NCBI GenBank assembly: GCA_947651225.1
Contig: CANSYK010000009.1
Location: forward strand, 18,765 to 82,764
Direction: 5' to 3'
DNA: 64,000 nucleotides
Origin: an uncultured bacterium
Lineage (GTDB): Bacteria > Bacillota > Clostridia > Lachnospirales > Lachnospiraceae
Under the pieces are notes generated by a model. The model did not search any database. It was not told where the DNA came from and saw only the letters and a program-made list of their open reading frames with translations. Positions 1 through 64,000 of this stretch are shown here, piece after piece (position 1 is the first letter of the stretch; each line of letters starts with the position of its first letter). A program made the position numbers and the translations under genes.

Positions 1-195
1 AAATTTCAGAACGGATGGCCTGTAAAAAACCTTTATTATTTGGATTTAAATAAATTCCCACAAGTATGCCCCTCCTATTTTCATAAAATCTTTACCAAAA
101 AAATCATTCCTTGTTACAGTTCAGCCTTCAATCAAACGAACAATATTTCCGATACCTATATTTTATCAGAAATCAGACTTGAAAAAAACTGCTAA
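1..195 (+). CDS. C-terminal fragment of an unidentified protein, running in from the left window edge
   Basis: Frame 1 open from base 1 to TAA at 193-195 (...SDTYILSEIRLEKNC*); no start codon inside the window. Confidence 0.35.
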   Translation, partial: KFQNGWPVKNLYYLDLNKFPQVCPSYFHKIFTKKIIPCYSSAFNQTNNISDTYILSEIRLEKNC

Positions 196-338
196 TTGCT
201 GTCTCTTACTTTTCCTATCTGAATCACGTATACTTTAAGCATTAAATATGTATTTTGTATAGAAAGAAGGAGGATGGCAGAATTGCACAATTCCCTGACT
301 TTGAAGAACTTATAAGAAAAAGCAAAGGAGCAAATCCT

Positions 339-1007
339 ATGGCAAAAATTTTAATCGTCGAAGACGAAAAGAATATGCAGGATATTATTGCTGAATATAT
401 GGGGCGTGGTGGTCATACTTGCTTTACAGCTGAGGATGGCATGGATGCGTTGCTGGCGTTGAAAAATAATCCTATGGATTTGATGATACTGGATATTATG
501 ATGCCACATCTTGATGGATTTTCTGTCTGTAAGATCGCAAGAGAAATGAGCAATCTCCCTATTATCATGCTGACAGCCAAAAGTAATGAGAACGATAAAT
601 TGAAAGGCTATGATTTAGGCGCAGATGATTACATAACAAAACCATTTAGCCCTAAAGTATTGCTTGCAAAAGCAAATGCCTTATTGCGCCGTTCTTCTGT
701 CCTTCCGGCAGATACCATAAACGCCGGAAAAATTTCTATCCTTACAGCCTCGCATAAAGTTTTTCTGGATGGAAAGGAAATTACTCTGACCTACAAGGAA
801 TATGAGCTGCTACATTTTTTTATATCAAATCCAGGCCAGGTTTTCAGCCGTGAACAATTACTTAACCGGATATGGGGATATGACTTTGAGGGAACGACCA
901 GAACAGTAGATACGCATATTAAAACCCTCCGTCAGAAATTAGGCGACGAAGGCAGGCATATCGTTACGCTTATCCGGTCTGGATACAAATTTGAGGTGAC
1001 AGCATAA
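339..1007 (+). CDS. OmpR-family response regulator (receiver + winged helix)
   Basis: MAKILIVEDEKNMQDII...LDIMMPHLDG...KPFSPKVLLAKANALLRR; C-terminal YKEYELLHFFISNPGQVFSREQLLNRIWGYDFEGTTRTVDTHIKTLRQKLG. Start moved to the internal ATG at 339. Confidence 0.92.
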   Translation: MAKILIVEDEKNMQDIIAEYMGRGGHTCFTAEDGMDALLALKNNPMDLMILDIMMPHLDGFSVCKIAREMSNLPIIMLTAKSNENDKLKGYDLGADDYITKPFSPKVLLAKANALLRRSSVLPADTINAGKISILTASHKVFLDGKEITLTYKEYELLHFFISNPGQVFSREQLLNRIWGYDFEGTTRTVDTHIKTLRQKLGDEGRHIVTLIRSGYKFEVTA

Positions 1008-1021
1008 AAATAAGTGAGCAA

Positions 1022-2090
1022 ATGAATGTTTTTACCATTCGGAAAAAAATACTACTGGCTACTAAACTGATGGGAGTTATTCTGGTATTATCTTATGTAT
1101 TTTCTACCAGGCTGCCTTTAAACGCAGATGTTTCTCTTATGATCTGGCTGGTATTTGTTGCTGTCTTAATCTGTGCAATTGATCTATGGATGTCTAGGTT
1201 TATTTCAAAACCCGTGTCTGAACTGAATGAAGCCGCCAGCCGTATGGCAAATTTAGATTTCTCACATTTTTGTGAGGTAACAGGGCACGATGAGTTTGGG
1301 GAACTTTCCCACAGCCTGAACGTTATGGCCGAAAATTTGCAGGAGGCATTTGAGGAACGGGAAAATGCAAACAGAAAGTTGGAGCAGGATGTGAAGCAAA
1401 AAAGCGCCTGCTGGCCGAACGCAAAGAACTGGCAGACAACCTTTCACACGAAATGAAAACTCCGCCGGGTGTGATCCGGGCTTATACAGAAGGATTGCAG
1501 GATGAAACAGATGAAAGGAAAAGGCAGGATTACTACGAAGTCATTATAAAATAAACAGAGCGCATGAGCAGCCTGATTACCACTCTGCTTGACTTATCCG
1601 CACTGGAAAACGGAGCTGCCAGGCTTCACCCAGAACGCTTCGAATTTGTTGAATTTTTGGAAACCATTGCCGGACGATTACTGATTGATACCCCGGATGC
1701 TGATTTTGATTTGCAATATGAACTACCAGAACTGCCTGTCTATGTCAATACTGATAAGAGCAGGATGGAGCAGGTACTTAACAATCTGATCGTCAATGCA
1801 AAACGAAATGTCCAGCCAGGCGGCATTCTGAAGCTTTCACTTACAGAACGGGATGGCATGCTGGACTTTTCCATCTATAATCAAGGACATCCTATCCCAC
1901 AGGAAAATCTTTCTAAAATCTGGACGAAATTTTATCGCAATAAAAATACAAAATACAGCGGTTCAGGATTAGGGCTTGCGATTGTGGCACAAATTCTTTC
2001 CATGCAGCATTTAACATATGGCGTTTTAAACCGGCAGGACGGAGTAATATTCTATTCATCATGCGAAAAACCAGCCGTAAATAGTAACGA
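1022..2090 (+). pseudogene. Sensor histidine kinase, disrupted
   Basis: TM + HAMP in 1022-1456; the H-box (LLAERKELADNLSHEMKTPPGVI) continues in another frame from ~1397; in-frame TAA at ~1552; HATPase (NNLIVNAKRN...GSGLGLAIVAQIL) in 1564-2205. The 3' end runs into a dispersed repeat at 2057-2088. Confidence 0.85.
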
Positions 2091-2133
2091 TTTCACACCA
2101 ACTTCACATGGACTTCAACGCACTTTTTTATTC

Positions 2134-2294
2134 TTAGGAACAGTAAATAAATTAAACGAACAAGTTACGAAGAATGTTTTTCTGAGTGCAAAGAAAAAAA
2201 CGTAAGAGTAACGGGCTACGGCGAGGCTTTTTGATGCAGCAATCGAAAAAACAGGCGAGTAAGTTGTTCCATTTAATTATTTACAGTTCCTTAA
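2134..2294. repeat. ~160-bp imperfect palindrome with TTAGGAAC.../...GTTCCTTA ends (MITE-like), degenerate copy
   Basis: Left TTAGGAACAGTAAATAAATTAAACGAACAAGTTAC is near reverse-complementary to right GTAAGTTGTTCCATTTAATTATTTACAGTTCCTTAA. Confidence 0.6.
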
Positions 2295-2341
2295 CCCATC
2301 AAGAGGAAAAAACTTTCCTCAAAATGCAAGGAGGTGTGCTT

Positions 2342-2485
2342 ATGTTTTTAGGTTTGGAATGGTACTGGCGGCTTGTGATTGTGGCGGCACTTATCATCAT
2401 TATCCCGATGAAAGTAAGGTTTATGAAATGGTGGAGCAGACGAGAGCAGGACAGAAAAAAAGAACAACATGGGAAATGGGGGTGA
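2342..2485 (+). CDS. Small membrane protein upstream of the ABC transporter
   Basis: MFLGLEWYWRLVIVAALIIIIPMKVRFMKWWSRREQDRKKEQHGKWG; preceded by AAGGAGGTG; one TM segment. Confidence 0.5.
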   Translation: MFLGLEWYWRLVIVAALIIIIPMKVRFMKWWSRREQDRKKEQHGKWG

Positions 2486-2491
2486 TGACGA

Positions 2492-3340
2492 ATGATTGAA
2501 GTAAAGAATCTGACTTTTTCTTATGGGAAAGACAAAGAGGCATTACACGGTTTGAACTTCACGGTGGAAGATGGGGAAATTTGGGGATTCCTGGGGCCAA
2601 ACGGTTCTGGGAAGTCTACAACCCAAAAGATATTAACCGGCATCCTAAAAGGACATGGCGGTATGGTATCCCTGTCTGGGAAAGCTCTAGGGAACACATA
2701 TACACAAGATTTCTTTCAGAAAATTGGTGTTCTATTTGAGTTTCCCTACCTGTATGCCAACTTAAGCGCCCTTGACAACCTGCATTATTTTTCCTCTTTC
2801 TATCCCATAAAACAGCTGCGGGATGCAGAAGAAGTACTTGATGAATTAGAATTTAAGAGAGATTTCTTAAGGAAACCAGTCTCCTCATACTCTAAGGGGA
2901 TGCGCCAGCGCATCAGCATGGCAAGGGCTTTGATCAGCAATCCTAAACTCCTGTTTCTGGACGAACCGACCAGCGGCCTTGATCCTACTGGAGCCGTCCT
3001 CTTCCGCAGAATCATAGAGAACGAGCGCCAGAAAGGAACGACGGTATTTGTAACAACCCATAATATGCTGGATGCCGATCTGCTTTGTGACAGAGTAGCT
3101 TTTATCTCTAATGGGAACATTGTTGCACTTGATACGCCAAAAAATCTGAAAGAGCAAAACAGCAGCCACAGCATTGCTGTCGACTATCTGTATCAGGGCA
3201 GAAGAATTGAACAAATAATAGAAGCGCCAGAGCTGGAATCAGGTATTCCTTTTCCCTATGATGAACTGATTAGCATTCACTCTCAGGAGCCAACTTTGGA
3301 GGATATCTTTATCCAGTATGCAGGAAGGAGGATGTCTTAA
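2492..3340 (+). CDS. ABC transporter ATP-binding protein
   Basis: Walker A GPNGSGKST, signature YSKGMRQRISMARAL, Walker B LLFLDEPTSGLDP. Confidence 0.93.
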   Translation: MIEVKNLTFSYGKDKEALHGLNFTVEDGEIWGFLGPNGSGKSTTQKILTGILKGHGGMVSLSGKALGNTYTQDFFQKIGVLFEFPYLYANLSALDNLHYFSSFYPIKQLRDAEEVLDELEFKRDFLRKPVSSYSKGMRQRISMARALISNPKLLFLDEPTSGLDPTGAVLFRRIIENERQKGTTVFVTTHNMLDADLLCDRVAFISNGNIVALDTPKNLKEQNSSHSIAVDYLYQGRRIEQIIEAPELESGIPFPYDELISIHSQEPTLEDIFIQYAGRRMS

Positions 3341-4086
3341 TGTGGAAAAGCCTTTCTTCTTTATTCAAAAAAGACTGCAGGATGATGGCGTCAGGAAAAT
3401 TCTTCCTTGTAGCGCTGGGATCGCTTTTGCTCTATACGTTATTCATTAACCTTGGCTATCTGAATTTCATGGGAGATAATGCCAATATCTACAATGTATA
3501 TCTCTATAATCCGGCAGGAACATATACACAGGTGTCGCCGCTTATCCATTTGTAGGATTTTTGGGGATTGCGTCTGTACTGTTTAAAGAAAAACAGATGG
3601 GAGGCATACGTGTCCATTGCCATTATGCCAATGAAAAAGAACCTGTTTGTATTTTCCAAAGTCTTTCTTTTTCTAATCACAGATTTAGTATTCGCAATTT
3701 TGATGACCCTGTTCAATGTGGGACTGGCAGAAGCAGGAAACATTTTGCCTGCTGTACTGATACAGACAGGGATCTTGTCCCTGATTATGGCTCTCACAGG
3801 CTTCGGCTGCACGATGCTGCTAAAAGATTTCAAACAATTTTCACTGGCCTATCTGGTGATTGCGCTCTTTACGGCAACACCGGTTTTCCTATCGGCCAAC
3901 ACTGCAATTAAAATGGATTGGATTGATTACCATCCGTTTTATCACGTGTATATGGGGCTGAAAAATGCATTTTTCGGTATGCCTGTTACAAACCCAGTTT
4001 ATTATATCTGCGTAGTATGTGTCATTATCGTACTCTTTGCTGTTGTTGGAGCAGCGTTTCGTAAAGAGATGGGAAAGGAGGGCTGA
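3340..4086 (+). pseudogene. ABC transporter permease, two frameshifts
   Basis: Frame 1 (MWKSLSSLFKKDCRMM...) stops at 3555; AYPFVGFLGIASVLFKEKQMGG continues in frame 0; then back to frame 1 (AIMPMKKNLFVFSKVFLFLITDLVF...). Confidence 0.8.
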
Positions 4087-4088
4087 TT

Positions 4089-4975
4089 ATGAAAGGATTA
4101 ATCTATCAGCTAAAAAGCGCCAGGAAAGATAAGTTTTGTATCATGTCGTTTCTCCTGCCTATTGTGGTAGCTATAGCGCTAAATATTGTCGGCTCCATTG
4201 ACCTTTCTTCATTAGGAGAATATTATTTTTGTGTGGTTGATGGCAAAGTCGCTGATGAAACGCAGAAGTGGCTTATGGGATACGGCGATGTTACGGTTTG
4301 TCAGACAAGAGAAGAATGGCTTTTGGCAATCAAGGAGCCGTCTACCAATCTGATCGGCGTGGAGATGGATGGAACGGGGATCAAAACAATTTTATCTGGT
4401 GATGAATTGCCGCTGTGGCAACAGGCAGCAGCCACACTTCCGTCTCTCTATGAACAGCGGGAAGCGGCGGCAAAGGTCAGCATACAGACTTTGGAGCAGC
4501 CCGACGTGCTGGAAGGAATCCAGTATATTTTTATGGCAATAACACTGATCGTTGCTATGTTCATGGGCTGTACCTTTAATGCGATGAACATCATTTCTGA
4601 AAAAGAAAGTGGTGTTGCACTGGTCAATGAAATACTGCCTATGACATCCAGGCAATATGTTGTTCAGAAAATTTTTATTGGCTTTGTATTTGGCTGTCTG
4701 TCTGCGATTGTCACGGCAGCAATCTGTTTCCTGCTTTCCCCTGCTAAAATATCTAGCGATAGCGAAAAACAAAGCACTCTCATACATTTGCTACCTTATC
4801 CCGTCCAGTGCAACTTTTGAGGGAGTTATGGATCTGGCAAATGGCGGTATGGCAACCGCAGGTAAAGATATCGCCATCCTTACCGTTCATTGTGCAGGCT
4901 GATTTTTGCTCTATCTTCTTATGTCTAAGAATCAGAAAAAATAGTTTTTACGTAAAAAGCAAAGCTGACCTTGTT
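4089..4975 (+). pseudogene. Second ABC transporter permease, frameshifted/truncated near the 3' end
   Basis: 4089-4820 reads MKGLIYQLKSARKDKFCIMSFLLPIVVAIALN...; the coding sense then appears in another frame (TFEGVMDLANGGMATAGKDIAIL) and ends against the hairpin repeat at 4973-5028. Confidence 0.65.
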
Positions 4976-5028
4976 ACTATTCACGGCTGTTCTTAACATC
5001 ATGCGAAAAACCAGCCGTGAATAGTAAC
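4973..5028. repeat. Hairpin repeat GTTACTATTCACGGCTG...CAGCCGTGAATAGTAAC
   Basis: 17-bp perfect inverted repeat at the two ends; related sequences at 2057, 34181, 50459 and 59229-59423. Confidence 0.8.
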
Positions 5029-5066
5029 CTGACCTTTCCAGAAAAAGCGGAATCATAATATCAGGA

Positions 5067-5095
5067 TTGACAAATAGAATTAATTTTGCTATACT
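5067..5095 (+). promoter_or_regulatory. Sigma-A promoter of the TetR-type gene
   Basis: TTGACA (5067-5072), 17-bp spacer, TATACT (5090-5095). Confidence 0.7.
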
Positions 5096-5145
5096 GTAAA
5101 TCAATTTATAGTAAATGAATTTACAGTAAATCGGTTTATAGTAAA
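5090..5145 (+). promoter_or_regulatory. Four iterated TTTAyAGTAAA-like sites at exact 15-bp period (putative operator array)
   Basis: TATACTGTAAA 5090, TTTATAGTAAA 5105, TTTACAGTAAA 5120, TTTATAGTAAA 5135, just before the gene start. Confidence 0.6.
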
Positions 5146-5159
5146 AAGGAGGGAATATA

Positions 5160-5795
5160 GTGCCAAGTAATCCTAAAATTCCAAAAGATATGATACTAAA
5201 AACCGCCTTAGAATTGTTGATTGAGAGCGGCTATGGCAATGTAACAATAAAAGCAGTTGCAAAAAAATTGAATAGTTCCACACAGCCTATTTCCTGGCAT
5301 TTTGGTAACATGGAGGGTTTTCGCAAAGCCCTTGCCGAATATGCTATATCTTACGCAAATAAAAAATTGAAACCATCATCCAAAAATGCTGTTAGTGCGT
5401 TTTCGGAAATAGGCAATGCCTATGTTGATATTGCTTTTGATATGCCTTATTTATTTAAATATCTTTACCTAAATGAAGGAAGCGATTATTGCGCTGGTAC
5501 GTTTGAAATGATTCTTTCTGCAATAAATAATCAGGATTTAGTCGCCGAAATATCGAACTTTTTTTGTATACCTAATGATAAAGCACTGGACTATCTTACA
5601 AATACCATAGTATATTCACATGGACTTCTCACAGCAATAGTTTCGGGTACCATAAAAGCAAATAGGCAAACTGCAAAAGAAAAAGTTCATAATGCGTGTT
5701 GTGCTTTTTTGCTACAAGCGGGTGGAGATATAAAGAAAGCCCAAGAAGCGGAAAATTTTTTGAAAAGAGCAAAAAATGCAGACAAAAAAGTCTAA
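5160..5795 (+). CDS. TetR/AcrR-family transcriptional regulator
   Basis: GTG start after AGGAGGG; IPKDMILKTALELLIESGYGNVTIKAVAKKLNSSTQPISWHFGNMEGFRKAL helix-turn-helix. Confidence 0.85.
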   Translation: MPSNPKIPKDMILKTALELLIESGYGNVTIKAVAKKLNSSTQPISWHFGNMEGFRKALAEYAISYANKKLKPSSKNAVSAFSEIGNAYVDIAFDMPYLFKYLYLNEGSDYCAGTFEMILSAINNQDLVAEISNFFCIPNDKALDYLTNTIVYSHGLLTAIVSGTIKANRQTAKEKVHNACCAFLLQAGGDIKKAQEAENFLKRAKNADKKV

Positions 5796-5933
5796 TTATA
5801 GTAAACGCATAAAATACATGCGTTAACTATAATGGATGCACACGGATACACATAGGAAGTTATGCTGCTTTGCAGCGTGTATCCGGCGCTGTAAACAAAG
5901 CAAAACGCAAGCATTTTTTTCGTTTACTATAAT
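5795..5933 (-). repeat. ~138-bp three-hairpin repeat element, copy 1 (inverted relative to copies 2 and 3)
   Basis: Near-identical reverse complement of 8808-8945 and 31231-31368. Confidence 0.9.
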
Positions 5934-6000
5934 GCACAAAATTTACAGGTGCTTGATATTAAAGAACAGGAAACACGCTCTAACATCGTAGAGAAAATTT

Positions 6001-6858
6001 ATGGGGAGAAATGGAGATATGATGACAAAGTTTAAAGTACTGAAGAAATTCATGTTACCTGCCATTATGTGGCTGATTTTTGAAATTATAGCCATTACAC
6101 TTTGGCTTACAATGCAGAATATATTTTATCTATTTAATTTTAGCTATATCGGAACATCAGTAGCAATAGGATTTTTGCTGTTCCAGCTTCAATACAAATA
6201 CGCTCGCAGAATAGCGCAATTTTTGGTTGGAACATATATGTTTGTTTATCTTGGATTGATTTGTAATGAGAATATGCAGATAGAGGGATTTTGGTACTAC
6301 TTGTTTACTGGTGTTTTTGAGGCGGCAACTATTCATTATGCAGTTGCAAAAATATTTGGTCCTTTAATTTTCGGACGTGGATGGTGTGGATTCGCCTGTT
6401 GGACAGCAATGATTCTTGATTTGCTTCCATATAAGATACCGCAGCAGCCACGGAAAAAATGGGGGTGGGTGCGGTATCTTACTTTTGTACTATCTTTTAT
6501 TTTTGTTAGTGGGTTATTCCTTGCACAAGTACAGAATATGGAACAAATAATGTTCTGGTTGTTTTTGATTGGCAACGTTTTATATTACATAGTTGGAATT
6601 ATTTTAGCTTTTGCGTTAAAGGATAATCGTGCTTTCTGCAAATATATATGTCCGATTACAGTATTTTTGAAACCTGCATCCTATTTTTCATTATTGCATA
6701 TTAAATGTGACAAAAGCAAATGTGTTTCCTGTGGTAAATGCAAAAAAGTTTGTCCTATGAATGTTGATGTAACTGATAACTCCAGAAAACGCAAAAACGG
6801 GACAGAATGCATTTTATGTTTTGAATGTAAAAAGGTTTGTTCCAAAAATGCACTATAA
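6001..6858 (+). CDS. 4Fe-4S-binding membrane protein (NapH/polyferredoxin-like)
   Basis: Several TM segments, RGWCGFACW, KCDKSKCVSCGKCKKVCPMNV and CILCFECKKVC clusters. Confidence 0.8.
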   Translation: MGRNGDMMTKFKVLKKFMLPAIMWLIFEIIAITLWLTMQNIFYLFNFSYIGTSVAIGFLLFQLQYKYARRIAQFLVGTYMFVYLGLICNENMQIEGFWYYLFTGVFEAATIHYAVAKIFGPLIFGRGWCGFACWTAMILDLLPYKIPQQPRKKWGWVRYLTFVLSFIFVSGLFLAQVQNMEQIMFWLFLIGNVLYYIVGIILAFALKDNRAFCKYICPITVFLKPASYFSLLHIKCDKSKCVSCGKCKKVCPMNVDVTDNSRKRKNGTECILCFECKKVCSKNAL

Positions 6859-6895
6859 TTTTCAATGTAGCAAATAAAACATCATACTCTCAATA

Positions 6896-7090
6896 TCAAG
6901 TCCCCCGTTCTATCATACAGCTATGTGGTTTACTTGCTTTCTTCTTATCATAATTGATCCCAACAAGCAAAATTTCACCCACATACCCTTCCAATGCCTG
7001 TGTATAGTGCCTGTCCTTTATCTGCTGAATTACCGCATTCGCAGACTTATCATAATTATTTCTAATAATGCCAAATGGTAATTCAGCCAA
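6896..7090 (-). pseudogene. C-terminal remnant of a PD-(D/E)XK/AAA-ATPase-like protein
   Basis: AVIQQIKDRHYTQALEGYVGEILLVGINYDKK resembles the C-terminus of the neighbouring intact ORF (ALQQIEEKRYAAALEAKGIPAERIRIYGFAFEGK). Confidence 0.55.
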
Positions 7091-8774
7091 TTAACACAGT
7101 TTTCCCCTCAAAAGCAAACCCATATATTCGGATACGTTCTGCCGGAATCCCCTTTGCCTCCAAAGCAGCGGCATACCGTTTTTCTTCTATCTGCTGAAGC
7201 GCCATCCTCACTGTTTCCTCCAAATCCTTCTCCTTCTGGGGGCGATGTACTTTAAACTCTATAATAATAGCATCATCCTTTTCATTACCTTTCAACGGCT
7301 CAAGCATGATATCATAACGCCCAAATCCGCTTTCACGATTTGAGGTAACCGTATATCTGTCTGACAAATCCACCATCAGCCCCAGCACAAAACCATGATA
7401 GAAACGTTCTGGCTGCGACCGTTCAGACAACCTCCTGCCTGTATCAAAGCTACTAAAGACATCAAGCGCAACACTATTCATATATTCATTCATCGCCTCA
7501 AGGTCTCCCAGCAGCAATGCCTTGATAAAATCATTGTACTCAGGTATACTCTGCTTAAACCAGCTTTCAATCATATTCCGAAACATCAGCCTGACCTCTT
7601 TATTGGTTAGCTTTAAATCGTATTCCTCAATTCCCTCTTCCAGGGTATAAGTTTCCACCCTTAAATAGCCACTTGCGAGCAACAAACTCCAAATTGCATA
7701 TTCATTATGGTCAAGCTGATTAAAAACAATCTGTTCATCAATTCTCGTATGGAGAATACCACCATTTAACAAATCTTCCATTGTAACCTTTACATCTTTG
7801 CTGCCCTCACGAATCAACTTCCCAACAAGGCTGTTGCTGCTGGTATTTGCCCAGTATGTTGAAAATTTTTTATCTCCAAGGAAATGAATAATTGACCATG
7901 GATTATAAATATTTGTTTTTCCACCAAATGTAAAACCGTCATACCAGTCTTTCACATGCCACTCCATATCAGATAGCCCAAACTCATGCAAAGCATCTGA
8001 CACTTCCATTTGTGTAAAACCGAAAGACTCTTCATACTTATGTGAGGTTGTTGTTACTACAGCTAAATTATTCAAATCCGAAAAAATACTTTCTTTACTT
8101 ACCCTCGTAATCCCCGTCATAATAGCACGTTCCAGACATTGATTCGTCTTAAAAGTAGCATTAAACAAACTCCTTGTAAACGCCACAATTTCATCCCAGT
8201 ATCCATTTACATATGCTTCCTGCATCGGTGTATCATATTCATCCAATAAAATAATCACTTTTTTTCCATAATATCTCATTAATAATTTTGAAAGCATATT
8301 CAAGGACATTCCGGCAATATCCTCTTCCATATCCCTTGACACTGCACGGAAAAGCTCTTTTTCTGCCTCACTCATCAAACCATCCACATTTAAAAGAAAA
8401 TTATACTCCGCATACTGCTCAAAAATCAGCCGGCAAATCATTTTTTGCATCCCTGAAAAATCTTTTGTTCCTTTTACTGATGCAAAAGAAAGGCTGATAA
8501 CTGGATACATTCCCTGCAAACCCTGATATTTTTCTTTTTTCCAAATTTTAAGCCCTTCAAAAATTTCTCCCTGTCCTTTATATTTTACTGAAAAAAAACG
8601 TTCTGTCATGCTCATTGCCAGCGTCTTGCCAAAGCGCCTTGGGCGGGTAAGTAAAGTCACGCTGTCCCCGTTCTCCCACCACTCCCTGATAAAATCAGTT
8701 TTATCCACATAAAAATAGTTATTAGAAATAATCGTTTCAAAATCCTGAACACCGATTGCAGCTGTTCTTGCCAT
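7083..8774 (-). CDS. AAA-ATPase-like protein with C-terminal PD-(D/E)XK nuclease-like domain (DUF1703 type)
   Basis: FYVDKTDFIREWWENGDSVTLLTRPRRFGKTLAMSM, VIILLDEYDTPMQEAY, C-terminal RYDIMLEP...DDAIIIEFKV. Confidence 0.85.
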   Translation of the reverse strand: MARTAAIGVQDFETIISNNYFYVDKTDFIREWWENGDSVTLLTRPRRFGKTLAMSMTERFFSVKYKGQGEIFEGLKIWKKEKYQGLQGMYPVISLSFASVKGTKDFSGMQKMICRLIFEQYAEYNFLLNVDGLMSEAEKELFRAVSRDMEEDIAGMSLNMLSKLLMRYYGKKVIILLDEYDTPMQEAYVNGYWDEIVAFTRSLFNATFKTNQCLERAIMTGITRVSKESIFSDLNNLAVVTTTSHKYEESFGFTQMEVSDALHEFGLSDMEWHVKDWYDGFTFGGKTNIYNPWSIIHFLGDKKFSTYWANTSSNSLVGKLIREGSKDVKVTMEDLLNGGILHTRIDEQIVFNQLDHNEYAIWSLLLASGYLRVETYTLEEGIEEYDLKLTNKEVRLMFRNMIESWFKQSIPEYNDFIKALLLGDLEAMNEYMNSVALDVFSSFDTGRRLSERSQPERFYHGFVLGLMVDLSDRYTVTSNRESGFGRYDIMLEPLKGNEKDDAIIIEFKVHRPQKEKDLEETVRMALQQIEEKRYAAALEAKGIPAERIRIYGFAFEGKTVLIG

Positions 8775-8807
8775 ACTTTCCCTCCTAAAATATGCTTGAA
8801 ATCCCCT

Positions 8808-8945
8808 ATTATAGTAAACGAAAAAAACGCTTGCGTTTTGCTTCGTTTACAGCGCCGGATACACGCTGCAAAGCAGCATAACTTCCTATGTGTATCCGTG
8901 CGCATCCATTATAGTAAACGCATGTATTTTATGCGTTTACTATAA
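8808..8945 (+). repeat. ~138-bp three-hairpin repeat element, copy 2
   Basis: TTATAGTAAACGAAAAAAACGCTTGCG...GCGCATCCATTATAGTAAACGCATGTATTTTATGCGTTTACTATAA. Confidence 0.9.
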
Positions 8946-8995
8946 ACTATTGTAACACAAAAAACTTTGAATTAAAATCCCCTGTAACGCCAAAA

Positions 8996-9019
8996 GGCTG
9001 CAGGATTTCTCCTGCAGCC
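8996..9019 (-). terminator. Rho-independent terminator downstream of spoVG
   Basis: GGCTGCAGGATTTCTCCTGCAGCC hairpin; TTTT follows on the minus strand. Confidence 0.65.
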
Positions 9020-9031
9020 ATCAAATACACC

Positions 9032-9319
9032 TCATTCACTTTGTAACTCATTCATCGGCTCTTCATCATGAACCTCAGAATATTTCTCTAATATAATATT
9101 CTGAACCTTCTCCCTTGTTTCAGAATTAATCGGATGAGCAATATCACGGTATTCTCCATCACCGGCTCGCCGGCTTGGCATTGCAATGAACAATCCCTTT
9201 TCGCCTTCAATCACCTTAATATCATGAATGACAAATTCATCGTCCAATGTAATTGATACTACCGCTTTCATTTTTCCTTCCTTCGTGATTTTACGAATTC
9301 TCACATCTGTTACTTGCAC
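9032..9319 (-). CDS. spoVG: Septation/sporulation regulator SpoVG
   Basis: [54 protein letters not shown] start after AAAGGAGG. Confidence 0.93.
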
Positions 9320-9474
9320 GGCTATAACCTCCTTTGGTGTTGTTATGTTAATCTCGCCTACAGGAAAGTATAACTTATATAGGAAGAAACTCATCATAAT
9401 ACTGCATTACCTCTACCCTATAGGGCTTTATCCCCCACCACCTTTTACTCTGCAGCCTGTAAGTATCTTATCAT

Positions 9475-10596
9475 TTACAGCGCATAACGCTCATTCTTCT
9501 CAACAACAATCCTAATCTCACCATTTTCTCCGATATACTTGGTATTTGCACGAATCGTATCCCTGCTTTCTACGATACAATTTTCAATATACGTGTTGTC
9601 CCCAATGTACACATCATTCAAAATGATAGAATTCTTAATCACGCAGTTATTGCCAACAAACGCTTTCTTAAACAGGATAGAGTCCTGAACCTCTCCGTTA
9701 ACAATGCAACCGCTTGATACCAGACTGTTCTTTACACTGGAACCTGCATTATATTTTGCTGGCGGTAAATCCTCCGCCTTAGAGTAAACATCTGGATACT
9801 CCTTGAAGAAGTAATCGCGGACATCCTTTTTCAGGAAATCCATATTTGTGCGGAAATACGAATCTACAGAAGATATATTTCTCCAATATGTCTGAATTGG
9901 ATATGCGTAGATTCTCTTTACATTTTTATAACGAATCAAAATATCTTTAACAAAATCGTGTCTCTCTTCTTCTGCTGATTTTTCAATCAGCTCTATTAAA
10001 AGCCTTCTCCTTACGATATAAATTCCTGCAGACACCTGCAATCCATTTGCATTAATTGGCTTCTCTTCAAATTCTGTAACCCGTCCATCCCCATCTGTAC
10101 GGATTATACCAAAACGGCTTGGATCATCTTTCTCTTCAATATCTGCCGTTACAATTGTAAAATCAGCTTTCTTCGCAATATGGTACTCCAGAACTTTGTT
10201 ATAATCCATCTTGTATACCCCATCTCCTGATGCGATTACAACATATGGTTCATGGCTGGTCTTTAAAAATCCCAGATTCTGTGCCATTGCATCTGCTGTT
10301 CCACGATACCAGTAACTGTTTTCCGGCGTTGTAGTAGGTGTAAAGACATATAACCCACCCTGCTTACGTCCAAAGTCCCACCATTTGGACGAATTCAAAT
10401 GCTCATTTAAAGACTTTGCATTGTACTGTGTCAATACAGCAACTTTCTGAATATGGGAATTACTCATATTACTCAGTACAAAGTCTATGCTTCGAAAGCC
10501 ACCGGCAATAGGCATAGCCGCTGTAGCCCTCTTATTGGAAAGTTCTCTCATTCTACTGTTATTACCACCAGCTAACACAATACCAATCGCTCTCAT
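9475..10596 (-). CDS. glgD: Glucose-1-phosphate adenylyltransferase subunit GlgD
   Basis: GlgC/GlgD-type nucleotidyltransferase with left-handed beta-helix; second gene of a glgC-glgD pair. Confidence 0.88.
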   Translation of the reverse strand: MRAIGIVLAGGNNSRMRELSNKRATAAMPIAGGFRSIDFVLSNMSNSHIQKVAVLTQYNAKSLNEHLNSSKWWDFGRKQGGLYVFTPTTTPENSYWYRGTADAMAQNLGFLKTSHEPYVVIASGDGVYKMDYNKVLEYHIAKKADFTIVTADIEEKDDPSRFGIIRTDGDGRVTEFEEKPINANGLQVSAGIYIVRRRLLIELIEKSAEEERHDFVKDILIRYKNVKRIYAYPIQTYWRNISSVDSYFRTNMDFLKKDVRDYFFKEYPDVYSKAEDLPPAKYNAGSSVKNSLVSSGCIVNGEVQDSILFKKAFVGNNCVIKNSIILNDVYIGDNTYIENCIVESRDTIRANTKYIGENGEIRIVVEKNERYAL

Positions 10597-11867
10597 TATC
10601 TGTCACCTACCTTAATCAATGTTTCACCGCCTGCAAGCTTCCCATTTGGATAGTCAGACAACTCTGTCTCACCAGAAATAGCGGTATTCTTTCCGATTTC
10701 AACACTATCCGGAATCACACTCTGCTCTCCAATTGTAACAAGACCAAACGCATAAACATCCGGCTTAACCTTATTTGGCAGTTCCTCCCCAACTCCCAAC
10801 TTACAGTTTGAACCTATTGTGACATCTTCTGCAATAACCGCCTTGTCAACAATTGTTCCCGCACCAATTACGGTAGAACTCATAATAATGGAATCCCTGA
10901 CAACAGCTCCAGGTTCAATCGTAACGCCGCTTCCTATGACGGAGTTATGTACCTCGCCATAAATTTCTGCTGCTTCCCCAATGATTGCCCTGTCTACAAT
11001 TGCCTCTGGCGCAATAAATTGTGGTGGTATACGGTCTGTCTTTGTGTAAATCTTCCAAAATTCCTCATACAAATTGAACACAGGAATCAAATCAATTAAT
11101 TCCATATTGGACTCCCAGTAAGAGCCAAGTGTTCCTACATCCTTCCAATATCCATTAAACTCGTACGCAAAAATACGTCCACCATTTTCATGGCAATATG
11201 GAATAATATGCTTACCAAAATCACATGCCGGCTGATCTTTCAGTTTGAGCAATGCATCCCGTAACACCGGCCAGGAGAAAATGTAAATTCCCATCGATGC
11301 CAGATTGCTGCGTGGATGTGCCGGCTTTTCCTCAAACTCATGGATCTGTTTCTTGTCATCTGTGATAACAACGCCGAAACGGCTTGCCTCCTCTATTGGT
11401 ACAGGAATTGTAGCCAAAGTAACATCCGCATGATTTGCCTTATGGAAGTCAAGCATTACTTCATAATCCATTTTATAAATATGGTCTCCACCTAATATAA
11501 GAACATACTCTGGATTATAGCGCTCCATATAACGCATATTCTGAAAAATTGCATTTGCAGTACCTGTGTACCATTCACTGCTTGCGCTCTTTTCATATGG
11601 TGGAAGAATAGAAACACCTCCAACATTTCTGTCCAAATCCCACGGAATACCAATACCAATATGCGTATTCAACTGAAGCGGCTGATACTGTGTCAGCACA
11701 CCTACTGTGTCTACGCCGGAGTTAATACAATTGCTCAATGGAAAATCAATAATACGGTATTTTCCACCAAACGCAACTGCGGGTTTTGCCCCGTTTGCCG
11801 TAAGAACTCCAAGCCTGGAACCTTGTCCTCCAGCTAACAACATTGCTATCATCTCTTTTTTAATCAC
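10596..11867 (-). CDS. glgC: Glucose-1-phosphate adenylyltransferase GlgC
   Basis: [58 protein letters not shown] start at 11867 proposed after AGGGGTG. Confidence 0.93.
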
Positions 11868-12176
11868 GTTATCACCCCTTATCAATGAAATAAAGTAATC
11901 TAATTATATCATAGAAGAATCAAAATGTGAACAAATTTTAACGAAATTTATTCCATTTTTTTACATTTTTTAGACAATTCGACCAAAAAGGAAGAATACT
12001 GCCCTATTTCTGCGCCAAAAAATCGCTTTTTTGCCTATCAGCCATCCTTTTTAAGGCATTTTCATCGTCATTCTGCTGATTTGATATGATTCACTTATTG
12101 TAATTTCCCGTTCTGGTACTTTTCATACACCTTTTTCATATATAGTAACAAAAAAATATTATCAAAAATTCCCCAT

Positions 12177-12204
12177 TGTAATTTTTCATTCCTTGTTTAT
12201 AATG
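12177..12204 (+). promoter_or_regulatory. Putative sigma-A promoter of murC
   Basis: TTGTAA, 16 bp, TATAAT, upstream of murC. Confidence 0.45.
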
Positions 12205-12245
12205 AAACTAAAAAGAAAACAAAAAAAGACAGGACGGTGGATATT

Positions 12246-13628
12246 ATGTACCAAATTAACCTTAACAAGCCTTGTACTGTATATTTTATTGGGATTGGCG
12301 GCATCAGCATGAGTGGTTTTGCCCAATTATTCCATGAAAATGGTTTTACTGTAAAAGGCTCTGATTCCCAGGAGAGTAAAATAACACAGCACCTTACCTC
12401 TTTAGGTATCCATATAATATATGGACAAAACGCCGAAAATATTACAAATGATATTGACTTTATTGTATATACTGCGGCAATTCACCCAGATAACCCAGAA
12501 TTTGCAGAAGCAAAAAGAAAACAAATCCCTATGATGGAACGTGCCGTCATGGTAGGGCAGGTCATGAAAAATTACAAAAACGCAATTGGCATCTCTGGTA
12601 CCCACGGCAAAACCACCACGACATCTATGCTTTCCCACATATTTTTAAGTGCCAAAAAAGATCCTACCATTTCTGTGGGAGGAATCTTAGATGCCATAAA
12701 GGGCAATATCCGAATCGGCCACTCTGAGCACTTTATCACGGAAGCATGCGAATACACTAACAGCTTTTTAAAATTCTTCCCGACCGCAGAAATTATTTTG
12801 AATATTGATGCGGATCATTTGGATTTTTTCAAAGATATTGATGACATCCGCCACTCTTTTCGAGAGTACGCAAAACTTCTACCAGAAGATGGTGTTTTAG
12901 TTATTAACTCTGAAATTCCAAAATACGAAGAAATCATAGAGGAATTTTCAGGAAAAGTTATTACGTTTGGATTTGATGAAAATGCAGAATACAGTGCCGC
13001 AGACATTTCTTTTGACGAAAATGGCTGTGTTGACTTTGAGCTATTACACAATGGTACGAAAACAGGAGATTCCATTCATTTGAATGTAATTGGAATACAT
13101 AACATCTCCAATGCACTTTCCACGATTGCACTTTCCCTTTACTATGATATTCCAATGGAACAGATTAAAAACGGCCTCGCTTCCTTTTCTGGTACAGAAC
13201 GCCGTTTCGAAGTAAAAGGAAGTTTCCAGGGTGTCACCATAGTTGATGACTACGCACACCATCCAACGGAGATAGAAGCCACCTTACAGGCAGCACAGAA
13301 ATATCCGCACAGACACCTCTGGTGTGTATTTCAGCCGCATACCTACAGCCGTACCCGTGCTTTATTAAAAGAATTTGCCAAAACACTTGCTCTGGCAGAC
13401 AACATTATCCTTACTGATATATATGCTGCCCGTGAAACCGACCCTGGCGACATTTCCTCTCATACCCTGCAGGAAGAAATAAAAAAATTAGGAAAAGATG
13501 TTTACTATTTTTCTAGTTTTGAAGAAATTGAAAAATTTTTAATAAAAAATTGTACCAATGGTGACCTGTTGATAACTATGGGAGCCGGAAATGTCGTAAA
13601 TATCGGCGAAAGCTTGCTTCAAAAATAA
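12246..13628 (+). CDS. murC: UDP-N-acetylmuramate-L-alanine ligase
   Basis: VYFIGIGGISMSGFAQLF, GISGTHGKTTTTSMLSHIF, VDDYAHHPTEIEATLQAA. Confidence 0.96.
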   Translation: MYQINLNKPCTVYFIGIGGISMSGFAQLFHENGFTVKGSDSQESKITQHLTSLGIHIIYGQNAENITNDIDFIVYTAAIHPDNPEFAEAKRKQIPMMERAVMVGQVMKNYKNAIGISGTHGKTTTTSMLSHIFLSAKKDPTISVGGILDAIKGNIRIGHSEHFITEACEYTNSFLKFFPTAEIILNIDADHLDFFKDIDDIRHSFREYAKLLPEDGVLVINSEIPKYEEIIEEFSGKVITFGFDENAEYSAADISFDENGCVDFELLHNGTKTGDSIHLNVIGIHNISNALSTIALSLYYDIPMEQIKNGLASFSGTERRFEVKGSFQGVTIVDDYAHHPTEIEATLQAAQKYPHRHLWCVFQPHTYSRTRALLKEFAKTLALADNIILTDIYAARETDPGDISSHTLQEEIKKLGKDVYYFSSFEEIEKFLIKNCTNGDLLITMGAGNVVNIGESLLQK

Positions 13629-13629
13629 C

Positions 13630-13754
13630 TTATCCACATTATCCACAATTTTTTGCCTTTTTTCTCAACAAAAAATTGTGGATAATTTTTTGCCTCAAAA
13701 AGCGATTGGAAAAGGATTTCCAGCTCCTTTACAGATTTTTCCACATTATTCACA
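13630..13754. promoter_or_regulatory. Cluster of DnaA boxes
   Basis: TTATCCACA at 13630 and 13639 (abutting), TGTGGATAA at 13677, TTATTCACA at 13746. Confidence 0.65.
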
Positions 13755-13847
13755 TTTTTTTACTAACATTTTGCTGCCTTCCACAGGGTATTTTCAAGCC
13801 TTCCAAACTGTGCTAAAATCAGCCATGAATAATAACTTAAAGCCATT

Positions 13848-15041
13848 GTGAAAGGAGGCCAGATGATGGAACAGATTTTACTTTGTTCAAACCAAATTCC
13901 GCTTACTACATCTATTTACAACACATTTATTCAGAAATATATGCCAGATGCTAATGGAAGCTATGTAAAGGTTTACTTATATCTATCCATGTGCATTCAG
14001 TCAGGTGAAAAAAAGCTTTCCATCACTTCACTTGCTGATATGATGGATAATACAGAAAAAGACATTATCCGAGCTCTTCACTACTGGGAGAAAAAGGGGC
14101 TTATGATTTTACAAAAGGGCGATACAGACAGCATAACCAGTATCGAAATCTGTAACCCTGACCTGCCTGCTTCGGACCAAAACCTTCTGGCAGCCAAAGA
14201 AACCATTGCCTATCCAGAGAAAGAGAATCCTCCAAAAGAAAAAAAAGCACAGGTTCCTCCCCATGCGAACACTCTGCCACCGATTGCCCCTCCTGAAAAA
14301 AGAACAGAAGAAACAGCATCAGATTCCCCTGCCAGCCAGGAAATCACGGTGACTGAGGAACAAATTCTCCGACTTTCGAAAAATGAAGATTTTTCATGGG
14401 TCTGCCTGATAGTGGAAAATTATTTAAAACGTACATTAAAACCAACAGAGGTACAGCTTTTGACATATCTTTTTGATACACTTCACTTTTCCAAAGAACT
14501 GTTACTTCATTTATATGAATACTGCTGTTCCTTAAATAAAACCAACGTAAAATATGTGCAGGCGGTGGCTCTTTCCTGGGCGGAGCAAAATATCACCACA
14601 CCAGAGCAGGCACAGCGCCAGTCCGTTGTCTACAGCACCGCACACGCTGCGATTGCCAGGGCACTTGCCCTTGGACGCCCCCTGGCAAAGATTGAATGTG
14701 AGTACGCCAAAAGATGGCAGGACGAGTGGCATATGGATCTTTCTGTGATTTTAGAAGCCTGTAACCGTACAATGCTTGCCATTCAAAAGGCAGATTTTAA
14801 ATATATTGATGGAATTTTAAGTAACTGGCACAAAGAAAACGTACATACTTTACAGGATATAAAAATCTGCGATGAAAAGCATAACCGCAAAAAAGAAGAA
14901 ACCCAGAGACAAAACGCAAACATGGCCGCAACGAAAAATGCGTCATCGAAAAAAACACAATTTCAGGCGTTCCAGCAAAGAAGCACTTCCAAAGCAGAAA
15001 TTGATGAACTAGAACAAAAATTGCTTAGAAATAAAAAATAA
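13848..15041 (+). CDS. DnaD-domain replication/primosome protein
   Basis: N-terminal wHTH-like segment, then YLKRTLKPTEVQLLTYLFDTLHFSKELLLHLYEYC...YVQAVALSWAEQNITT; followed by a DnaI/DnaC-like ATPase. Confidence 0.8.
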   Translation: MKGGQMMEQILLCSNQIPLTTSIYNTFIQKYMPDANGSYVKVYLYLSMCIQSGEKKLSITSLADMMDNTEKDIIRALHYWEKKGLMILQKGDTDSITSIEICNPDLPASDQNLLAAKETIAYPEKENPPKEKKAQVPPHANTLPPIAPPEKRTEETASDSPASQEITVTEEQILRLSKNEDFSWVCLIVENYLKRTLKPTEVQLLTYLFDTLHFSKELLLHLYEYCCSLNKTNVKYVQAVALSWAEQNITTPEQAQRQSVVYSTAHAAIARALALGRPLAKIECEYAKRWQDEWHMDLSVILEACNRTMLAIQKADFKYIDGILSNWHKENVHTLQDIKICDEKHNRKKEETQRQNANMAATKNASSKKTQFQAFQQRSTSKAEIDELEQKLLRNKK

Positions 15042-15060
15042 AGAAAGGCAGGGTGTAAAA

Positions 15061-16062
15061 ATGGGAATCTCAAACATGCAATATCGTGATATTATTTTTC
15101 AATACGACCAGACCCGTATGAAAAACCAACGCCTTTTAAATAAACGTTATGAATCTCTGTACCGTAAATTTCCGGAGTTAAAAGAAATCCATAACAAAAT
15201 CATAGAACTTTCCATGAAACAAGCGGCAAATGAGATTTTAACACCAGAGCAGGCAGAAGAAAAAAGATATTCTTATCTGGAAAAAAAGGACATTCTTCTG
15301 GCACGGAAAGCCGCTATTTTAAAAGAAAATCACTATCCGGCAGATTATCTGAATCCGGTCTATACCTGCGCAGACTGCAAAGACACTGGATTTCTGAAAA
15401 ACAACACCCCCTGCCACTGCTTTAAGCAGGCAAAACTGCAAGCCCTATATGAAAATTCGAATCTGGCAGACGCTCTGGAATGCGAAAATTTTGATACTTT
15501 TTGCGAAGAACTCTACGATAATACCACGATTCACGAAAACCTTTCGATTACACCGCGCGAAAACATTCGCCGCATCCGGGAAGCCTGCTTCGACTTTATC
15601 AGACACTTTGATAAAGCATACGAAAACCTGCTTTTGTATGGTCCTACTGGTGTTGGGAAAACTTTTATTACGCACTGCATTGCAAAAGAGCTGTTAGATA
15701 CAGCCCATACGGTTGTCTACTTGACTTCCTTGCAGCTTTTTGATATGTTAGAAAAAAATAAGTTTCAGAGGGAGGACGCCTATGCAGCAAATGAACAGAT
15801 CTCTTATATGCTAGACAGTGATTTGCTAATTATTGATGATCTTGGAACTGAACTTTCCAATTCTTTTACCATTTCGCAGCTATACTATTTTATAGAAGAA
15901 AGACACCGCAACCAGAAATCTACCATTATTTCTACGAATCTTTCTTTTTCTGACCTGCGGGAGCGTTACAGTGAAAGAATCTTTTCCAGATTTACAGGGT
16001 ACTACGATTTTAAGCAGATTATCGGAAATGATATTCGTATTCAAAAAGCACTTAATTTATAA
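15061..16062 (+). CDS. DnaI/DnaC-like helicase-loader ATPase
   Basis: CADCKDTGFLKN zinc-finger-like N-terminus; LLLYGPTGVGKTFITHCIAKELL; LLIIDDLGTE. Confidence 0.88.
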   Translation: MGISNMQYRDIIFQYDQTRMKNQRLLNKRYESLYRKFPELKEIHNKIIELSMKQAANEILTPEQAEEKRYSYLEKKDILLARKAAILKENHYPADYLNPVYTCADCKDTGFLKNNTPCHCFKQAKLQALYENSNLADALECENFDTFCEELYDNTTIHENLSITPRENIRRIREACFDFIRHFDKAYENLLLYGPTGVGKTFITHCIAKELLDTAHTVVYLTSLQLFDMLEKNKFQREDAYAANEQISYMLDSDLLIIDDLGTELSNSFTISQLYYFIEERHRNQKSTIISTNLSFSDLRERYSERIFSRFTGYYDFKQIIGNDIRIQKALNL

Positions 16063-16080
16063 TCTATATTGGAGGATACT

Positions 16081-17253
16081 ATGAAACGACACGACAAATT
16101 AGTAGAAACAATTCCTTTTGGCACACTTGGCATTCTTGCTTTAGAGAGCAGCCGTGAAATGGGTAAGCGAGTTAATGACTACATCGTAGACTGGAGAGCA
16201 GAGCGCGCCAAAAAGCATACTACCGCATCTTCCCTTGCTGGTTACAACAGAAACTCATTTTTAATCAACTCTTCCTGCCCTCGTTTTGGCTCTGGCGAAG
16301 CAAAGGGAATCATATCTGAATCTGTCCGTGGTGATGATTTATATCTTTTAGTAGATGTGTGTAACCACAGCCTGACATATACTGTATGTGGTCAGACAAA
16401 TCATATGTCACCAGACGATCACTATCAGGATTTAAAGCGCATTATCGCCGCCGTCGGTGGAAAAGCACGCCGTATCACTGTCATTATGCCTTTCTTATAT
16501 GAAAGCAGACAGCACAGACGCAGCGCACGAGAGTCTTTGGACTGCGCACTTGCTTTACAGGAATTGACACAGATGGGCGTAGAAAGTATTATTACTTTTG
16601 ATGCGCATGACCCTCGTGTACAAAATGCAATTCCTTTAAAAAGTTTCGAAACAGTACAGCCGACCTATCAATTCATCAAGGCACTGTTAAAAAATGTAGA
16701 CGACCTTACCATCAACGCTGACCATCTCATGATTATCAGTCCTGATGAAGGAGCTATGAGCCGTGCCGTATATTTTGCCAATGTTCTCGGCATTGATGTT
16801 GGTATGTTTTACAAGCGCCGCGACTATAGCCGCATTGTAGATGGCCGCAACCCAATTATTGCCCATGAATTTTTAGGATCTGATTTAGAAGGAAAAGACG
16901 TTGTTATCATTGATGACATGATTTCTTCAGGCGAAAGCATGATTGATGTCGCAACAGAATTAAAGCGAAGAAAAGCAAACCGAATTTTTGTGGCAGCCAC
17001 CTTTGGACTTTTCACAAATGGCATGAAAAAGTTTGACCACGCTCATGAAACGGGACTGATTGACAAAGTCCTAACGACAAATCTTGTCTACCAGCCGTTA
17101 GAAGTGCTTGACCGGGATTACTATATCAATGTTGACATGAGCAAATATGTTGCTCTTTTGATTGACACTTTAAACCATGACCAGTCAATCAGTGAATTAT
17201 TAAATCCAACAGAACGTATCCATGATATTTTAAGAAAATATGGTCAGCTTTAG
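16081..17253 (+). CDS. Ribose-phosphate pyrophosphokinase-like protein
   Basis: RRITVIMPFLYESRQHRR, ITFDAHDPRVQNAIP, KDVVIIDDMISSGESMIDVATELKRRKA. Confidence 0.88.
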   Translation: MKRHDKLVETIPFGTLGILALESSREMGKRVNDYIVDWRAERAKKHTTASSLAGYNRNSFLINSSCPRFGSGEAKGIISESVRGDDLYLLVDVCNHSLTYTVCGQTNHMSPDDHYQDLKRIIAAVGGKARRITVIMPFLYESRQHRRSARESLDCALALQELTQMGVESIITFDAHDPRVQNAIPLKSFETVQPTYQFIKALLKNVDDLTINADHLMIISPDEGAMSRAVYFANVLGIDVGMFYKRRDYSRIVDGRNPIIAHEFLGSDLEGKDVVIIDDMISSGESMIDVATELKRRKANRIFVAATFGLFTNGMKKFDHAHETGLIDKVLTTNLVYQPLEVLDRDYYINVDMSKYVALLIDTLNHDQSISELLNPTERIHDILRKYGQL

Positions 17254-17540
17254 AAAAAGGAGCAGATACTATTTTCTGTTTCATAATTTACATTTAATTT
17301 AGATTTCTTTTCATAACTTAAGAAACACTTTATAAACAGTACAAACTTCGTTCACATTTTTGCTATATAATGAATATATATTATCAAAAGGGAAATACTG
17401 GTAATATCGTTATATTTCTTTATATTGCTAATTGACTATTGTTTGAGATAGATTCTTTTTCATTTTTTTCATTTTAGCCACTGGTAGCTCCCTCTACTAG
17501 TGGCTACTCCTTTCTTTATTGTATGTTATATTGTGGATAA

Positions 17541-17568
17541 AAAGGAACATCATATATGATGTTCCTTT
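17541..17568. terminator. Bidirectional rho-independent terminator
   Basis: AAAGGAACATCATATATGATGTTCCTTT palindrome between convergent genes. Confidence 0.8.
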
Positions 17569-17624
17569 TTATTTTTGTATATTCAATAAAACCACATTTT
17601 TCAAACATACCCAGGCTCTGATAT

Positions 17625-18656
17625 CTATCGTTCCTCTGCCCTGCGAATCCATTTTGCAATTTCTTTTTGTTCCTTTTCAAAAAGCTGTACACAATATATA
17701 TCTGTGTCAGACCCCACGTTTGCAACAACATCACTTGCCATATAATATTCCTTGTTTCCCCTCTGCTGCTGTGTATCCACAAAAATCTGCACCTGATCCC
17801 CCTCTTTCACAATGCCCATCAGAAAATTTTCATGGTATTTATTTTCTATCGCAAGCAAATAACAATTCTCAGGCATATACTCTATTGCCTCTTTCCAACC
17901 CACTTTTTGAAGCTCCTTAATCGGCTGAATGCTCTCGTCCACATACCCATGCTGATATCCTTCCCATGCTCCATAAATGGTATTCTCCTGCTGGAAAAGA
18001 GATAATATCGTTTCTTTTTCCTTTTCTTTCGTATAAACTGCTATTAGTTTATCCGGTTCCGCCTCACTTTTCCCTTCGTAACGTTCCAGTGTAACAGAAC
18101 GGATATCCTTTGCTGATGTAATACCGTAAATCTCTTTACAGACTTCTTCCACATCAGCACGCTCTTCCCCGTCTTTTTCCAGTCTGACACCAGCATAACG
18201 TGCCAGTGCGTAATCATTGTTCCCATTTTTCAACACATAATAATATCTTGACTCCCTGTCTGACAGAGAGTAGACTTCCCATTCTACACCCCCTATATCC
18301 TCCTCTTCCCGCAAAAAGGGTCTTTTCTGGGTTTTCATAAGCCTCACACCTTCTGCAGCCTCTGCCTTTCGGTACGGAATATCAGAGGCTTCCAGTCTGT
18401 TTGACAACTCTGTGTTCAGATATATCACTTCATATTTTAGATTGCTTCCTTTTTCATATACAATCTCTGGCACAGCACCAGCATTCTCCAGCCATTCCTG
18501 TCCATCCTGGTATAACTTTTCAAGTTCCTTTGTTGTCCTGACTGGCCTTTCTTTATAATAGTATGTCAGAAAACCACCAGAAATGCATACTACAAGAACC
18601 ATAAGAATCCCCAGATAAAGCCTTCTCGCTTTCTGGTGCGGATTTACAATATGCAT
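17625..18656 (-). CDS. Membrane-anchored protein downstream of an ECF sigma factor (candidate anti-sigma/regulatory protein)
   Basis: N-terminal TM (RLYLGILMVLVVCISGGFLTYYY), large extracytoplasmic part, co-directional with sigma gene at 18824-19363. Confidence 0.5.
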   Translation of the reverse strand: MHIVNPHQKARRLYLGILMVLVVCISGGFLTYYYKERPVRTTKELEKLYQDGQEWLENAGAVPEIVYEKGSNLKYEVIYLNTELSNRLEASDIPYRKAEAAEGVRLMKTQKRPFLREEEDIGGVEWEVYSLSDRESRYYYVLKNGNNDYALARYAGVRLEKDGEERADVEEVCKEIYGITSAKDIRSVTLERYEGKSEAEPDKLIAVYTKEKEKETILSLFQQENTIYGAWEGYQHGYVDESIQPIKELQKVGWKEAIEYMPENCYLLAIENKYHENFLMGIVKEGDQVQIFVDTQQQRGNKEYYMASDVVANVGSDTDIYCVQLFEKEQKEIAKWIRRAEER

Positions 18657-18823
18657 TTTCCTAATACAATGGTAAATCTTGTCTTCAAACCCCTCTGTAT
18701 ACTCTATTTCCCCTCCTCTTTTTTGTCCATCTGCATAATCCCCCAGCCTGCAGATTGATATACTTCAAAAGCTTCCTTAATTATCTGGTCCTTTTTTCGC
18801 ATCCTGCACTCCTCCTCTCTTCT

Positions 18824-19363
18824 TCATACAGCCTTCAGACTTTGACGCAGTATTTTTCTTCCACGATTAATTTGAGAGCGAATCGTATTATACGGACGAT
18901 TCAGCACATCCGCAATTTCTCTTGGTGACAGTTCATTGAGATAAAAAAGAGAAAGAACCTCCCGATATCCCTCATCCAACTTGTTAATTGCCGCTACAAT
19001 ATAGTTAATCCCCTCTTCCTCACAAATTTTTTGTTCTATATCAAGAATCCCTGCCGGTTCTGCCGCCATCTCATCATAAGAAGCATCTCCTTTCCCCTTT
19101 TTTCGGTAAATATCAATCGCAGCATGGCGCACGACTGTACAAATATAAGAAATTGTCCGATAATCTTCTACTTTGCCAAGTGCATCCATATGCCTTGCCA
19201 TAGAAATAATACTGTTTTGAACCGCATCCTCTGCATCTTCTCTCTGATGCAGGACATCCATTACCACCCACAGCATCAGACTGCCATGAATCCGGTAGAT
19301 TTCCTCTAATTTCTGCTTCGCCCGCTGTTCCCATACCTGTTCTTTTCTCCTCAAATACTGCAC
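18824..19363 (-). CDS. RNA polymerase sigma factor, ECF/sigma-70 family
   Basis: EDAEDAVQNSIISMARHM, HAAIDIYRKKGKG, YREVLSLFYLNELSPREIADVLNRPYNTIRSQINRGRKIL. Confidence 0.88.
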   Translation of the reverse strand: MQYLRRKEQVWEQRAKQKLEEIYRIHGSLMLWVVMDVLHQREDAEDAVQNSIISMARHMDALGKVEDYRTISYICTVVRHAAIDIYRKKGKGDASYDEMAAEPAGILDIEQKICEEEGINYIVAAINKLDEGYREVLSLFYLNELSPREIADVLNRPYNTIRSQINRGRKILRQSLKAV

Positions 19364-19426
19364 CCCCTTTCCGACTCACCCTCTATTATACTGTAACGAA
19401 ACAAAATAAAAAAATGACGCAAAAAA

Positions 19427-19453
19427 TGCGTAACTTTTTAAAAAAGTTACGCA
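19427..19453 (-). terminator. Rho-independent terminator
   Basis: TGCGTAACTTTTTAAAAAAGTTACGCA followed by T-run on the minus strand. Confidence 0.6.
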
Positions 19454-19473
19454 CCTCATTTTCCCTGCTCCTC

Positions 19474-19779
19474 TTACCAACACCAGCAACCTTCTATAAT
19501 CCTGTTTGTGTACATCCAGTCCATTCCTGCCATTCCCATCGCAAATAGCAGCAATATACAGATCATGATAATGGCAGCAAAATCATATTTAAACTGTGAA
19601 TCCTTCCGTCGGACTGCCGCAACAAGCACCTCAATTCCCAGTACCAGAAAAACAATTGGCCACATTCTGAAAATCAAATGATAGGGTATCTCCTTAATAA
19701 ACATCTGCAGAAAAGATACTACTCCATATAAAATCAGCACACTGCCCAGCGTTATTGCCCCTACCCGTCTCTGTTTCAT
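19474..19779 (-). CDS. Small membrane protein (LiaF/LiaI-TM-like)
   Basis: RRVGAITLGSVLILYGVVSFLQMFIKEIPYHLIFRMWPIVFLVLGIEVLV. Confidence 0.6.
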   Translation of the reverse strand: MKQRRVGAITLGSVLILYGVVSFLQMFIKEIPYHLIFRMWPIVFLVLGIEVLVAAVRRKDSQFKYDFAAIIMICILLLFAMGMAGMDWMYTNRIIEGCWCW

Positions 19780-20519
19780 GCCTGCTCCCCCTCATCTTTC
19801 TCCTTGTCGGACTGACCTCCGACATCTGCTTCCTCTTTATCAGAGTATTCCACTACACCCTCTTCTCCTTCATCAGGCTGTTCTTGTGCGTCTTCCTTTC
19901 CTTCTTTATCAAACTGCCCCATCACGTTTTCTTCCTTATGGTATTGCACCATCCATGGAAGCTTTTCTTCTTCCTGCTTCCCATCGCCACCCATAATTTC
20001 TTCTTTTTTTCCCATAATCAAATGAATACCCAAAAAGATAATAACAAATGAAAATACCATTTTAGGCAGATTGTAACGTACCATAATAACAATTGTTGAA
20101 TCCCAGAATAGAAACCCGGCATCCACCAACTGGTCAACCGCAATTTGCAAAAGACTGAAGCTTCCAAAGAAAATCAGCAATATTGCTGCCGGAATCCGGA
20201 ATCCTTTCAGAGAAACTTTATTCATTTCCTTTTTAGAAATAAAAATATATTCATCCTCTAATAATTCTCTTTCTGCATCAGTCAGGGAATTGCGGTGAAG
20301 AGAATCAAAAAAACCAAAAAACCAGATTACCGGCTCCAAAAACAACCATTCATCCATTTGCAAAAATACACATACTGCAAGGCAGGAAAAAAATATTGTC
20401 ATAATACTGACGCCTCTTTTCATATATCCTTGATACATCTGCCCAGCTCCCGGAATCATTGAAAAACATAAGTTCCAAAATCCATTCTTTTTATGCGGCA
20501 TACACTTTCCTCCATTCAT
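19776..20519 (-). CDS. Membrane protein with acidic low-complexity C-terminus
   Basis: NLCFSMIPGAGQMYQGYMKRGVSIM...; tail MGQFDKEGKEDAQEQPDEGEEGVVEYSDKEEADVGGQSDKEKDEGEQA. Confidence 0.65.
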   Translation of the reverse strand: MNGGKCMPHKKNGFWNLCFSMIPGAGQMYQGYMKRGVSIMTIFFSCLAVCVFLQMDEWLFLEPVIWFFGFFDSLHRNSLTDAERELLEDEYIFISKKEMNKVSLKGFRIPAAILLIFFGSFSLLQIAVDQLVDAGFLFWDSTIVIMVRYNLPKMVFSFVIIFLGIHLIMGKKEEIMGGDGKQEEEKLPWMVQYHKEENVMGQFDKEGKEDAQEQPDEGEEGVVEYSDKEEADVGGQSDKEKDEGEQA

Positions 20520-20562
20520 TCAAATACTCTACATACGATTATTACCCCTCTTGTCCTGCCTG

Positions 20563-21141
20563 CTACCTAATATCCCCATCCCATAGTTTCTTCCAAAAAT
20601 CAGCCAGGGTATCCCCAACCGCTCCAGACGCCTCCTGCAAAGAATTGGTAAACTTCTTTCTTTCCTCTTTATCGGAATCCTCTTTCCCCTCTTCCTCTTC
20701 TGAATCCTTTTCTGAGACTGTCTTTCTTACTATGCTGCCCCTCTTAAACAAAAATGTCGTTTTCTCCTGTGTCTGCACAATTTCTTTTGGCAACTGTCCT
20801 GCATCATTCTGAAAAGACATCGTCAATAATATCATAATAGAAGCAGCCATTGCAAAAACAACCCTCATGCTATATGCCAGCAATTCTTTCCTTTGTCTGC
20901 TGTTTTTCTCTGACAAATCCTTAATCAGAAAAACAAAATCCTTCCTGTCAACGGTTTTATCCAGAATTTCCTGCTTTAAATCAGGCGGCGGCGGCAACAA
21001 TATTCCTTTTTCCATATGAACAGCAAAACGACGGGCGCAGCTATCACACATTGCTATGTGTTCCATAACTGCCTGTTCCTCTTTTACCGGCAGCCTGTTT
21101 CCTACATATGCCTGTAACATCTTTTCGCTTATGTGTGCCAT
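20563..21141 (-). CDS. Anti-sigma factor with zinc-finger-like N-terminus
   Basis: EQAVMEHIAMCDSCARRF (HxxxCxxC), one TM, 4 bp into the sigma gene. Confidence 0.75.
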   Translation of the reverse strand: MAHISEKMLQAYVGNRLPVKEEQAVMEHIAMCDSCARRFAVHMEKGILLPPPPDLKQEILDKTVDRKDFVFLIKDLSEKNSRQRKELLAYSMRVVFAMAASIMILLTMSFQNDAGQLPKEIVQTQEKTTFLFKRGSIVRKTVSEKDSEEEEGKEDSDKEERKKFTNSLQEASGAVGDTLADFWKKLWDGDIR

Positions 21142-21674
21142 GAAATCCCCTCCTTTTTTAATTGTTTCTGCAGCATTGCCTTTGCTCTGCGAAGCTGTGT
21201 CTGTATCGTCTTTACCTTTTTATCTAATGCCTCTGCAATCTGCGCCCCTGTCTGGCCTCTGCAGTAATATGCCATAGCCACCTCATTATATGGCGGTTTC
21301 AGATTCCTGCATGCCTGTTCCAGTAAAGACTCCACTTCCTGTTCCATCAAAAGCTTTTCCGGTTCTGCTCCCTCTGCCGGCACAGCCGCAAACACCTTAT
21401 CTTCTGCCACAACTGTCCGCCGTTCTGCCTTTTTCAGATAGTCCAAACATTTATTGGTTGCAATCCTTGTCAGAAACCCTCCTGGATTCTCCCCATCAAA
21501 CTCTGGCAATGCTTTGTAAAACGCAAGAAATGTATCCTGTGTCAAGTCTTCCGCATCAAAATAATTCTGTGTCATGCGGAAACAAATCGAAAAGACCAGC
21601 TTTTCATAATTGTTCAATATTTTGACGAAATATTCCTCTTTGCGCACTGTTTTCAAAATATCGGACTCTTCCAA
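21129..21674 (-). CDS. RNA polymerase sigma factor, ECF/sigma-70 family
   Basis: YFDAEDLTQDTFLAFYKALPEF, GGFLTRIATNKCLDYLKKAERR, YNEVAMAYYCRGQTGAQIAEALDKKVKTIQTQLRRAKAML. Confidence 0.92.
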   Translation of the reverse strand: MEESDILKTVRKEEYFVKILNNYEKLVFSICFRMTQNYFDAEDLTQDTFLAFYKALPEFDGENPGGFLTRIATNKCLDYLKKAERRTVVAEDKVFAAVPAEGAEPEKLLMEQEVESLLEQACRNLKPPYNEVAMAYYCRGQTGAQIAEALDKKVKTIQTQLRRAKAMLQKQLKKEGISWHT

Positions 21675-21744
21675 AACATCACCTCCTTTTTGGCTATCTA
21701 ATATATATAACGAAGTAAACTTGAAAAAGTCTTCAAAAATAAAA

Positions 21745-22077
21745 AAAAGAAGTCCATCTGTTTTTTCCGATCAACAGATGGACTTCTTCCCCCTCAAACG
21801 ATTCTCCCACTCTTCAAAGCTCCCTGACTCCTGTCATACTACTCGTCCGAAATGATTCTTTTTCATTTAAGCATATACGATGCTCTATCCCATAAACTTT
21901 CTTTACTCCTTAGAACTGTGAGTTCCTTCCTAGCACTGCAGTGTTACCATTATGTACCCATACTGTCGGACTGACCAGCCATACGAATGAAAAAACACGC
22001 ATACCCCCTCTATACTTTTATAAAAATCATTTGAACTTTCATGCTCTGCTCGTTCCGCATTCAAGTTCAAATCTTTC
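21745..22077 (-). ncRNA. Putative independently transcribed structured RNA of unknown class
   Basis: No convincing ORF in a ~470-nt intergenic region; -10-like TATACT at 22089-22084 (minus); UUUGAACUU/AAGUUCAAA 9-bp closing helix near the 5' end; several internal hairpins; strong 3' terminator. Confidence 0.5.
21749..21786 (-). terminator. Strong rho-independent terminator
   Basis: GAAGTCCATCTG/CAGATGGACTTC 12-bp stem followed by TTTTTTTT on the minus strand. Confidence 0.85.
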
Positions 22078-22147
22078 TGTAAGAGTATACTAACACATTT
22101 TCACCATTTTAGCACCCTTTTTCGCCGTTAACGGTTTTTTAGTCCCC

Positions 22148-22867
22148 TTAATGGTTATTATTCCTATATTCTGAAAAAAGCTCCTCTATTTTCCTGCGCC
22201 GTCTCCGGGACAACAAAACGATTTCACCATCCCAAAGATAAATTTTTCCATCTATTTCCCTAATTTTGGATAAATTTACAATATAGCTTCTATGGCACCG
22301 AAAAAACATTCTCTCATCCAACTGCTGTTCCCAGCCATTTAATGATAAATCACTGCGATAAGAGGATACTTTTGTATAAACCTCTGTTTCTGAACCTCTT
22401 CCAGAGATATAAAGAATATCCTTCTGGTAAATACTGTATTTTTTCTTATCCCGAAAAACAACAACCTTCTTTTTTTCCAGCAAGGACATTCTGACAGCAC
22501 TTAACGCCTCCTGTATTTCTTCTGTACATACCGGTTTTGTGACAAAACGATACGCACCAACCCGGAATGCATCTTTAAAAACCTCCTCAATACATGACAA
22601 TATGACAATCTTATACTGCCTGTCTCCCTGATTCAGGTGGTATGCCGTTTCAATCCCATCAATCCCAGGCAGACATACAGACAATAACAATACATCCCAG
22701 CAAGGTTGCGCCTCTAAAACTTCCTCACCAGAAAAAAAGTGGTACAATTCATATGCCTCGCCATATTTCCCTGCCCACTCTTCTAAATGCTTTTCGATAA
22801 CCGCATGCGTGACCTCTTCATCATCACAAAGAGCAACCCGCAGCCCCTTCCTTTGTTCCATGCCCAT
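22148..22867 (-). CDS. LytTR-family response regulator with atypical receiver
   Basis: LRVALCDDEEVTHAVIEKHL receiver; LytTR YSIYQKDILYISGRGSETEVYTKVSSYRSDLSLNGWEQQLDERMFFRCHRSYIVNLSKI; Ser at the usual phospho-Asp position. Confidence 0.85.
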   Translation of the reverse strand: MGMEQRKGLRVALCDDEEVTHAVIEKHLEEWAGKYGEAYELYHFFSGEEVLEAQPCWDVLLLSVCLPGIDGIETAYHLNQGDRQYKIVILSCIEEVFKDAFRVGAYRFVTKPVCTEEIQEALSAVRMSLLEKKKVVVFRDKKKYSIYQKDILYISGRGSETEVYTKVSSYRSDLSLNGWEQQLDERMFFRCHRSYIVNLSKIREIDGKIYLWDGEIVLLSRRRRRKIEELFSEYRNNNH

Positions 22868-23019
22868 GTTAATTCCTCCATTTTAACATGTGTGCCATTT
22901 AGTTTTTCGAAAATAACATTTTTATTATAACAGAAACAACAGGAAAAGACAAAAGATTTTTAATCGAATTTCATTGCTATAACATGATAAATAGGTTACT
23001 CCCCGTTGCTATTCATGGC

Positions 23020-23048
23020 TTGACAAATTCTTTGCCACATACTATTAT
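23020..23048 (+). promoter_or_regulatory. Sigma-A promoter for ileS with long leader
   Basis: TTGACA (23020-23025), 17 bp, TATTAT (23043-23048); ileS ATG at 23392. Confidence 0.6.
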
Positions 23049-23164
23049 TAGAATGTTAAAAACAAGGAAGATGGTTTAGCAGCATTACAGTTTATACTTA
23101 TGCGCCGGTCCCCGCCATGATAAACGAACTGCGCATCAAAATAGGGGATTTTATGACAGACAGC

Positions 23165-23201
23165 AAACGCTTTCATCCTGTTTGGGATGAGAGCGTTTTT
23201 A
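23165..23201 (+). terminator. Terminator hairpin inside the ileS leader
   Basis: AAACGCTTTCATCCTGTTTGGGATGAGAGCGTTTTT. Confidence 0.65.
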
Positions 23202-23202
23202 G

Positions 23203-23364
23203 TTAGGAACTGTCGTGAAATAATTTGCAGATAGTTCGCAGGATTTTTCTTTGACAGCGCCGAACAAAAATCGGGCGCATAGTTGGCTATGTAACTGATT
23301 TTTGGTTGGTGCTGTCAGAGAAAAAGACAAGAAATAGAGCAAATTATTTTGCGACAGTTCCTTA
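23203..23364. repeat. ~160-bp near-perfect palindromic MITE-like element, TTAGGAACTGTCG.../...CGACAGTTCCTTA
   Basis: Terminal AGGAACTGTCGtgAAATAATTTGC pairs with GCAAATTATTTtgCGACAGTTCCT; inner TTTTTCTtTGACAGCgCC pairs with GGtGCTGTCAgAGAAAAA. Confidence 0.8.
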
Positions 23365-23391
23365 TAACGACAATAGAAAGGAAAAAATACT

Positions 23392-26300
23392 ATGTATGAA
23401 AAAGTATCAACCAACTTAAACTTTGTAGAACGCGAAAAAAATGTTGGAAAATTCTGGCGTAACCAGAAAATTTTTGAAAAGTCCATGAAAGCAAGGGAAG
23501 GAAATCCAACCTATACCTTTTATGATGGACCCCCAACGGCAAACGGAAAACCACACATCGGCCATGTTATAACACGTGTCATTAAAGATATGATTCCTCG
23601 TTACAAAACAATGAAAGGATTTATGGTTCCCCGGAAAGCTGGCTGGGATACCCACGGACTTCCTGTAGAACTGGAAATTGAAAAGCTGCTTGGTCTGGAT
23701 GGAAAAGAACAGATTGAAGAATATGGTATTGAGCCTTTTGTAAAGCAGTGCAAGGAATCCGTCTGGAAGTATAAAGGAATGTGGGAGGATTTTTCCGGCA
23801 TAGTCGGTTTTTGGGCCGATATGGATAATCCCTACGTTACCTATGATGACAATTTTATCGAATCTGAATGGTGGGCTTTAAAAGAAATCTGGAATAAAAA
23901 ACTGTTATATAAGGGCTTTAAAATCGTGCCATACTGCCCTCGCTGTGGAACACCACTTTCTGCCCAGGAAGTGGCACAGGGCTATAAGACAGTAAAAGAA
24001 CGTTCCGCTATTGTACGCTTTAAAGCCGCCGGGGAAGATGCATATTTCCTGGCATGGACTACAACGCCATGGACACTCTCTTCTAATGTGGCTCTTTGTG
24101 TCAATCCTGATGAAACGTATTGCAAGGTAAAAGCAGCAGATGGATATACCTATTATATGGCACAGGCTCTTTTAGATACGGTGCTTGGAAAACTGGCAGA
24201 CAAAGAAAACAATACCGCAGCCTATGAAGTAATAGAAACCTGTGCTGGTAAAGACCTGGAATACAGAGAATATGAACCTCTTTATGACTGTGCTGCCAAA
24301 GCAGCCAAAAAGCAGCATAAAAAAGGATTCTTTATTACCTGTGATTCCTATGTAACCATGACAGATGGTACTGGAATCGTCCATATTGCACCAGCATTTG
24401 GTGAAGACGATGCCCAGGTAGGACGCAAATACGACCTTCCTTTTGTACAATTTGTCACAGAAAAAGGCGAAATGTCACCGGAGACCCCATATGCCGGACT
24501 GTTTGTTAAGAAAGCAGATCCAGAGGTCATTAAAGACTTAAATACACAGGGAAAGCTATTTGATGCACCAAAGTTCGAACATGAATACCCACATTGCTGG
24601 CGTTGTGATACTCCACTGATATATTATGCAAGGGAATCCTGGTTCATCAAAATGACCGAAGTAAAAGAAGAGTTAATCCGTAACAACAATACTGTAAACT
24701 GGATTCCAGAATCCATCGGCAAAGGCCGCTTTGGGAACTGGTTGGAAAACATTCAGGATTGGGGCATTTCCCGTAACCGCTATTGGGGAACCCCATTAAA
24801 CGTATGGGAATGTGAAGGCTGCGGCCATATGGAATCTATTGGAAGCCGCGCAGAACTTGCTGAAAAAAGCGGCAATCCAGAACATGCAAAAATAGAGCTT
24901 CACCGCCCTTATATTGATGAAGTTACCTTTACCTGCCCAGACTGCGGCAAAATCATGCACCGTGTACCAGAGGTTATTGACTGCTGGTTCGATTCTGGCG
25001 CCATGCCTTTTGCACAGCATCATTATCCGTTTGAAAATAAAGAACTGTTCGAAAAGCAGTTCCCGGCACAGTTTATTTCAGAAGCAGTTGACCAGACACG
25101 CGGCTGGTTCTACTCTTTGATGGCAGAATCCACCCTGCTCTTTCATAAGGCACCTTACGAAAATGTTATTGTACTTGGCCATATCCAAGACGAAAATGGA
25201 CAGAAAATGAGCAAATCAAAAGGAAATGCCGTAGATCCTTTTGAAGCCTTAGAAACCTATGGCGCTGATGCCATTCGGTGGTACTTCTATATTAACAGTG
25301 CTCCGTGGCTTCCTACCCGATTCAATGGCAAGACAGTACAGGAAGGACAGCGTAAATTTATGGGAACTCTTTGGAATACCTACGCATTCTTCGTATTGTA
25401 CGCCAATATCGACAATTTCGATGCTACAAAATATTCTTTGGAATATGACAAACTTACTGTTATGGATAAATGGCTTTTATCCCGTTTGAACAGTACTGTA
25501 AAAGAAGTAGATGAACATTTGGACAATTATCGGATTCCAGAAGCCGCAAAAGCCCTGCAGAGCTTTGTAGACGAAATGAGCAACTGGTATGTAAGACGCT
25601 GCCGTGACCGTTTCTGGGCAAAGGGCATGGAACAGGATAAAATCAATGCCTATATGACATTATACACATCCCTTGTAACCATTTCCAAAGCAGCAGCTCC
25701 AATGATTCCATTTATGACAGAAGACATTTACCGCAATCTGGTATGCTCCCTTGATCCAGATGCACCAGAAAGTATCCATCTGTGTGATTTCCCGGAAGTC
25801 TGCACAGAGCAGATTGACACACAGTTAGAAGCAGATATGGAAGTTGTCCTGGAAGCTGTCGTCCTTGGGCGTGCCTGCCGTAACACGGCAAATATCAAGA
25901 ACCGTCAGCCAATCGGAAAAATGTTTGTCAAGACAGAAAAAACGCTGTCCGATTTCTATTTGGATATTATGAAAGAAGAATTAAACGTAAAAGAAGCAGT
26001 ACTTACTGATGATATCAGCGACCTGACAACTTATAATTTCAAGCCGCAGTTTAAGACACTGGGACGCCGATTCGGCAAAAATATTAACCTTGTAAAAGAA
26101 ATCCTTGCCAGTCTGGATGGGCAAAAGGCTATGGCAGAATTAAACGAAAAAGGAACTCTTTCTATTACAGTAGATGGAACCGAAGAAGCATTGGCTCAAG
26201 ATGATCTTTTAATTGAAGCGGCACAGATGGAAGGCTATATTTCCGATAGCGATCATGGAATAACCGTTGTGCTGGATACGAACCTGACACCAGAACTTTT

Positions 26301-26553
26301 AGAGGAAGGTTTTGTACGTGAAGTCATCAGTAAAATACAGACAATGCGTAAAGATGCCGGATTTGAGGTGATGAACCACATCCGTGTCAGCATGCAGGAC
26401 AATGATACCGTAAAAGCAAATGTCCAAAAAAATGAAACCGAAATCAAGTCAGAGGTTCTGGCCGATGAAGTTTCCTATGACAGTGCAAAAGGCTTTACAA
26501 AACAATGGAACATCAACGGAGAAGAAGTTCTGCTTGGAGTAGAAAAGCTATAA
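23392..26553 (+). CDS. ileS: Isoleucyl-tRNA synthetase
   Basis: FYDGPPTANGKPHIGHVITRVIKDMIPRYKTMKG, AGWDTHGLPVE, KMSKSKGN; 1053 aa. Confidence 0.97.
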   Translation: MYEKVSTNLNFVEREKNVGKFWRNQKIFEKSMKAREGNPTYTFYDGPPTANGKPHIGHVITRVIKDMIPRYKTMKGFMVPRKAGWDTHGLPVELEIEKLLGLDGKEQIEEYGIEPFVKQCKESVWKYKGMWEDFSGIVGFWADMDNPYVTYDDNFIESEWWALKEIWNKKLLYKGFKIVPYCPRCGTPLSAQEVAQGYKTVKERSAIVRFKAAGEDAYFLAWTTTPWTLSSNVALCVNPDETYCKVKAADGYTYYMAQALLDTVLGKLADKENNTAAYEVIETCAGKDLEYREYEPLYDCAAKAAKKQHKKGFFITCDSYVTMTDGTGIVHIAPAFGEDDAQVGRKYDLPFVQFVTEKGEMSPETPYAGLFVKKADPEVIKDLNTQGKLFDAPKFEHEYPHCWRCDTPLIYYARESWFIKMTEVKEELIRNNNTVNWIPESIGKGRFGNWLENIQDWGISRNRYWGTPLNVWECEGCGHMESIGSRAELAEKSGNPEHAKIELHRPYIDEVTFTCPDCGKIMHRVPEVIDCWFDSGAMPFAQHHYPFENKELFEKQFPAQFISEAVDQTRGWFYSLMAESTLLFHKAPYENVIVLGHIQDENGQKMSKSKGNAVDPFEALETYGADAIRWYFYINSAPWLPTRFNGKTVQEGQRKFMGTLWNTYAFFVLYANIDNFDATKYSLEYDKLTVMDKWLLSRLNSTVKEVDEHLDNYRIPEAAKALQSFVDEMSNWYVRRCRDRFWAKGMEQDKINAYMTLYTSLVTISKAAAPMIPFMTEDIYRNLVCSLDPDAPESIHLCDFPEVCTEQIDTQLEADMEVVLEAVVLGRACRNTANIKNRQPIGKMFVKTEKTLSDFYLDIMKEELNVKEAVLTDDISDLTTYNFKPQFKTLGRRFGKNINLVKEILASLDGQKAMAELNEKGTLSITVDGTEEALAQDDLLIEAAQMEGYISDSDHGITVVLDTNLTPELLEEGFVREVISKIQTMRKDAGFEVMNHIRVSMQDNDTVKANVQKNETEIKSEVLADEVSYDSAKGFTKQWNINGEEVLLGVEKL

Positions 26554-26573
26554 AGCGCAGGCGGTGCAAGCCA

Positions 26574-26604
26574 GTGGGAATGCTCATGGCATTCCCACTT
26601 TTTG
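26574..26604. terminator. Rho-independent terminator after ileS
   Basis: GTGGGAATGCTCATGGCATTCCCACTTTTT. Confidence 0.75.
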
Positions 26605-26605
26605 A

Positions 26606-27979
26606 TTACTGTTCTTCTAAAATACATCTTGCCACATGCACGCCGCTTGCCGATGCATGAGAAAGCGAATGGGTAACCCCACTGCAATCGCCTATAATAT
26701 AAAGACCCTTATGGTTTGTCTCTAAATGTTCGTCAATCTCTACTTCCATGTTATAGAATTTCACTTCTACTCCATATAAAAGGGTATCATCATTTGCTGT
26801 ACCTGGTGCAATTTTATCTAGTGCATAAATCATTTCAACAATGCCATCTAAAATACGCTTTGGCATAACCAGACTTAAATCTCCTGGAGTTGCCTTTAAA
26901 GTCGGCGTAATAAATCCCTCTTTAATCCGGGAAGCATTGCTCCTCCTTCCGCGAATCAAATCACCAAACCTCTGTACCAGAACACCTCCGCCTAACATGT
27001 TTGAAAGCTTTGCAATGCTTTCCCCATAACCATTACTGTCACGAAACGGTTCCGAAAAATGCTTTGCCACCAAAAGTGCAAAATTTGTATTTTCTGTGTG
27101 TTTTGCCGGGTCCTCATAGCTGTGCCCATTTACCGTAACAATGCCATTCGTATTTTCATTTACTACCACACCATATGGATTCATACAAAATGTACGGACT
27201 AAATCTTCAAATTTTGCTGTGCGATAGACAATCTTACTCTCATATAATTCATCGGTCAGATGGGCGAACACCTCTGCTGGAAGCTCAACACGCACCCCTA
27301 TGTCTACACGGTTCGACTTTGTTGGTATCTGCAAATCCTCACACAGCTTTTCTGCCCATTTGCTTCCACTCCGTCCAGCCGATACAATGCATTTCCCACA
27401 ATGATATTCCTCCCCATTTGCTGTAATACTATAGCCGTCTCCTTGCTGATGAATAACGTCAACAAAAGTATCAAAATAAAAATCAACTTTATCTTTCAAA
27501 TATTCATACAGATTTTTCAGGACAATATAATTAATATCTGTTCCAAGATGGCGCACAGATGCATCTAAAAGATGAAGTCCATTCTGCAGACACAATTTCT
27601 TTATCTTTGTATTTGCCGTAGAATACAGCTTTGTTCCCTCCCCGCCAAATTGCAGATTCAGCTCGTCTACATAATACATCAATTCCATTGCCTTCTCTTT
27701 TCCAATATGCTCATATAACGTTCCACCGAACTGATTAGTAATATTATATTTTCCATCAGAAAATGCCCCGGCTCCGCCAAACCCATTCATAATAGAACAG
27801 CTTTTGCAATTAATACAGGATTTAATTTTCTCTCCATCAATCGGACATTTCCTCTTTTCCAGAATATGTCCTCCTTCAAATACAGCCACCTTTAACGGAC
27901 TGGAATTTTTTACCAGCTCATATGCCGCAAAAATCCCTCCTGGCCCAGCACCAACAATAATCACATCATAATTCATCAC
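26606..27979 (-). CDS. NAD(P)/FAD-dependent oxidoreductase
   Basis: YDVIIVGAGPGGIFAAYELV dinucleotide fold; C-terminal GLYIIGDCSGVTHSLSHASASGVHVARCI. Confidence 0.85.
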   Translation of the reverse strand: MMNYDVIIVGAGPGGIFAAYELVKNSSPLKVAVFEGGHILEKRKCPIDGEKIKSCINCKSCSIMNGFGGAGAFSDGKYNITNQFGGTLYEHIGKEKAMELMYYVDELNLQFGGEGTKLYSTANTKIKKLCLQNGLHLLDASVRHLGTDINYIVLKNLYEYLKDKVDFYFDTFVDVIHQQGDGYSITANGEEYHCGKCIVSAGRSGSKWAEKLCEDLQIPTKSNRVDIGVRVELPAEVFAHLTDELYESKIVYRTAKFEDLVRTFCMNPYGVVVNENTNGIVTVNGHSYEDPAKHTENTNFALLVAKHFSEPFRDSNGYGESIAKLSNMLGGGVLVQRFGDLIRGRRSNASRIKEGFITPTLKATPGDLSLVMPKRILDGIVEMIYALDKIAPGTANDDTLLYGVEVKFYNMEVEIDEHLETNHKGLYIIGDCSGVTHSLSHASASGVHVARCILEEQ

Positions 27980-28203
27980 AATCCTCTCCCTTCTCCATCC
28001 AATTCATGGCTATCCTAACCATCATGCCAAAAATCCTCGAATTTGGTCAATGTGTGCATAGTAACCTTTATCTTACCACATTTTGAGCATAATTTATACA
28101 AAAAGTTGCCTTGTAACTTTTTATCCGTTATACTATATTATAATAAAAGATTGTCATTAAGCATTTTTTAATTTGATACAGAATCGGAAGGGAGCTACAT
28201 ACC

Positions 28204-29283
28204 ATGAAAAAAATCGTATTAACAGGCGGCGGCACCGCAGGCCATGTAACACCAAACATTGCACTCATTCCTGAGCTAAAAAAGCAAGGGTATGAGATTC
28301 ATTATATTGGTTCCTATGAAGGAATTGAAAGCAAGCTAATTACCGATTTAGGAATCCCTTACTATGGAATTTCCAGCGGAAAGCTCCGTCGCTATATTGA
28401 TATAAAAAACATGAGTGACCCATTTAAAGTAATCAAAGGCTTACATCAGGCACGCCGTCTTCTGAAAAAAATCAAGCCGGATGTTGTATTCTCTAAAGGA
28501 GGGTTTGTTTCTGTTCCTGTCGTTGTAGCCGCAAAAAGCCGTCGGATTCCCTGCATCATTCACGAATCCGATATGACACCAGGACTTGCAAATAAAATCT
28601 GTATTCCTTGTGCTTCCAGAGTATGTACGAACTTTCCGGAAACCTTAAAACATCTTCCACCACAAAAAGCTGTTCTGACTGGTTCCCCGATTCGTGAAGA
28701 ATTATTCCACGGAGATGCCAAAAAAGGGCTCGCATTTTGTGGATTCGACAACATCAAACCCGTTATCCTGGTAATCGGCGGCAGTCTTGGCGCTGTTGCA
28801 GTTAATAATGCAGTTCGCAGCATCCTCCCAAAACTGCTAAAAAACTATCAGGTCATCCACCTTTGTGGAAAAGATAAAATAGACACATCCTTAAATCACA
28901 CGAAAGGATATGTCCAATTTGAATATATCAAAGAAGAGTTGAGCGATTTAATGGCATCTGCCGATATTATGATTTCCCGTGCCGGCGCCAATGCCATTTG
29001 TGAAATTCTTGCGCTCCGCAAACCAAATATTCTGATTCCACTCTCCGCACAGGCAAGCCGTGGTGATCAGATTTTAAATGCCGCCTCCTTTGAAAAGGCA
29101 GGTTACAGCATTGTCATTCAAGAAGAGGAACTGACGGACGAAAAACTTCTTTCTGCTGTCAGCCAGGCATATGATGACAAGGAAAAATATATCAAAGCTA
29201 TGAAACGAAGCCAGCTTAACAATTCCATTGAAAAAATTGTAGGCCTCATCAACGAAGCAAGCAAAAAGGGGAAAAAGAAATAA
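28204..29283 (+). CDS. murG: UDP-N-acetylglucosamine transferase MurG
   Basis: KKIVLTGGGTAGHVTPNIALIPELKKQGYEIHYIGS, GGSLGAVAVNNAVR, MISRAGANAICEILALRKPNILIPLSAQASRGDQ. Confidence 0.95.
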   Translation: MKKIVLTGGGTAGHVTPNIALIPELKKQGYEIHYIGSYEGIESKLITDLGIPYYGISSGKLRRYIDIKNMSDPFKVIKGLHQARRLLKKIKPDVVFSKGGFVSVPVVVAAKSRRIPCIIHESDMTPGLANKICIPCASRVCTNFPETLKHLPPQKAVLTGSPIREELFHGDAKKGLAFCGFDNIKPVILVIGGSLGAVAVNNAVRSILPKLLKNYQVIHLCGKDKIDTSLNHTKGYVQFEYIKEELSDLMASADIMISRAGANAICEILALRKPNILIPLSAQASRGDQILNAASFEKAGYSIVIQEEELTDEKLLSAVSQAYDDKEKYIKAMKRSQLNNSIEKIVGLINEASKKGKKK

Positions 29284-29424
29284 TCTGTCACTGCTATTGT
29301 TACTATTTGCACCAATATCTTATGAAAGGGAAGCATTCTGATACCAATTATCAAAACACTTCCCTTTATCTTCCCATATACTCAGTAAGCGTGAGCCTGC
29401 CGAAAGAACTGTAGGAAAATAACA

Positions 29425-31083
29425 TCAGCAGAATTTTGCCATAAATGGCTCAATCCGAATTGGCTTGGAATAATAATATCCCTGAATACTATAAATCGGA
29501 TACTGACGGATAAACTCTATCATTTCTTTTGTTTCAAGTCCTTCACAGCAGACATGAACATCTAATTTTCTGGCACAATTTGTAATCGCTTCAACAATCG
29601 CCTGATTGGCTTGATTGGTTTCAATATCCACGATAAAACCTCTGTCAATTTTTATAGTGTTTACCGGAAGCTCACTCAAAAGATTCAAAGAAGAGAATCC
29701 CGTTCCAAAATCATCTACTGCTATCTTAATCCCAACCGCTTTCAAAGCATCAATTTCCTGGCGCAAATACTCCTTTTCCAACTGACGGCAGCGTTCTGTA
29801 AGTTCCAGGCACAAATTTTCCGGCGGATATCCCGTTTCCTTCAAAACAGCTTTTACAGAATCTACAAATCCAACATGAGATAGCTGCGTATATGCTATAT
29901 TAACATTCAAAACAAAATCCGGATAATCCTCCAGAAGTTTTTTTCCCTTTAAAAGCGCTTCCCGGATAATCCAGTTTCCCAGCTCATAAAAACTTGGATC
30001 ATTTTCCAGCCATGGAATGAACATTCCCGGCGGCACCTCACCAAATGGCTCCATATTCCACCGAAGCAATGCCTCTGCCCCTACAAGCTCCTCGCCTGTA
30101 TTGGCGCTGATAATCGGCTGAAAGCAAAGGTAATATCCTTCGCACTGATTGACAATACTTTTCCTCAAAGCATTTAGAACTTCAAGGTTTCTACGGCTAT
30201 TTTCCAGAAGTTGATTGTCAAAATAATACAACTCTCCATTTATCTTCTGCTTCGACTGCTCTAAAGCATGTTTTGCATTTGTCTGTAGCAGATATTCATC
30301 GTATTCACCATGAAAATCAACAACACCGCCTGATATACTAACTGAAATCCTTACATTATCTATAAATAAAGAATGTCTTGCAGCATATTGTATACGGGCA
30401 TAAAAATCTTTTAACTCCTCATTGCCACATTCTGATAAAACACAGGCAAAACGTACTCCATCCATTCTGTATACTTTTCCAAAATCACGAACCATTTCCA
30501 ACAAAATGTTACTCAAACCACGTAACACCTTGTCCCCATAGGAATAACCATAGATTGCGTTAATATCTGAAAAATTGTTGATACCTATCATCAGGACCCT
30601 ACAATGCTCCCCTGCATCTTTCACTTCCTGTATATTTTTCCAAAACTCATAGATATTATATAAATTAGTTACCGCATCAACATTATCAACAATACCATGG
30701 TTAGAAATTGTACCAACAAATAAATCAGGTTCTCCATCCTTTCCATTTAATACAACCCCACGACAAGTACAGGTAACATAATCTCCCTCTACTGTCTTTA
30801 CACGATAATCCAAATCATGCCATTTCTTTTTGCCTGAAAAAACCTCTTCAATATCCTTTTTATACTTTTCCCTATCTGCTGGATGAATACAATCTCCCCA
30901 TATCTCACCTCCGTTTTCAAAATACTCTCCTGGAAGCCCAAACTCCTTGACAGCATTCTGCGACCATCTGGACACACCTGTCTCCATATTACAAACATAA
31001 ATATACCGGCGCCTTGAAGTTTCTGCAAATCCTTCAAATATACGGCTTTCTAACTCTGCCTTATCCAATTCCTCTGTTCTCAC
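29425..31083 (-). CDS. PAS-GGDEF(degenerate)-EAL protein, predicted c-di-GMP phosphodiesterase
   Basis: EALLRW, ELTER, KIAVDDFGTGFSSLNLL; GGDEF site reads DGVRF. Confidence 0.85.
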   Translation of the reverse strand: MRTEELDKAELESRIFEGFAETSRRRYIYVCNMETGVSRWSQNAVKEFGLPGEYFENGGEIWGDCIHPADREKYKKDIEEVFSGKKKWHDLDYRVKTVEGDYVTCTCRGVVLNGKDGEPDLFVGTISNHGIVDNVDAVTNLYNIYEFWKNIQEVKDAGEHCRVLMIGINNFSDINAIYGYSYGDKVLRGLSNILLEMVRDFGKVYRMDGVRFACVLSECGNEELKDFYARIQYAARHSLFIDNVRISVSISGGVVDFHGEYDEYLLQTNAKHALEQSKQKINGELYYFDNQLLENSRRNLEVLNALRKSIVNQCEGYYLCFQPIISANTGEELVGAEALLRWNMEPFGEVPPGMFIPWLENDPSFYELGNWIIREALLKGKKLLEDYPDFVLNVNIAYTQLSHVGFVDSVKAVLKETGYPPENLCLELTERCRQLEKEYLRQEIDALKAVGIKIAVDDFGTGFSSLNLLSELPVNTIKIDRGFIVDIETNQANQAIVEAITNCARKLDVHVCCEGLETKEMIEFIRQYPIYSIQGYYYSKPIRIEPFMAKFC

Positions 31084-31230
31084 ATCATCACCCTCCTCAA
31101 AATATCCTTATAGACTCTTGCTACTCAAATTTTTCATACCTTCTATACTACTACTCCATCCAGCCATATCACTTGCCTGATTTTCAAACACACTCTAAGG
31201 AACTTGCATTTTTAAAAAAAGTGCGCTATA

Positions 31231-31368
31231 TATATAGTAAACGAAAAAACGCTTGCGTTTTGCTTCGTTTACAGCGCCGGATACACGCTGCAAAGCAGCA
31301 TAACTTCCTATGTGTATCCGTGCGCATCCATTATAGTTAACGCATGTATTTTATGCGTTTACTATAAT
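31231..31368 (+). repeat. ~138-bp three-hairpin repeat element, copy 3
   Basis: Near-identical to 8808-8945 in the same orientation. Confidence 0.9.
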
Positions 31369-31393
31369 ATAAACTTCAGAAAGGAGGATTTTT

Positions 31394-31570
31394 ATGAATA
31401 TCCCAAATGATCCTATTATGTTATTAAGTTATATCAATACACAATTGCGCGATTTTTACCCTTCCTTAGATGCCCTTTGTAAAGATCTGAATCTGGAACA
31501 GAAAAATCTTACAGATAAGCTGGCCTCCATTGATTGTCACTACAACAAAGAGCAAAATCAATTCAGATAA
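31394..31570 (+). CDS. DUF4250-type small protein (58 aa, below the ORF-track cutoff)
   Basis: AAGGAGG then MNIPNDPIMLLSYINTQLRDFYPSLDALCKDLNLEQKNLTDKLASIDCHYNKEQNQFR. Confidence 0.8.
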   Translation: MNIPNDPIMLLSYINTQLRDFYPSLDALCKDLNLEQKNLTDKLASIDCHYNKEQNQFR

Positions 31571-31670
31571 CAAAAATCTCACTTCGCAAAATTTCTATTA
31601 CCATGAATAAAGCAATATCCGATCAGCAGGTCTACACTCAAATGTAGAACCGCTGACCGGACATTTTATT

Positions 31671-32135
31671 TTAATATTTAGTTACATTTCCTTCAGAATC
31701 ACGGCTTACCCAGACAGACATGCCAGAACCATGATTGCCAAAAGGCCTTTGATGAAAACCAAACTGCTTATAAAAGGATTCTCTCTCGAAAGCAGACATC
31801 AAACTAATCATAACCGTTTCCCCCTCCAGTACATCTTTCTGAATATAATCCATTGCTCTGGAAATCAGTTCCATGCCAACATGCTTCCCTTGATATCCTG
31901 GTTTCACAATAACGTCAGTGATAAAATATGTATATCCTCCATCACTGACAATCCGCACCATCCCAACTGGCTGTTCCCCTGACATTGCCACACAGAGGTA
32001 AAAAGAATTTCCCAATGCAATTGCCGCACGCTTTTGAGTAAGCTGAATCCAGTCAACCGACTTTCTTAAGGCATTATATGCTTCTACTGAAATATTATTT
32101 GTATATGTAATCTCTTCTTGCCTGTTGTCTGACAT
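31671..32135 (-). CDS. GNAT-family N-acetyltransferase
   Basis: YFITDVIVKPGYQGKHVGMELISRAMDYIQK. Confidence 0.85.
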   Translation of the reverse strand: MSDNRQEEITYTNNISVEAYNALRKSVDWIQLTQKRAAIALGNSFYLCVAMSGEQPVGMVRIVSDGGYTYFITDVIVKPGYQGKHVGMELISRAMDYIQKDVLEGETVMISLMSAFERESFYKQFGFHQRPFGNHGSGMSVWVSRDSEGNVTKY

Positions 32136-32156
32136 ATTGTTTCCTCAATTCCTATT

Positions 32157-33899
32157 TTACATAGAGAAATATTCAATTTCATTCTCTAATGTTTCTGAAA
32201 TTTCTGTTAAATCATGTGCTGCCTCCGCAAGCAGGTTCATAGTAGCATTTAACTCCTGCATCGCCGCTGTCGTTTCCTCAGTAGATGCCGCATTCTGCTC
32301 AGAAATCGCAGAAAGATTACTGATTACATCAACAACCTTAGAACGTGCCTCATCACACACATCTGTCTGCTCTTTAATACCACTGGTTTCATCTCTGGAA
32401 ACGCCAATCCCTTTACTTACATCATCAAGCTGGCTCTTTGTCTGATCTAACTTTGACTGCTGCTCATTGACAATCTGCTCTACTTCACTCATGACCTTCA
32501 CAGTCCTCTCTGAATCAGCCAAGAGTTCTTCGATAATTCCTGCAACCTTCTGAGCAGATTCATTGGACTGCTCTGCAAGCTTCTGAATCTGATTTGCAAC
32601 AACTGCAAACCCTTTTCCCTGCTCACCAGCCCTTGCCGCTTCAATCGTAGCATTCAAAGACAACAGATTGGTTTCTTCTGCAATAGAAGTGATAATTTCA
32701 ATCGCTTCACCAATTTTCTGTGCGGACTCATTTGTCGCATTTACCTGCTTTCCAATCCGGGAAACCGCTGCCATCGTTTTATCATTAGAAGAACTCAAAT
32801 CCTGTATAATCTCTGTAGACTTATCTCCAGCATATTTTAATTCCTCAGAGGTCGTGTCTAAAGTTCTCACACTCCTTACAATTTTGCCAATAATGTCCCC
32901 CATATTATTAATCTGGGAAGATGCTGTCTCAATATCATCTGCCTGCGAAATAGCTCCTTTTGAAATATCTTCTACTGCATGGCTGATGTCATCTGCCGTT
33001 GAACTGGACTGTGATGCCATAGAACTTAAATTTTTACCAGAATCCAACAGGGTATTGGCAGAATCCTTTACTTTAGCAAGCACATAAACCAACTGCTCCC
33101 GAAGCTCCTTTACCTCTCTTGCAATCAGCCCCAGCTCATCGCCACGATTTAGAACTTTCTGATTAATTCTTGATTTCAAGTCGCCTGTCGCCAGTTCAGC
33201 AACTACCTTGCCCGTTTCCATCAGACCATTCCTTATAGTAAGAACAACCAAAATGATAAAGACCACAGCAACCACTGTGACAACAATTGCAACACCAAAT
33301 AAAGTAATCTCTTTTTGCCTGATAAAAGAATCTACTGATGCCGATGGAACCCCTGCAAATACAATACCAACAATTGTTCCATCTGCATTTTCCAATGGTT
33401 TATAATAAGCATAATAGGTAATATCATTAATCACAATATCATATGCCTCATAAGTCCCCCCTTTTTCGACTACCGCATTATACACATCCTCGCTTGCAGC
33501 TGACCCTATAAGACGTTCTCCCGTCTCTCCATCAAAGATAGTTGTTACACGGCGTGTATCATCAAAAAAGATTGTAAACTCTTCATCACCTTCCACCAGG
33601 GCGTCCAGAACTTCCATATGCTCTGACAGATTATAACTTCCCTTTAAAAGATTCCCCTGATCATCCAGTGTATAATCCCCATCATCCAGTACGTTTAATG
33701 TACCTTCAATACATGTTGTAATAGCCTGCAGCTTGCTGACTACTTCTGCCCTCATGCCTGACTGTATACTGTTTCCTCCAACAACGACTGCCGCAATAGC
33801 AAGTATAATAAGCGGGAGCAATGCCATCAAAGTAATTTTCCAAACTAGCGAGAAACGAAGTTCTTTTTTCTTAACTTTCTCTTCTTTCTTTGTTCCCAT
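32157..33899 (-). CDS. Methyl-accepting chemotaxis protein
   Basis: TM-extracellular sensor-TM-HAMP; [47 protein letters not shown]. Confidence 0.95.
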
Positions 33900-34331
33900 A
33901 ACTTATCCTCCATTTCCTTTTATATTCTCTTAACCTTTATCCACCGTCTCACACACTATAAAGTGTACCATATTTTCGCAAAATTGTCTATTTAATTCAC
34001 AAGAATAAACAGAATAAATGGTTACTGTCCACTCCGTTACCAGTAACAGCAGCGTTTTCAACGCTGTATGCACACATTTTGCAAAATTCATGCAAAATGG
34101 CGCCGCAAAACTTGTACTTTTGGCATAAAACATGCCAAAAATCCTCGAATTCGATCAATGTGTGAATAGCAACAAGAAATGTTACTATTTACGACTGGTT
34201 TTAGAAAATTTTTTCCTTTTTCTTTTGTCCTTTATCATAAACTGCGCAGCAGCGGCATAAAATACAATCAGAGTAATCAAGTTGTCTATTGTTATTTAAC
34301 TGTCTATTACAAACAGGAAAGGTGAGAGCAT

Positions 34332-35936
34332 ATGGAATTGTCAACACGCAACATACGGACGCATGGAACTCTCTGCAGAAGCGACATGCAAATTACACTG
34401 GAAGATGATGTCAATGTCCCTGATACCAAACCAGATATTGACCAACTAATAAAAACACAGGGAGAAATACAGATTACTTCCATCACTCCCACCGATGGGA
34501 AAGTAACATTACATGGCAATCTGTCCTTTTCCCTGCTTTACATTACAACAGAAGATATACGTCCAGTACATAATATGAAAGGACAAATCCCAATCAATGA
34601 AACAATTAACATGGATGGCCTGCTGCCAGAACGTGAAGTAATGTGCCACTTTGACCTGGAGGACTGTCAGACCAATCTGATTAATTCCAGAAAAGTCAGC
34701 ATCCGCGCCATCGTCAGTTTCCACTGCTGCCAGGAAGATGAGAAAGAAGTCGCAGCAGGTGTCGATATTATCTCTTCAGAGGCTTCTCGTGCTGATATGG
34801 AACAACTTTCTCCTCCTGAGGGACTTCACCGCCGTTTCAGCCAGTTTGCGCTGACACAGCTTGTAGACCAGAAAAAAGATGTTTTCCGTATTAAAGACGA
34901 AACAAACCTTCCAAAAGGAAAACCAAATATTGACACTGTTTTATATTATGAAATGACACCACAGAATCTACAGAGCAGAATCGTAGAAGATGGAATCCGC
35001 TTTGTAGGGGATTTGCAGCTTTTTTTGCTGTATATTCCAGAAAACGAGGAACGGCACCTGGAATATATTGAAACAGAGTTTCCATTTGACGGAGTTGTTC
35101 CCTGCAGCAATTGCAATGAAGATATGATTTCAGATGTTGAAATATTAAATTCCGAAAAGGAAATTGAAGTCAAACCAGATGAAGATGGTGAAAACCGCAT
35201 TTTGGAACTGGAATTGAACCTAAATCTGCGTTTGAAATTTTATCAGGATGAAACCTTTGACTATCTGGAAGATGCCTACTCTACTGCCTGTACTTTAGAA
35301 CTTGGCCGTCAGGATGTTGTTGCAACAAAACTTTTGATGAAAAACCAAAGTGTTGTGCGGGTATCTGACAGAATCCATGTCACCCAGGATACCGATACGA
35401 TTCTGCAAATCTGCAATGCTACTGGAACAATCCAGATTGATGAACAGGAAATCGTAGAAAATGGAATATCACTGGAAGGCGTTGTAGAACTAGAAATCCT
35501 ATATATCACAGAAAACGATGATCGCCCGCTTTCCGTAGCAAAAGGTACGATTCCATTTACACATACAATCGAAATACGAGGGATTTCACCAGAAGACGAC
35601 TATGAGCTACAGTCTACCATTAACCAAATCAGTGTAATCATGTTGGACAGTCAGGAAATAGAAGCAAAAATCATTTTAAATCTCTGTGCCTTTGTCTTTA
35701 CACACAATACCCAGCAGATTATCACTCAAATTCAGGAACAGCCTTTAGATATGGAATACCTTCAGTCAATGCCAGGGCTGGTTGGATTTATTGCTGAAAA
35801 GGAAGGCTCCCTCTGGAATATCGCAAAAGAATATAATACAACTGTAGAAAATATTATGCAGCTTAATCAACTTGACCATGACCAGGTACGGCCTGGAGAC
35901 CGTCTCTTGCTTTTAAAGCAGATTGATGGGATTTAA
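34332..35936 (+). CDS. DUF3794 (SPOCS) + C-terminal LysM protein, SipL-like
   Basis: Repeated SPOCS-like modules; C-terminal EGSLWNIAKEYNTTVENIMQLNQLDHDQVRPGDRLLLL (LysM). Confidence 0.82.
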   Translation: MELSTRNIRTHGTLCRSDMQITLEDDVNVPDTKPDIDQLIKTQGEIQITSITPTDGKVTLHGNLSFSLLYITTEDIRPVHNMKGQIPINETINMDGLLPEREVMCHFDLEDCQTNLINSRKVSIRAIVSFHCCQEDEKEVAAGVDIISSEASRADMEQLSPPEGLHRRFSQFALTQLVDQKKDVFRIKDETNLPKGKPNIDTVLYYEMTPQNLQSRIVEDGIRFVGDLQLFLLYIPENEERHLEYIETEFPFDGVVPCSNCNEDMISDVEILNSEKEIEVKPDEDGENRILELELNLNLRLKFYQDETFDYLEDAYSTACTLELGRQDVVATKLLMKNQSVVRVSDRIHVTQDTDTILQICNATGTIQIDEQEIVENGISLEGVVELEILYITENDDRPLSVAKGTIPFTHTIEIRGISPEDDYELQSTINQISVIMLDSQEIEAKIILNLCAFVFTHNTQQIITQIQEQPLDMEYLQSMPGLVGFIAEKEGSLWNIAKEYNTTVENIMQLNQLDHDQVRPGDRLLLLKQIDGI

Positions 35937-36005
35937 CTTAAAACCATCATCGGCTGCAGACAAAAGAATTTACGTTTTCCAAAATTTCTCCTGTTATGAG
36001 CCAAT

Positions 36006-36037
36006 AAGGCACCGCCATAAAATAAGTGGTGCCTTTT
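36006..36037. terminator. Rho-independent terminator
   Basis: AAGGCACCGCCATAAAATAAGTGGTGCCTTTT between convergent genes. Confidence 0.6.
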
Positions 36038-36058
36038 CTTATGGCTACTTTATTTTCA

Positions 36059-37102
36059 CTATTTAATCTCTTTAATCCAACCTTCTGGCGCATCAATCTG
36101 CCCCATCTGAATTCCTGTCAGTGTATCACGAAGTTTGGTAATAACTGGTCCCATTTCTGTACAGCCATTTGCAAACTTTATTTCTTTTCCATGGTCATTC
36201 ACACAGCCAACTGGTGAAATAACTGCTGCTGTACCGCAAAGTCCACACTCAACAAACTCTGGAACTTCCTCAAACAACACTTCTCTTTCTTCTACCTCAA
36301 GACCAAGGTAATCTTTCGCAACGGTCATAAGCGAACGCCTTGTAATAGAAGGCAGGATACTGCCTGACTTCGGGGTAACAATTTTCTGATCCTTAGTAAC
36401 AAACAAGAAATTTGCACCACCCGTTTCCTCTACCTTTGTACGAGTAGCAGCATCCAAATACATATTCTCATCGAAGCCTTTTTCGTGCGCATCCACAATC
36501 GCATACAGGCTCATTGCATAATTAAGGCCTGCCTTAATATGTCCTGTTCCATTTGGAGCTGCACGGTCTAAATCACTGACACGGATTGTAATTGGCTTTA
36601 CACCACCCTTAAAATATGGTCCTACAGGTGTCGCAAACAAACGAAACTGATATTCATTTGCCGGCTTTACACCAATAATCGCATCCGAGCCAAACATATA
36701 TGGGCGAAGATACAAAGTAGCCCCAGAACCATATGGTGGTACATAGTCCATGTTTGCCTTTACTGTCTGTACAACAGCATCCACAAAACGATCTTTCGGA
36801 AAAGCCGGCATCTCCAGTCTCCTTGCAGAATCCACCATACGCTCTGCATTCAGGTCAGGCCGGAAGCAGACAACCCGTCCATCCACTGTTGTATACGCCT
36901 TTAATCCTTCAAAAATTGTCTGTGCATACTGTAATACACAAGCACATTCGCTTATTGTAACGGTACTGTCCTCAATCAAAGCACCTTCATCCCATGCCCC
37001 ATTTTTATAATTAGAAACATATCGCTTATCCGTTTCCATATAGCTAAAACCAATATTACTCCAATCGATGTCCTTTTTTGCCATATCACTACTTCCTTTC
37101 AT
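36059..37102 (-). CDS. ilvE: Branched-chain amino acid aminotransferase
   Basis: QTIFEGLKAYTTVDGRVVCFRPDLNAERM, GHIKAGLNYAMSL, VEECGLCGTAAVISPVG-like C-terminus. Confidence 0.93.
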   Translation of the reverse strand: MKGSSDMAKKDIDWSNIGFSYMETDKRYVSNYKNGAWDEGALIEDSTVTISECACVLQYAQTIFEGLKAYTTVDGRVVCFRPDLNAERMVDSARRLEMPAFPKDRFVDAVVQTVKANMDYVPPYGSGATLYLRPYMFGSDAIIGVKPANEYQFRLFATPVGPYFKGGVKPITIRVSDLDRAAPNGTGHIKAGLNYAMSLYAIVDAHEKGFDENMYLDAATRTKVEETGGANFLFVTKDQKIVTPKSGSILPSITRRSLMTVAKDYLGLEVEEREVLFEEVPEFVECGLCGTAAVISPVGCVNDHGKEIKFANGCTEMGPVITKLRDTLTGIQMGQIDAPEGWIKEIK

Positions 37103-37147
37103 ACTAAACTACTTATAGTTTACCTCTTGAATATCGCAGTGTCAATG

Positions 37148-37576
37148 CTAATCTTCAATCTGGCTGATACGGTTTTTGTGTCTTTCATCATTGGAAAACT
37201 CAGTATGTAAAAAAACATCAACGATTTTCAATGCCAACCCTGGACCAACTACCCTCGCTCCCATCGCAAGAATATTAGCATCATTATGCTCTCTGGTCGC
37301 TTGGGCACTAAAAGTATCATGGCATAACGCCGCACGAATTCCTTTTACCTTATTTGCCGCAATCGAAATTCCAATTCCTGTTCCACAGATTAAAATTCCT
37401 CTGTCACATTCCCCTGATACAATTGCCTTTGCAACTTTTTGGGCATAGACCGGATAATCGCAGGATTTTTCACTGTCACAGCCATAATCTCTGTAATCCA
37501 GATTCTGCTCCTTCAAATATTGAATTACCTCCTGCTTTAAAGCATAACCTCCATGGTCACTTCCTAATGCAATCAT
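37148..37576 (-). CDS. rpiB: Ribose-5-phosphate isomerase B
   Basis: MIALGSDHGGYALKQEV, GILICGTGIGISIAANKVKGIRAALCHD. Confidence 0.94.
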   Translation of the reverse strand: MIALGSDHGGYALKQEVIQYLKEQNLDYRDYGCDSEKSCDYPVYAQKVAKAIVSGECDRGILICGTGIGISIAANKVKGIRAALCHDTFSAQATREHNDANILAMGARVVGPGLALKIVDVFLHTEFSNDERHKNRISQIED

Positions 37577-37624
37577 TTTTTCTTCTCCTCCTCTTTTTCC
37601 TACCTAAATCTCTTTGCGTAATTC

Positions 37625-38068
37625 CTACAGTTTCTCTATCACCTTATTAACACGCAATACCAATTCTTCAAAACATTCTTTATACTTCTCATCCTCTCCA
37701 CTGCTTGGAACAATAAGATCTGTATCTTCCCCTACAAATTCTCCTATAGTATAAACATTATTTTCATGTTCAAACTCTTCAATCAGCTTCACCTTTTCGC
37801 TTAATGTCATAGTCAGAATCAATGAATCTTCTGTCAAATCCTCCTTTTTAAGCTGTCTGGACTGATTGTGCCCACTTATATCAAAATCATTCTTTGTCAA
37901 TAACAAATTACACTTTGGATTAATCGGTTCCTCAAATAAAACCACCAGACCTCTTGAAATCCCTTTCGGCATCCAGTCTGGTGCATTATGCTGGTAAATT
38001 CCCTCTGCAATCGGGCTTAAAAATGTATTTGTCGTACAAACAAACAGAACCTGATCATAATCTTTCAT
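37625..38068 (-). CDS. YwlE/low-molecular-weight protein phosphatase-like protein, degenerate P-loop
   Basis: VLFVCTTNTFLSPIAEGIY at the P-loop position (canonical CxxNxCRS); sits between Sua5-like and RpiB genes as in ywlC-ywlE-ywlF. Confidence 0.75.
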   Translation of the reverse strand: MKDYDQVLFVCTTNTFLSPIAEGIYQHNAPDWMPKGISRGLVVLFEEPINPKCNLLLTKNDFDISGHNQSRQLKKEDLTEDSLILTMTLSEKVKLIEEFEHENNVYTIGEFVGEDTDLIVPSSGEDEKYKECFEELVLRVNKVIEKL

Positions 38069-38080
38069 ATTCGTACCTCT

Positions 38081-39136
38081 CTATACTTTAATCCGATGGT
38101 AGCCTGCCGCCTTGAGCATTCGGTTCATAATAGCCTGTCCTAATGTATCTTCTGCGAAACTTTCCGCATAAATATATTCTGCTCCAATCGCATCCATCTG
38201 TCGCAGTATGTCATACAAACCCGCAGCTATGGAACCTTCACTCTTTCTGGACCCAATGCTGTATACTCTACTACAGTTATACCTTTCTTTTGACTCCTCT
38301 GTTGCAATCACAGCAGTCTTCTTCTGTTCCTTTTCCTGTTCTTTCACCAGCACATTTATTTTTTCTGTTACTGCCGCCAAATCTCCCTCCACAATCGTCA
38401 TTTGCCCTCGTGGTGCATAATGCCGGTATTTCATACCAGGTGCTTTTGCCACTATATTTTTATCTGGTGAGACAGCAACTATTGCTGGATCTGTCAAAAC
38501 GCTGCCAATTACCCCTTTCACCATATCCTCTGTAATATATCCCGGTCTTAAAATAACCGGAATCTCTTCTGTCATATCAATAATTGTAGATTCAATTCCA
38601 ATTCCTACCGGACCACCATCCAGTATCATATCAATTCTTCCATCCATGTCTTCTATTACGTGTTCTGCCCTTGTCGGACTTGGACGCCCAGAACGATTCG
38701 CACTAGGCGCCGCTATATATACCTTAGAACACCGAATCAACGCTCGTGCCACTGGATGTGACGGCATACGCACAGCAACGGTATTCAGTCCGCCAGTAGT
38801 AGACAATGGCACATTTTCTTTTTTGGGAAAAATCATCGTAAGGGGTCCCGGCCAAAATGCTTTTGCCAACTCTAATGTTTTTTTGTTAACCGACAATGCC
38901 ACATCATACAAATCTTCCATATCAGCAATATGAACAATTAATGGATTATCGGAAGGCCTGCCTTTTGCATGGTAAATTTTATCGGACGCCTCTGCCGAAA
39001 GCGCATTTCCTCCCAATCCATACACCGTTTCCGTAGGAAAAGCGACAAGTCCGCCTGTCTGCAGAATCTGACATGCCTTCTGTAACTCAATATCCTGAAA
39101 ATACTCTGGATCTATTTTCTTCACCACTGTTTCCAT
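38081..39136 (-). CDS. L-threonylcarbamoyladenylate synthase (Sua5/YwlC type)
   Basis: GGLVAFPTETVYGLGGNALS, KGRPSDNPLIVHI, AAPSANRSGRPSPTRAEHV; Sua5-type C-terminus. Confidence 0.93.
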   Translation of the reverse strand: METVVKKIDPEYFQDIELQKACQILQTGGLVAFPTETVYGLGGNALSAEASDKIYHAKGRPSDNPLIVHIADMEDLYDVALSVNKKTLELAKAFWPGPLTMIFPKKENVPLSTTGGLNTVAVRMPSHPVARALIRCSKVYIAAPSANRSGRPSPTRAEHVIEDMDGRIDMILDGGPVGIGIESTIIDMTEEIPVILRPGYITEDMVKGVIGSVLTDPAIVAVSPDKNIVAKAPGMKYRHYAPRGQMTIVEGDLAAVTEKINVLVKEQEKEQKKTAVIATEESKERYNCSRVYSIGSRKSEGSIAAGLYDILRQMDAIGAEYIYAESFAEDTLGQAIMNRMLKAAGYHRIKV

Positions 39137-39138
39137 GA

Positions 39139-39858
39139 TTACCTCGTTTCTACTGACAACGTATCGATGTATTGCATCGTTCCCTGCGCAATCGCCCATG
39201 CCACCTGTCTCTGATAAGCTTCATCACACAGTTTCCTGGCTTCCTCCTGATTGGATAAAAAACCACATTCTACAATCACTGCCGTCTTTTCTGTATTCTT
39301 CAGTAAATAATAATCGGTATTTCCTTTTGCTTCCCTGTGATTGGATGTATCCAACGAACTGATAAGCTGTGCCTGCAAAAGCTTCGCAAAGGTTTCCCCG
39401 CTTTCTGAACCAGAATGGTAAAACACTTGTGCCCCTCTTGAACTTTCTCCTGAAAAACTGTTTTGATGAACACTTATAATTAAATCCACTTCTTCCTGAT
39501 TCATCATCTCTACCCGCTTCTTCAAATCCGCTGTTTTTTTATTCGTATCACTCTCCTGATATAACCCTATATCTGACTCCCGTGTCATGATAACACGACA
39601 CTTTTCCTTTTCCAATGCCTCCTTTAAGAATAGTCCAATCGAAAGATTGACATCCTTCTCATAGGCGCCGTTTACTCCCACTTTGCCTGGATCAATCCCC
39701 CCATGACCACAATCCACAACAACTGTTACCTTTTCTGACACCCCTGCCGTCTGCCTTACCTCATGTAGATGTGCCGCAATCCCTAATGCACAAAGAAACA
39801 ATACACTAAAAAGAGGTACGCTGAATCTACTGTGTTTCATTTTTGACCAAAACTTCAT
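39139..39858 (-). CDS. cwlD: N-acetylmuramoyl-L-alanine amidase, CwlD-like
   Basis: VVVDCGHGGIDPGKVGVNGAYEKDVNLSIGLFLKEALE; VDLIISVHQNSF; VIVECGFLSNQEEA. Confidence 0.85.
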   Translation of the reverse strand: MKFWSKMKHSRFSVPLFSVLFLCALGIAAHLHEVRQTAGVSEKVTVVVDCGHGGIDPGKVGVNGAYEKDVNLSIGLFLKEALEKEKCRVIMTRESDIGLYQESDTNKKTADLKKRVEMMNQEEVDLIISVHQNSFSGESSRGAQVFYHSGSESGETFAKLLQAQLISSLDTSNHREAKGNTDYYLLKNTEKTAVIVECGFLSNQEEARKLCDEAYQRQVAWAIAQGTMQYIDTLSVETR

Positions 39859-39995
39859 AAGATAACCCTTTCTAAGAAAATACATAAAACTCCCATGCTA
39901 CATCAAGCAGCCCCAAAATATTCTTTTTATTCTATCTTATGAGTTAAAGCAATCTGAAATGACTTGTTTCCCTTGTCTTACTATCCACAAATCCT

Positions 39996-41723
39996 CTATT
40001 TATTATACTTTCGAATCATATCCCACACATCACTGATTTCCAGCCCTGCTTTCCAAAATGCCACTCCGCCTATTTTATGCTTTGAAACTTCTTCCATCTT
40101 TACTTTCAGGGAATTGATATCTTCAATCCATATTTTGTGAACAATCTTTCCCTCCTTATATTCCAGGTAATTCATTTCTGTTTTATCATCCCATATTGCT
40201 TTTTCACTGGAATTTTGTAAAATTTCCTGTGCATACGACATAGAACATGCCTCAGAAGAAAGAGCATCCTCCCCACCACCTGTATTTTCTTTCCACAACC
40301 TGGAATAAAATGGCAACGCTATTACTGCCTGCTTCTTTGGCACCTGTTCCAGAATCTTTTCTACAGAATCCTGTACATACCCAATAGAAGACACCGGCCC
40401 TGCCTCTTCTGAACCTGCATAATACTCATCATATGCCATTGTAATCACATAATCCGCAACTTTTGCCTGTTCCCTACGGTTATAATACTCATTGTAATCT
40501 CTTAATGGGTAATTATCAATAGATAATACAATTCCGTTGTTTCTACACATAATTCCCAGCTCACGAATAAACTGTATAAAATCTTCTCCTGACTCCTTTT
40601 TCACATTTTCAAAATCTATATTAATCCCATCTAAACTGTAGCGAATCGCTTCCGCAATTAAATTTTTTGCCAGTCTCCGCCTCTTGCTTGTTTTTTCAAG
40701 CACTTTACCAATCTTCATATTAGGACTAAAATCATTACACAGTCCCCATACCTCAACACCTGCACGGTGCGCCTGCTCAACATAGGTATCACTTGCAATC
40801 GAACTGATGTTTCCATCGTTATCTGATGTTTCAAACCAGGTTGGACAGATTACATTTACCCCTTTAGTACCTGACAGAACAGTAAGCAATCCACTATTCG
40901 CTGCCTGCGTTGTCACCTGATGCCAGACCAGATTAATTTTTTCCTTTTTTAAGATATGGGAATACTTATCTTCTTTAAAATCTGTTTCCTTAACTTCCTG
41001 ATATGCTTTATCCAGGTCTTTTGCCCGAACATACCCTGTTACCCCTGATTTGTCCATAACCTTACAAAAACCAGTATCTTTATTCTCTTTTTCTATGAGG
41101 CGCAGTTTCGCATTTTCTTTCAAATCCACTAAAATATCACTTTTTATATCCGGCTGATAACGAAGGGCACAGTCCGAATCGGTCTTTACACAGTCAATTT
41201 CTTGCCCATAAACATTGTTAATTACAATACGTGTCGGATCATTATAAACCTTATATTCTAATGCAGTATATTCTTTCACATAATCTAACGCAACATACAC
41301 CTTTTCTGCATCTACACGGACAATCTCATAATCCCTGCTGCTTTTACTGTTATTTTCATAACATTCTTTGCTTCCTGGTTCCGCAGAAATCACCGCAGTC
41401 GGCGTTGAATACAACAAAAGATTTTCATTTTTATCCCAATAAAAACGGGAATTTAGCTTTTCTTTTACCATTTCAAAATCAAGATAGACCTGTTTGTCCT
41501 GATAGAGTGCATCAACCTCTAAAACCTCATCCTCAAGGATAATTCGGATATCATTTTTTTCCATCTTATAATAATCGGTTAACTTCATATGCTCCTTACT
41601 TGGAGAAAACTTTCGGTACAGCAAAATTCCAGTAACAATTCCTATTACCGCTACTAGTGCTGCCACTGCCATAATCACTTTTGTATTTTTCTTCATTAGT
41701 CCTAACCCCCAAATTACTTCCAT
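39996..41723 (-). CDS. Membrane-anchored GH18-family protein with SH3-like domain
   Basis: N-terminal TM; SLDGINIDFENV (DxxDxDxE); ADYVITMAYDEYY; SH3-like segment ALRYQPDIKSDIL...GVTGYVRAKDL. Confidence 0.85.
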   Translation of the reverse strand: MEVIWGLGLMKKNTKVIMAVAALVAVIGIVTGILLYRKFSPSKEHMKLTDYYKMEKNDIRIILEDEVLEVDALYQDKQVYLDFEMVKEKLNSRFYWDKNENLLLYSTPTAVISAEPGSKECYENNSKSSRDYEIVRVDAEKVYVALDYVKEYTALEYKVYNDPTRIVINNVYGQEIDCVKTDSDCALRYQPDIKSDILVDLKENAKLRLIEKENKDTGFCKVMDKSGVTGYVRAKDLDKAYQEVKETDFKEDKYSHILKKEKINLVWHQVTTQAANSGLLTVLSGTKGVNVICPTWFETSDNDGNISSIASDTYVEQAHRAGVEVWGLCNDFSPNMKIGKVLEKTSKRRRLAKNLIAEAIRYSLDGINIDFENVKKESGEDFIQFIRELGIMCRNNGIVLSIDNYPLRDYNEYYNRREQAKVADYVITMAYDEYYAGSEEAGPVSSIGYVQDSVEKILEQVPKKQAVIALPFYSRLWKENTGGGEDALSSEACSMSYAQEILQNSSEKAIWDDKTEMNYLEYKEGKIVHKIWIEDINSLKVKMEEVSKHKIGGVAFWKAGLEISDVWDMIRKYNK

Positions 41724-41767
41724 ATAAAACTGTCAGAAAACATAGAGTCCAGATTTTTAACAGTTCC

Positions 41768-41857
41768 TAGAGCGTGTTTGAAAATTCATTCTCACAATCT
41801 GCACTCCCCACTTTGTGGGAGAACATCTTGCAAAAAGCAATTTTCAAACACGCTCTA
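41768..41857. repeat. 90-bp element with perfect 19-bp terminal inverted repeats
   Basis: TAGAGCGTGTTTGAAAATT ... AATTTTCAAACACGCTCTA. Confidence 0.85.
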
Positions 41858-42045
41858 AGGCAATTTGTTATAGTATAACACTTTTTCTGCCTGGTAGCAA
41901 ATCTAAGAAACGACAAATCGTTAGCAATATCAATTTATTACATTGAGCCGATACATAAATTGCACCAGCTCAATGCAAGGAGTATTCAGGGCATAGCCTA
42001 ATCTGTGCAGCAAAGCACATATATTTTCATATGTTTTTTATTTTT

Positions 42046-42270
42046 TCAGACACCTGTGATATGGTCAAAATCAATCCGAACAATTTTACCAGATTCATCG
42101 CCGATATAGCTTTTCATATAGTAATGATTCTCCATGACACCTTTTAGTTCTTCCGCTTCATATAAAGAATAAATTCTTCCATCCACAGCTACAGGAACCC
42201 CCGTTGTCTGCGCAGCATATAGCTCCGATAAAAGCCAGTCATACATTTCATTTTTTAATTCTTTTGATTC
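42046..42270 (-). CDS. Hypothetical protein
   Basis: MESKELKNEMYDWLLSELYAAQTTGVPVAVDGRIYSLYEAEELKGVMENHYYMKSYIGDESGKIVRIDFDHITGV; internal ATG taken as start. Confidence 0.6.
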   Translation of the reverse strand, partial: ESKELKNEMYDWLLSELYAAQTTGVPVAVDGRIYSLYEAEELKGVMENHYYMKSYIGDESGKIVRIDFDHITGV

Positions 42271-42815
42271 CATCTGTTCTTCCTCCCAAATAGCCAGTCC
42301 ATCCAGTACAGTATTGTGATACGCCAAGGACCTTTTATCTTTTTATGCCGCAAGCTGCGAATCCGAATATGCGCAGAACCAGAAGGAACCTTTCTCAGCC
42401 CTGTCTCATATGATAAACTGTGTTCTCCAGAGTGCCTGAATCTTTTTCCCACCTCCCTTTCCTGCGGATTCACACTCACTGCATGTGCTTATTATAGGAC
42501 ACAAAACACTACAAAAGCTATTGGGAAACCCATTAAAAAAAAATTATTATTTTGTGTAAAAATTGACTGGATTTTTTCATTTCCTCACATTTTTCTCACA
42601 TTTGAGAATATTAAACAAAAAAACAAATTCTGCCAGTATTTATTTCTACACTTTAACAAATCATATAGTAGTGTCCTTATCAACCGTTATAAACTTAAGA
42701 TTCATTATGCCAGTCCATTGACTTCTATACCCGATTCACTTATAATTTATACATAGGAAAGACAATTCACTGTTACTATTCACCATATTTTTGTCTTTTC
42801 TAAAGAACTATTATG

Positions 42816-42885
42816 TCAGAGTGTGTTGAATTTGTTTTTAAATCTGTACAATAGATGTGGAAATCCATTTTCAGATATGCTCTGA
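42816..42885. repeat. Degenerate 70-bp relative of the TAGAGCGTGTTTGAAAATT element
   Basis: TCAGAGTGTGTTGAATTTG ... CATTTTCAGATATGCTCTGA. Confidence 0.5.
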
Positions 42886-42905
42886 GTGAGAGGGGAAGTG
42901 AGCCT

Positions 42906-43730
42906 ATGCGAATTGAAAAAATAAACGAAAAGCAAATTCGCTGTACCTTAAACCAAAAAGATTTAAAGGATCGTGAAATCGGTATCAGCGAATTGGCATA
43001 CGGTACAGCCAAAGCAAAGGCATTATTCCGTGATATGATACAGCAGGCTTCCTATGAACTGGGCTTTGATGCTGATGACATCCCACTCATGATTGAAGCA
43101 ATTCCTCTGCTTCCCGAAGCTCTGGTTTTGATTATTACAAAAGTGGAAGACCCTGATGAACTGGACACTCGTTTTTCCTGCTTTACCGAAGAAAGAAACT
43201 GGGAAGAGGAAGATGATTTTGACTATATGGGGCTGGATGGCTATGATGATTTAATTGCATACGAAGAACAATATGATGAGATACCTGATGAAGAAATATG
43301 GGAATTTGCCGAAGATGATTCCAATCTGTTAGATGCACCAGTAAACACTGATCATGCCGAACAGGATTTTATTTCCTTGCCTGAAGTATTAGGTATGGAG
43401 CCCCGTCCAAAGACTTCCCCAGGGAAAAAAACACACGATATTGTTATGATTTTTGCTTTTCCTAAGCTGGAGGACGTTTCCAATCTTTCCAGCCACATTC
43501 ACACAATATATCATGGAGAAAACACCTTATATAAAGATGCATCCTCCGGGACCTATTATCTACTTCTGCACCGTTCTGAGCATGAACCGGAAGAATTCAG
43601 CAGAATATGCAATATTTTATATGAATATGGAACCATTGTTAAGAACTCAGGTTCCAATCAATATTATTATGAAGAACATTTTCGTCCGATTATTAAGAAA
43701 AATGCGGTCGAAGTATTAGCAAAAGTTTAG
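42906..43730 (+). CDS. mecA: Adaptor protein MecA-like
   Basis: MRIEKINEKQIRCTLNQKDLKDREIGISELAYGTAKAKALFRDMIQQASYELGFD; acidic linker; C-terminal MecA fold. Confidence 0.85.
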   Translation: MRIEKINEKQIRCTLNQKDLKDREIGISELAYGTAKAKALFRDMIQQASYELGFDADDIPLMIEAIPLLPEALVLIITKVEDPDELDTRFSCFTEERNWEEEDDFDYMGLDGYDDLIAYEEQYDEIPDEEIWEFAEDDSNLLDAPVNTDHAEQDFISLPEVLGMEPRPKTSPGKKTHDIVMIFAFPKLEDVSNLSSHIHTIYHGENTLYKDASSGTYYLLLHRSEHEPEEFSRICNILYEYGTIVKNSGSNQYYYEEHFRPIIKKNAVEVLAKV

Positions 43731-43746
43731 AATTCCAAAAAAACAC

Positions 43747-43778
43747 CGCCTGTTTTACTTACAGGCGGTGTTTTTTCA
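43747..43778. terminator. Rho-independent terminator after mecA
   Basis: CACCGCCTGTTTTACTTACAGGCGGTGTTTTTT. Confidence 0.8.
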
Positions 43779-43818
43779 TAACAGATATAGAAATTTCCCA
43801 AAGAAAACTCTCCATGGT

Positions 43819-44031
43819 TTATACCTCTTTCTTCGCAAGATAAGTATTCACTGAACTTACCAGCTCCTCCGCATCCAAACCATGTACAACCGCTGCTTCC
43901 TCCAGGCTTTCGCCCTGTGCAGACGGACAGCCAATGCAATGCATTCCTGATGCCATAAGAATTGGCGCAATCCCTGGATCAATCTGAAGCATATCCGCAA
44001 TAACCATTTCTTTGTTTACCGTACTTGCCAT
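43819..44031 (-). CDS. DUF1858-domain protein
   Basis: EMVIADMLQIDPGIAPILMASGMHCIGCPSAQGESLEEAAVVHGLDAEELVSSVN. Confidence 0.88.
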   Translation of the reverse strand: MASTVNKEMVIADMLQIDPGIAPILMASGMHCIGCPSAQGESLEEAAVVHGLDAEELVSSVNTYLAKKEV

Positions 44032-44159
44032 ATTTCTTTCCTCCGCTTTTCTTAGGAACTATATGAAAATAACAATTTCCAGACAGTTTCTTAATTATTT
44101 ATTGAAGTAAAAATACCTTTTCTATTGGTATTTTTTGCAAAATGAACTATTTTATCCCT

Positions 44160-44319
44160 AGTATAACCCAATTTAATTAACCATACCTTTTGCTGGTCTG
44201 CTTTCCCGATAGCACAAGTGTAAAATCCTCAGCGCAGCCCACTGTGCCTACGTTTTTACACCTGCACTCTCAAAAAAACATACTCACCAAAAGATAAGGT
44301 AATTAAATCGGATTATACT
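44160..44319. repeat. ~160-bp MITE-like element with ~32-bp imperfect terminal inverted repeats
   Basis: AGTATAACCCAATTTAATTAACCATACCTTTTG ... CAAAAGATAAGGTAATTAAATCGGATTATACT; inner GTGTAAAA/TTTTTACAC. Confidence 0.75.
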
Positions 44320-44437
44320 AGAGCGTGTTTAAAAAAACCATTTTCACAGAAAAAACTGCCGTACCCAGCTTGTTAAAGCAGGGCCGACAGTTCTGTTACT
44401 GTCCAAAGAATCCCAAGGCCAGTAACTTATCGTTACA

Positions 44438-44608
44438 TTAGCCCTCTGAGATAGCACCTGAAGGACATGTTCCTGCACAAGCACCACAATCGATGCAAGT
44501 ATCTGGATCAATTTCATAATGAGATGCACCCTCTGAGATAGCACCTGCTGGACATCCGCCAGCGCAAGCACCACAGCTGACACAATCATCGCCAATTACA
44601 TATGCCAT
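44438..44608 (-). CDS. 2x[4Fe-4S] ferredoxin (56 aa, below the ORF-track cutoff)
   Basis: MAYVIGDDCVSCGACAGGCPAGAISEGASHYEIDPDTCIDCGACAGTCPSGAISEG; RBS GGAGG upstream on the minus strand. Confidence 0.95.
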   Translation of the reverse strand: MAYVIGDDCVSCGACAGGCPAGAISEGASHYEIDPDTCIDCGACAGTCPSGAISEG

Positions 44609-44691
44609 AGTAGTTGTTCCTCCTTTTATTATGTGATATCCCCATTCTAATACACTTTTGTATTTTTTACAAGAGGGGATTCAAAATCATG

Positions 44692-45903
44692 CTAAAAATC
44701 TACCTCGGTATCATAGTAACAGCACTTCAACAGTTTTTCCATTTCCTCCTGGGAAGGCTGACGTGGATTGGAACCTGTACATGCATCCAATAAAGCATTT
44801 GCCGCAATATCAGAAAGCTTTGACAAAAATTCCTCTTCCGGAACCATGGAAGTATCTGCAATTACACCACCATCTGCATAATTTTTAATCGACTGCGGAA
44901 TCTTAAGGTCATCATTCATTCCACGCAGATATTGAATCAGCAAATCAACTTTCTCGTCATCACTGCTTCCACCAAGTTTCATAAAGTCAGCAATCTCACC
45001 ATAACGTTTCTTTGCCGTTTCATCTTTACTGTTAAAACGGATTACCTTTGGCAGATACATTGCGTTTGCCGCACCATGGATAATATGTCCGCCCTGAAAG
45101 GCTGCCCCTGTCTTATGTGCCATAGAATGTACAATTCCAAGCAATGCATTGGAAAATGCCATACCCGCAAGGCACTGTGCATCGTGCATCTGCGCCCTTG
45201 CTTCCATATCACCGCCAAAAGACTTCACCAGATTTTCCTGAATCATTTTAATCGCCCAAAGAGCAAGCGGATCTGTATAATTGCAGTTTGCCGTTGACAC
45301 ATATGCCTCAATTGCATGTGTCATTGCATCCATTCCCGTATGCGCTACTAACTTAGCAGGCATTGTCTCTGCAAGATCCGGGTCTACAATTGCCACATCA
45401 GGAGTGATTTCAAAATCAGCGATTGGGTACTTAATTCCTTTTTCATAATCTGTGATAATAGAAAATGCGGTAACTTCCGTTGCTGTACCAGATGTAGAAG
45501 GAATCGCACAAAAATGTGCCTTTGTACGAAGTTTGGGAAGCCCAAACACTTTACACATATCTTCAAAGGTAGTTTCTGGATACTCGTACTTAATCCACAT
45601 TGCTTTTGCTGCGTCAATCGGAGAACCACCACCCATTGCCACAATCCAGTCTGGTTTGAAATCCGCCATTACCTGTGCGCCACGCATAACTGTTTCTACA
45701 GAAGGGTCTGGCTCAATTCCCTCAAAAAGCTCAACTTCCATTCCAGCTTCTTTCAAATAGTCAACGGCTTTATCCAAAAAACCATTTCTTTTCATGGAAC
45801 CGCCGCCAACACAGATAATCGCACGCTTTCCCTGCAATCCCTTTAATGCCTCTAATGCTCCTTTTCCATGATACAAATCTCTTGGTAGTGTAAATCTTCC
45901 CAT
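44692..45903 (-). CDS. Iron-containing alcohol dehydrogenase
   Basis: MGRFTLPRDLYHGKGALEALKGLQGKRAIICVGGGSM, AMGGGSPIDAAKAMWI, HSMAHKTGAAFQGGHIIHGAANAMYLP. Start at the MGRFTL methionine proposed. Confidence 0.92.
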   Translation of the reverse strand: MGRFTLPRDLYHGKGALEALKGLQGKRAIICVGGGSMKRNGFLDKAVDYLKEAGMEVELFEGIEPDPSVETVMRGAQVMADFKPDWIVAMGGGSPIDAAKAMWIKYEYPETTFEDMCKVFGLPKLRTKAHFCAIPSTSGTATEVTAFSIITDYEKGIKYPIADFEITPDVAIVDPDLAETMPAKLVAHTGMDAMTHAIEAYVSTANCNYTDPLALWAIKMIQENLVKSFGGDMEARAQMHDAQCLAGMAFSNALLGIVHSMAHKTGAAFQGGHIIHGAANAMYLPKVIRFNSKDETAKKRYGEIADFMKLGGSSDDEKVDLLIQYLRGMNDDLKIPQSIKNYADGGVIADTSMVPEEEFLSKLSDIAANALLDACTGSNPRQPSQEEMEKLLKCCYYDTEVDF

Positions 45904-46015
45904 AATCGACCTCCATTCTGCGCCTTTGCGCATCAACAAATACCGTACATGATAGAACTGTAAAAAAACAGTTCCTTCGCCACCTTGTTCATTGTAACAT
46001 TATAACCTTCCACCG

Positions 46016-47203
46016 TCAACGCAGTTTGATATGATTTAGTATCTCTACAGCAGCTTCCTCCTTTGTCATCAACGGAAGCTCTGCCACAATATCTTTCGTA
46101 ATAATTGTTATAACATTGGTATCGACTCCAAAGCCAGCACCTTCCACTTTTAAATTATTGGCAATTACCATATCCAGATTTTTGCGCTCTAATTTCTCTT
46201 TAGAATTCGCCAGCATATGTTCCGTTTCCATCGAAAAACCGCAAAGAAATTGATTTTCCTTTTTATGCTCTCCCAGATACTTTAAGATATCCCTGGTTCT
46301 CTTTAGCTCAATCGTTCCATCATTTTCTGATTTTTTAATCTTTTCTTCTGCAACAGATACAGGCGTATAATCGGCAACCGCTGCCGCCTTGATAATAAGA
46401 TCCTGTTGTGCCGATACGGAAGTAACCGCTTCAAACATATCCTGTGCGCTCTGAACCTGCATGACCTTAACAAACGGCGGGCAGGCAAGGGAAGTCGGCC
46501 CTGTCACAAGTGTTACCTCTGCTCCCCGCTCCATCGCAACACGAGCCAGGGCATAGCCCATTCTGCCAGAGGAATAATTTGATATAAAACGTACCGGATC
46601 AATCGCCTCTACCGTAGGCCCTGCCGTAATCAGAACTTTTTTTCCTGTTAAATCTTTTTCAAAGCGAATTTCTCTTTTGATATACTCTAAAAGCACTTCC
46701 TCCGAAGGAAGCTTTCCGGCTCCGACATCTTTGCAGGCAAGAAGCCCTACATCTGGTTCAATTATGGTATAGCCATGCCGTTTTAACTTTTCAAGATTCT
46801 CCTGTACAATGGAATTTTCATACATATTCGTATTCATTGCCGGAGAAATAATTTTCGGACAGGGACATGCCATAACTGTTGTGGTAAGCATATCATCCGC
46901 AATTCCATTGGCAATCTTTCCAATTACATTTGCAGATGCTGGTGCAACAAGCACAACATCTGCCTTTTTTGCCAGCGCAACATGCTCCACACTATATTGA
47001 AAATTTCTGTCAAACGTATCAACCAGACACTTATTTCCTGTCAGAGTTTCAAAGGTGATCGGATTAATAAACTGCGTCGCATTTTGTGTCATAAGAACCT
47101 GGACATCTGCCCTAAGCTTTCCTAACATACTTGCCAGATTTGCTATTTTGTAAGCTGCAATGCTCCCAGTAACAGCTAAAACAACCGTCTTTTCATCTAA
47201 CAT
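46016..47203 (-). CDS. coaBC: Bifunctional phosphopantothenoylcysteine decarboxylase/phosphopantothenate-cysteine ligase
   Basis: VVLAVTGSIAAYKIANLASML, ACPCPKIISPAMNTNMYEN, KKVLITAGPTVEAIDPVRFISNYSSGRMGYALA. Confidence 0.96.
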   Translation of the reverse strand: MLDEKTVVLAVTGSIAAYKIANLASMLGKLRADVQVLMTQNATQFINPITFETLTGNKCLVDTFDRNFQYSVEHVALAKKADVVLVAPASANVIGKIANGIADDMLTTTVMACPCPKIISPAMNTNMYENSIVQENLEKLKRHGYTIIEPDVGLLACKDVGAGKLPSEEVLLEYIKREIRFEKDLTGKKVLITAGPTVEAIDPVRFISNYSSGRMGYALARVAMERGAEVTLVTGPTSLACPPFVKVMQVQSAQDMFEAVTSVSAQQDLIIKAAAVADYTPVSVAEEKIKKSENDGTIELKRTRDILKYLGEHKKENQFLCGFSMETEHMLANSKEKLERKNLDMVIANNLKVEGAGFGVDTNVITIITKDIVAELPLMTKEEAAVEILNHIKLR

Positions 47204-47204
47204 T

Positions 47205-47600
47205 TTATCTCATCTCCTGTGATAACTGACCATGCTTTTCGTAGCGTGCTACGCTCTTCACTTTATTATCCTCATCCACAAAAACAACATATGGTTTATG
47301 TTCTTTTGCCTCTTCTGGCGTCATCTCACAATATGCCATAATAATGATATGGTCCTGTACCTGTACCATACGAGCCGCAGCGCCATTCAGGCAAATCATA
47401 CCGCTTCCCGGTTCTCCTGCAATCGTATATGTTTCAAAACGGCTTCCGTTTTCCACATCTACAATCTGTACTTTTTCATATTCATAAATTCCCGCTGCTT
47501 CCATTAACTCCAGATCTACTGTAATACTTCCTACATAATCCAATTCTGCCTGCTGTACAACTGCCCGGTGAATCTTACCTTTTAACATTGTTACTGTCAT
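47205..47600 (-). CDS. panD: Aspartate 1-decarboxylase
   Basis: [60 protein letters not shown]. Confidence 0.96.
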
Positions 47601-47690
47601 ATTTTCTCCCTCATTTCTTATGACTGCCTTAAAAATTGTCCTCGCATATGCAATGCCCCAAACTCTTTGCTTTGCCAAAAATATAATTTC

Positions 47691-48533
47691 CTACTCTTGG
47701 ATAAAATTATCAATCAACCGGGTTTTTCCGATATATACCGCAATTGCCACAAGCACTGGTCCCTCGACTTTTTCAACCGGTTCCAGAGTATTCCAGTCTA
47801 CTACCTCAACATAGTCAATTTTTGCTAAAGGCTCACTTTCTAATTTTTCGGTTATCGTCTGCTTTATCTTTTCTACATCTTCCTCTCCCGCATCAATAAG
47901 AGCCTTTCCTTTCTGAAGAGATTTACTTAAAATAAGAGCTGCCTTTCGTTCTTTTTCATTTAGATATGTGTTTCGTGAACTTTTTGCCAGACCATCTTCC
48001 TCCCGGATAATCGGACAGCCCACAATTTCAATTCCAAAGTTCAAATCGCTGACCATATGGCGGATTACTGCAAGCTGCTGTGCGTCTTTCTGTCCAAAAT
48101 AAGCCTTATCTGGCATTACAATGTTAAATAACTTTGACACAACTGTGCAGACACCTCGGAAATGAATTGGCCTTGACTTCCCACAAAGCCCTCCTGTCAG
48201 AGTGCTCATATCAACAAAAGAAGAAAAATCCTCATGGTACATTTCCTCTGGCTGCGGATGAAAAACTAATGCAGCGCCAGCATTTTCGCAAAGCGCAGAG
48301 TCTCGCTTAAAGTCTCTTGGATAGCTTGCCAAATCCTCCTTTGGCCCAAACTGCATTGGATTGACAAAGACACTGATAACAACCTTATCATTTTCCTTTA
48401 CGGCTCGGTCAATCAGACTTTTATGGCCTTCATGGAGATAGCCCATTGTAGGAACCAGTCCGACAGAAAGCCCCTGCTTTTTCCATTCCTTTACCTGTTC
48501 TCTGACTTCCTGGATTGTTTCTGCTATTTTCAT
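47691..48533 (-). CDS. panC: Pantothenate synthetase
   Basis: VGLVPTMGYLHEGHKSLIDRA, SVFVNPMQFGPKEDLASYPRD, YFGQKDAQQLAVIRHMV. Confidence 0.97.
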   Translation of the reverse strand: MKIAETIQEVREQVKEWKKQGLSVGLVPTMGYLHEGHKSLIDRAVKENDKVVISVFVNPMQFGPKEDLASYPRDFKRDSALCENAGAALVFHPQPEEMYHEDFSSFVDMSTLTGGLCGKSRPIHFRGVCTVVSKLFNIVMPDKAYFGQKDAQQLAVIRHMVSDLNFGIEIVGCPIIREEDGLAKSSRNTYLNEKERKAALILSKSLQKGKALIDAGEEDVEKIKQTITEKLESEPLAKIDYVEVVDWNTLEPVEKVEGPVLVAIAVYIGKTRLIDNFIQE

Positions 48534-48587
48534 GGTTTTACCTCTTCTTTCTTTATTTTGAATGCTTTTCCCAAAACAGAAAAAGCA

Positions 48588-49415
48588 TCAATAAAGTTTT
48601 TCAATTACCTCATCATCTATCTGATAGGTGTGTTCTTTCGCTGGAAAAGTCCCTTCGCCAACTTCTTTTTTATAATCAGTAAACGCCTGTTTCATAACTT
48701 CACCAACACCCGCAAACTGTCTTACAAACTTTGGCACATAATCGGAAAACATACCTAACATATCCTGATATACAAGTACCTGGCCATCACAACCACTGCC
48801 TGCCCCAATACCGATTGTCACAATAGAAAGTTTTTCTGTAATCAAAGCTGCAAGCTTTTCTGGTACGCATTCCAATACAACAGCAAACGCCCCTGCTTCC
48901 TGGACTGCCAAAGCATCTTCCACCAATTTTTTTGCCGCTTCTTCGCTTTTTCCCTGTACTTTATATCCGCCAAATGCATTAATTGACTGCGGCGTCAATC
49001 CAAGATGTCCCACCACCGGAATCCCGGCTTCTGTTATTGCCTTGATTTGCGGACAAACACTGGCTCCTCCCTCTAATTTTACCGCATTGGCACGCCCTTC
49101 TTTCATCAACCGGCCCGCATTCACAACTGCGTCATATACCGATGCCTGATATGACATAAATGGCATATCTGTCACAATCAAAGCCTCCTTCGCCCCTCTT
49201 GCAACTGCTGCTGTATGATGAATCATGTCTTCCATTGTAACTGACAGAGTATCCTCATATCCAAGAATAACATTGCCAAGAGAATCACCTATCAATATAG
49301 AGTCAATTCCTGCCTCATCCATCAGCTTTGCGGTAGAATAATCATATGCTGTAAGCATTGTAACCTTCTCATGATTTTCTTTCGCACGCTGAAATGTACT
49401 CACTGTTTTTTTCAT
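48588..49415 (-). CDS. panB: 3-methyl-2-oxobutanoate hydroxymethyltransferase
   Basis: [66 protein letters not shown]. Confidence 0.97.
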
Positions 49416-49503
49416 TTTCTTCCTCCTTACCTCGCTTTGGCGACTTTAATAATATAGCAAATAGCTATTCATATACAGAAATGCTGTCTACGCACTTTCC
49501 TGT

Positions 49504-50343
49504 CTAAAATAGATGATTGAGCATGGCATAATTCTGATTCGGATTTTTCTGCTTTGCAATCATAAGCAGTTCTTTTCCAATGCACCGATAAATTTCCTCT
49601 GCATTCGTTCCCTGCAGCACATTCAAGTGCTTCTGAACTGTCCCGGTATCATTGCGCTCTACCGGACCTGTCAATACCTCTGCTGTTGGACATTCTAACA
49701 TTGCATTGACATTATTTCTTACAAGAGGCTCTAAAAGCCTGCGCCCATCTTCCTCCGAAAACCCACATTCACTAAGCAGATTCAGGCTTGTCTGAAAAAG
49801 TCCAATCATATAATTACTCGCAAGCGCCGCTGCCGCATGATATTTCATTTTATCTTCCGCTTTTACAAGACATACTTTATGTCCCAACCCCTCAAAGAGC
49901 TGACGCATTTTTTGCACTGCCTCTTCATTTCCTTCCATTGTTATATAAGCTGTAGAAAACGTTTCATAGGATTTGAATTTGTCGCTGAACGCAAACATTG
50001 GATGAATGGAACAGCCGGATGCCCCGGTTGCCTCTATTCCAGAAAAAACATACGATGATAACGAACCACTAAAATGACATATCACTTTCCCTGCTAATTT
50101 GTAATTTGCAATGCAATCCCATACATGTGCAATCTCCCCATCAGGAGTCGCAATAAAAAGGGTATCGCTCGCATCTACAATTGACTGAATATCGTAATAT
50201 GCTTTTGTTTCTGTAAAATCTGCCGCACTGACGGCATGTTCATAAGTTCGGCTGTAATAGCCGGACACAGCAATCTTATTTCTACAAAGATACGCCCCTA
50301 AAGTCGTACCTGCCTTCCCTGCGCCTATAATTCCAATTGTCAA
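49504..50343 (-). CDS. Rossmann-like/DUF2520 oxidoreductase
   Basis: IGIIGAGKAGTTLGAYLCRN; CHFSGSLSSYVF...GCSIHPMFAF; KMKYHAAAALASNYMIGLFQTS. Confidence 0.88.
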   Translation of the reverse strand: MTIGIIGAGKAGTTLGAYLCRNKIAVSGYYSRTYEHAVSAADFTETKAYYDIQSIVDASDTLFIATPDGEIAHVWDCIANYKLAGKVICHFSGSLSSYVFSGIEATGASGCSIHPMFAFSDKFKSYETFSTAYITMEGNEEAVQKMRQLFEGLGHKVCLVKAEDKMKYHAAAALASNYMIGLFQTSLNLLSECGFSEEDGRRLLEPLVRNNVNAMLECPTAEVLTGPVERNDTGTVQKHLNVLQGTNAEEIYRCIGKELLMIAKQKNPNQNYAMLNHLF

Positions 50344-50458
50344 ATTACCACCTCGCTTTTGTGGTAATCCATCATCATCTGATGCAGTTTCTTTCCAGAA
50401 TACCGCTCATACAACCGAAAGAATTATAGCATGACCAGACATATTATGCAATAGAAAA

Positions 50459-50528
50459 ACAAAAGCTGCTGTTTTTGCAGCGCCAGATGGTTTTTCGCAT
50501 GATGTTTCGAATAGCCGTGAATAGTAAC
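50459..50528. repeat. Partial copy of the GAATAGCCGTGAATAGTAAC repeat
   Basis: AAAAACAAAAGCTGCTGTTTTTGCAGCGCCAGATGG...TTTTTCGCATGATGTTTCGAATAGCCGTGAATAGTAAC, nearly identical to part of 59337-59423. Confidence 0.8.
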
Positions 50529-50883
50529 CGATTCTAAAACCAGCCATTTCCTTTTTAAGCAAAAAAATTCCTCTTCACAGTGAAAATCACTCTGAAGAGG
50601 AGAGGGGTTTGAGGGGTATATCTTGTTACTGTTACATTAGTAACTTGATAACAAACTTAGTATATCACAAAAAGGACAACAATAGGACAACAAAAAGTTA
50701 CAATTTTGATACATTTTTTTCTAATTTTTGCAATTTTTTCTTAAAAAAATCTTTATAACCTTTGATTTTTCTTATGAATTTCCATCTTTTTTCATATTCT
50801 CCCATTTAATTCCCATTTTCGCCAATTTTTGACTTCTTCTGCTTATCATTATGATTCACACTTCCAAGCATAGGCCAAACCTG

Positions 50884-51837
50884 CTATTTCATTTTCTGCT
50901 GAATCAAATATCCGGTAGTATACTCCGCCCAACTGTAGTTTGACATATATTCCCCTGCAAAATTCATCATATCATTTGTTTCCTGTTTCAGAAAATCAAA
51001 ATAGTCACATTTTACCTGATTCGTATCGACTGCCAGGCTGTTCCACTGCCGGACAATAATATCTTCTGCCCCATATTCCCGTAATGTTTTCGTCAACTGG
51101 CTGATAATTGTCTGTACCTGATTTTTGACAGAACGGTTATACTCCTTATCCTCAAAAAGGATAGCGGCAATCTCCGTATTGGTCACTCCTGCTCCCCTTC
51201 TGTCAATTAAGAACGCAAAAAGCTCTTCTGATTTACTTCTGGAAAATTTCACCGGCTTATCATCTATAAATACCTGGAATTTTCCAAAAGTCTGAACGAT
51301 AACCTTCTTTGGTTCTGTTTCCTTTTCCTCCTCTAACACATCAACCTGACACATTTTCATGGCAGAAATCGCATTCTGATGGGATTCTGCCGTTACACCG
51401 GCACAGCAGGAAGCATCTACCTGAATCACTTTTTCCGGAAAATATGCCTTTACCAACAATACATTTGAAATCACGCAGATATCCGTACAAAGTCCCGCAA
51501 ACTCAATTACCTCTTCCTCTTTTACAAGGTCAGGAAGTTCTGTTGAACCAAAAGTTGGTTTTTCAATGACTTCTTTTGCAAACTCTTTAAGCTCTGGTAT
51601 AATCTCCCACCCCTCTGTTCCCCTGATACAATGCCTGACCGGCAGTTTTTTTCCCTCCTGGGTGTCCAGGTAATTTTCCTCATGGGTATCTTTTGTAAAT
51701 ATAATTCTCGTTCCCTGCTCTTTCTCCTGTTGCAGCTTTTTGTAAAATTTGGGAACAATCGCCTGTGCCTCACTTGTCCCTAAAGCTCCTGTCACAAAAT
51801 CCACCTGCATATCAACAACAATCAACGCTTTTTTCAT
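50884..51837 (-). CDS. Nicotinamidase/isochorismatase-family hydrolase fused to C-terminal winged-helix (SARP/BTAD-like) domain
   Basis: KALIVVDMQVDFVTGALG, IIFTKDTHEENYL, EFAGLCTDICVISNVLL; C-terminus VQTFGKFQVFIDDKPVKFSRSKSEELFAFLIDRRGAGVTNTEIAAILFED. Confidence 0.85.
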   Translation of the reverse strand: MKKALIVVDMQVDFVTGALGTSEAQAIVPKFYKKLQQEKEQGTRIIFTKDTHEENYLDTQEGKKLPVRHCIRGTEGWEIIPELKEFAKEVIEKPTFGSTELPDLVKEEEVIEFAGLCTDICVISNVLLVKAYFPEKVIQVDASCCAGVTAESHQNAISAMKMCQVDVLEEEKETEPKKVIVQTFGKFQVFIDDKPVKFSRSKSEELFAFLIDRRGAGVTNTEIAAILFEDKEYNRSVKNQVQTIISQLTKTLREYGAEDIIVRQWNSLAVDTNQVKCDYFDFLKQETNDMMNFAGEYMSNYSWAEYTTGYLIQQKMK

Positions 51838-51954
51838 TTCTACCTCCGTTTTTGAACAGCCCTGTTTACAAGGCTGCCATTTTCCTGTTCATTCTTCCAT
51901 TTTAACAGGAATAAAAACGAAATGCCAGTGTATGTTTGAAAACGCTGCTATTGC

Positions 51955-53973
51955 CTACCGCCGCCCCACAATCTGATAATAGATCCGAGAAGTGATTTTA
52001 TAAACTAACATATAGATGACCAAAAACACCAATACCGTCCCTGCTGTGCAGCCTAAAAATAATTTTGTATTTGTCAGGTTCAACATCGACATAATATTTT
52101 TAATAATCGGAAAGGCAAAACAAATATGCATTACTGCCATTATAATAGGAAGTAAAAACACCATCCTGATCTGACTGTTGATTATATGGCTGATTTCCCG
52201 GTTCGCAAGCCCAATTTTACTCATAATCTGGAAATTACGCTGATCTCCATACCCCTCACTAATCTGTTTATAATAGATAATCAATACAGTAGCAACTAAA
52301 AACAGGCTTCCAATAAAAATTCCAATGAAAAGCACACTGGCATACAAACCAATAGATTCCTGCCATGACGAATAATAATCTTCTACCAGACAGATATTTT
52401 CTATCCCTTTCTTCTTTAGAAATTTTTTAATCTGTTTTCCATACGCCTCCTTATCCTCCCATTTTCCATCCAAATCAAAATTATATTTTTGGCAAAATTG
52501 CGGACTTAAAGTTCCTCTGTTACGCTCTATTCTTTCACTTAATTTCTGACAGAGTTCTGCCATCTCATTGTAATCAGACAGCAAAAGAACTGCCGCCGGA
52601 TAAAGATTGTTTGTAAGTTTTTCGTCAATTGCACCCTCATTTTGGAAACGGATTTTTACGCCATCTACCTCCATGCTGTCTCCATCAATTTCTGCTTCTT
52701 CATTTGTCAAAAGCAGTGGAACATCCCCTCCCTGCGTCAGGCTGCCTCCTGTCATCTCATTATATTCCGGAAGCAGCATCACCCCAAAGGCAAGTATATC
52801 ATTTGCTGTATAATCATCATCATCTTCTTCGGACTGATAGTTATTCCCTTCACTTCTGAGAAGCACCACCTCATAATCGAAATAAGTTTCTATTGATTTA
52901 ATACTCACATCCCGCTTTTGCGCAAGTTCTTCCGTAACATCCTTTAACTGCTTTGCTGTTTCCTCCGATTCCTGTAAAGTTTTCCCCTCGCAGTTTACCT
53001 TAACAGAAACATCCTTTGGATAGCGGTATCTATGCTCATCATCAATCCCGACATAAAGGGAAACTGTTGTTGACAATACAACAATTACCATTGTCACCAG
53101 AATACAGATACTTGCAAGTCCCATAGCATTCTGCTTCATACGGTACATCATACCAGAAACTGTAACAAAATGTGTTTTATGATAATAGAACTTTCTGTTT
53201 TTCTTTAACATTTTTAAAAGTACAATACTTCCAGCTACAAAAAGAAAATATGTCCCTATAATTACCAAAATCACTGCCACAAAAAACAATCCCATGACGT
53301 TTAGTGGATTCTTTGTTGTAATGGCAATCTCATATCCTATTCCCAAAGCAATAACACCAAGAAAGGCAAACAGCCACTTTGCTTTTGGTTCCCGTTCTCC
53401 TGCATTTGTCTCCCGCATCAAATCAACCGGCTTTAACCATGCCGCCTTAAACAGATTCTGTAACACAGCAGCAGCAAATACCACCGCAAACACAAGCACT
53501 GTAATTGTAACCGCATGTGGCGAAACAAAAAAATCGAATTTTGCCTCCAATCCAATCATACGGATTAAGACGAGAAAAAGCAGCCTTGAAAAAATAATTC
53601 CCAAAATTAATCCAACAACAACGCCACCGATTGCTACAATTGTAATCTCCCATGTGATAACTTTTGCAATATGTTTCTTTTCCATACCAAGTACATTGTA
53701 AAGCCCAAGTTCCCGTGTTCTTTGCTTCATCAAAAAACTGTTAGTATAAAAAATGATAATAACAGATATAATTCCTGCAACCCAGACACCAAACCCCAAA
53801 ATCTGGCTCATATATTCCGCTCCATAATACAGCCCATCTGACTGCCCCGCAATGGACAATAGCATATAAAACATCGCTACCATCACAATTGCTGATAATA
53901 AGAACGGAAAAAACGCATTTCTATTTTTCCTGATATTAGTAAATGCCAGTTTAAAATATAACCCTCTTTTCAT
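51955..53973 (-). CDS. ABC transporter permease, BceB/FtsX-like
   Basis: LAFTNIRKNRNAFFPFLLSAIVMVAMFYMLLSI; ~10 TM helices with a large extracellular domain. Confidence 0.9.
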   Translation of the reverse strand: MKRGLYFKLAFTNIRKNRNAFFPFLLSAIVMVAMFYMLLSIAGQSDGLYYGAEYMSQILGFGVWVAGIISVIIIFYTNSFLMKQRTRELGLYNVLGMEKKHIAKVITWEITIVAIGGVVVGLILGIIFSRLLFLVLIRMIGLEAKFDFFVSPHAVTITVLVFAVVFAAAVLQNLFKAAWLKPVDLMRETNAGEREPKAKWLFAFLGVIALGIGYEIAITTKNPLNVMGLFFVAVILVIIGTYFLFVAGSIVLLKMLKKNRKFYYHKTHFVTVSGMMYRMKQNAMGLASICILVTMVIVVLSTTVSLYVGIDDEHRYRYPKDVSVKVNCEGKTLQESEETAKQLKDVTEELAQKRDVSIKSIETYFDYEVVLLRSEGNNYQSEEDDDDYTANDILAFGVMLLPEYNEMTGGSLTQGGDVPLLLTNEEAEIDGDSMEVDGVKIRFQNEGAIDEKLTNNLYPAAVLLLSDYNEMAELCQKLSERIERNRGTLSPQFCQKYNFDLDGKWEDKEAYGKQIKKFLKKKGIENICLVEDYYSSWQESIGLYASVLFIGIFIGSLFLVATVLIIYYKQISEGYGDQRNFQIMSKIGLANREISHIINSQIRMVFLLPIIMAVMHICFAFPIIKNIMSMLNLTNTKLFLGCTAGTVLVFLVIYMLVYKITSRIYYQIVGRR

Positions 53974-54773
53974 GCCTCTCCTCCCTGTGACAACAAAAGC
54001 GTCAATGTATCAGAAATTTTCTTATACATCATGTCATTTGTCATATCTCCACGATAAATCTGATGGTAGATTTCGCCATCCTTGATAAATAAAACCCTGC
54101 CAGCTCTCGCTGCGGCAGCTGTAGAGTGTGTAACCATTACAATGCTCTGCCCACTCTGGTGAATATTCTCAAAAGCATCCAGCAAATCCGTTGTAGATTT
54201 GGAATCCAATGCCCCAGTTGGTTCGTCTGCCAAAATCAGCTCTGGCTCCGTAATAATTGCCCGGCATACTGCGGCACGCTGCTTTTGCCCGCCTGAAACC
54301 TCATAAGGATATTTGTTCAAAAGCTGTTCAATATGGACATATTTTGCCACTTTCTGAAGCTTTGGGGCAATCGTATCATACTTCTCCCCAGCAAGCACAA
54401 GCGGCAGGCAAATATTGTCCCCTAAACTAAAACTGTCCAATAAATTAAAATCCTGAAAAACGAACCCTAAATGCTCCCTGCGGAACTTTGCCAGCTCACC
54501 GTCCCGTATCTGGCTGATTTCCTTACCATTTAATTGAATCGAACCATCTGTCGGTTTGTCAATCGAAGCCAGAACATTTAAAAGTGTTGTCTTACCACTT
54601 CCTGACTCTCCCATAATCGCAAGATATTCCCCCTGCTCCACCGAAAACGTAATATTGCGCAACGCTTCTACTTTATTGCCGCCAAAACGCGTCGTATATA
54701 CCTTCTTTACATTCCTAACATCTAATAGTGTCATCTTTTCCCTCCTCAAATCTGCCCGGAAATAATTCCTCAC
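53970..54773 (-). CDS. ABC transporter ATP-binding protein, BceA-like
   Basis: [54 protein letters not shown]. Confidence 0.93.
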
Positions 54774-55070
54774 TTCCTGTGCCTCTCTCCTGTTACTATA
54801 ACCATTATATAAAAAAAAGAAATGTAATGCCTTAACTCCAGCTTACATTTCTTTTTAAAATCCTTACGTTTTTGTAAGGTTTAGGAAGAAATCCCCCATT
54901 CAACCATTCCCATTTTCCAAGATACGCAGAACTTGTTCAGGAAAAACAGGAACTTTTCTACATGCCTGCCACCCCTGCGATTTCAAATAATATCAAAACG
55001 CCGCAAAAACAGAGAAAACATGCGGCGTTTTGATTATTCAGGCACAAAAGTATTGCAGCCTTTTTCTTTC

Positions 55071-55691
55071 TTATTGTTCTTCCTGATGAAACATTTTTTT
55101 GTCAAATTCAGGATTAAAATAGTAAAAATTCTTAGAGTCTAACTTTTGCTTTGTCATTTCCAACGCCTCACCAAAACGCTGAAAATGAACAATTTCCCTA
55201 GCACGAAGAAATTTTAAAGGTTCCCTTACATCAGGGTCTTCAATAACACGCAATAAATTTTCGTAAACTGTTCTGGCCTTTTGTTCCGCCGCTAAATCTT
55301 CATACAGGTCAGCCATGGCATCGCCTTTGGACTGAAATTCCAGTGCAGTAAATGGAACGCCTGCTGCCGCCTGTGGCCACACTCCTGCCGTATGGTCAAT
55401 ATAATAAGCATCAAAACCGGCTGTTTTAGCTTCCTCCGGCGTAAGATTTTTGGTAAGCTGATAAACCATAGCACAGATAATTTCCATATGGTTAATTTCT
55501 TCTGTACCAATATCCGTCATCAATCCACCTACCTTCTTAATCGGCATAGAATACCGTTGTGCAAGATAACGCATTGAAGCGGACAGTTCACCATCCGGCC
55601 CACCATACTGGCTGATAATCAGCTGCGCCGTTTTCGGGCAGGTTTTGTTAATTTTGACGGGAAATTGTAAGCGTTTTTCATAACACCACAT
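55071..55691 (-). CDS. cotJC: Manganese-catalase-family spore coat protein CotJC
   Basis: MWCYEKRLQFPVKINKTCPKTAQLIISQYGGPDGELSASMRYLAQRY, GTEEINHMEIICAMV. Confidence 0.9.
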   Translation of the reverse strand: MWCYEKRLQFPVKINKTCPKTAQLIISQYGGPDGELSASMRYLAQRYSMPIKKVGGLMTDIGTEEINHMEIICAMVYQLTKNLTPEEAKTAGFDAYYIDHTAGVWPQAAAGVPFTALEFQSKGDAMADLYEDLAAEQKARTVYENLLRVIEDPDVREPLKFLRAREIVHFQRFGEALEMTKQKLDSKNFYYFNPEFDKKMFHQEEQ

Positions 55692-56143
55692 CAGACATGC
55701 CCTCCTTCCCATGGAACAGGACCTTTTGCCCATCCATATTCTTCTGTTTCTGGTGTACCAGTAATCATAGAACTTTGCGTCAGCGGATTATATTGCTTGG
55801 CATAATCTGCCAACAGTTCCAGCCTTTTTTGCGTTAACTCTTTAAATAGTGCCAATCCATTTTTACAATCCGGATGGGTATCTAAATAAAGTGTCAAATC
55901 GTTAATAGCAAAACTAACCGCATTTATTTCATTTAATTTTTTCGACTGGTCAGACTGCCCTTCCTCTTTACAAATAGAACATGGAATTTTTTCTGCCTTA
56001 TAAAATTCCATATTCAAGCAAGGAAAAATAGTACCATTGGATAAAGCAGTTTTCCAATCATATGGCTCACACCACTCCTGCAAAGGAAGAGATGCCATAG
56101 CAAGTGTTTCACCGGTATTACAGCAATCATCTAAAAACCCCAT
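55691..56143 (-). CDS. CotJA-CotJB fusion-like spore coat protein
   Basis: ETLAMASLPLQEWCEPYDWKTALSNGTIFPCLNMEFYKA (CotJA-like) then EINAVSFAINDLTLYLDTHPDCKNGLALFKELTQKRLELLADYAKQYNPLT (CotJB-like). Start at MGFLDD. Confidence 0.8.
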   Translation of the reverse strand: MGFLDDCCNTGETLAMASLPLQEWCEPYDWKTALSNGTIFPCLNMEFYKAEKIPCSICKEEGQSDQSKKLNEINAVSFAINDLTLYLDTHPDCKNGLALFKELTQKRLELLADYAKQYNPLTQSSMITGTPETEEYGWAKGPVPWEGGHV

Positions 56144-56326
56144 ACATATCTCCTTTCTATGCTGCATCAACATACAAATTTGAAATGATAGTTACACAAT
56201 TTATTTTGTTCAAATGAAGCTGTTCTATGTTACAAATTTTTTGGTAAATAGCAACATGTTCTTCATTCATAATTGCCTGTTCCTTCTTCACGTGGCTATT
56301 CACGGTTAACCGCAAATAGTCACAAA

Positions 56327-56369
56327 AAATCCAGATACCACTAAAAGATAGTTGGTATCTGGATTTTTG
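56327..56369. terminator. Rho-independent terminator
   Basis: AAATCCAGATACCACTAAAAGATAGTTGGTATCTGGATTTTT. Confidence 0.7.
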
Positions 56370-56461
56370 ATCCTGGCAGCATTTTGAACACATATCAATC
56401 CCCCAAATGCTGCCTGCTACGATTTTCCTGTTTTTAACAAAACTTCACAAATTAATTCTGG

Positions 56462-59047
56462 CTACGCTTTCTTAATTACTATGCTGTTATTTCCCTTATT
56501 TTTGAATAGTTTCTTATATGCAGAAACCTTCTTTGCCGGAACTTTAATTACCAGCTTTTTCGCCGTTCCCTTTAAAGCATTCTTTCCTATTTTTGTAAGT
56601 GACGTCGATTTAATTACAATTGTCTTTAAGTTCGTACAATTCTTGAATGCATCTTTCCCAATCGTCTTAATATTCTTGCTGACAGTGACCTTCTCAACTT
56701 TTTTATTGCCCTTAAATGCATTATTCTTAATACTTGTTACTTTATAGGTTACCTTTTTCCCGTTTATAGAAACTTTTACTGTCGCAGGAATAGAAACCGT
56801 TTTTTTCTTGCTATTATTTGTAGCAACATATTCCACTGTCTTTTTGGAGACATTTGTCACTACATATTTTTGCCCGGAAACAGCAACCTTATCTCCCTTT
56901 TGTACTTTTTCAGCAGGTGCTTTTGTAGGCGCTGCTGGTATGGCTGTCGGTTCAGAAGGAGCTTCTGTTGGAGATGTGCTTGGTTCTGTTGTTGGAGCTA
57001 TTGTCGGCTTGGCAGTAGGCGTTGTAATCGGTTCGGCTGTCGGAGCCGTGGTTGGTTTAGCCGTTGGAGCTGTGGTTGGTTTGGCCGTTGGAGCTGTGGT
57101 TGGCTCGGCTGTTGGGGTCGTGGTTGGCTCAGCTGTTGGCGCTATGGTTGGCTCGGCCGTTGGGACAATTACAGGATAATATGGTCTGTTTGGCTTCTCA
57201 GGTTTTGGGGTAGCATTGCCGTCTGGGTTCTGCTCACCAGAATTATCCTTTGGTACATATAATGATATCAAGCTTCCATCATATTTCAGTGTTGCCGCTC
57301 CATCCCTTGATGTATATGAAATTTTCTCTGGTTGATAGTAAATATTTCCCAAATCCAACTTGTATATATCACTGTCTGCCCAACAATATAATGCATCCCC
57401 AAGCAAAAACTCATATTTTTCATTTATTGTCAGGACTACATTTTTCAAGGTATATCCTGTATCACTTGCAAAATCCCCCAATTTTTGATATCCATCAGCA
57501 GTATATGTCCCTGCATCCTTTATTTCATAGCTGCCATTTCCATGAAAACCGGTTACATCTGTATCACTAAACTTAAAATAAGTTGCATCCTGGCCAGTCT
57601 TTTCATAAGTAAAGGCCAGTTTACTGGATGTGATAGTTGTTTTTGTTCTCTCTGGTGCAAGATTACACACAACCCGCTTTGCATCTGCATCATAGTGCAG
57701 TGTTACTTTGCCATCCTTTGATACATATAATATGTTTTCTGGCTGATAGTAAATATTTCCAAGGTCTAAACTGTATACGCCATTATTATTCCAGGCATAC
57801 CCTGTCTCCTTCAGCAAAAATTCATATTCCCCATTTATTGTCAGGACTACGTTTTTGAGGGTATAATCCGTATCGCTTGCAAAGTCTCCCAGTTTTTGGT
57901 ATCCATCGGCAGTATATGTCCCTGCATTCTCTATTTCATAATCACCATTCCCATGAAAGCCTGTTACTTCTGTATCATTAAACTTAAAATACGTTGCATC
58001 CTGGTCTTTCTTTTCATAAGTAAAGGTCAGTTTGCTGGATGTGATATTGATTTTTGTTCCCTCTGGCGCAGGGGTGCTTGTCGTTTCTGGCGCAGGGGTG
58101 TCTGTCGTTTCTGGCGCAGGGGTGCTTGTTGTTTCTGGTGCAAACAATACTACCAGCTTTGCATCTGCATCATATTGCAGTGTTGCTTTGCCATCCTTTG
58201 ATACATGTGATATATTCTCCGGCTGATAGTAAATATTTCCCAGACCTAAACTATATACACCATTATCATTCCAGGCATACCCTGTTTCCTGTAGCAAAAA
58301 TTCATATTTCCCATTTATTGTTAGGACTACGTTTTTCAGAGTATAATCCGCATCGCTTGCAAAATCCCCCAGTTTTGTATATCCATCAGAAGTATATTCC
58401 CCGGCATTCTCTATTTCATAGGTGCCATTCCCTTGAAAGTCCGTTACCTCTTCACTATTAAACTTGAAAGAAGATGCATCCTCGCTTTTCTTTTCGTAGG
58501 TAAAGCTTAGTTTGCTGGATGTGACATTGTTTTTTATTTTTTCTGGTGCAAGATTACATACAATCAGCTCTGCATCTGCATCATATTGCAGTATTGCTTT
58601 ACCATCCGTTGATACATATAATATCTTCTCTGGCTCATGGTAAATATTTCCCAGGCCTAAACTATGTACACCATTATTATCCCAGGTATACCCTGTCTCC
58701 TGCAACAAAAATTCATATTTCCCATTTATTGTCAGGACTACGTTTTCCATGGTATAATCCGTATCACTTTCAAAATCTCCCAGTTTTGTATACCCATCGG
58801 AAGTATATTCCCCTGCATCCGCTATTTCATAATCGCCATCCCCATGAAAGCCTGTTACCCCTGCACCGCTATACTTAAAGTAAGTAGCATCTTGGCTGTT
58901 CTTTTTATAGGCAAAGGTCAGTTTGCTGGATGTGATATTGATTTTTGTCTCTGCATCTGCTCTGGCTGCTCTCCCCCCCATTGGAAATTGGGTAACTACA
59001 AGGCATAACGCCAATAATACTCCAAAAATTTTTCTGATTCGCTTCAA
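56462..59047 (-). CDS. Secreted/cell-surface repeat protein: signal peptide, four ~110-aa repeats, Pro/Thr stalk, C-terminal BspA-type LRR
   Basis: MKRIRKIFGVLLALCLVVTQFPMGGRAARADA; four TSSKLtFtYeKk.qDAtyFKf...TgDGYtKLGDFaSDtdYTlkNVVLTINgkYEFLL units; PTAEPTTAPTAKPTTAP; KNNAFKGNKKVEKVTVSKNIKTIGKDAFKNCTNLKTI. Confidence 0.9.
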   Translation of the reverse strand: MKRIRKIFGVLLALCLVVTQFPMGGRAARADAETKINITSSKLTFAYKKNSQDATYFKYSGAGVTGFHGDGDYEIADAGEYTSDGYTKLGDFESDTDYTMENVVLTINGKYEFLLQETGYTWDNNGVHSLGLGNIYHEPEKILYVSTDGKAILQYDADAELIVCNLAPEKIKNNVTSSKLSFTYEKKSEDASSFKFNSEEVTDFQGNGTYEIENAGEYTSDGYTKLGDFASDADYTLKNVVLTINGKYEFLLQETGYAWNDNGVYSLGLGNIYYQPENISHVSKDGKATLQYDADAKLVVLFAPETTSTPAPETTDTPAPETTSTPAPEGTKINITSSKLTFTYEKKDQDATYFKFNDTEVTGFHGNGDYEIENAGTYTADGYQKLGDFASDTDYTLKNVVLTINGEYEFLLKETGYAWNNNGVYSLDLGNIYYQPENILYVSKDGKVTLHYDADAKRVVCNLAPERTKTTITSSKLAFTYEKTGQDATYFKFSDTDVTGFHGNGSYEIKDAGTYTADGYQKLGDFASDTGYTLKNVVLTINEKYEFLLGDALYCWADSDIYKLDLGNIYYQPEKISYTSRDGAATLKYDGSLISLYVPKDNSGEQNPDGNATPKPEKPNRPYYPVIVPTAEPTIAPTAEPTTTPTAEPTTAPTAKPTTAPTAKPTTAPTAEPITTPTAKPTIAPTTEPSTSPTEAPSEPTAIPAAPTKAPAEKVQKGDKVAVSGQKYVVTNVSKKTVEYVATNNSKKKTVSIPATVKVSINGKKVTYKVTSIKNNAFKGNKKVEKVTVSKNIKTIGKDAFKNCTNLKTIVIKSTSLTKIGKNALKGTAKKLVIKVPAKKVSAYKKLFKNKGNNSIVIKKA

Positions 59048-59228
59048 AAATAAAACCTCCTCTCATAATCTGTTTTTTAAGTTAGATACTGTTTTTTTGC
59101 TTTGTTACTTTTTACCACCCCCCAAAAAGAATAATTTTCCTTTAAGTATACATCTATACAAAGACTATCATACAAAGACTATATTTTCAACAAAATTTCA
59201 AGAATATGATAGATTTTTTTGTTATTAT

Positions 59229-59423
59229 GTTACTATTCACGGCTGGTTTTAGAAAATAGTCAAACTCGTCGTGCTTGCACGTAAGAGGTTGATTCTTTTC
59301 TAAAATCAGCGTGAAGGCTGTTCTAAACATCATAAGAAAAACAAAAGCTGCTGATTTTGCTGCGCCAGACGGCATAGCCGGATGGTTTTTCGCATGATGT
59401 TTCGAATAGCCGTGAATAGTAAC
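59229..59423. repeat. ~195-bp full-length element bounded by GTTACTATTCACGGCTG / GAATAGCCGTGAATAGTAAC
   Basis: Inverted termini plus internal segments shared with 50459-50528 and 4973-5028. Confidence 0.8.
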
Positions 59424-59479
59424 TTCATGATTCCCCAAAATAGTTGAAAAATAAAAAAGGGGGTTTTCAAATCCTACAA

Positions 59480-59765
59480 AATATGTTATAGTTACTGCTA
59501 GAAAAGCGAAGAAGAGGAATAGTAACTGTAAAGCGGAATCCAGAAAGCTGTTGGTTGATGGAAAACAGTTGAAGTGATGCAGTGAACTCGCCTTGGAGCC
59601 GCCGGCTGAAAAAGAGTAGGTTCGGACGGAGTCCCACCGTTACAGGGGAAGGGTATTGATGAGTTTTGATGTACCTGTGAGAGCATGAATTATCATGAAT
59701 TAGAGTGGTACCGCGTGAGAAGATTCTCCGTCTCTACAGTTTTTTGTAGGGACGTTTTTTTATGT
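59480..59765 (+). promoter_or_regulatory. T-box leader, Leu (candidate CUC specifier)
   Basis: T-box AGAGTGGTACCGCG at ~59702; AGTGAACTCGCC specifier-loop-like segment; terminator GTCTCTACAGTTTTTTGTAGGGACGTTTTTTT; precedes leuA. Confidence 0.92.
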
Positions 59766-59894
59766 AAGGAGAAATGGCAGCAGTGATGTCAAATTGCATG
59801 GTATGCGGTAGATAGATTGTTCTCCAGGAACAAGTAAAGTTAGGGGAATGCTGCAAATTAGTGTACAGCAGTTTCTGAGAATGGAGGTTAGACA

Positions 59895-61574
59895 ATGAAA
59901 GGATTTGACAAGTATCAAAAAAGTTATTTTATGCCGCCAGTTCCGTGTTATGACTGGGTGAAGAAGGATTCCATCAAGGAGCCGCCAGTATGGTGCAGTG
60001 TGGATTTGCGGGATGGTAATCAGGCATTAATTGAGCCGATGAGTCTGGAGGAGAAGGTAGAATATTTCCAGATGCTTGTAAAGATTGGATTCAAGGAGAT
60101 TGAGGTTGGTTTTCCGGCAGCATCCGAAACAGAGTACAAATTTTTGCGTACCTTGATTGAGCGGAAGCTGATACCAGATGATGTAACAGTTCAGGTGCTG
60201 ACACAGGCAAGGGAGCATATTATCCGAAAGACTTTTGAAGCTGTGGATGGCGCACCAAATGCGATTGTGCATGTTTATAATTCTACATCTGTAGCGCAGC
60301 GTGAGCAGGTGTTTCAGAAATCAAAGGATGAAATAAAGAAAATTGCTGTGGATGGTGCTGTTTTGTTAAAGAAGCTTGCAGAAGGAATTAAGGGAAATAT
60401 CCGTTTTGAGTACAGCCCGGAAAGTTTTCATGGTACAGAAATGGATTATGCTGCAGAGGTATGCAATGCAGTCTTGGATGTATGGCAGCCAACGGCTGAA
60501 GCGAAGGCAATTATCAATATTCCGTCTACGGTTGAGAATGCAATGCCGCATGTATTTGCAAGTCAGGTGGAATTTATCAGCAGAAGCCTGCAGTACCGTG
60601 ACAATGTAGTATTGTCACTACATCCACACAATGACCGTGGTTGTGGCGTGGCAACAGCAGAGCTTGGCGTACTTGCCGGGGCAGACCGTCTGGAGGGGAC
60701 ATTGTTTGGAAATGGAGAGCGTACCGGAAATCTGGATATTGTGACGGTTGCGATGAATCTTCATGCACATGGCGTGGATTCCAGGCTGGATTTTGCCAAT
60801 ATGCAGGAGATCAAGGAAACTTATGAAAGATTAACGGATATGCAGGTATCCATGCGTGAGCCGTATGCAGGGGAACTTGTGTTTACTGCTTTTTCCGGTT
60901 CCCATCAGGATGCGATTTCCAAAGGGATGGCACACCGTGAGAGGACAGGGGAACATCAGTGGACAGTTCCATATCTGCCGATTGATCCAAAGGATGTTGG
61001 AAGGACATATGATTCAGATGTGATTCGTATTAACAGCCAGTCTGGAAAAGGCGGCGTGGCGTATGTATTAAAGCAGAATTTTGGAATTGTTATGCCGGAA
61101 AAGATGCGAGAAGAAGTTGGCTATCTGATGAAAGGAGTATCAGATCATGCCCATGCAGAGCTGAGCCCGCAGGAGATGTTAGATGTATTTCGAAAGCATT
61201 ACTGTAATCCAAAAAGGACATTCCGGATTACAGAGTGTCATTTTCAGCAGAAGGATGGCATTATTGCCAGTGTTACGATAGAGCAGGATGGAATTTCTGA
61301 GGTAGTGGAGGCAAATGGGAATGGGCGTCTCAATGCCGTTAACAATGCTGTTAAGAAATATTTTGATATCAGTTACTCGTTAGATGTTTATGAGGAACAT
61401 TCTTTAACAAGAAATTCTTCTTCCAAGGCGATGGCGTATGTCGGAATTACACAGGATGAGAAAAAGAGGTATTGGGGAGTTGGTACTGATGAAGATATTA
61501 TAAAGTCTTCCGTACAGGCATTGGAAAATGCAGTAAATCATATGATAGAGAAGAAAAAGGATAAAATACGTTAG
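59895..61574 (+). CDS. leuA: 2-isopropylmalate synthase
   Basis: WCSVDLRDGNQALIEPMSLEEKVEYFQMLVKIGFKEIEVGFPAAS; LSLHPHNDRGCGVATAELG; LDIVTVAMNLHAHGVD. Confidence 0.96.
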   Translation: MKGFDKYQKSYFMPPVPCYDWVKKDSIKEPPVWCSVDLRDGNQALIEPMSLEEKVEYFQMLVKIGFKEIEVGFPAASETEYKFLRTLIERKLIPDDVTVQVLTQAREHIIRKTFEAVDGAPNAIVHVYNSTSVAQREQVFQKSKDEIKKIAVDGAVLLKKLAEGIKGNIRFEYSPESFHGTEMDYAAEVCNAVLDVWQPTAEAKAIINIPSTVENAMPHVFASQVEFISRSLQYRDNVVLSLHPHNDRGCGVATAELGVLAGADRLEGTLFGNGERTGNLDIVTVAMNLHAHGVDSRLDFANMQEIKETYERLTDMQVSMREPYAGELVFTAFSGSHQDAISKGMAHRERTGEHQWTVPYLPIDPKDVGRTYDSDVIRINSQSGKGGVAYVLKQNFGIVMPEKMREEVGYLMKGVSDHAHAELSPQEMLDVFRKHYCNPKRTFRITECHFQQKDGIIASVTIEQDGISEVVEANGNGRLNAVNNAVKKYFDISYSLDVYEEHSLTRNSSSKAMAYVGITQDEKKRYWGVGTDEDIIKSSVQALENAVNHMIEKKKDKIR

Positions 61575-61593
61575 AAAGTTTACCATATACAAA

Positions 61594-61634
61594 ACAGCAG
61601 CCCTGCGCTTTGTTGTAGGGCTGCTATTTTGTAT
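61594..61634. terminator. Rho-independent terminator after leuA
   Basis: CAGCAGCCCTGCGCTTTGTTGTAGGGCTGCTATTTT. Confidence 0.7.
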
Positions 61635-61752
61635 TTTATGGGGAATATTCTGGCGTTGGGTTCATGGGTGTCGTGGAATTGCAATAGTTTTATTTTATAG
61701 AAAATTTTGGTATACTTTCTTAAAATAATATGGAAGGATGTGAAGAAAGAAA

Positions 61753-62726
61753 ATGAAGGTACAGGAATTAAGGGAATTATTGAAAGTAGCGGATAGGGAA
61801 TTCTTAGAGAAGGCATTTGTAGAGAGTTACAAGCATTTTACAAAATATCAGAAAGAAGAGGCAGACCAAATAATTAAAGATATTTTGTCTGGTATAAGTC
61901 CAAATAAGGCAAAGAAAAAAACAGAGATTCCTTTTGAAAACCTAAAACAGGAGATTACGGTGTTTATTGAAAATGCACATGCCCAGAATTACCTGTTTCC
62001 TAACCGGATTGTTCCAAAGAACCAGCGGTCCAAGTGGCGTTTTCTGGTCAAAAATTTTCTGAAAGAATTAGAAAAAGTTTCTCAGGAAAATGAAAATTAT
62101 GAAGAGGCGGTAAATTTACTGGTAGATTTGTACCGACTAATTTGTGATGCATGTAGTTATGATCTTTTTCAACAGATGACGCTTTTCGCTCGATTGGGTG
62201 GAAGCAGGAGGATTTTTTCCGGTTGGTGGCAAAAAGAGTGCTTGGCACGGGGTATACACGGGAGAATATTTCCCACTTAATTTTATATGCTTCTACAGGT
62301 GGATTGAGTGCAGAGTCAGTACACACAGACCAGCAAATAGTGCTTCTTTCAGAGTTAAAGACTACAGATGCAAAGTATATAGCATTAGAAGAAACAAAGA
62401 AGCTGGTTGATGAGAATGCCGAGAAACTTAAGGGGTTGAAAAAATATGATACACAGAAATATGTTATGGAAGATAAAATTAATAATTTTTGTGATATGGT
62501 TTTAATGATACATATTATTCTGGCAGAGTTGGAAGAGGGGATTTCCTATTATTTTGAAGTAAATAAGGAGCGGGAAAAGGAAATTATTTTGTACAAGGCA
62601 CTTTGTTTGGCTGAGTGGTTGAATGAGGATGACAGTTGGCTGCGGATTTATGAATATGGGATTAAGAAAAAAATAAAGCCAAGGGACTATTTGGTTAGAG
62701 AATATCAGAGACGGAAAAATATATAG
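61753..62726 (+). pseudogene. Hypothetical protein (DUF6553-like), split by one frameshift near 62170
   Basis: MKVQELRELLKVADREFLEKAFVESYKHF... in frame 1; continues ...FRSIGWKQEDFFRLVAKRVLGTGYTRENISHLILYAS... in frame 0. Confidence 0.65.
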
Positions 62727-62940
62727 TGGACAGAAAAAAATAATCTGCCATCTGGAAAAAATTTTTGAAATTGAGTGCAAGAAAACAAAGAGTTTTATCT
62801 TTATAATAGTTGAAAGGACAGCAATTGATTTATATAGAAAGTTGTCCAGAAGCCATGAGTTGTTGACAGAATTTGCCGGTTATGATGTGACGAAAACACC
62901 AGTGGACGCCATAATGACAGATAAGAATGATTCTATATAG
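62722..62940 (+). pseudogene. Fragment resembling an ECF sigma-factor region 2
   Basis: No start codon; ...KKTKSFIFIIVERTAIDLYRKLSRSHELLTEFAG... in one open frame to TAG at 62938-62940. Confidence 0.3.
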
Positions 62941-62970
62941 TCTACCAGTTATACTGGAATTGGAGATTCC

Positions 62971-63198
62971 TTGATAGAGGATGATGAAGGGGAGGAGCAT
63001 TGGAAAGCGGAATTTGATAAGTACTCATACTATCTGCAGGTTGATGTAGATCATAGTGATACTTATGTTGTAACAATTGTGGATACGGAAACAAATAAAA
63101 ATTTACATGCGATTCATGCTGAATCTGAGGAAAAGGCGTGGGGAGTATTTCAGTCATTAGTTTTAGAGGGATATCCTCTGGAGAAGGTGATAAAATGA
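62971..63198 (+). CDS. Hypothetical protein or fragment
   Basis: ORF with TTG start; HWKAEFDKYSYYLQVDVDHSDTYVVTIVDTETNK... Confidence 0.35.
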   Translation: MIEDDEGEEHWKAEFDKYSYYLQVDVDHSDTYVVTIVDTETNKNLHAIHAESEEKAWGVFQSLVLEGYPLEKVIK

Positions 63199-63326
63199 TG
63201 ATGTTTTTATAGCAGGAGATTGGGGCAAAGATGGCATGCTCTGTAAATGTTAAATTTTTATAAAGTGTGCCATTTCTTTTGACGAATCACTCAATAAATG
63301 GTATACTAATATCCATAAGATGTTGT

Positions 63327-63397
63327 GCAGTTGTAGTACATCGGTAGTATATCAGCTTCCCAAGCTGAGGAGGCGGGTTCGACTCCCGTCAGCTGCT
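63327..63397 (+). tRNA. tRNA-Gly (CCC anticodon)
   Basis: GCAGTTG acceptor pairs with CAGCTGC; CAGCTtcccaaGCTG anticodon arm; GCGGGTTCGACTCCCGT T-arm. Confidence 0.93.
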
Positions 63398-63405
63398 TGT
63401 TTTAA

Positions 63406-63444
63406 GACGCCGTAAAGCCATATAAAATGGACTTTGCGGTGTTT
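63406..63444 (+). terminator. Terminator after tRNA-Gly
   Basis: ACGCCGTAAAGCCATATAAAATGGACTTTGCGGTGTTTTT. Confidence 0.6.
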
Positions 63445-63664
63445 TTAGTTAATCAGATTTATCGGTTACAACTGGTTACAGTTGTTACAAATCCCTTGGG
63501 AGCTGTTCAGAAGGGATTTGTAACAGTTCCTTATTGGTTGGAAGCCAGTGCTTTTTCAATCTGCTCCCGATAGAATATAGCACATATATCTGTTAATTAT
63601 TAAGAAAATAGAGTGAAGGGGTAGTTGCGTCTTTGCCTGTCTAAAATAGCGGATTCCCATATAT

Positions 63665-63868
63665 TCAATATTTTCGTTTTTGATATTGGTCTACATATTC
63701 CAGGAATTGTTCTTCTATGACTTCTAGTTTCTTTGCGGCAGTGCTTGCTGAAAGCATGCCATCATTAAACAATTCCACTAACATTTTTATTCGTTCTTTA
63801 TTTACTTGCTCATTAGCATACTCTTCAGCATAAGCCTGAACCAAATCACACATAGCACCATCCTCCAT
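63665..63868 (-). pseudogene. C-terminal fragment, resembles tails of Rpn/PD-(D/E)XK transposase-related proteins
   Basis: MCDLVQAYAEEYANEQVNKERIKMLVELFNDGMLSASTAAKKLEVIEEQFLEYV. Confidence 0.4.
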
Positions 63869-63901
63869 TCCGGTTTTGATATTTTTAAATGCTTCACATA
63901 G

Positions 63902-64000
63902 TTATGGAAATTTTGGATTATCTGGCAATGTTGGTTTCTTTAACATCCACCTATCTGCCACATTTCCCCAGTATACCTTCGGATAGTTATAGGGCTTCAG
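63902..64000 (-). CDS. C-terminal end of a CDS running off the right edge
   Basis: Minus strand open: LKPYNYPKVYWGNVADRWMLKKPTLPDNPKFP*. Confidence 0.4.
   Translation of the reverse strand: MKPYNYPKVYWGNVADRWMLKKPTLPDNPKFP

Follow-up and report, generated by a model that had tools for sequence, protein, structure and literature searches.

A candidate lineage-specific regulatory RNA gene beside an orphan LytTR response regulator in a clostridial genus

The segment between a LytTR response regulator gene and an ECF sigma factor gene in an uncultured clostridial bacterium is probably a real RNA gene, uncatalogued and narrowly distributed. In the fuller reading that we favour, and to which we give about even credence, it is a stand-alone, lineage-specific regulatory RNA gene of ~340 nt that is activated by the LytTR regulator and acts in trans. 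The segment lies on the minus strand of the window (the whole stretch of 64,000 nucleotides analysed), where the gene order is LytTR response regulator, RNA segment, ECF sigma factor and zf-HC2 anti-sigma-like protein (Table 1). An earlier, sequence-only reading of this DNA had named a TATACT box (22089-22084), a hairpin (22072-22029), a core, the pairs GGAACU/AGUUCU and AAAUGA/UCAUUU, and a terminator; all of these elements were located at the positions it had given. Further along the same strand, 17625-21674 forms one cluster with two ECF sigma genes (21129-21674 and 18824-19363), the zf-HC2 protein, a LiaF-like membrane protein and proteins lacking a Pfam match. The order of this cluster is the same in the related bacterium D16-51.

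Table 1. Features of the candidate RNA gene and its surroundings (window coordinates)
Feature	Position	Strand	Remarks
Candidate regulatory RNA gene	21741..22082	-	~340 nt; the -10-like box serves to estimate the 5' end
LytTR response regulator, orphan	22148..22867	-	Pfam Response_reg and LytTR; Ser replaces the phosphoacceptor Asp (alignment)
ECF sigma factor, 3' of the RNA	21129..21674	-	Pfam
Conserved promoter/upstream region	22083..22147	-	Invariant runs of 15 nt (22127-22113) and 14 nt (22110-22097)
Possible LytTR direct repeat	22127..22155	-	ACCATTAAG (22155-22147) and ACCGTTAAC (22135-22127), 20 bp apart
5' hairpin	22029..22072	-	AUUUGAACUU/AAGUUCAAAU, loop motif GCGGAAYGAGCAG; compensatory changes; alifold z -3.4
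Conserved core block including GUAUAGAGGGGGUAUGCGUG	21996..22019	-	24-nt run invariant between the two species
Conserved core block GUUCUAAGGAGUAARGAAAGUUUAUGGGAUA	21886..21916	-	Two invariant runs side by side, 14 and 16 nt
Variable site	21870..21884	-	AGCAU-CGUAU-AUGCU in the window; ~129 nt of unique sequence here in the homologue
Conserved block UGAAAAAGAAUCAUUUCGGACGAG, possible small hairpin	21842..21865	-	24-nt invariant run
Intrinsic terminator	21741..21790	-	~20-bp stem, then 8 U; compensatory changes
ECF promoter-like element	~21740-21700	-	TTTTTGAAGACTTTTT...CGTTATATATA (also CGTTATATATAATAG); common to several ECF relatives of the genus

The sequence-only reading had proposed a search for intergenic homologues, and one was found: the single true homologue lies in bacterium D16-51 (RAYE01000008.1), an isolate of the same genus and with identical gene order, so that intergenic conservation is present. 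The D16-51 match falls into two pieces around a stretch of ~129 nt, with which the D16-51 RNA would be ~470 nt long. This insert (L036:5430-5575) is unique and partly self-complementary. It occurs as a single copy in D16-51 and is missing from the window's genome, and thus shows no sign of being a repeated element. Since the insert sits where the window has AGCAU-CGUAU-AUGCU, the suggestion that these letters form a conserved small hairpin did not survive.

Among the 28 genomes sampled from the genus, the RNA and the regulator occur together in two, the window's genome and D16-51. The remaining 26 are without the RNA, and their regulators are at most 42% identical to that of the window. Searches with DNA and with a two-sequence model, which has limited sensitivity to diverged relatives, gave nothing above chance in 397 genomes of the family, 392 of the order and 287 of the class (these samples overlap). 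With a sequence-only model the best scores beyond the window reached ~21 bits at most, and most of the best weak matches in the family lay inside ORFs. A scan of 85,462 species genomes with one motif returned 11 matches, only that in D16-51 being real. No match was found in a phage and plasmid search, and two core motifs sought in viral contigs were not found there. DNA matches in three genomes of the family had been candidate homologues and were rejected as lying in coding genes or being due to chance. The distribution, as far as these genome sequences indicate, appears to be narrow, a small lineage inside one clostridial genus.

Comparison of the window with D16-51 shows which parts of the RNA are kept as structure and which as sequence. 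The 5' hairpin carries two compensatory double changes, two single compatible changes and two broken pairs, and the terminator has three compensatory double changes in 16 pairs. In all there are five double-sided pair changes, versus 0-1 in sliding controls. When pairs are counted on a structure written by hand, 96.7% of cells are paired, although some excess in paired cells is expected because this structure was drawn from the window sequence. The folding z-score of the whole RNA is -4.67, to which the terminator and the 5' hairpin contribute most. Between the two sequences the central helices show little variation and therefore carry no covariation signal; the consensus energy of the core in the two-sequence alignment is no better than that of column shuffles, and the predicted core folds of the window and D16-51 differ. 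Sequence conservation and covariation in both end hairpins are above chance, with covariation limited to what an alignment of two sequences can give; it supports the helices of the 5' hairpin and the terminator, and the central part is conserved as sequence. The proposal of a structured RNA thus finds its support at the two ends, rather than along the whole of some 330 nt. The terminator predicted by the sequence-only reading is present together with its 8 U, but its stem was put too short at 12 bp: it has ~20 bp in the window, and 16 pairs are retained in the homologue too.

Upstream of the RNA, TATACT (22089-22084), or TAGTAT (22092-22087) with TG before it, could serve as the -10 element. 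The -35 is weak, and a consensus scan of 22083..22147 found no full sigma-70 match. Conservation upstream together with a weak -35 is what would be expected of an activated promoter. The first copy of the LytTR-like repeat, ACCATTAAG, overlaps the stop codon of the regulator gene; in each of the two species the repeat agrees with the consensus at 16 of 18 positions, which is no better than chance, since 38 of 300 shuffles (13%) do equally well.

The main rival explanation is a role in cis, in which the segment, rather than being a free RNA, would form a long 3' UTR on the regulator mRNA or a leader from which the terminator controls the ECF operon by attenuation. We consider it unlikely, though it has points in its favour. 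Between the regulator gene and this terminator no other was seen, so that transcripts of the regulator would end there, and the terminator stands just ~66 nt ahead of the ECF start codon. However, the ECF gene has a promoter-like element of its own past the terminator. Several ECF relatives in congeners without the RNA retain this element, and TTTTTGAAGACTTTTT...CGTTATATATAATAG looks like an autoregulated ECF promoter. An anti-terminator pairing was sought and none was conserved between the two species. The promoter-like conservation of the region upstream of the RNA also speaks against a cis-acting element.

The pattern of substitutions tells what is being conserved. Over the 406 nt from the regulator stop codon to the terminator, the window and D16-51 are 79% identical, roughly equal to the coding DNA on both sides; between the same two species, identity at the fourfold-degenerate sites of six neighbouring genes is 50-63%, a comparison of ileS that was out of frame being left aside. 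The 406 nt contain invariant runs of 24, 24, 16, 15, 14 and 14 nt. In simulations with independent sites, at least three runs of 12 arose in ~0.1% of cases at 57% identity and in ~4% at 65%. Substitutions in the RNA are spread over the three codon positions as 23/28/25, without periodicity; in the flanking genes they number 38/20/92 (the regulator gene) and 24/16/58.

A dual-function RNA or small-peptide gene would require translation of the 30-codon frame at 22002-21910 behind the RBS-like GAGGGGGU. This frame is open in the homologue too; both species share its length, its start and stop and the RBS-like sequence, and the RBS and start fall within the invariant block 22019-21996. However, the middle of the frame is shifted in the homologue by two compensating indels, so that the peptide is not conserved: the two peptides differ and the DNA stays similar. 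The codon-position bias of substitutions that would mark a small protein gene is absent as well, and this flat profile indicates that the RNA, and not a peptide, is conserved. Translation of the frame thus appears improbable, and the view that no conserved small ORF explains the region stands. Selection at the RNA level seems the best reading of these comparisons.

The product of the adjacent gene matches Pfam LytTR with 77 bits, and the D16-51 RNA has the same neighbour. At the phosphoacceptor position the window's regulator has Ser (LLLSVCLPG); Asp (LLxD or LFLD) is found there in D16-51 and in four other relatives. Because of this replacement, the window's regulator is probably not regulated by phosphorylation. 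We also read by eye the DNA downstream of the distant regulators (at most 42% identity) at twelve loci of the genus and family. In 10 of the 12, a kinase-like frame encoding an AgrC-like membrane protein follows directly or within ~250 nt. Of the other two, one (L042) is followed by another protein and the second (L043) is cut off by the end of its contig and has a kinase-like gene on its upstream side instead. In the window and D16-51 the RNA occupies the place of the kinase-like gene downstream of the regulator. This position, together with the missing phosphoacceptor Asp, would suit an RNA that binds or titrates the adjacent regulator directly, as a functional partner replacing the histidine kinase. 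But D16-51 has both the RNA and the Asp, which uncouples the loss of this residue from the RNA, and such direct binding seems very improbable.

Comparison with known RNA families gave only chance matches. In cmscan runs of the window RNA and its homologue against all of Rfam 15, with E up to 10, these were mostly microRNA-type models on the terminator hairpin, the best reaching 30.6 bits versus a cut-off of 90. None attained its family's gathering cut-off, the covariance-model score that confers Rfam membership. In the whole window, only one T-box and one tRNA were found at Rfam gathering thresholds; the T-box leader, at 59500-59738 on the plus strand, is above its gathering score. The 6S RNA of this genome (RF00013) is on another contig, with 67 bits, and RF00013 has no match in the RNA region. 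Size and genomic setting would allow the RNA to be a far-diverged relative of raiA, 6S or another known clostridial class, but this is most improbable, as neither sequence has an Rfam match beyond chance and 6S is located elsewhere in the genome. For the same reasons, and with a single homologue in the genomes searched, the idea of a large, widespread clostridial RNA of the 6S or raiA type gained no support. The accompanying idea of a stand-alone RNA outside the catalogued classes was strengthened by the lack of Rfam matches, the intergenic conservation, the compensatory changes in the end hairpins and the absence of a conserved ORF.

The LytTR-activated RNA acting in trans is favoured by the precedents of AgrA-RNAIII and VirR-VR-RNA, taken with the weak -35 and the conserved upstream region. 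In this model, the RNA would be transcribed from the conserved promoter region directly past the regulator's stop codon, most likely upon activation by the neighbouring LytTR regulator. The transcript would stop at its own strong intrinsic terminator, ahead of a separate ECF promoter. Its invariant purine-rich stretches may then mediate action in trans, either pairing with mRNAs or serving as a protein-binding site. We infer its transcription, its activation by the regulator, its action in trans and its targets from the features described above. When the translation starts of six neighbouring genes were examined for complementarity to the RNA, no pairing was convincing in both species. If true, this model adds an uncatalogued, narrowly distributed clostridial regulatory RNA in a small genetic unit of regulator and RNA; it also provides a case in which an RNA occupies the place that a kinase takes beside related regulators.

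Two known systems offer parallels for such a unit. First, the LytTR response regulator AgrA drives RNAIII (PMC4227749). The window RNA would resemble RNAIII in size (a few hundred nt), in its association with a LytTR response regulator and in having a promoter and a terminator of its own. RNAIII carries C-rich loops that mask Shine-Dalgarno sequences. The window RNA is C-poor (12% C) and is thus without obvious loops of this kind; it also differs in having no adjoining agr peptide and kinase genes, no Rfam match and no demonstrated peptide. Second, VirR drives VR-RNA, virT and virU in Clostridium perfringens (PMC2838878); these are regulatory RNAs of a clostridium controlled by a LytTR-type regulator, as the window RNA would be. 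Few genomes carry virT (PMC2838878), as is the case for the window RNA. However, VirR has a cognate kinase, VirS, whereas the window's regulator is an orphan, and no sequence relation to VR-RNA, virT or virU was noticed (these were not directly aligned). Finally, raiA-motif RNA (ModT) is also a clostridial noncoding RNA of a few hundred nt. Whereas its conservation extends over more than 2,500 species (PMC11706538), the window RNA is found in two and has no match in Rfam. The window RNA also shows how lineage-specific RNAs slip past family libraries, which need many homologues.
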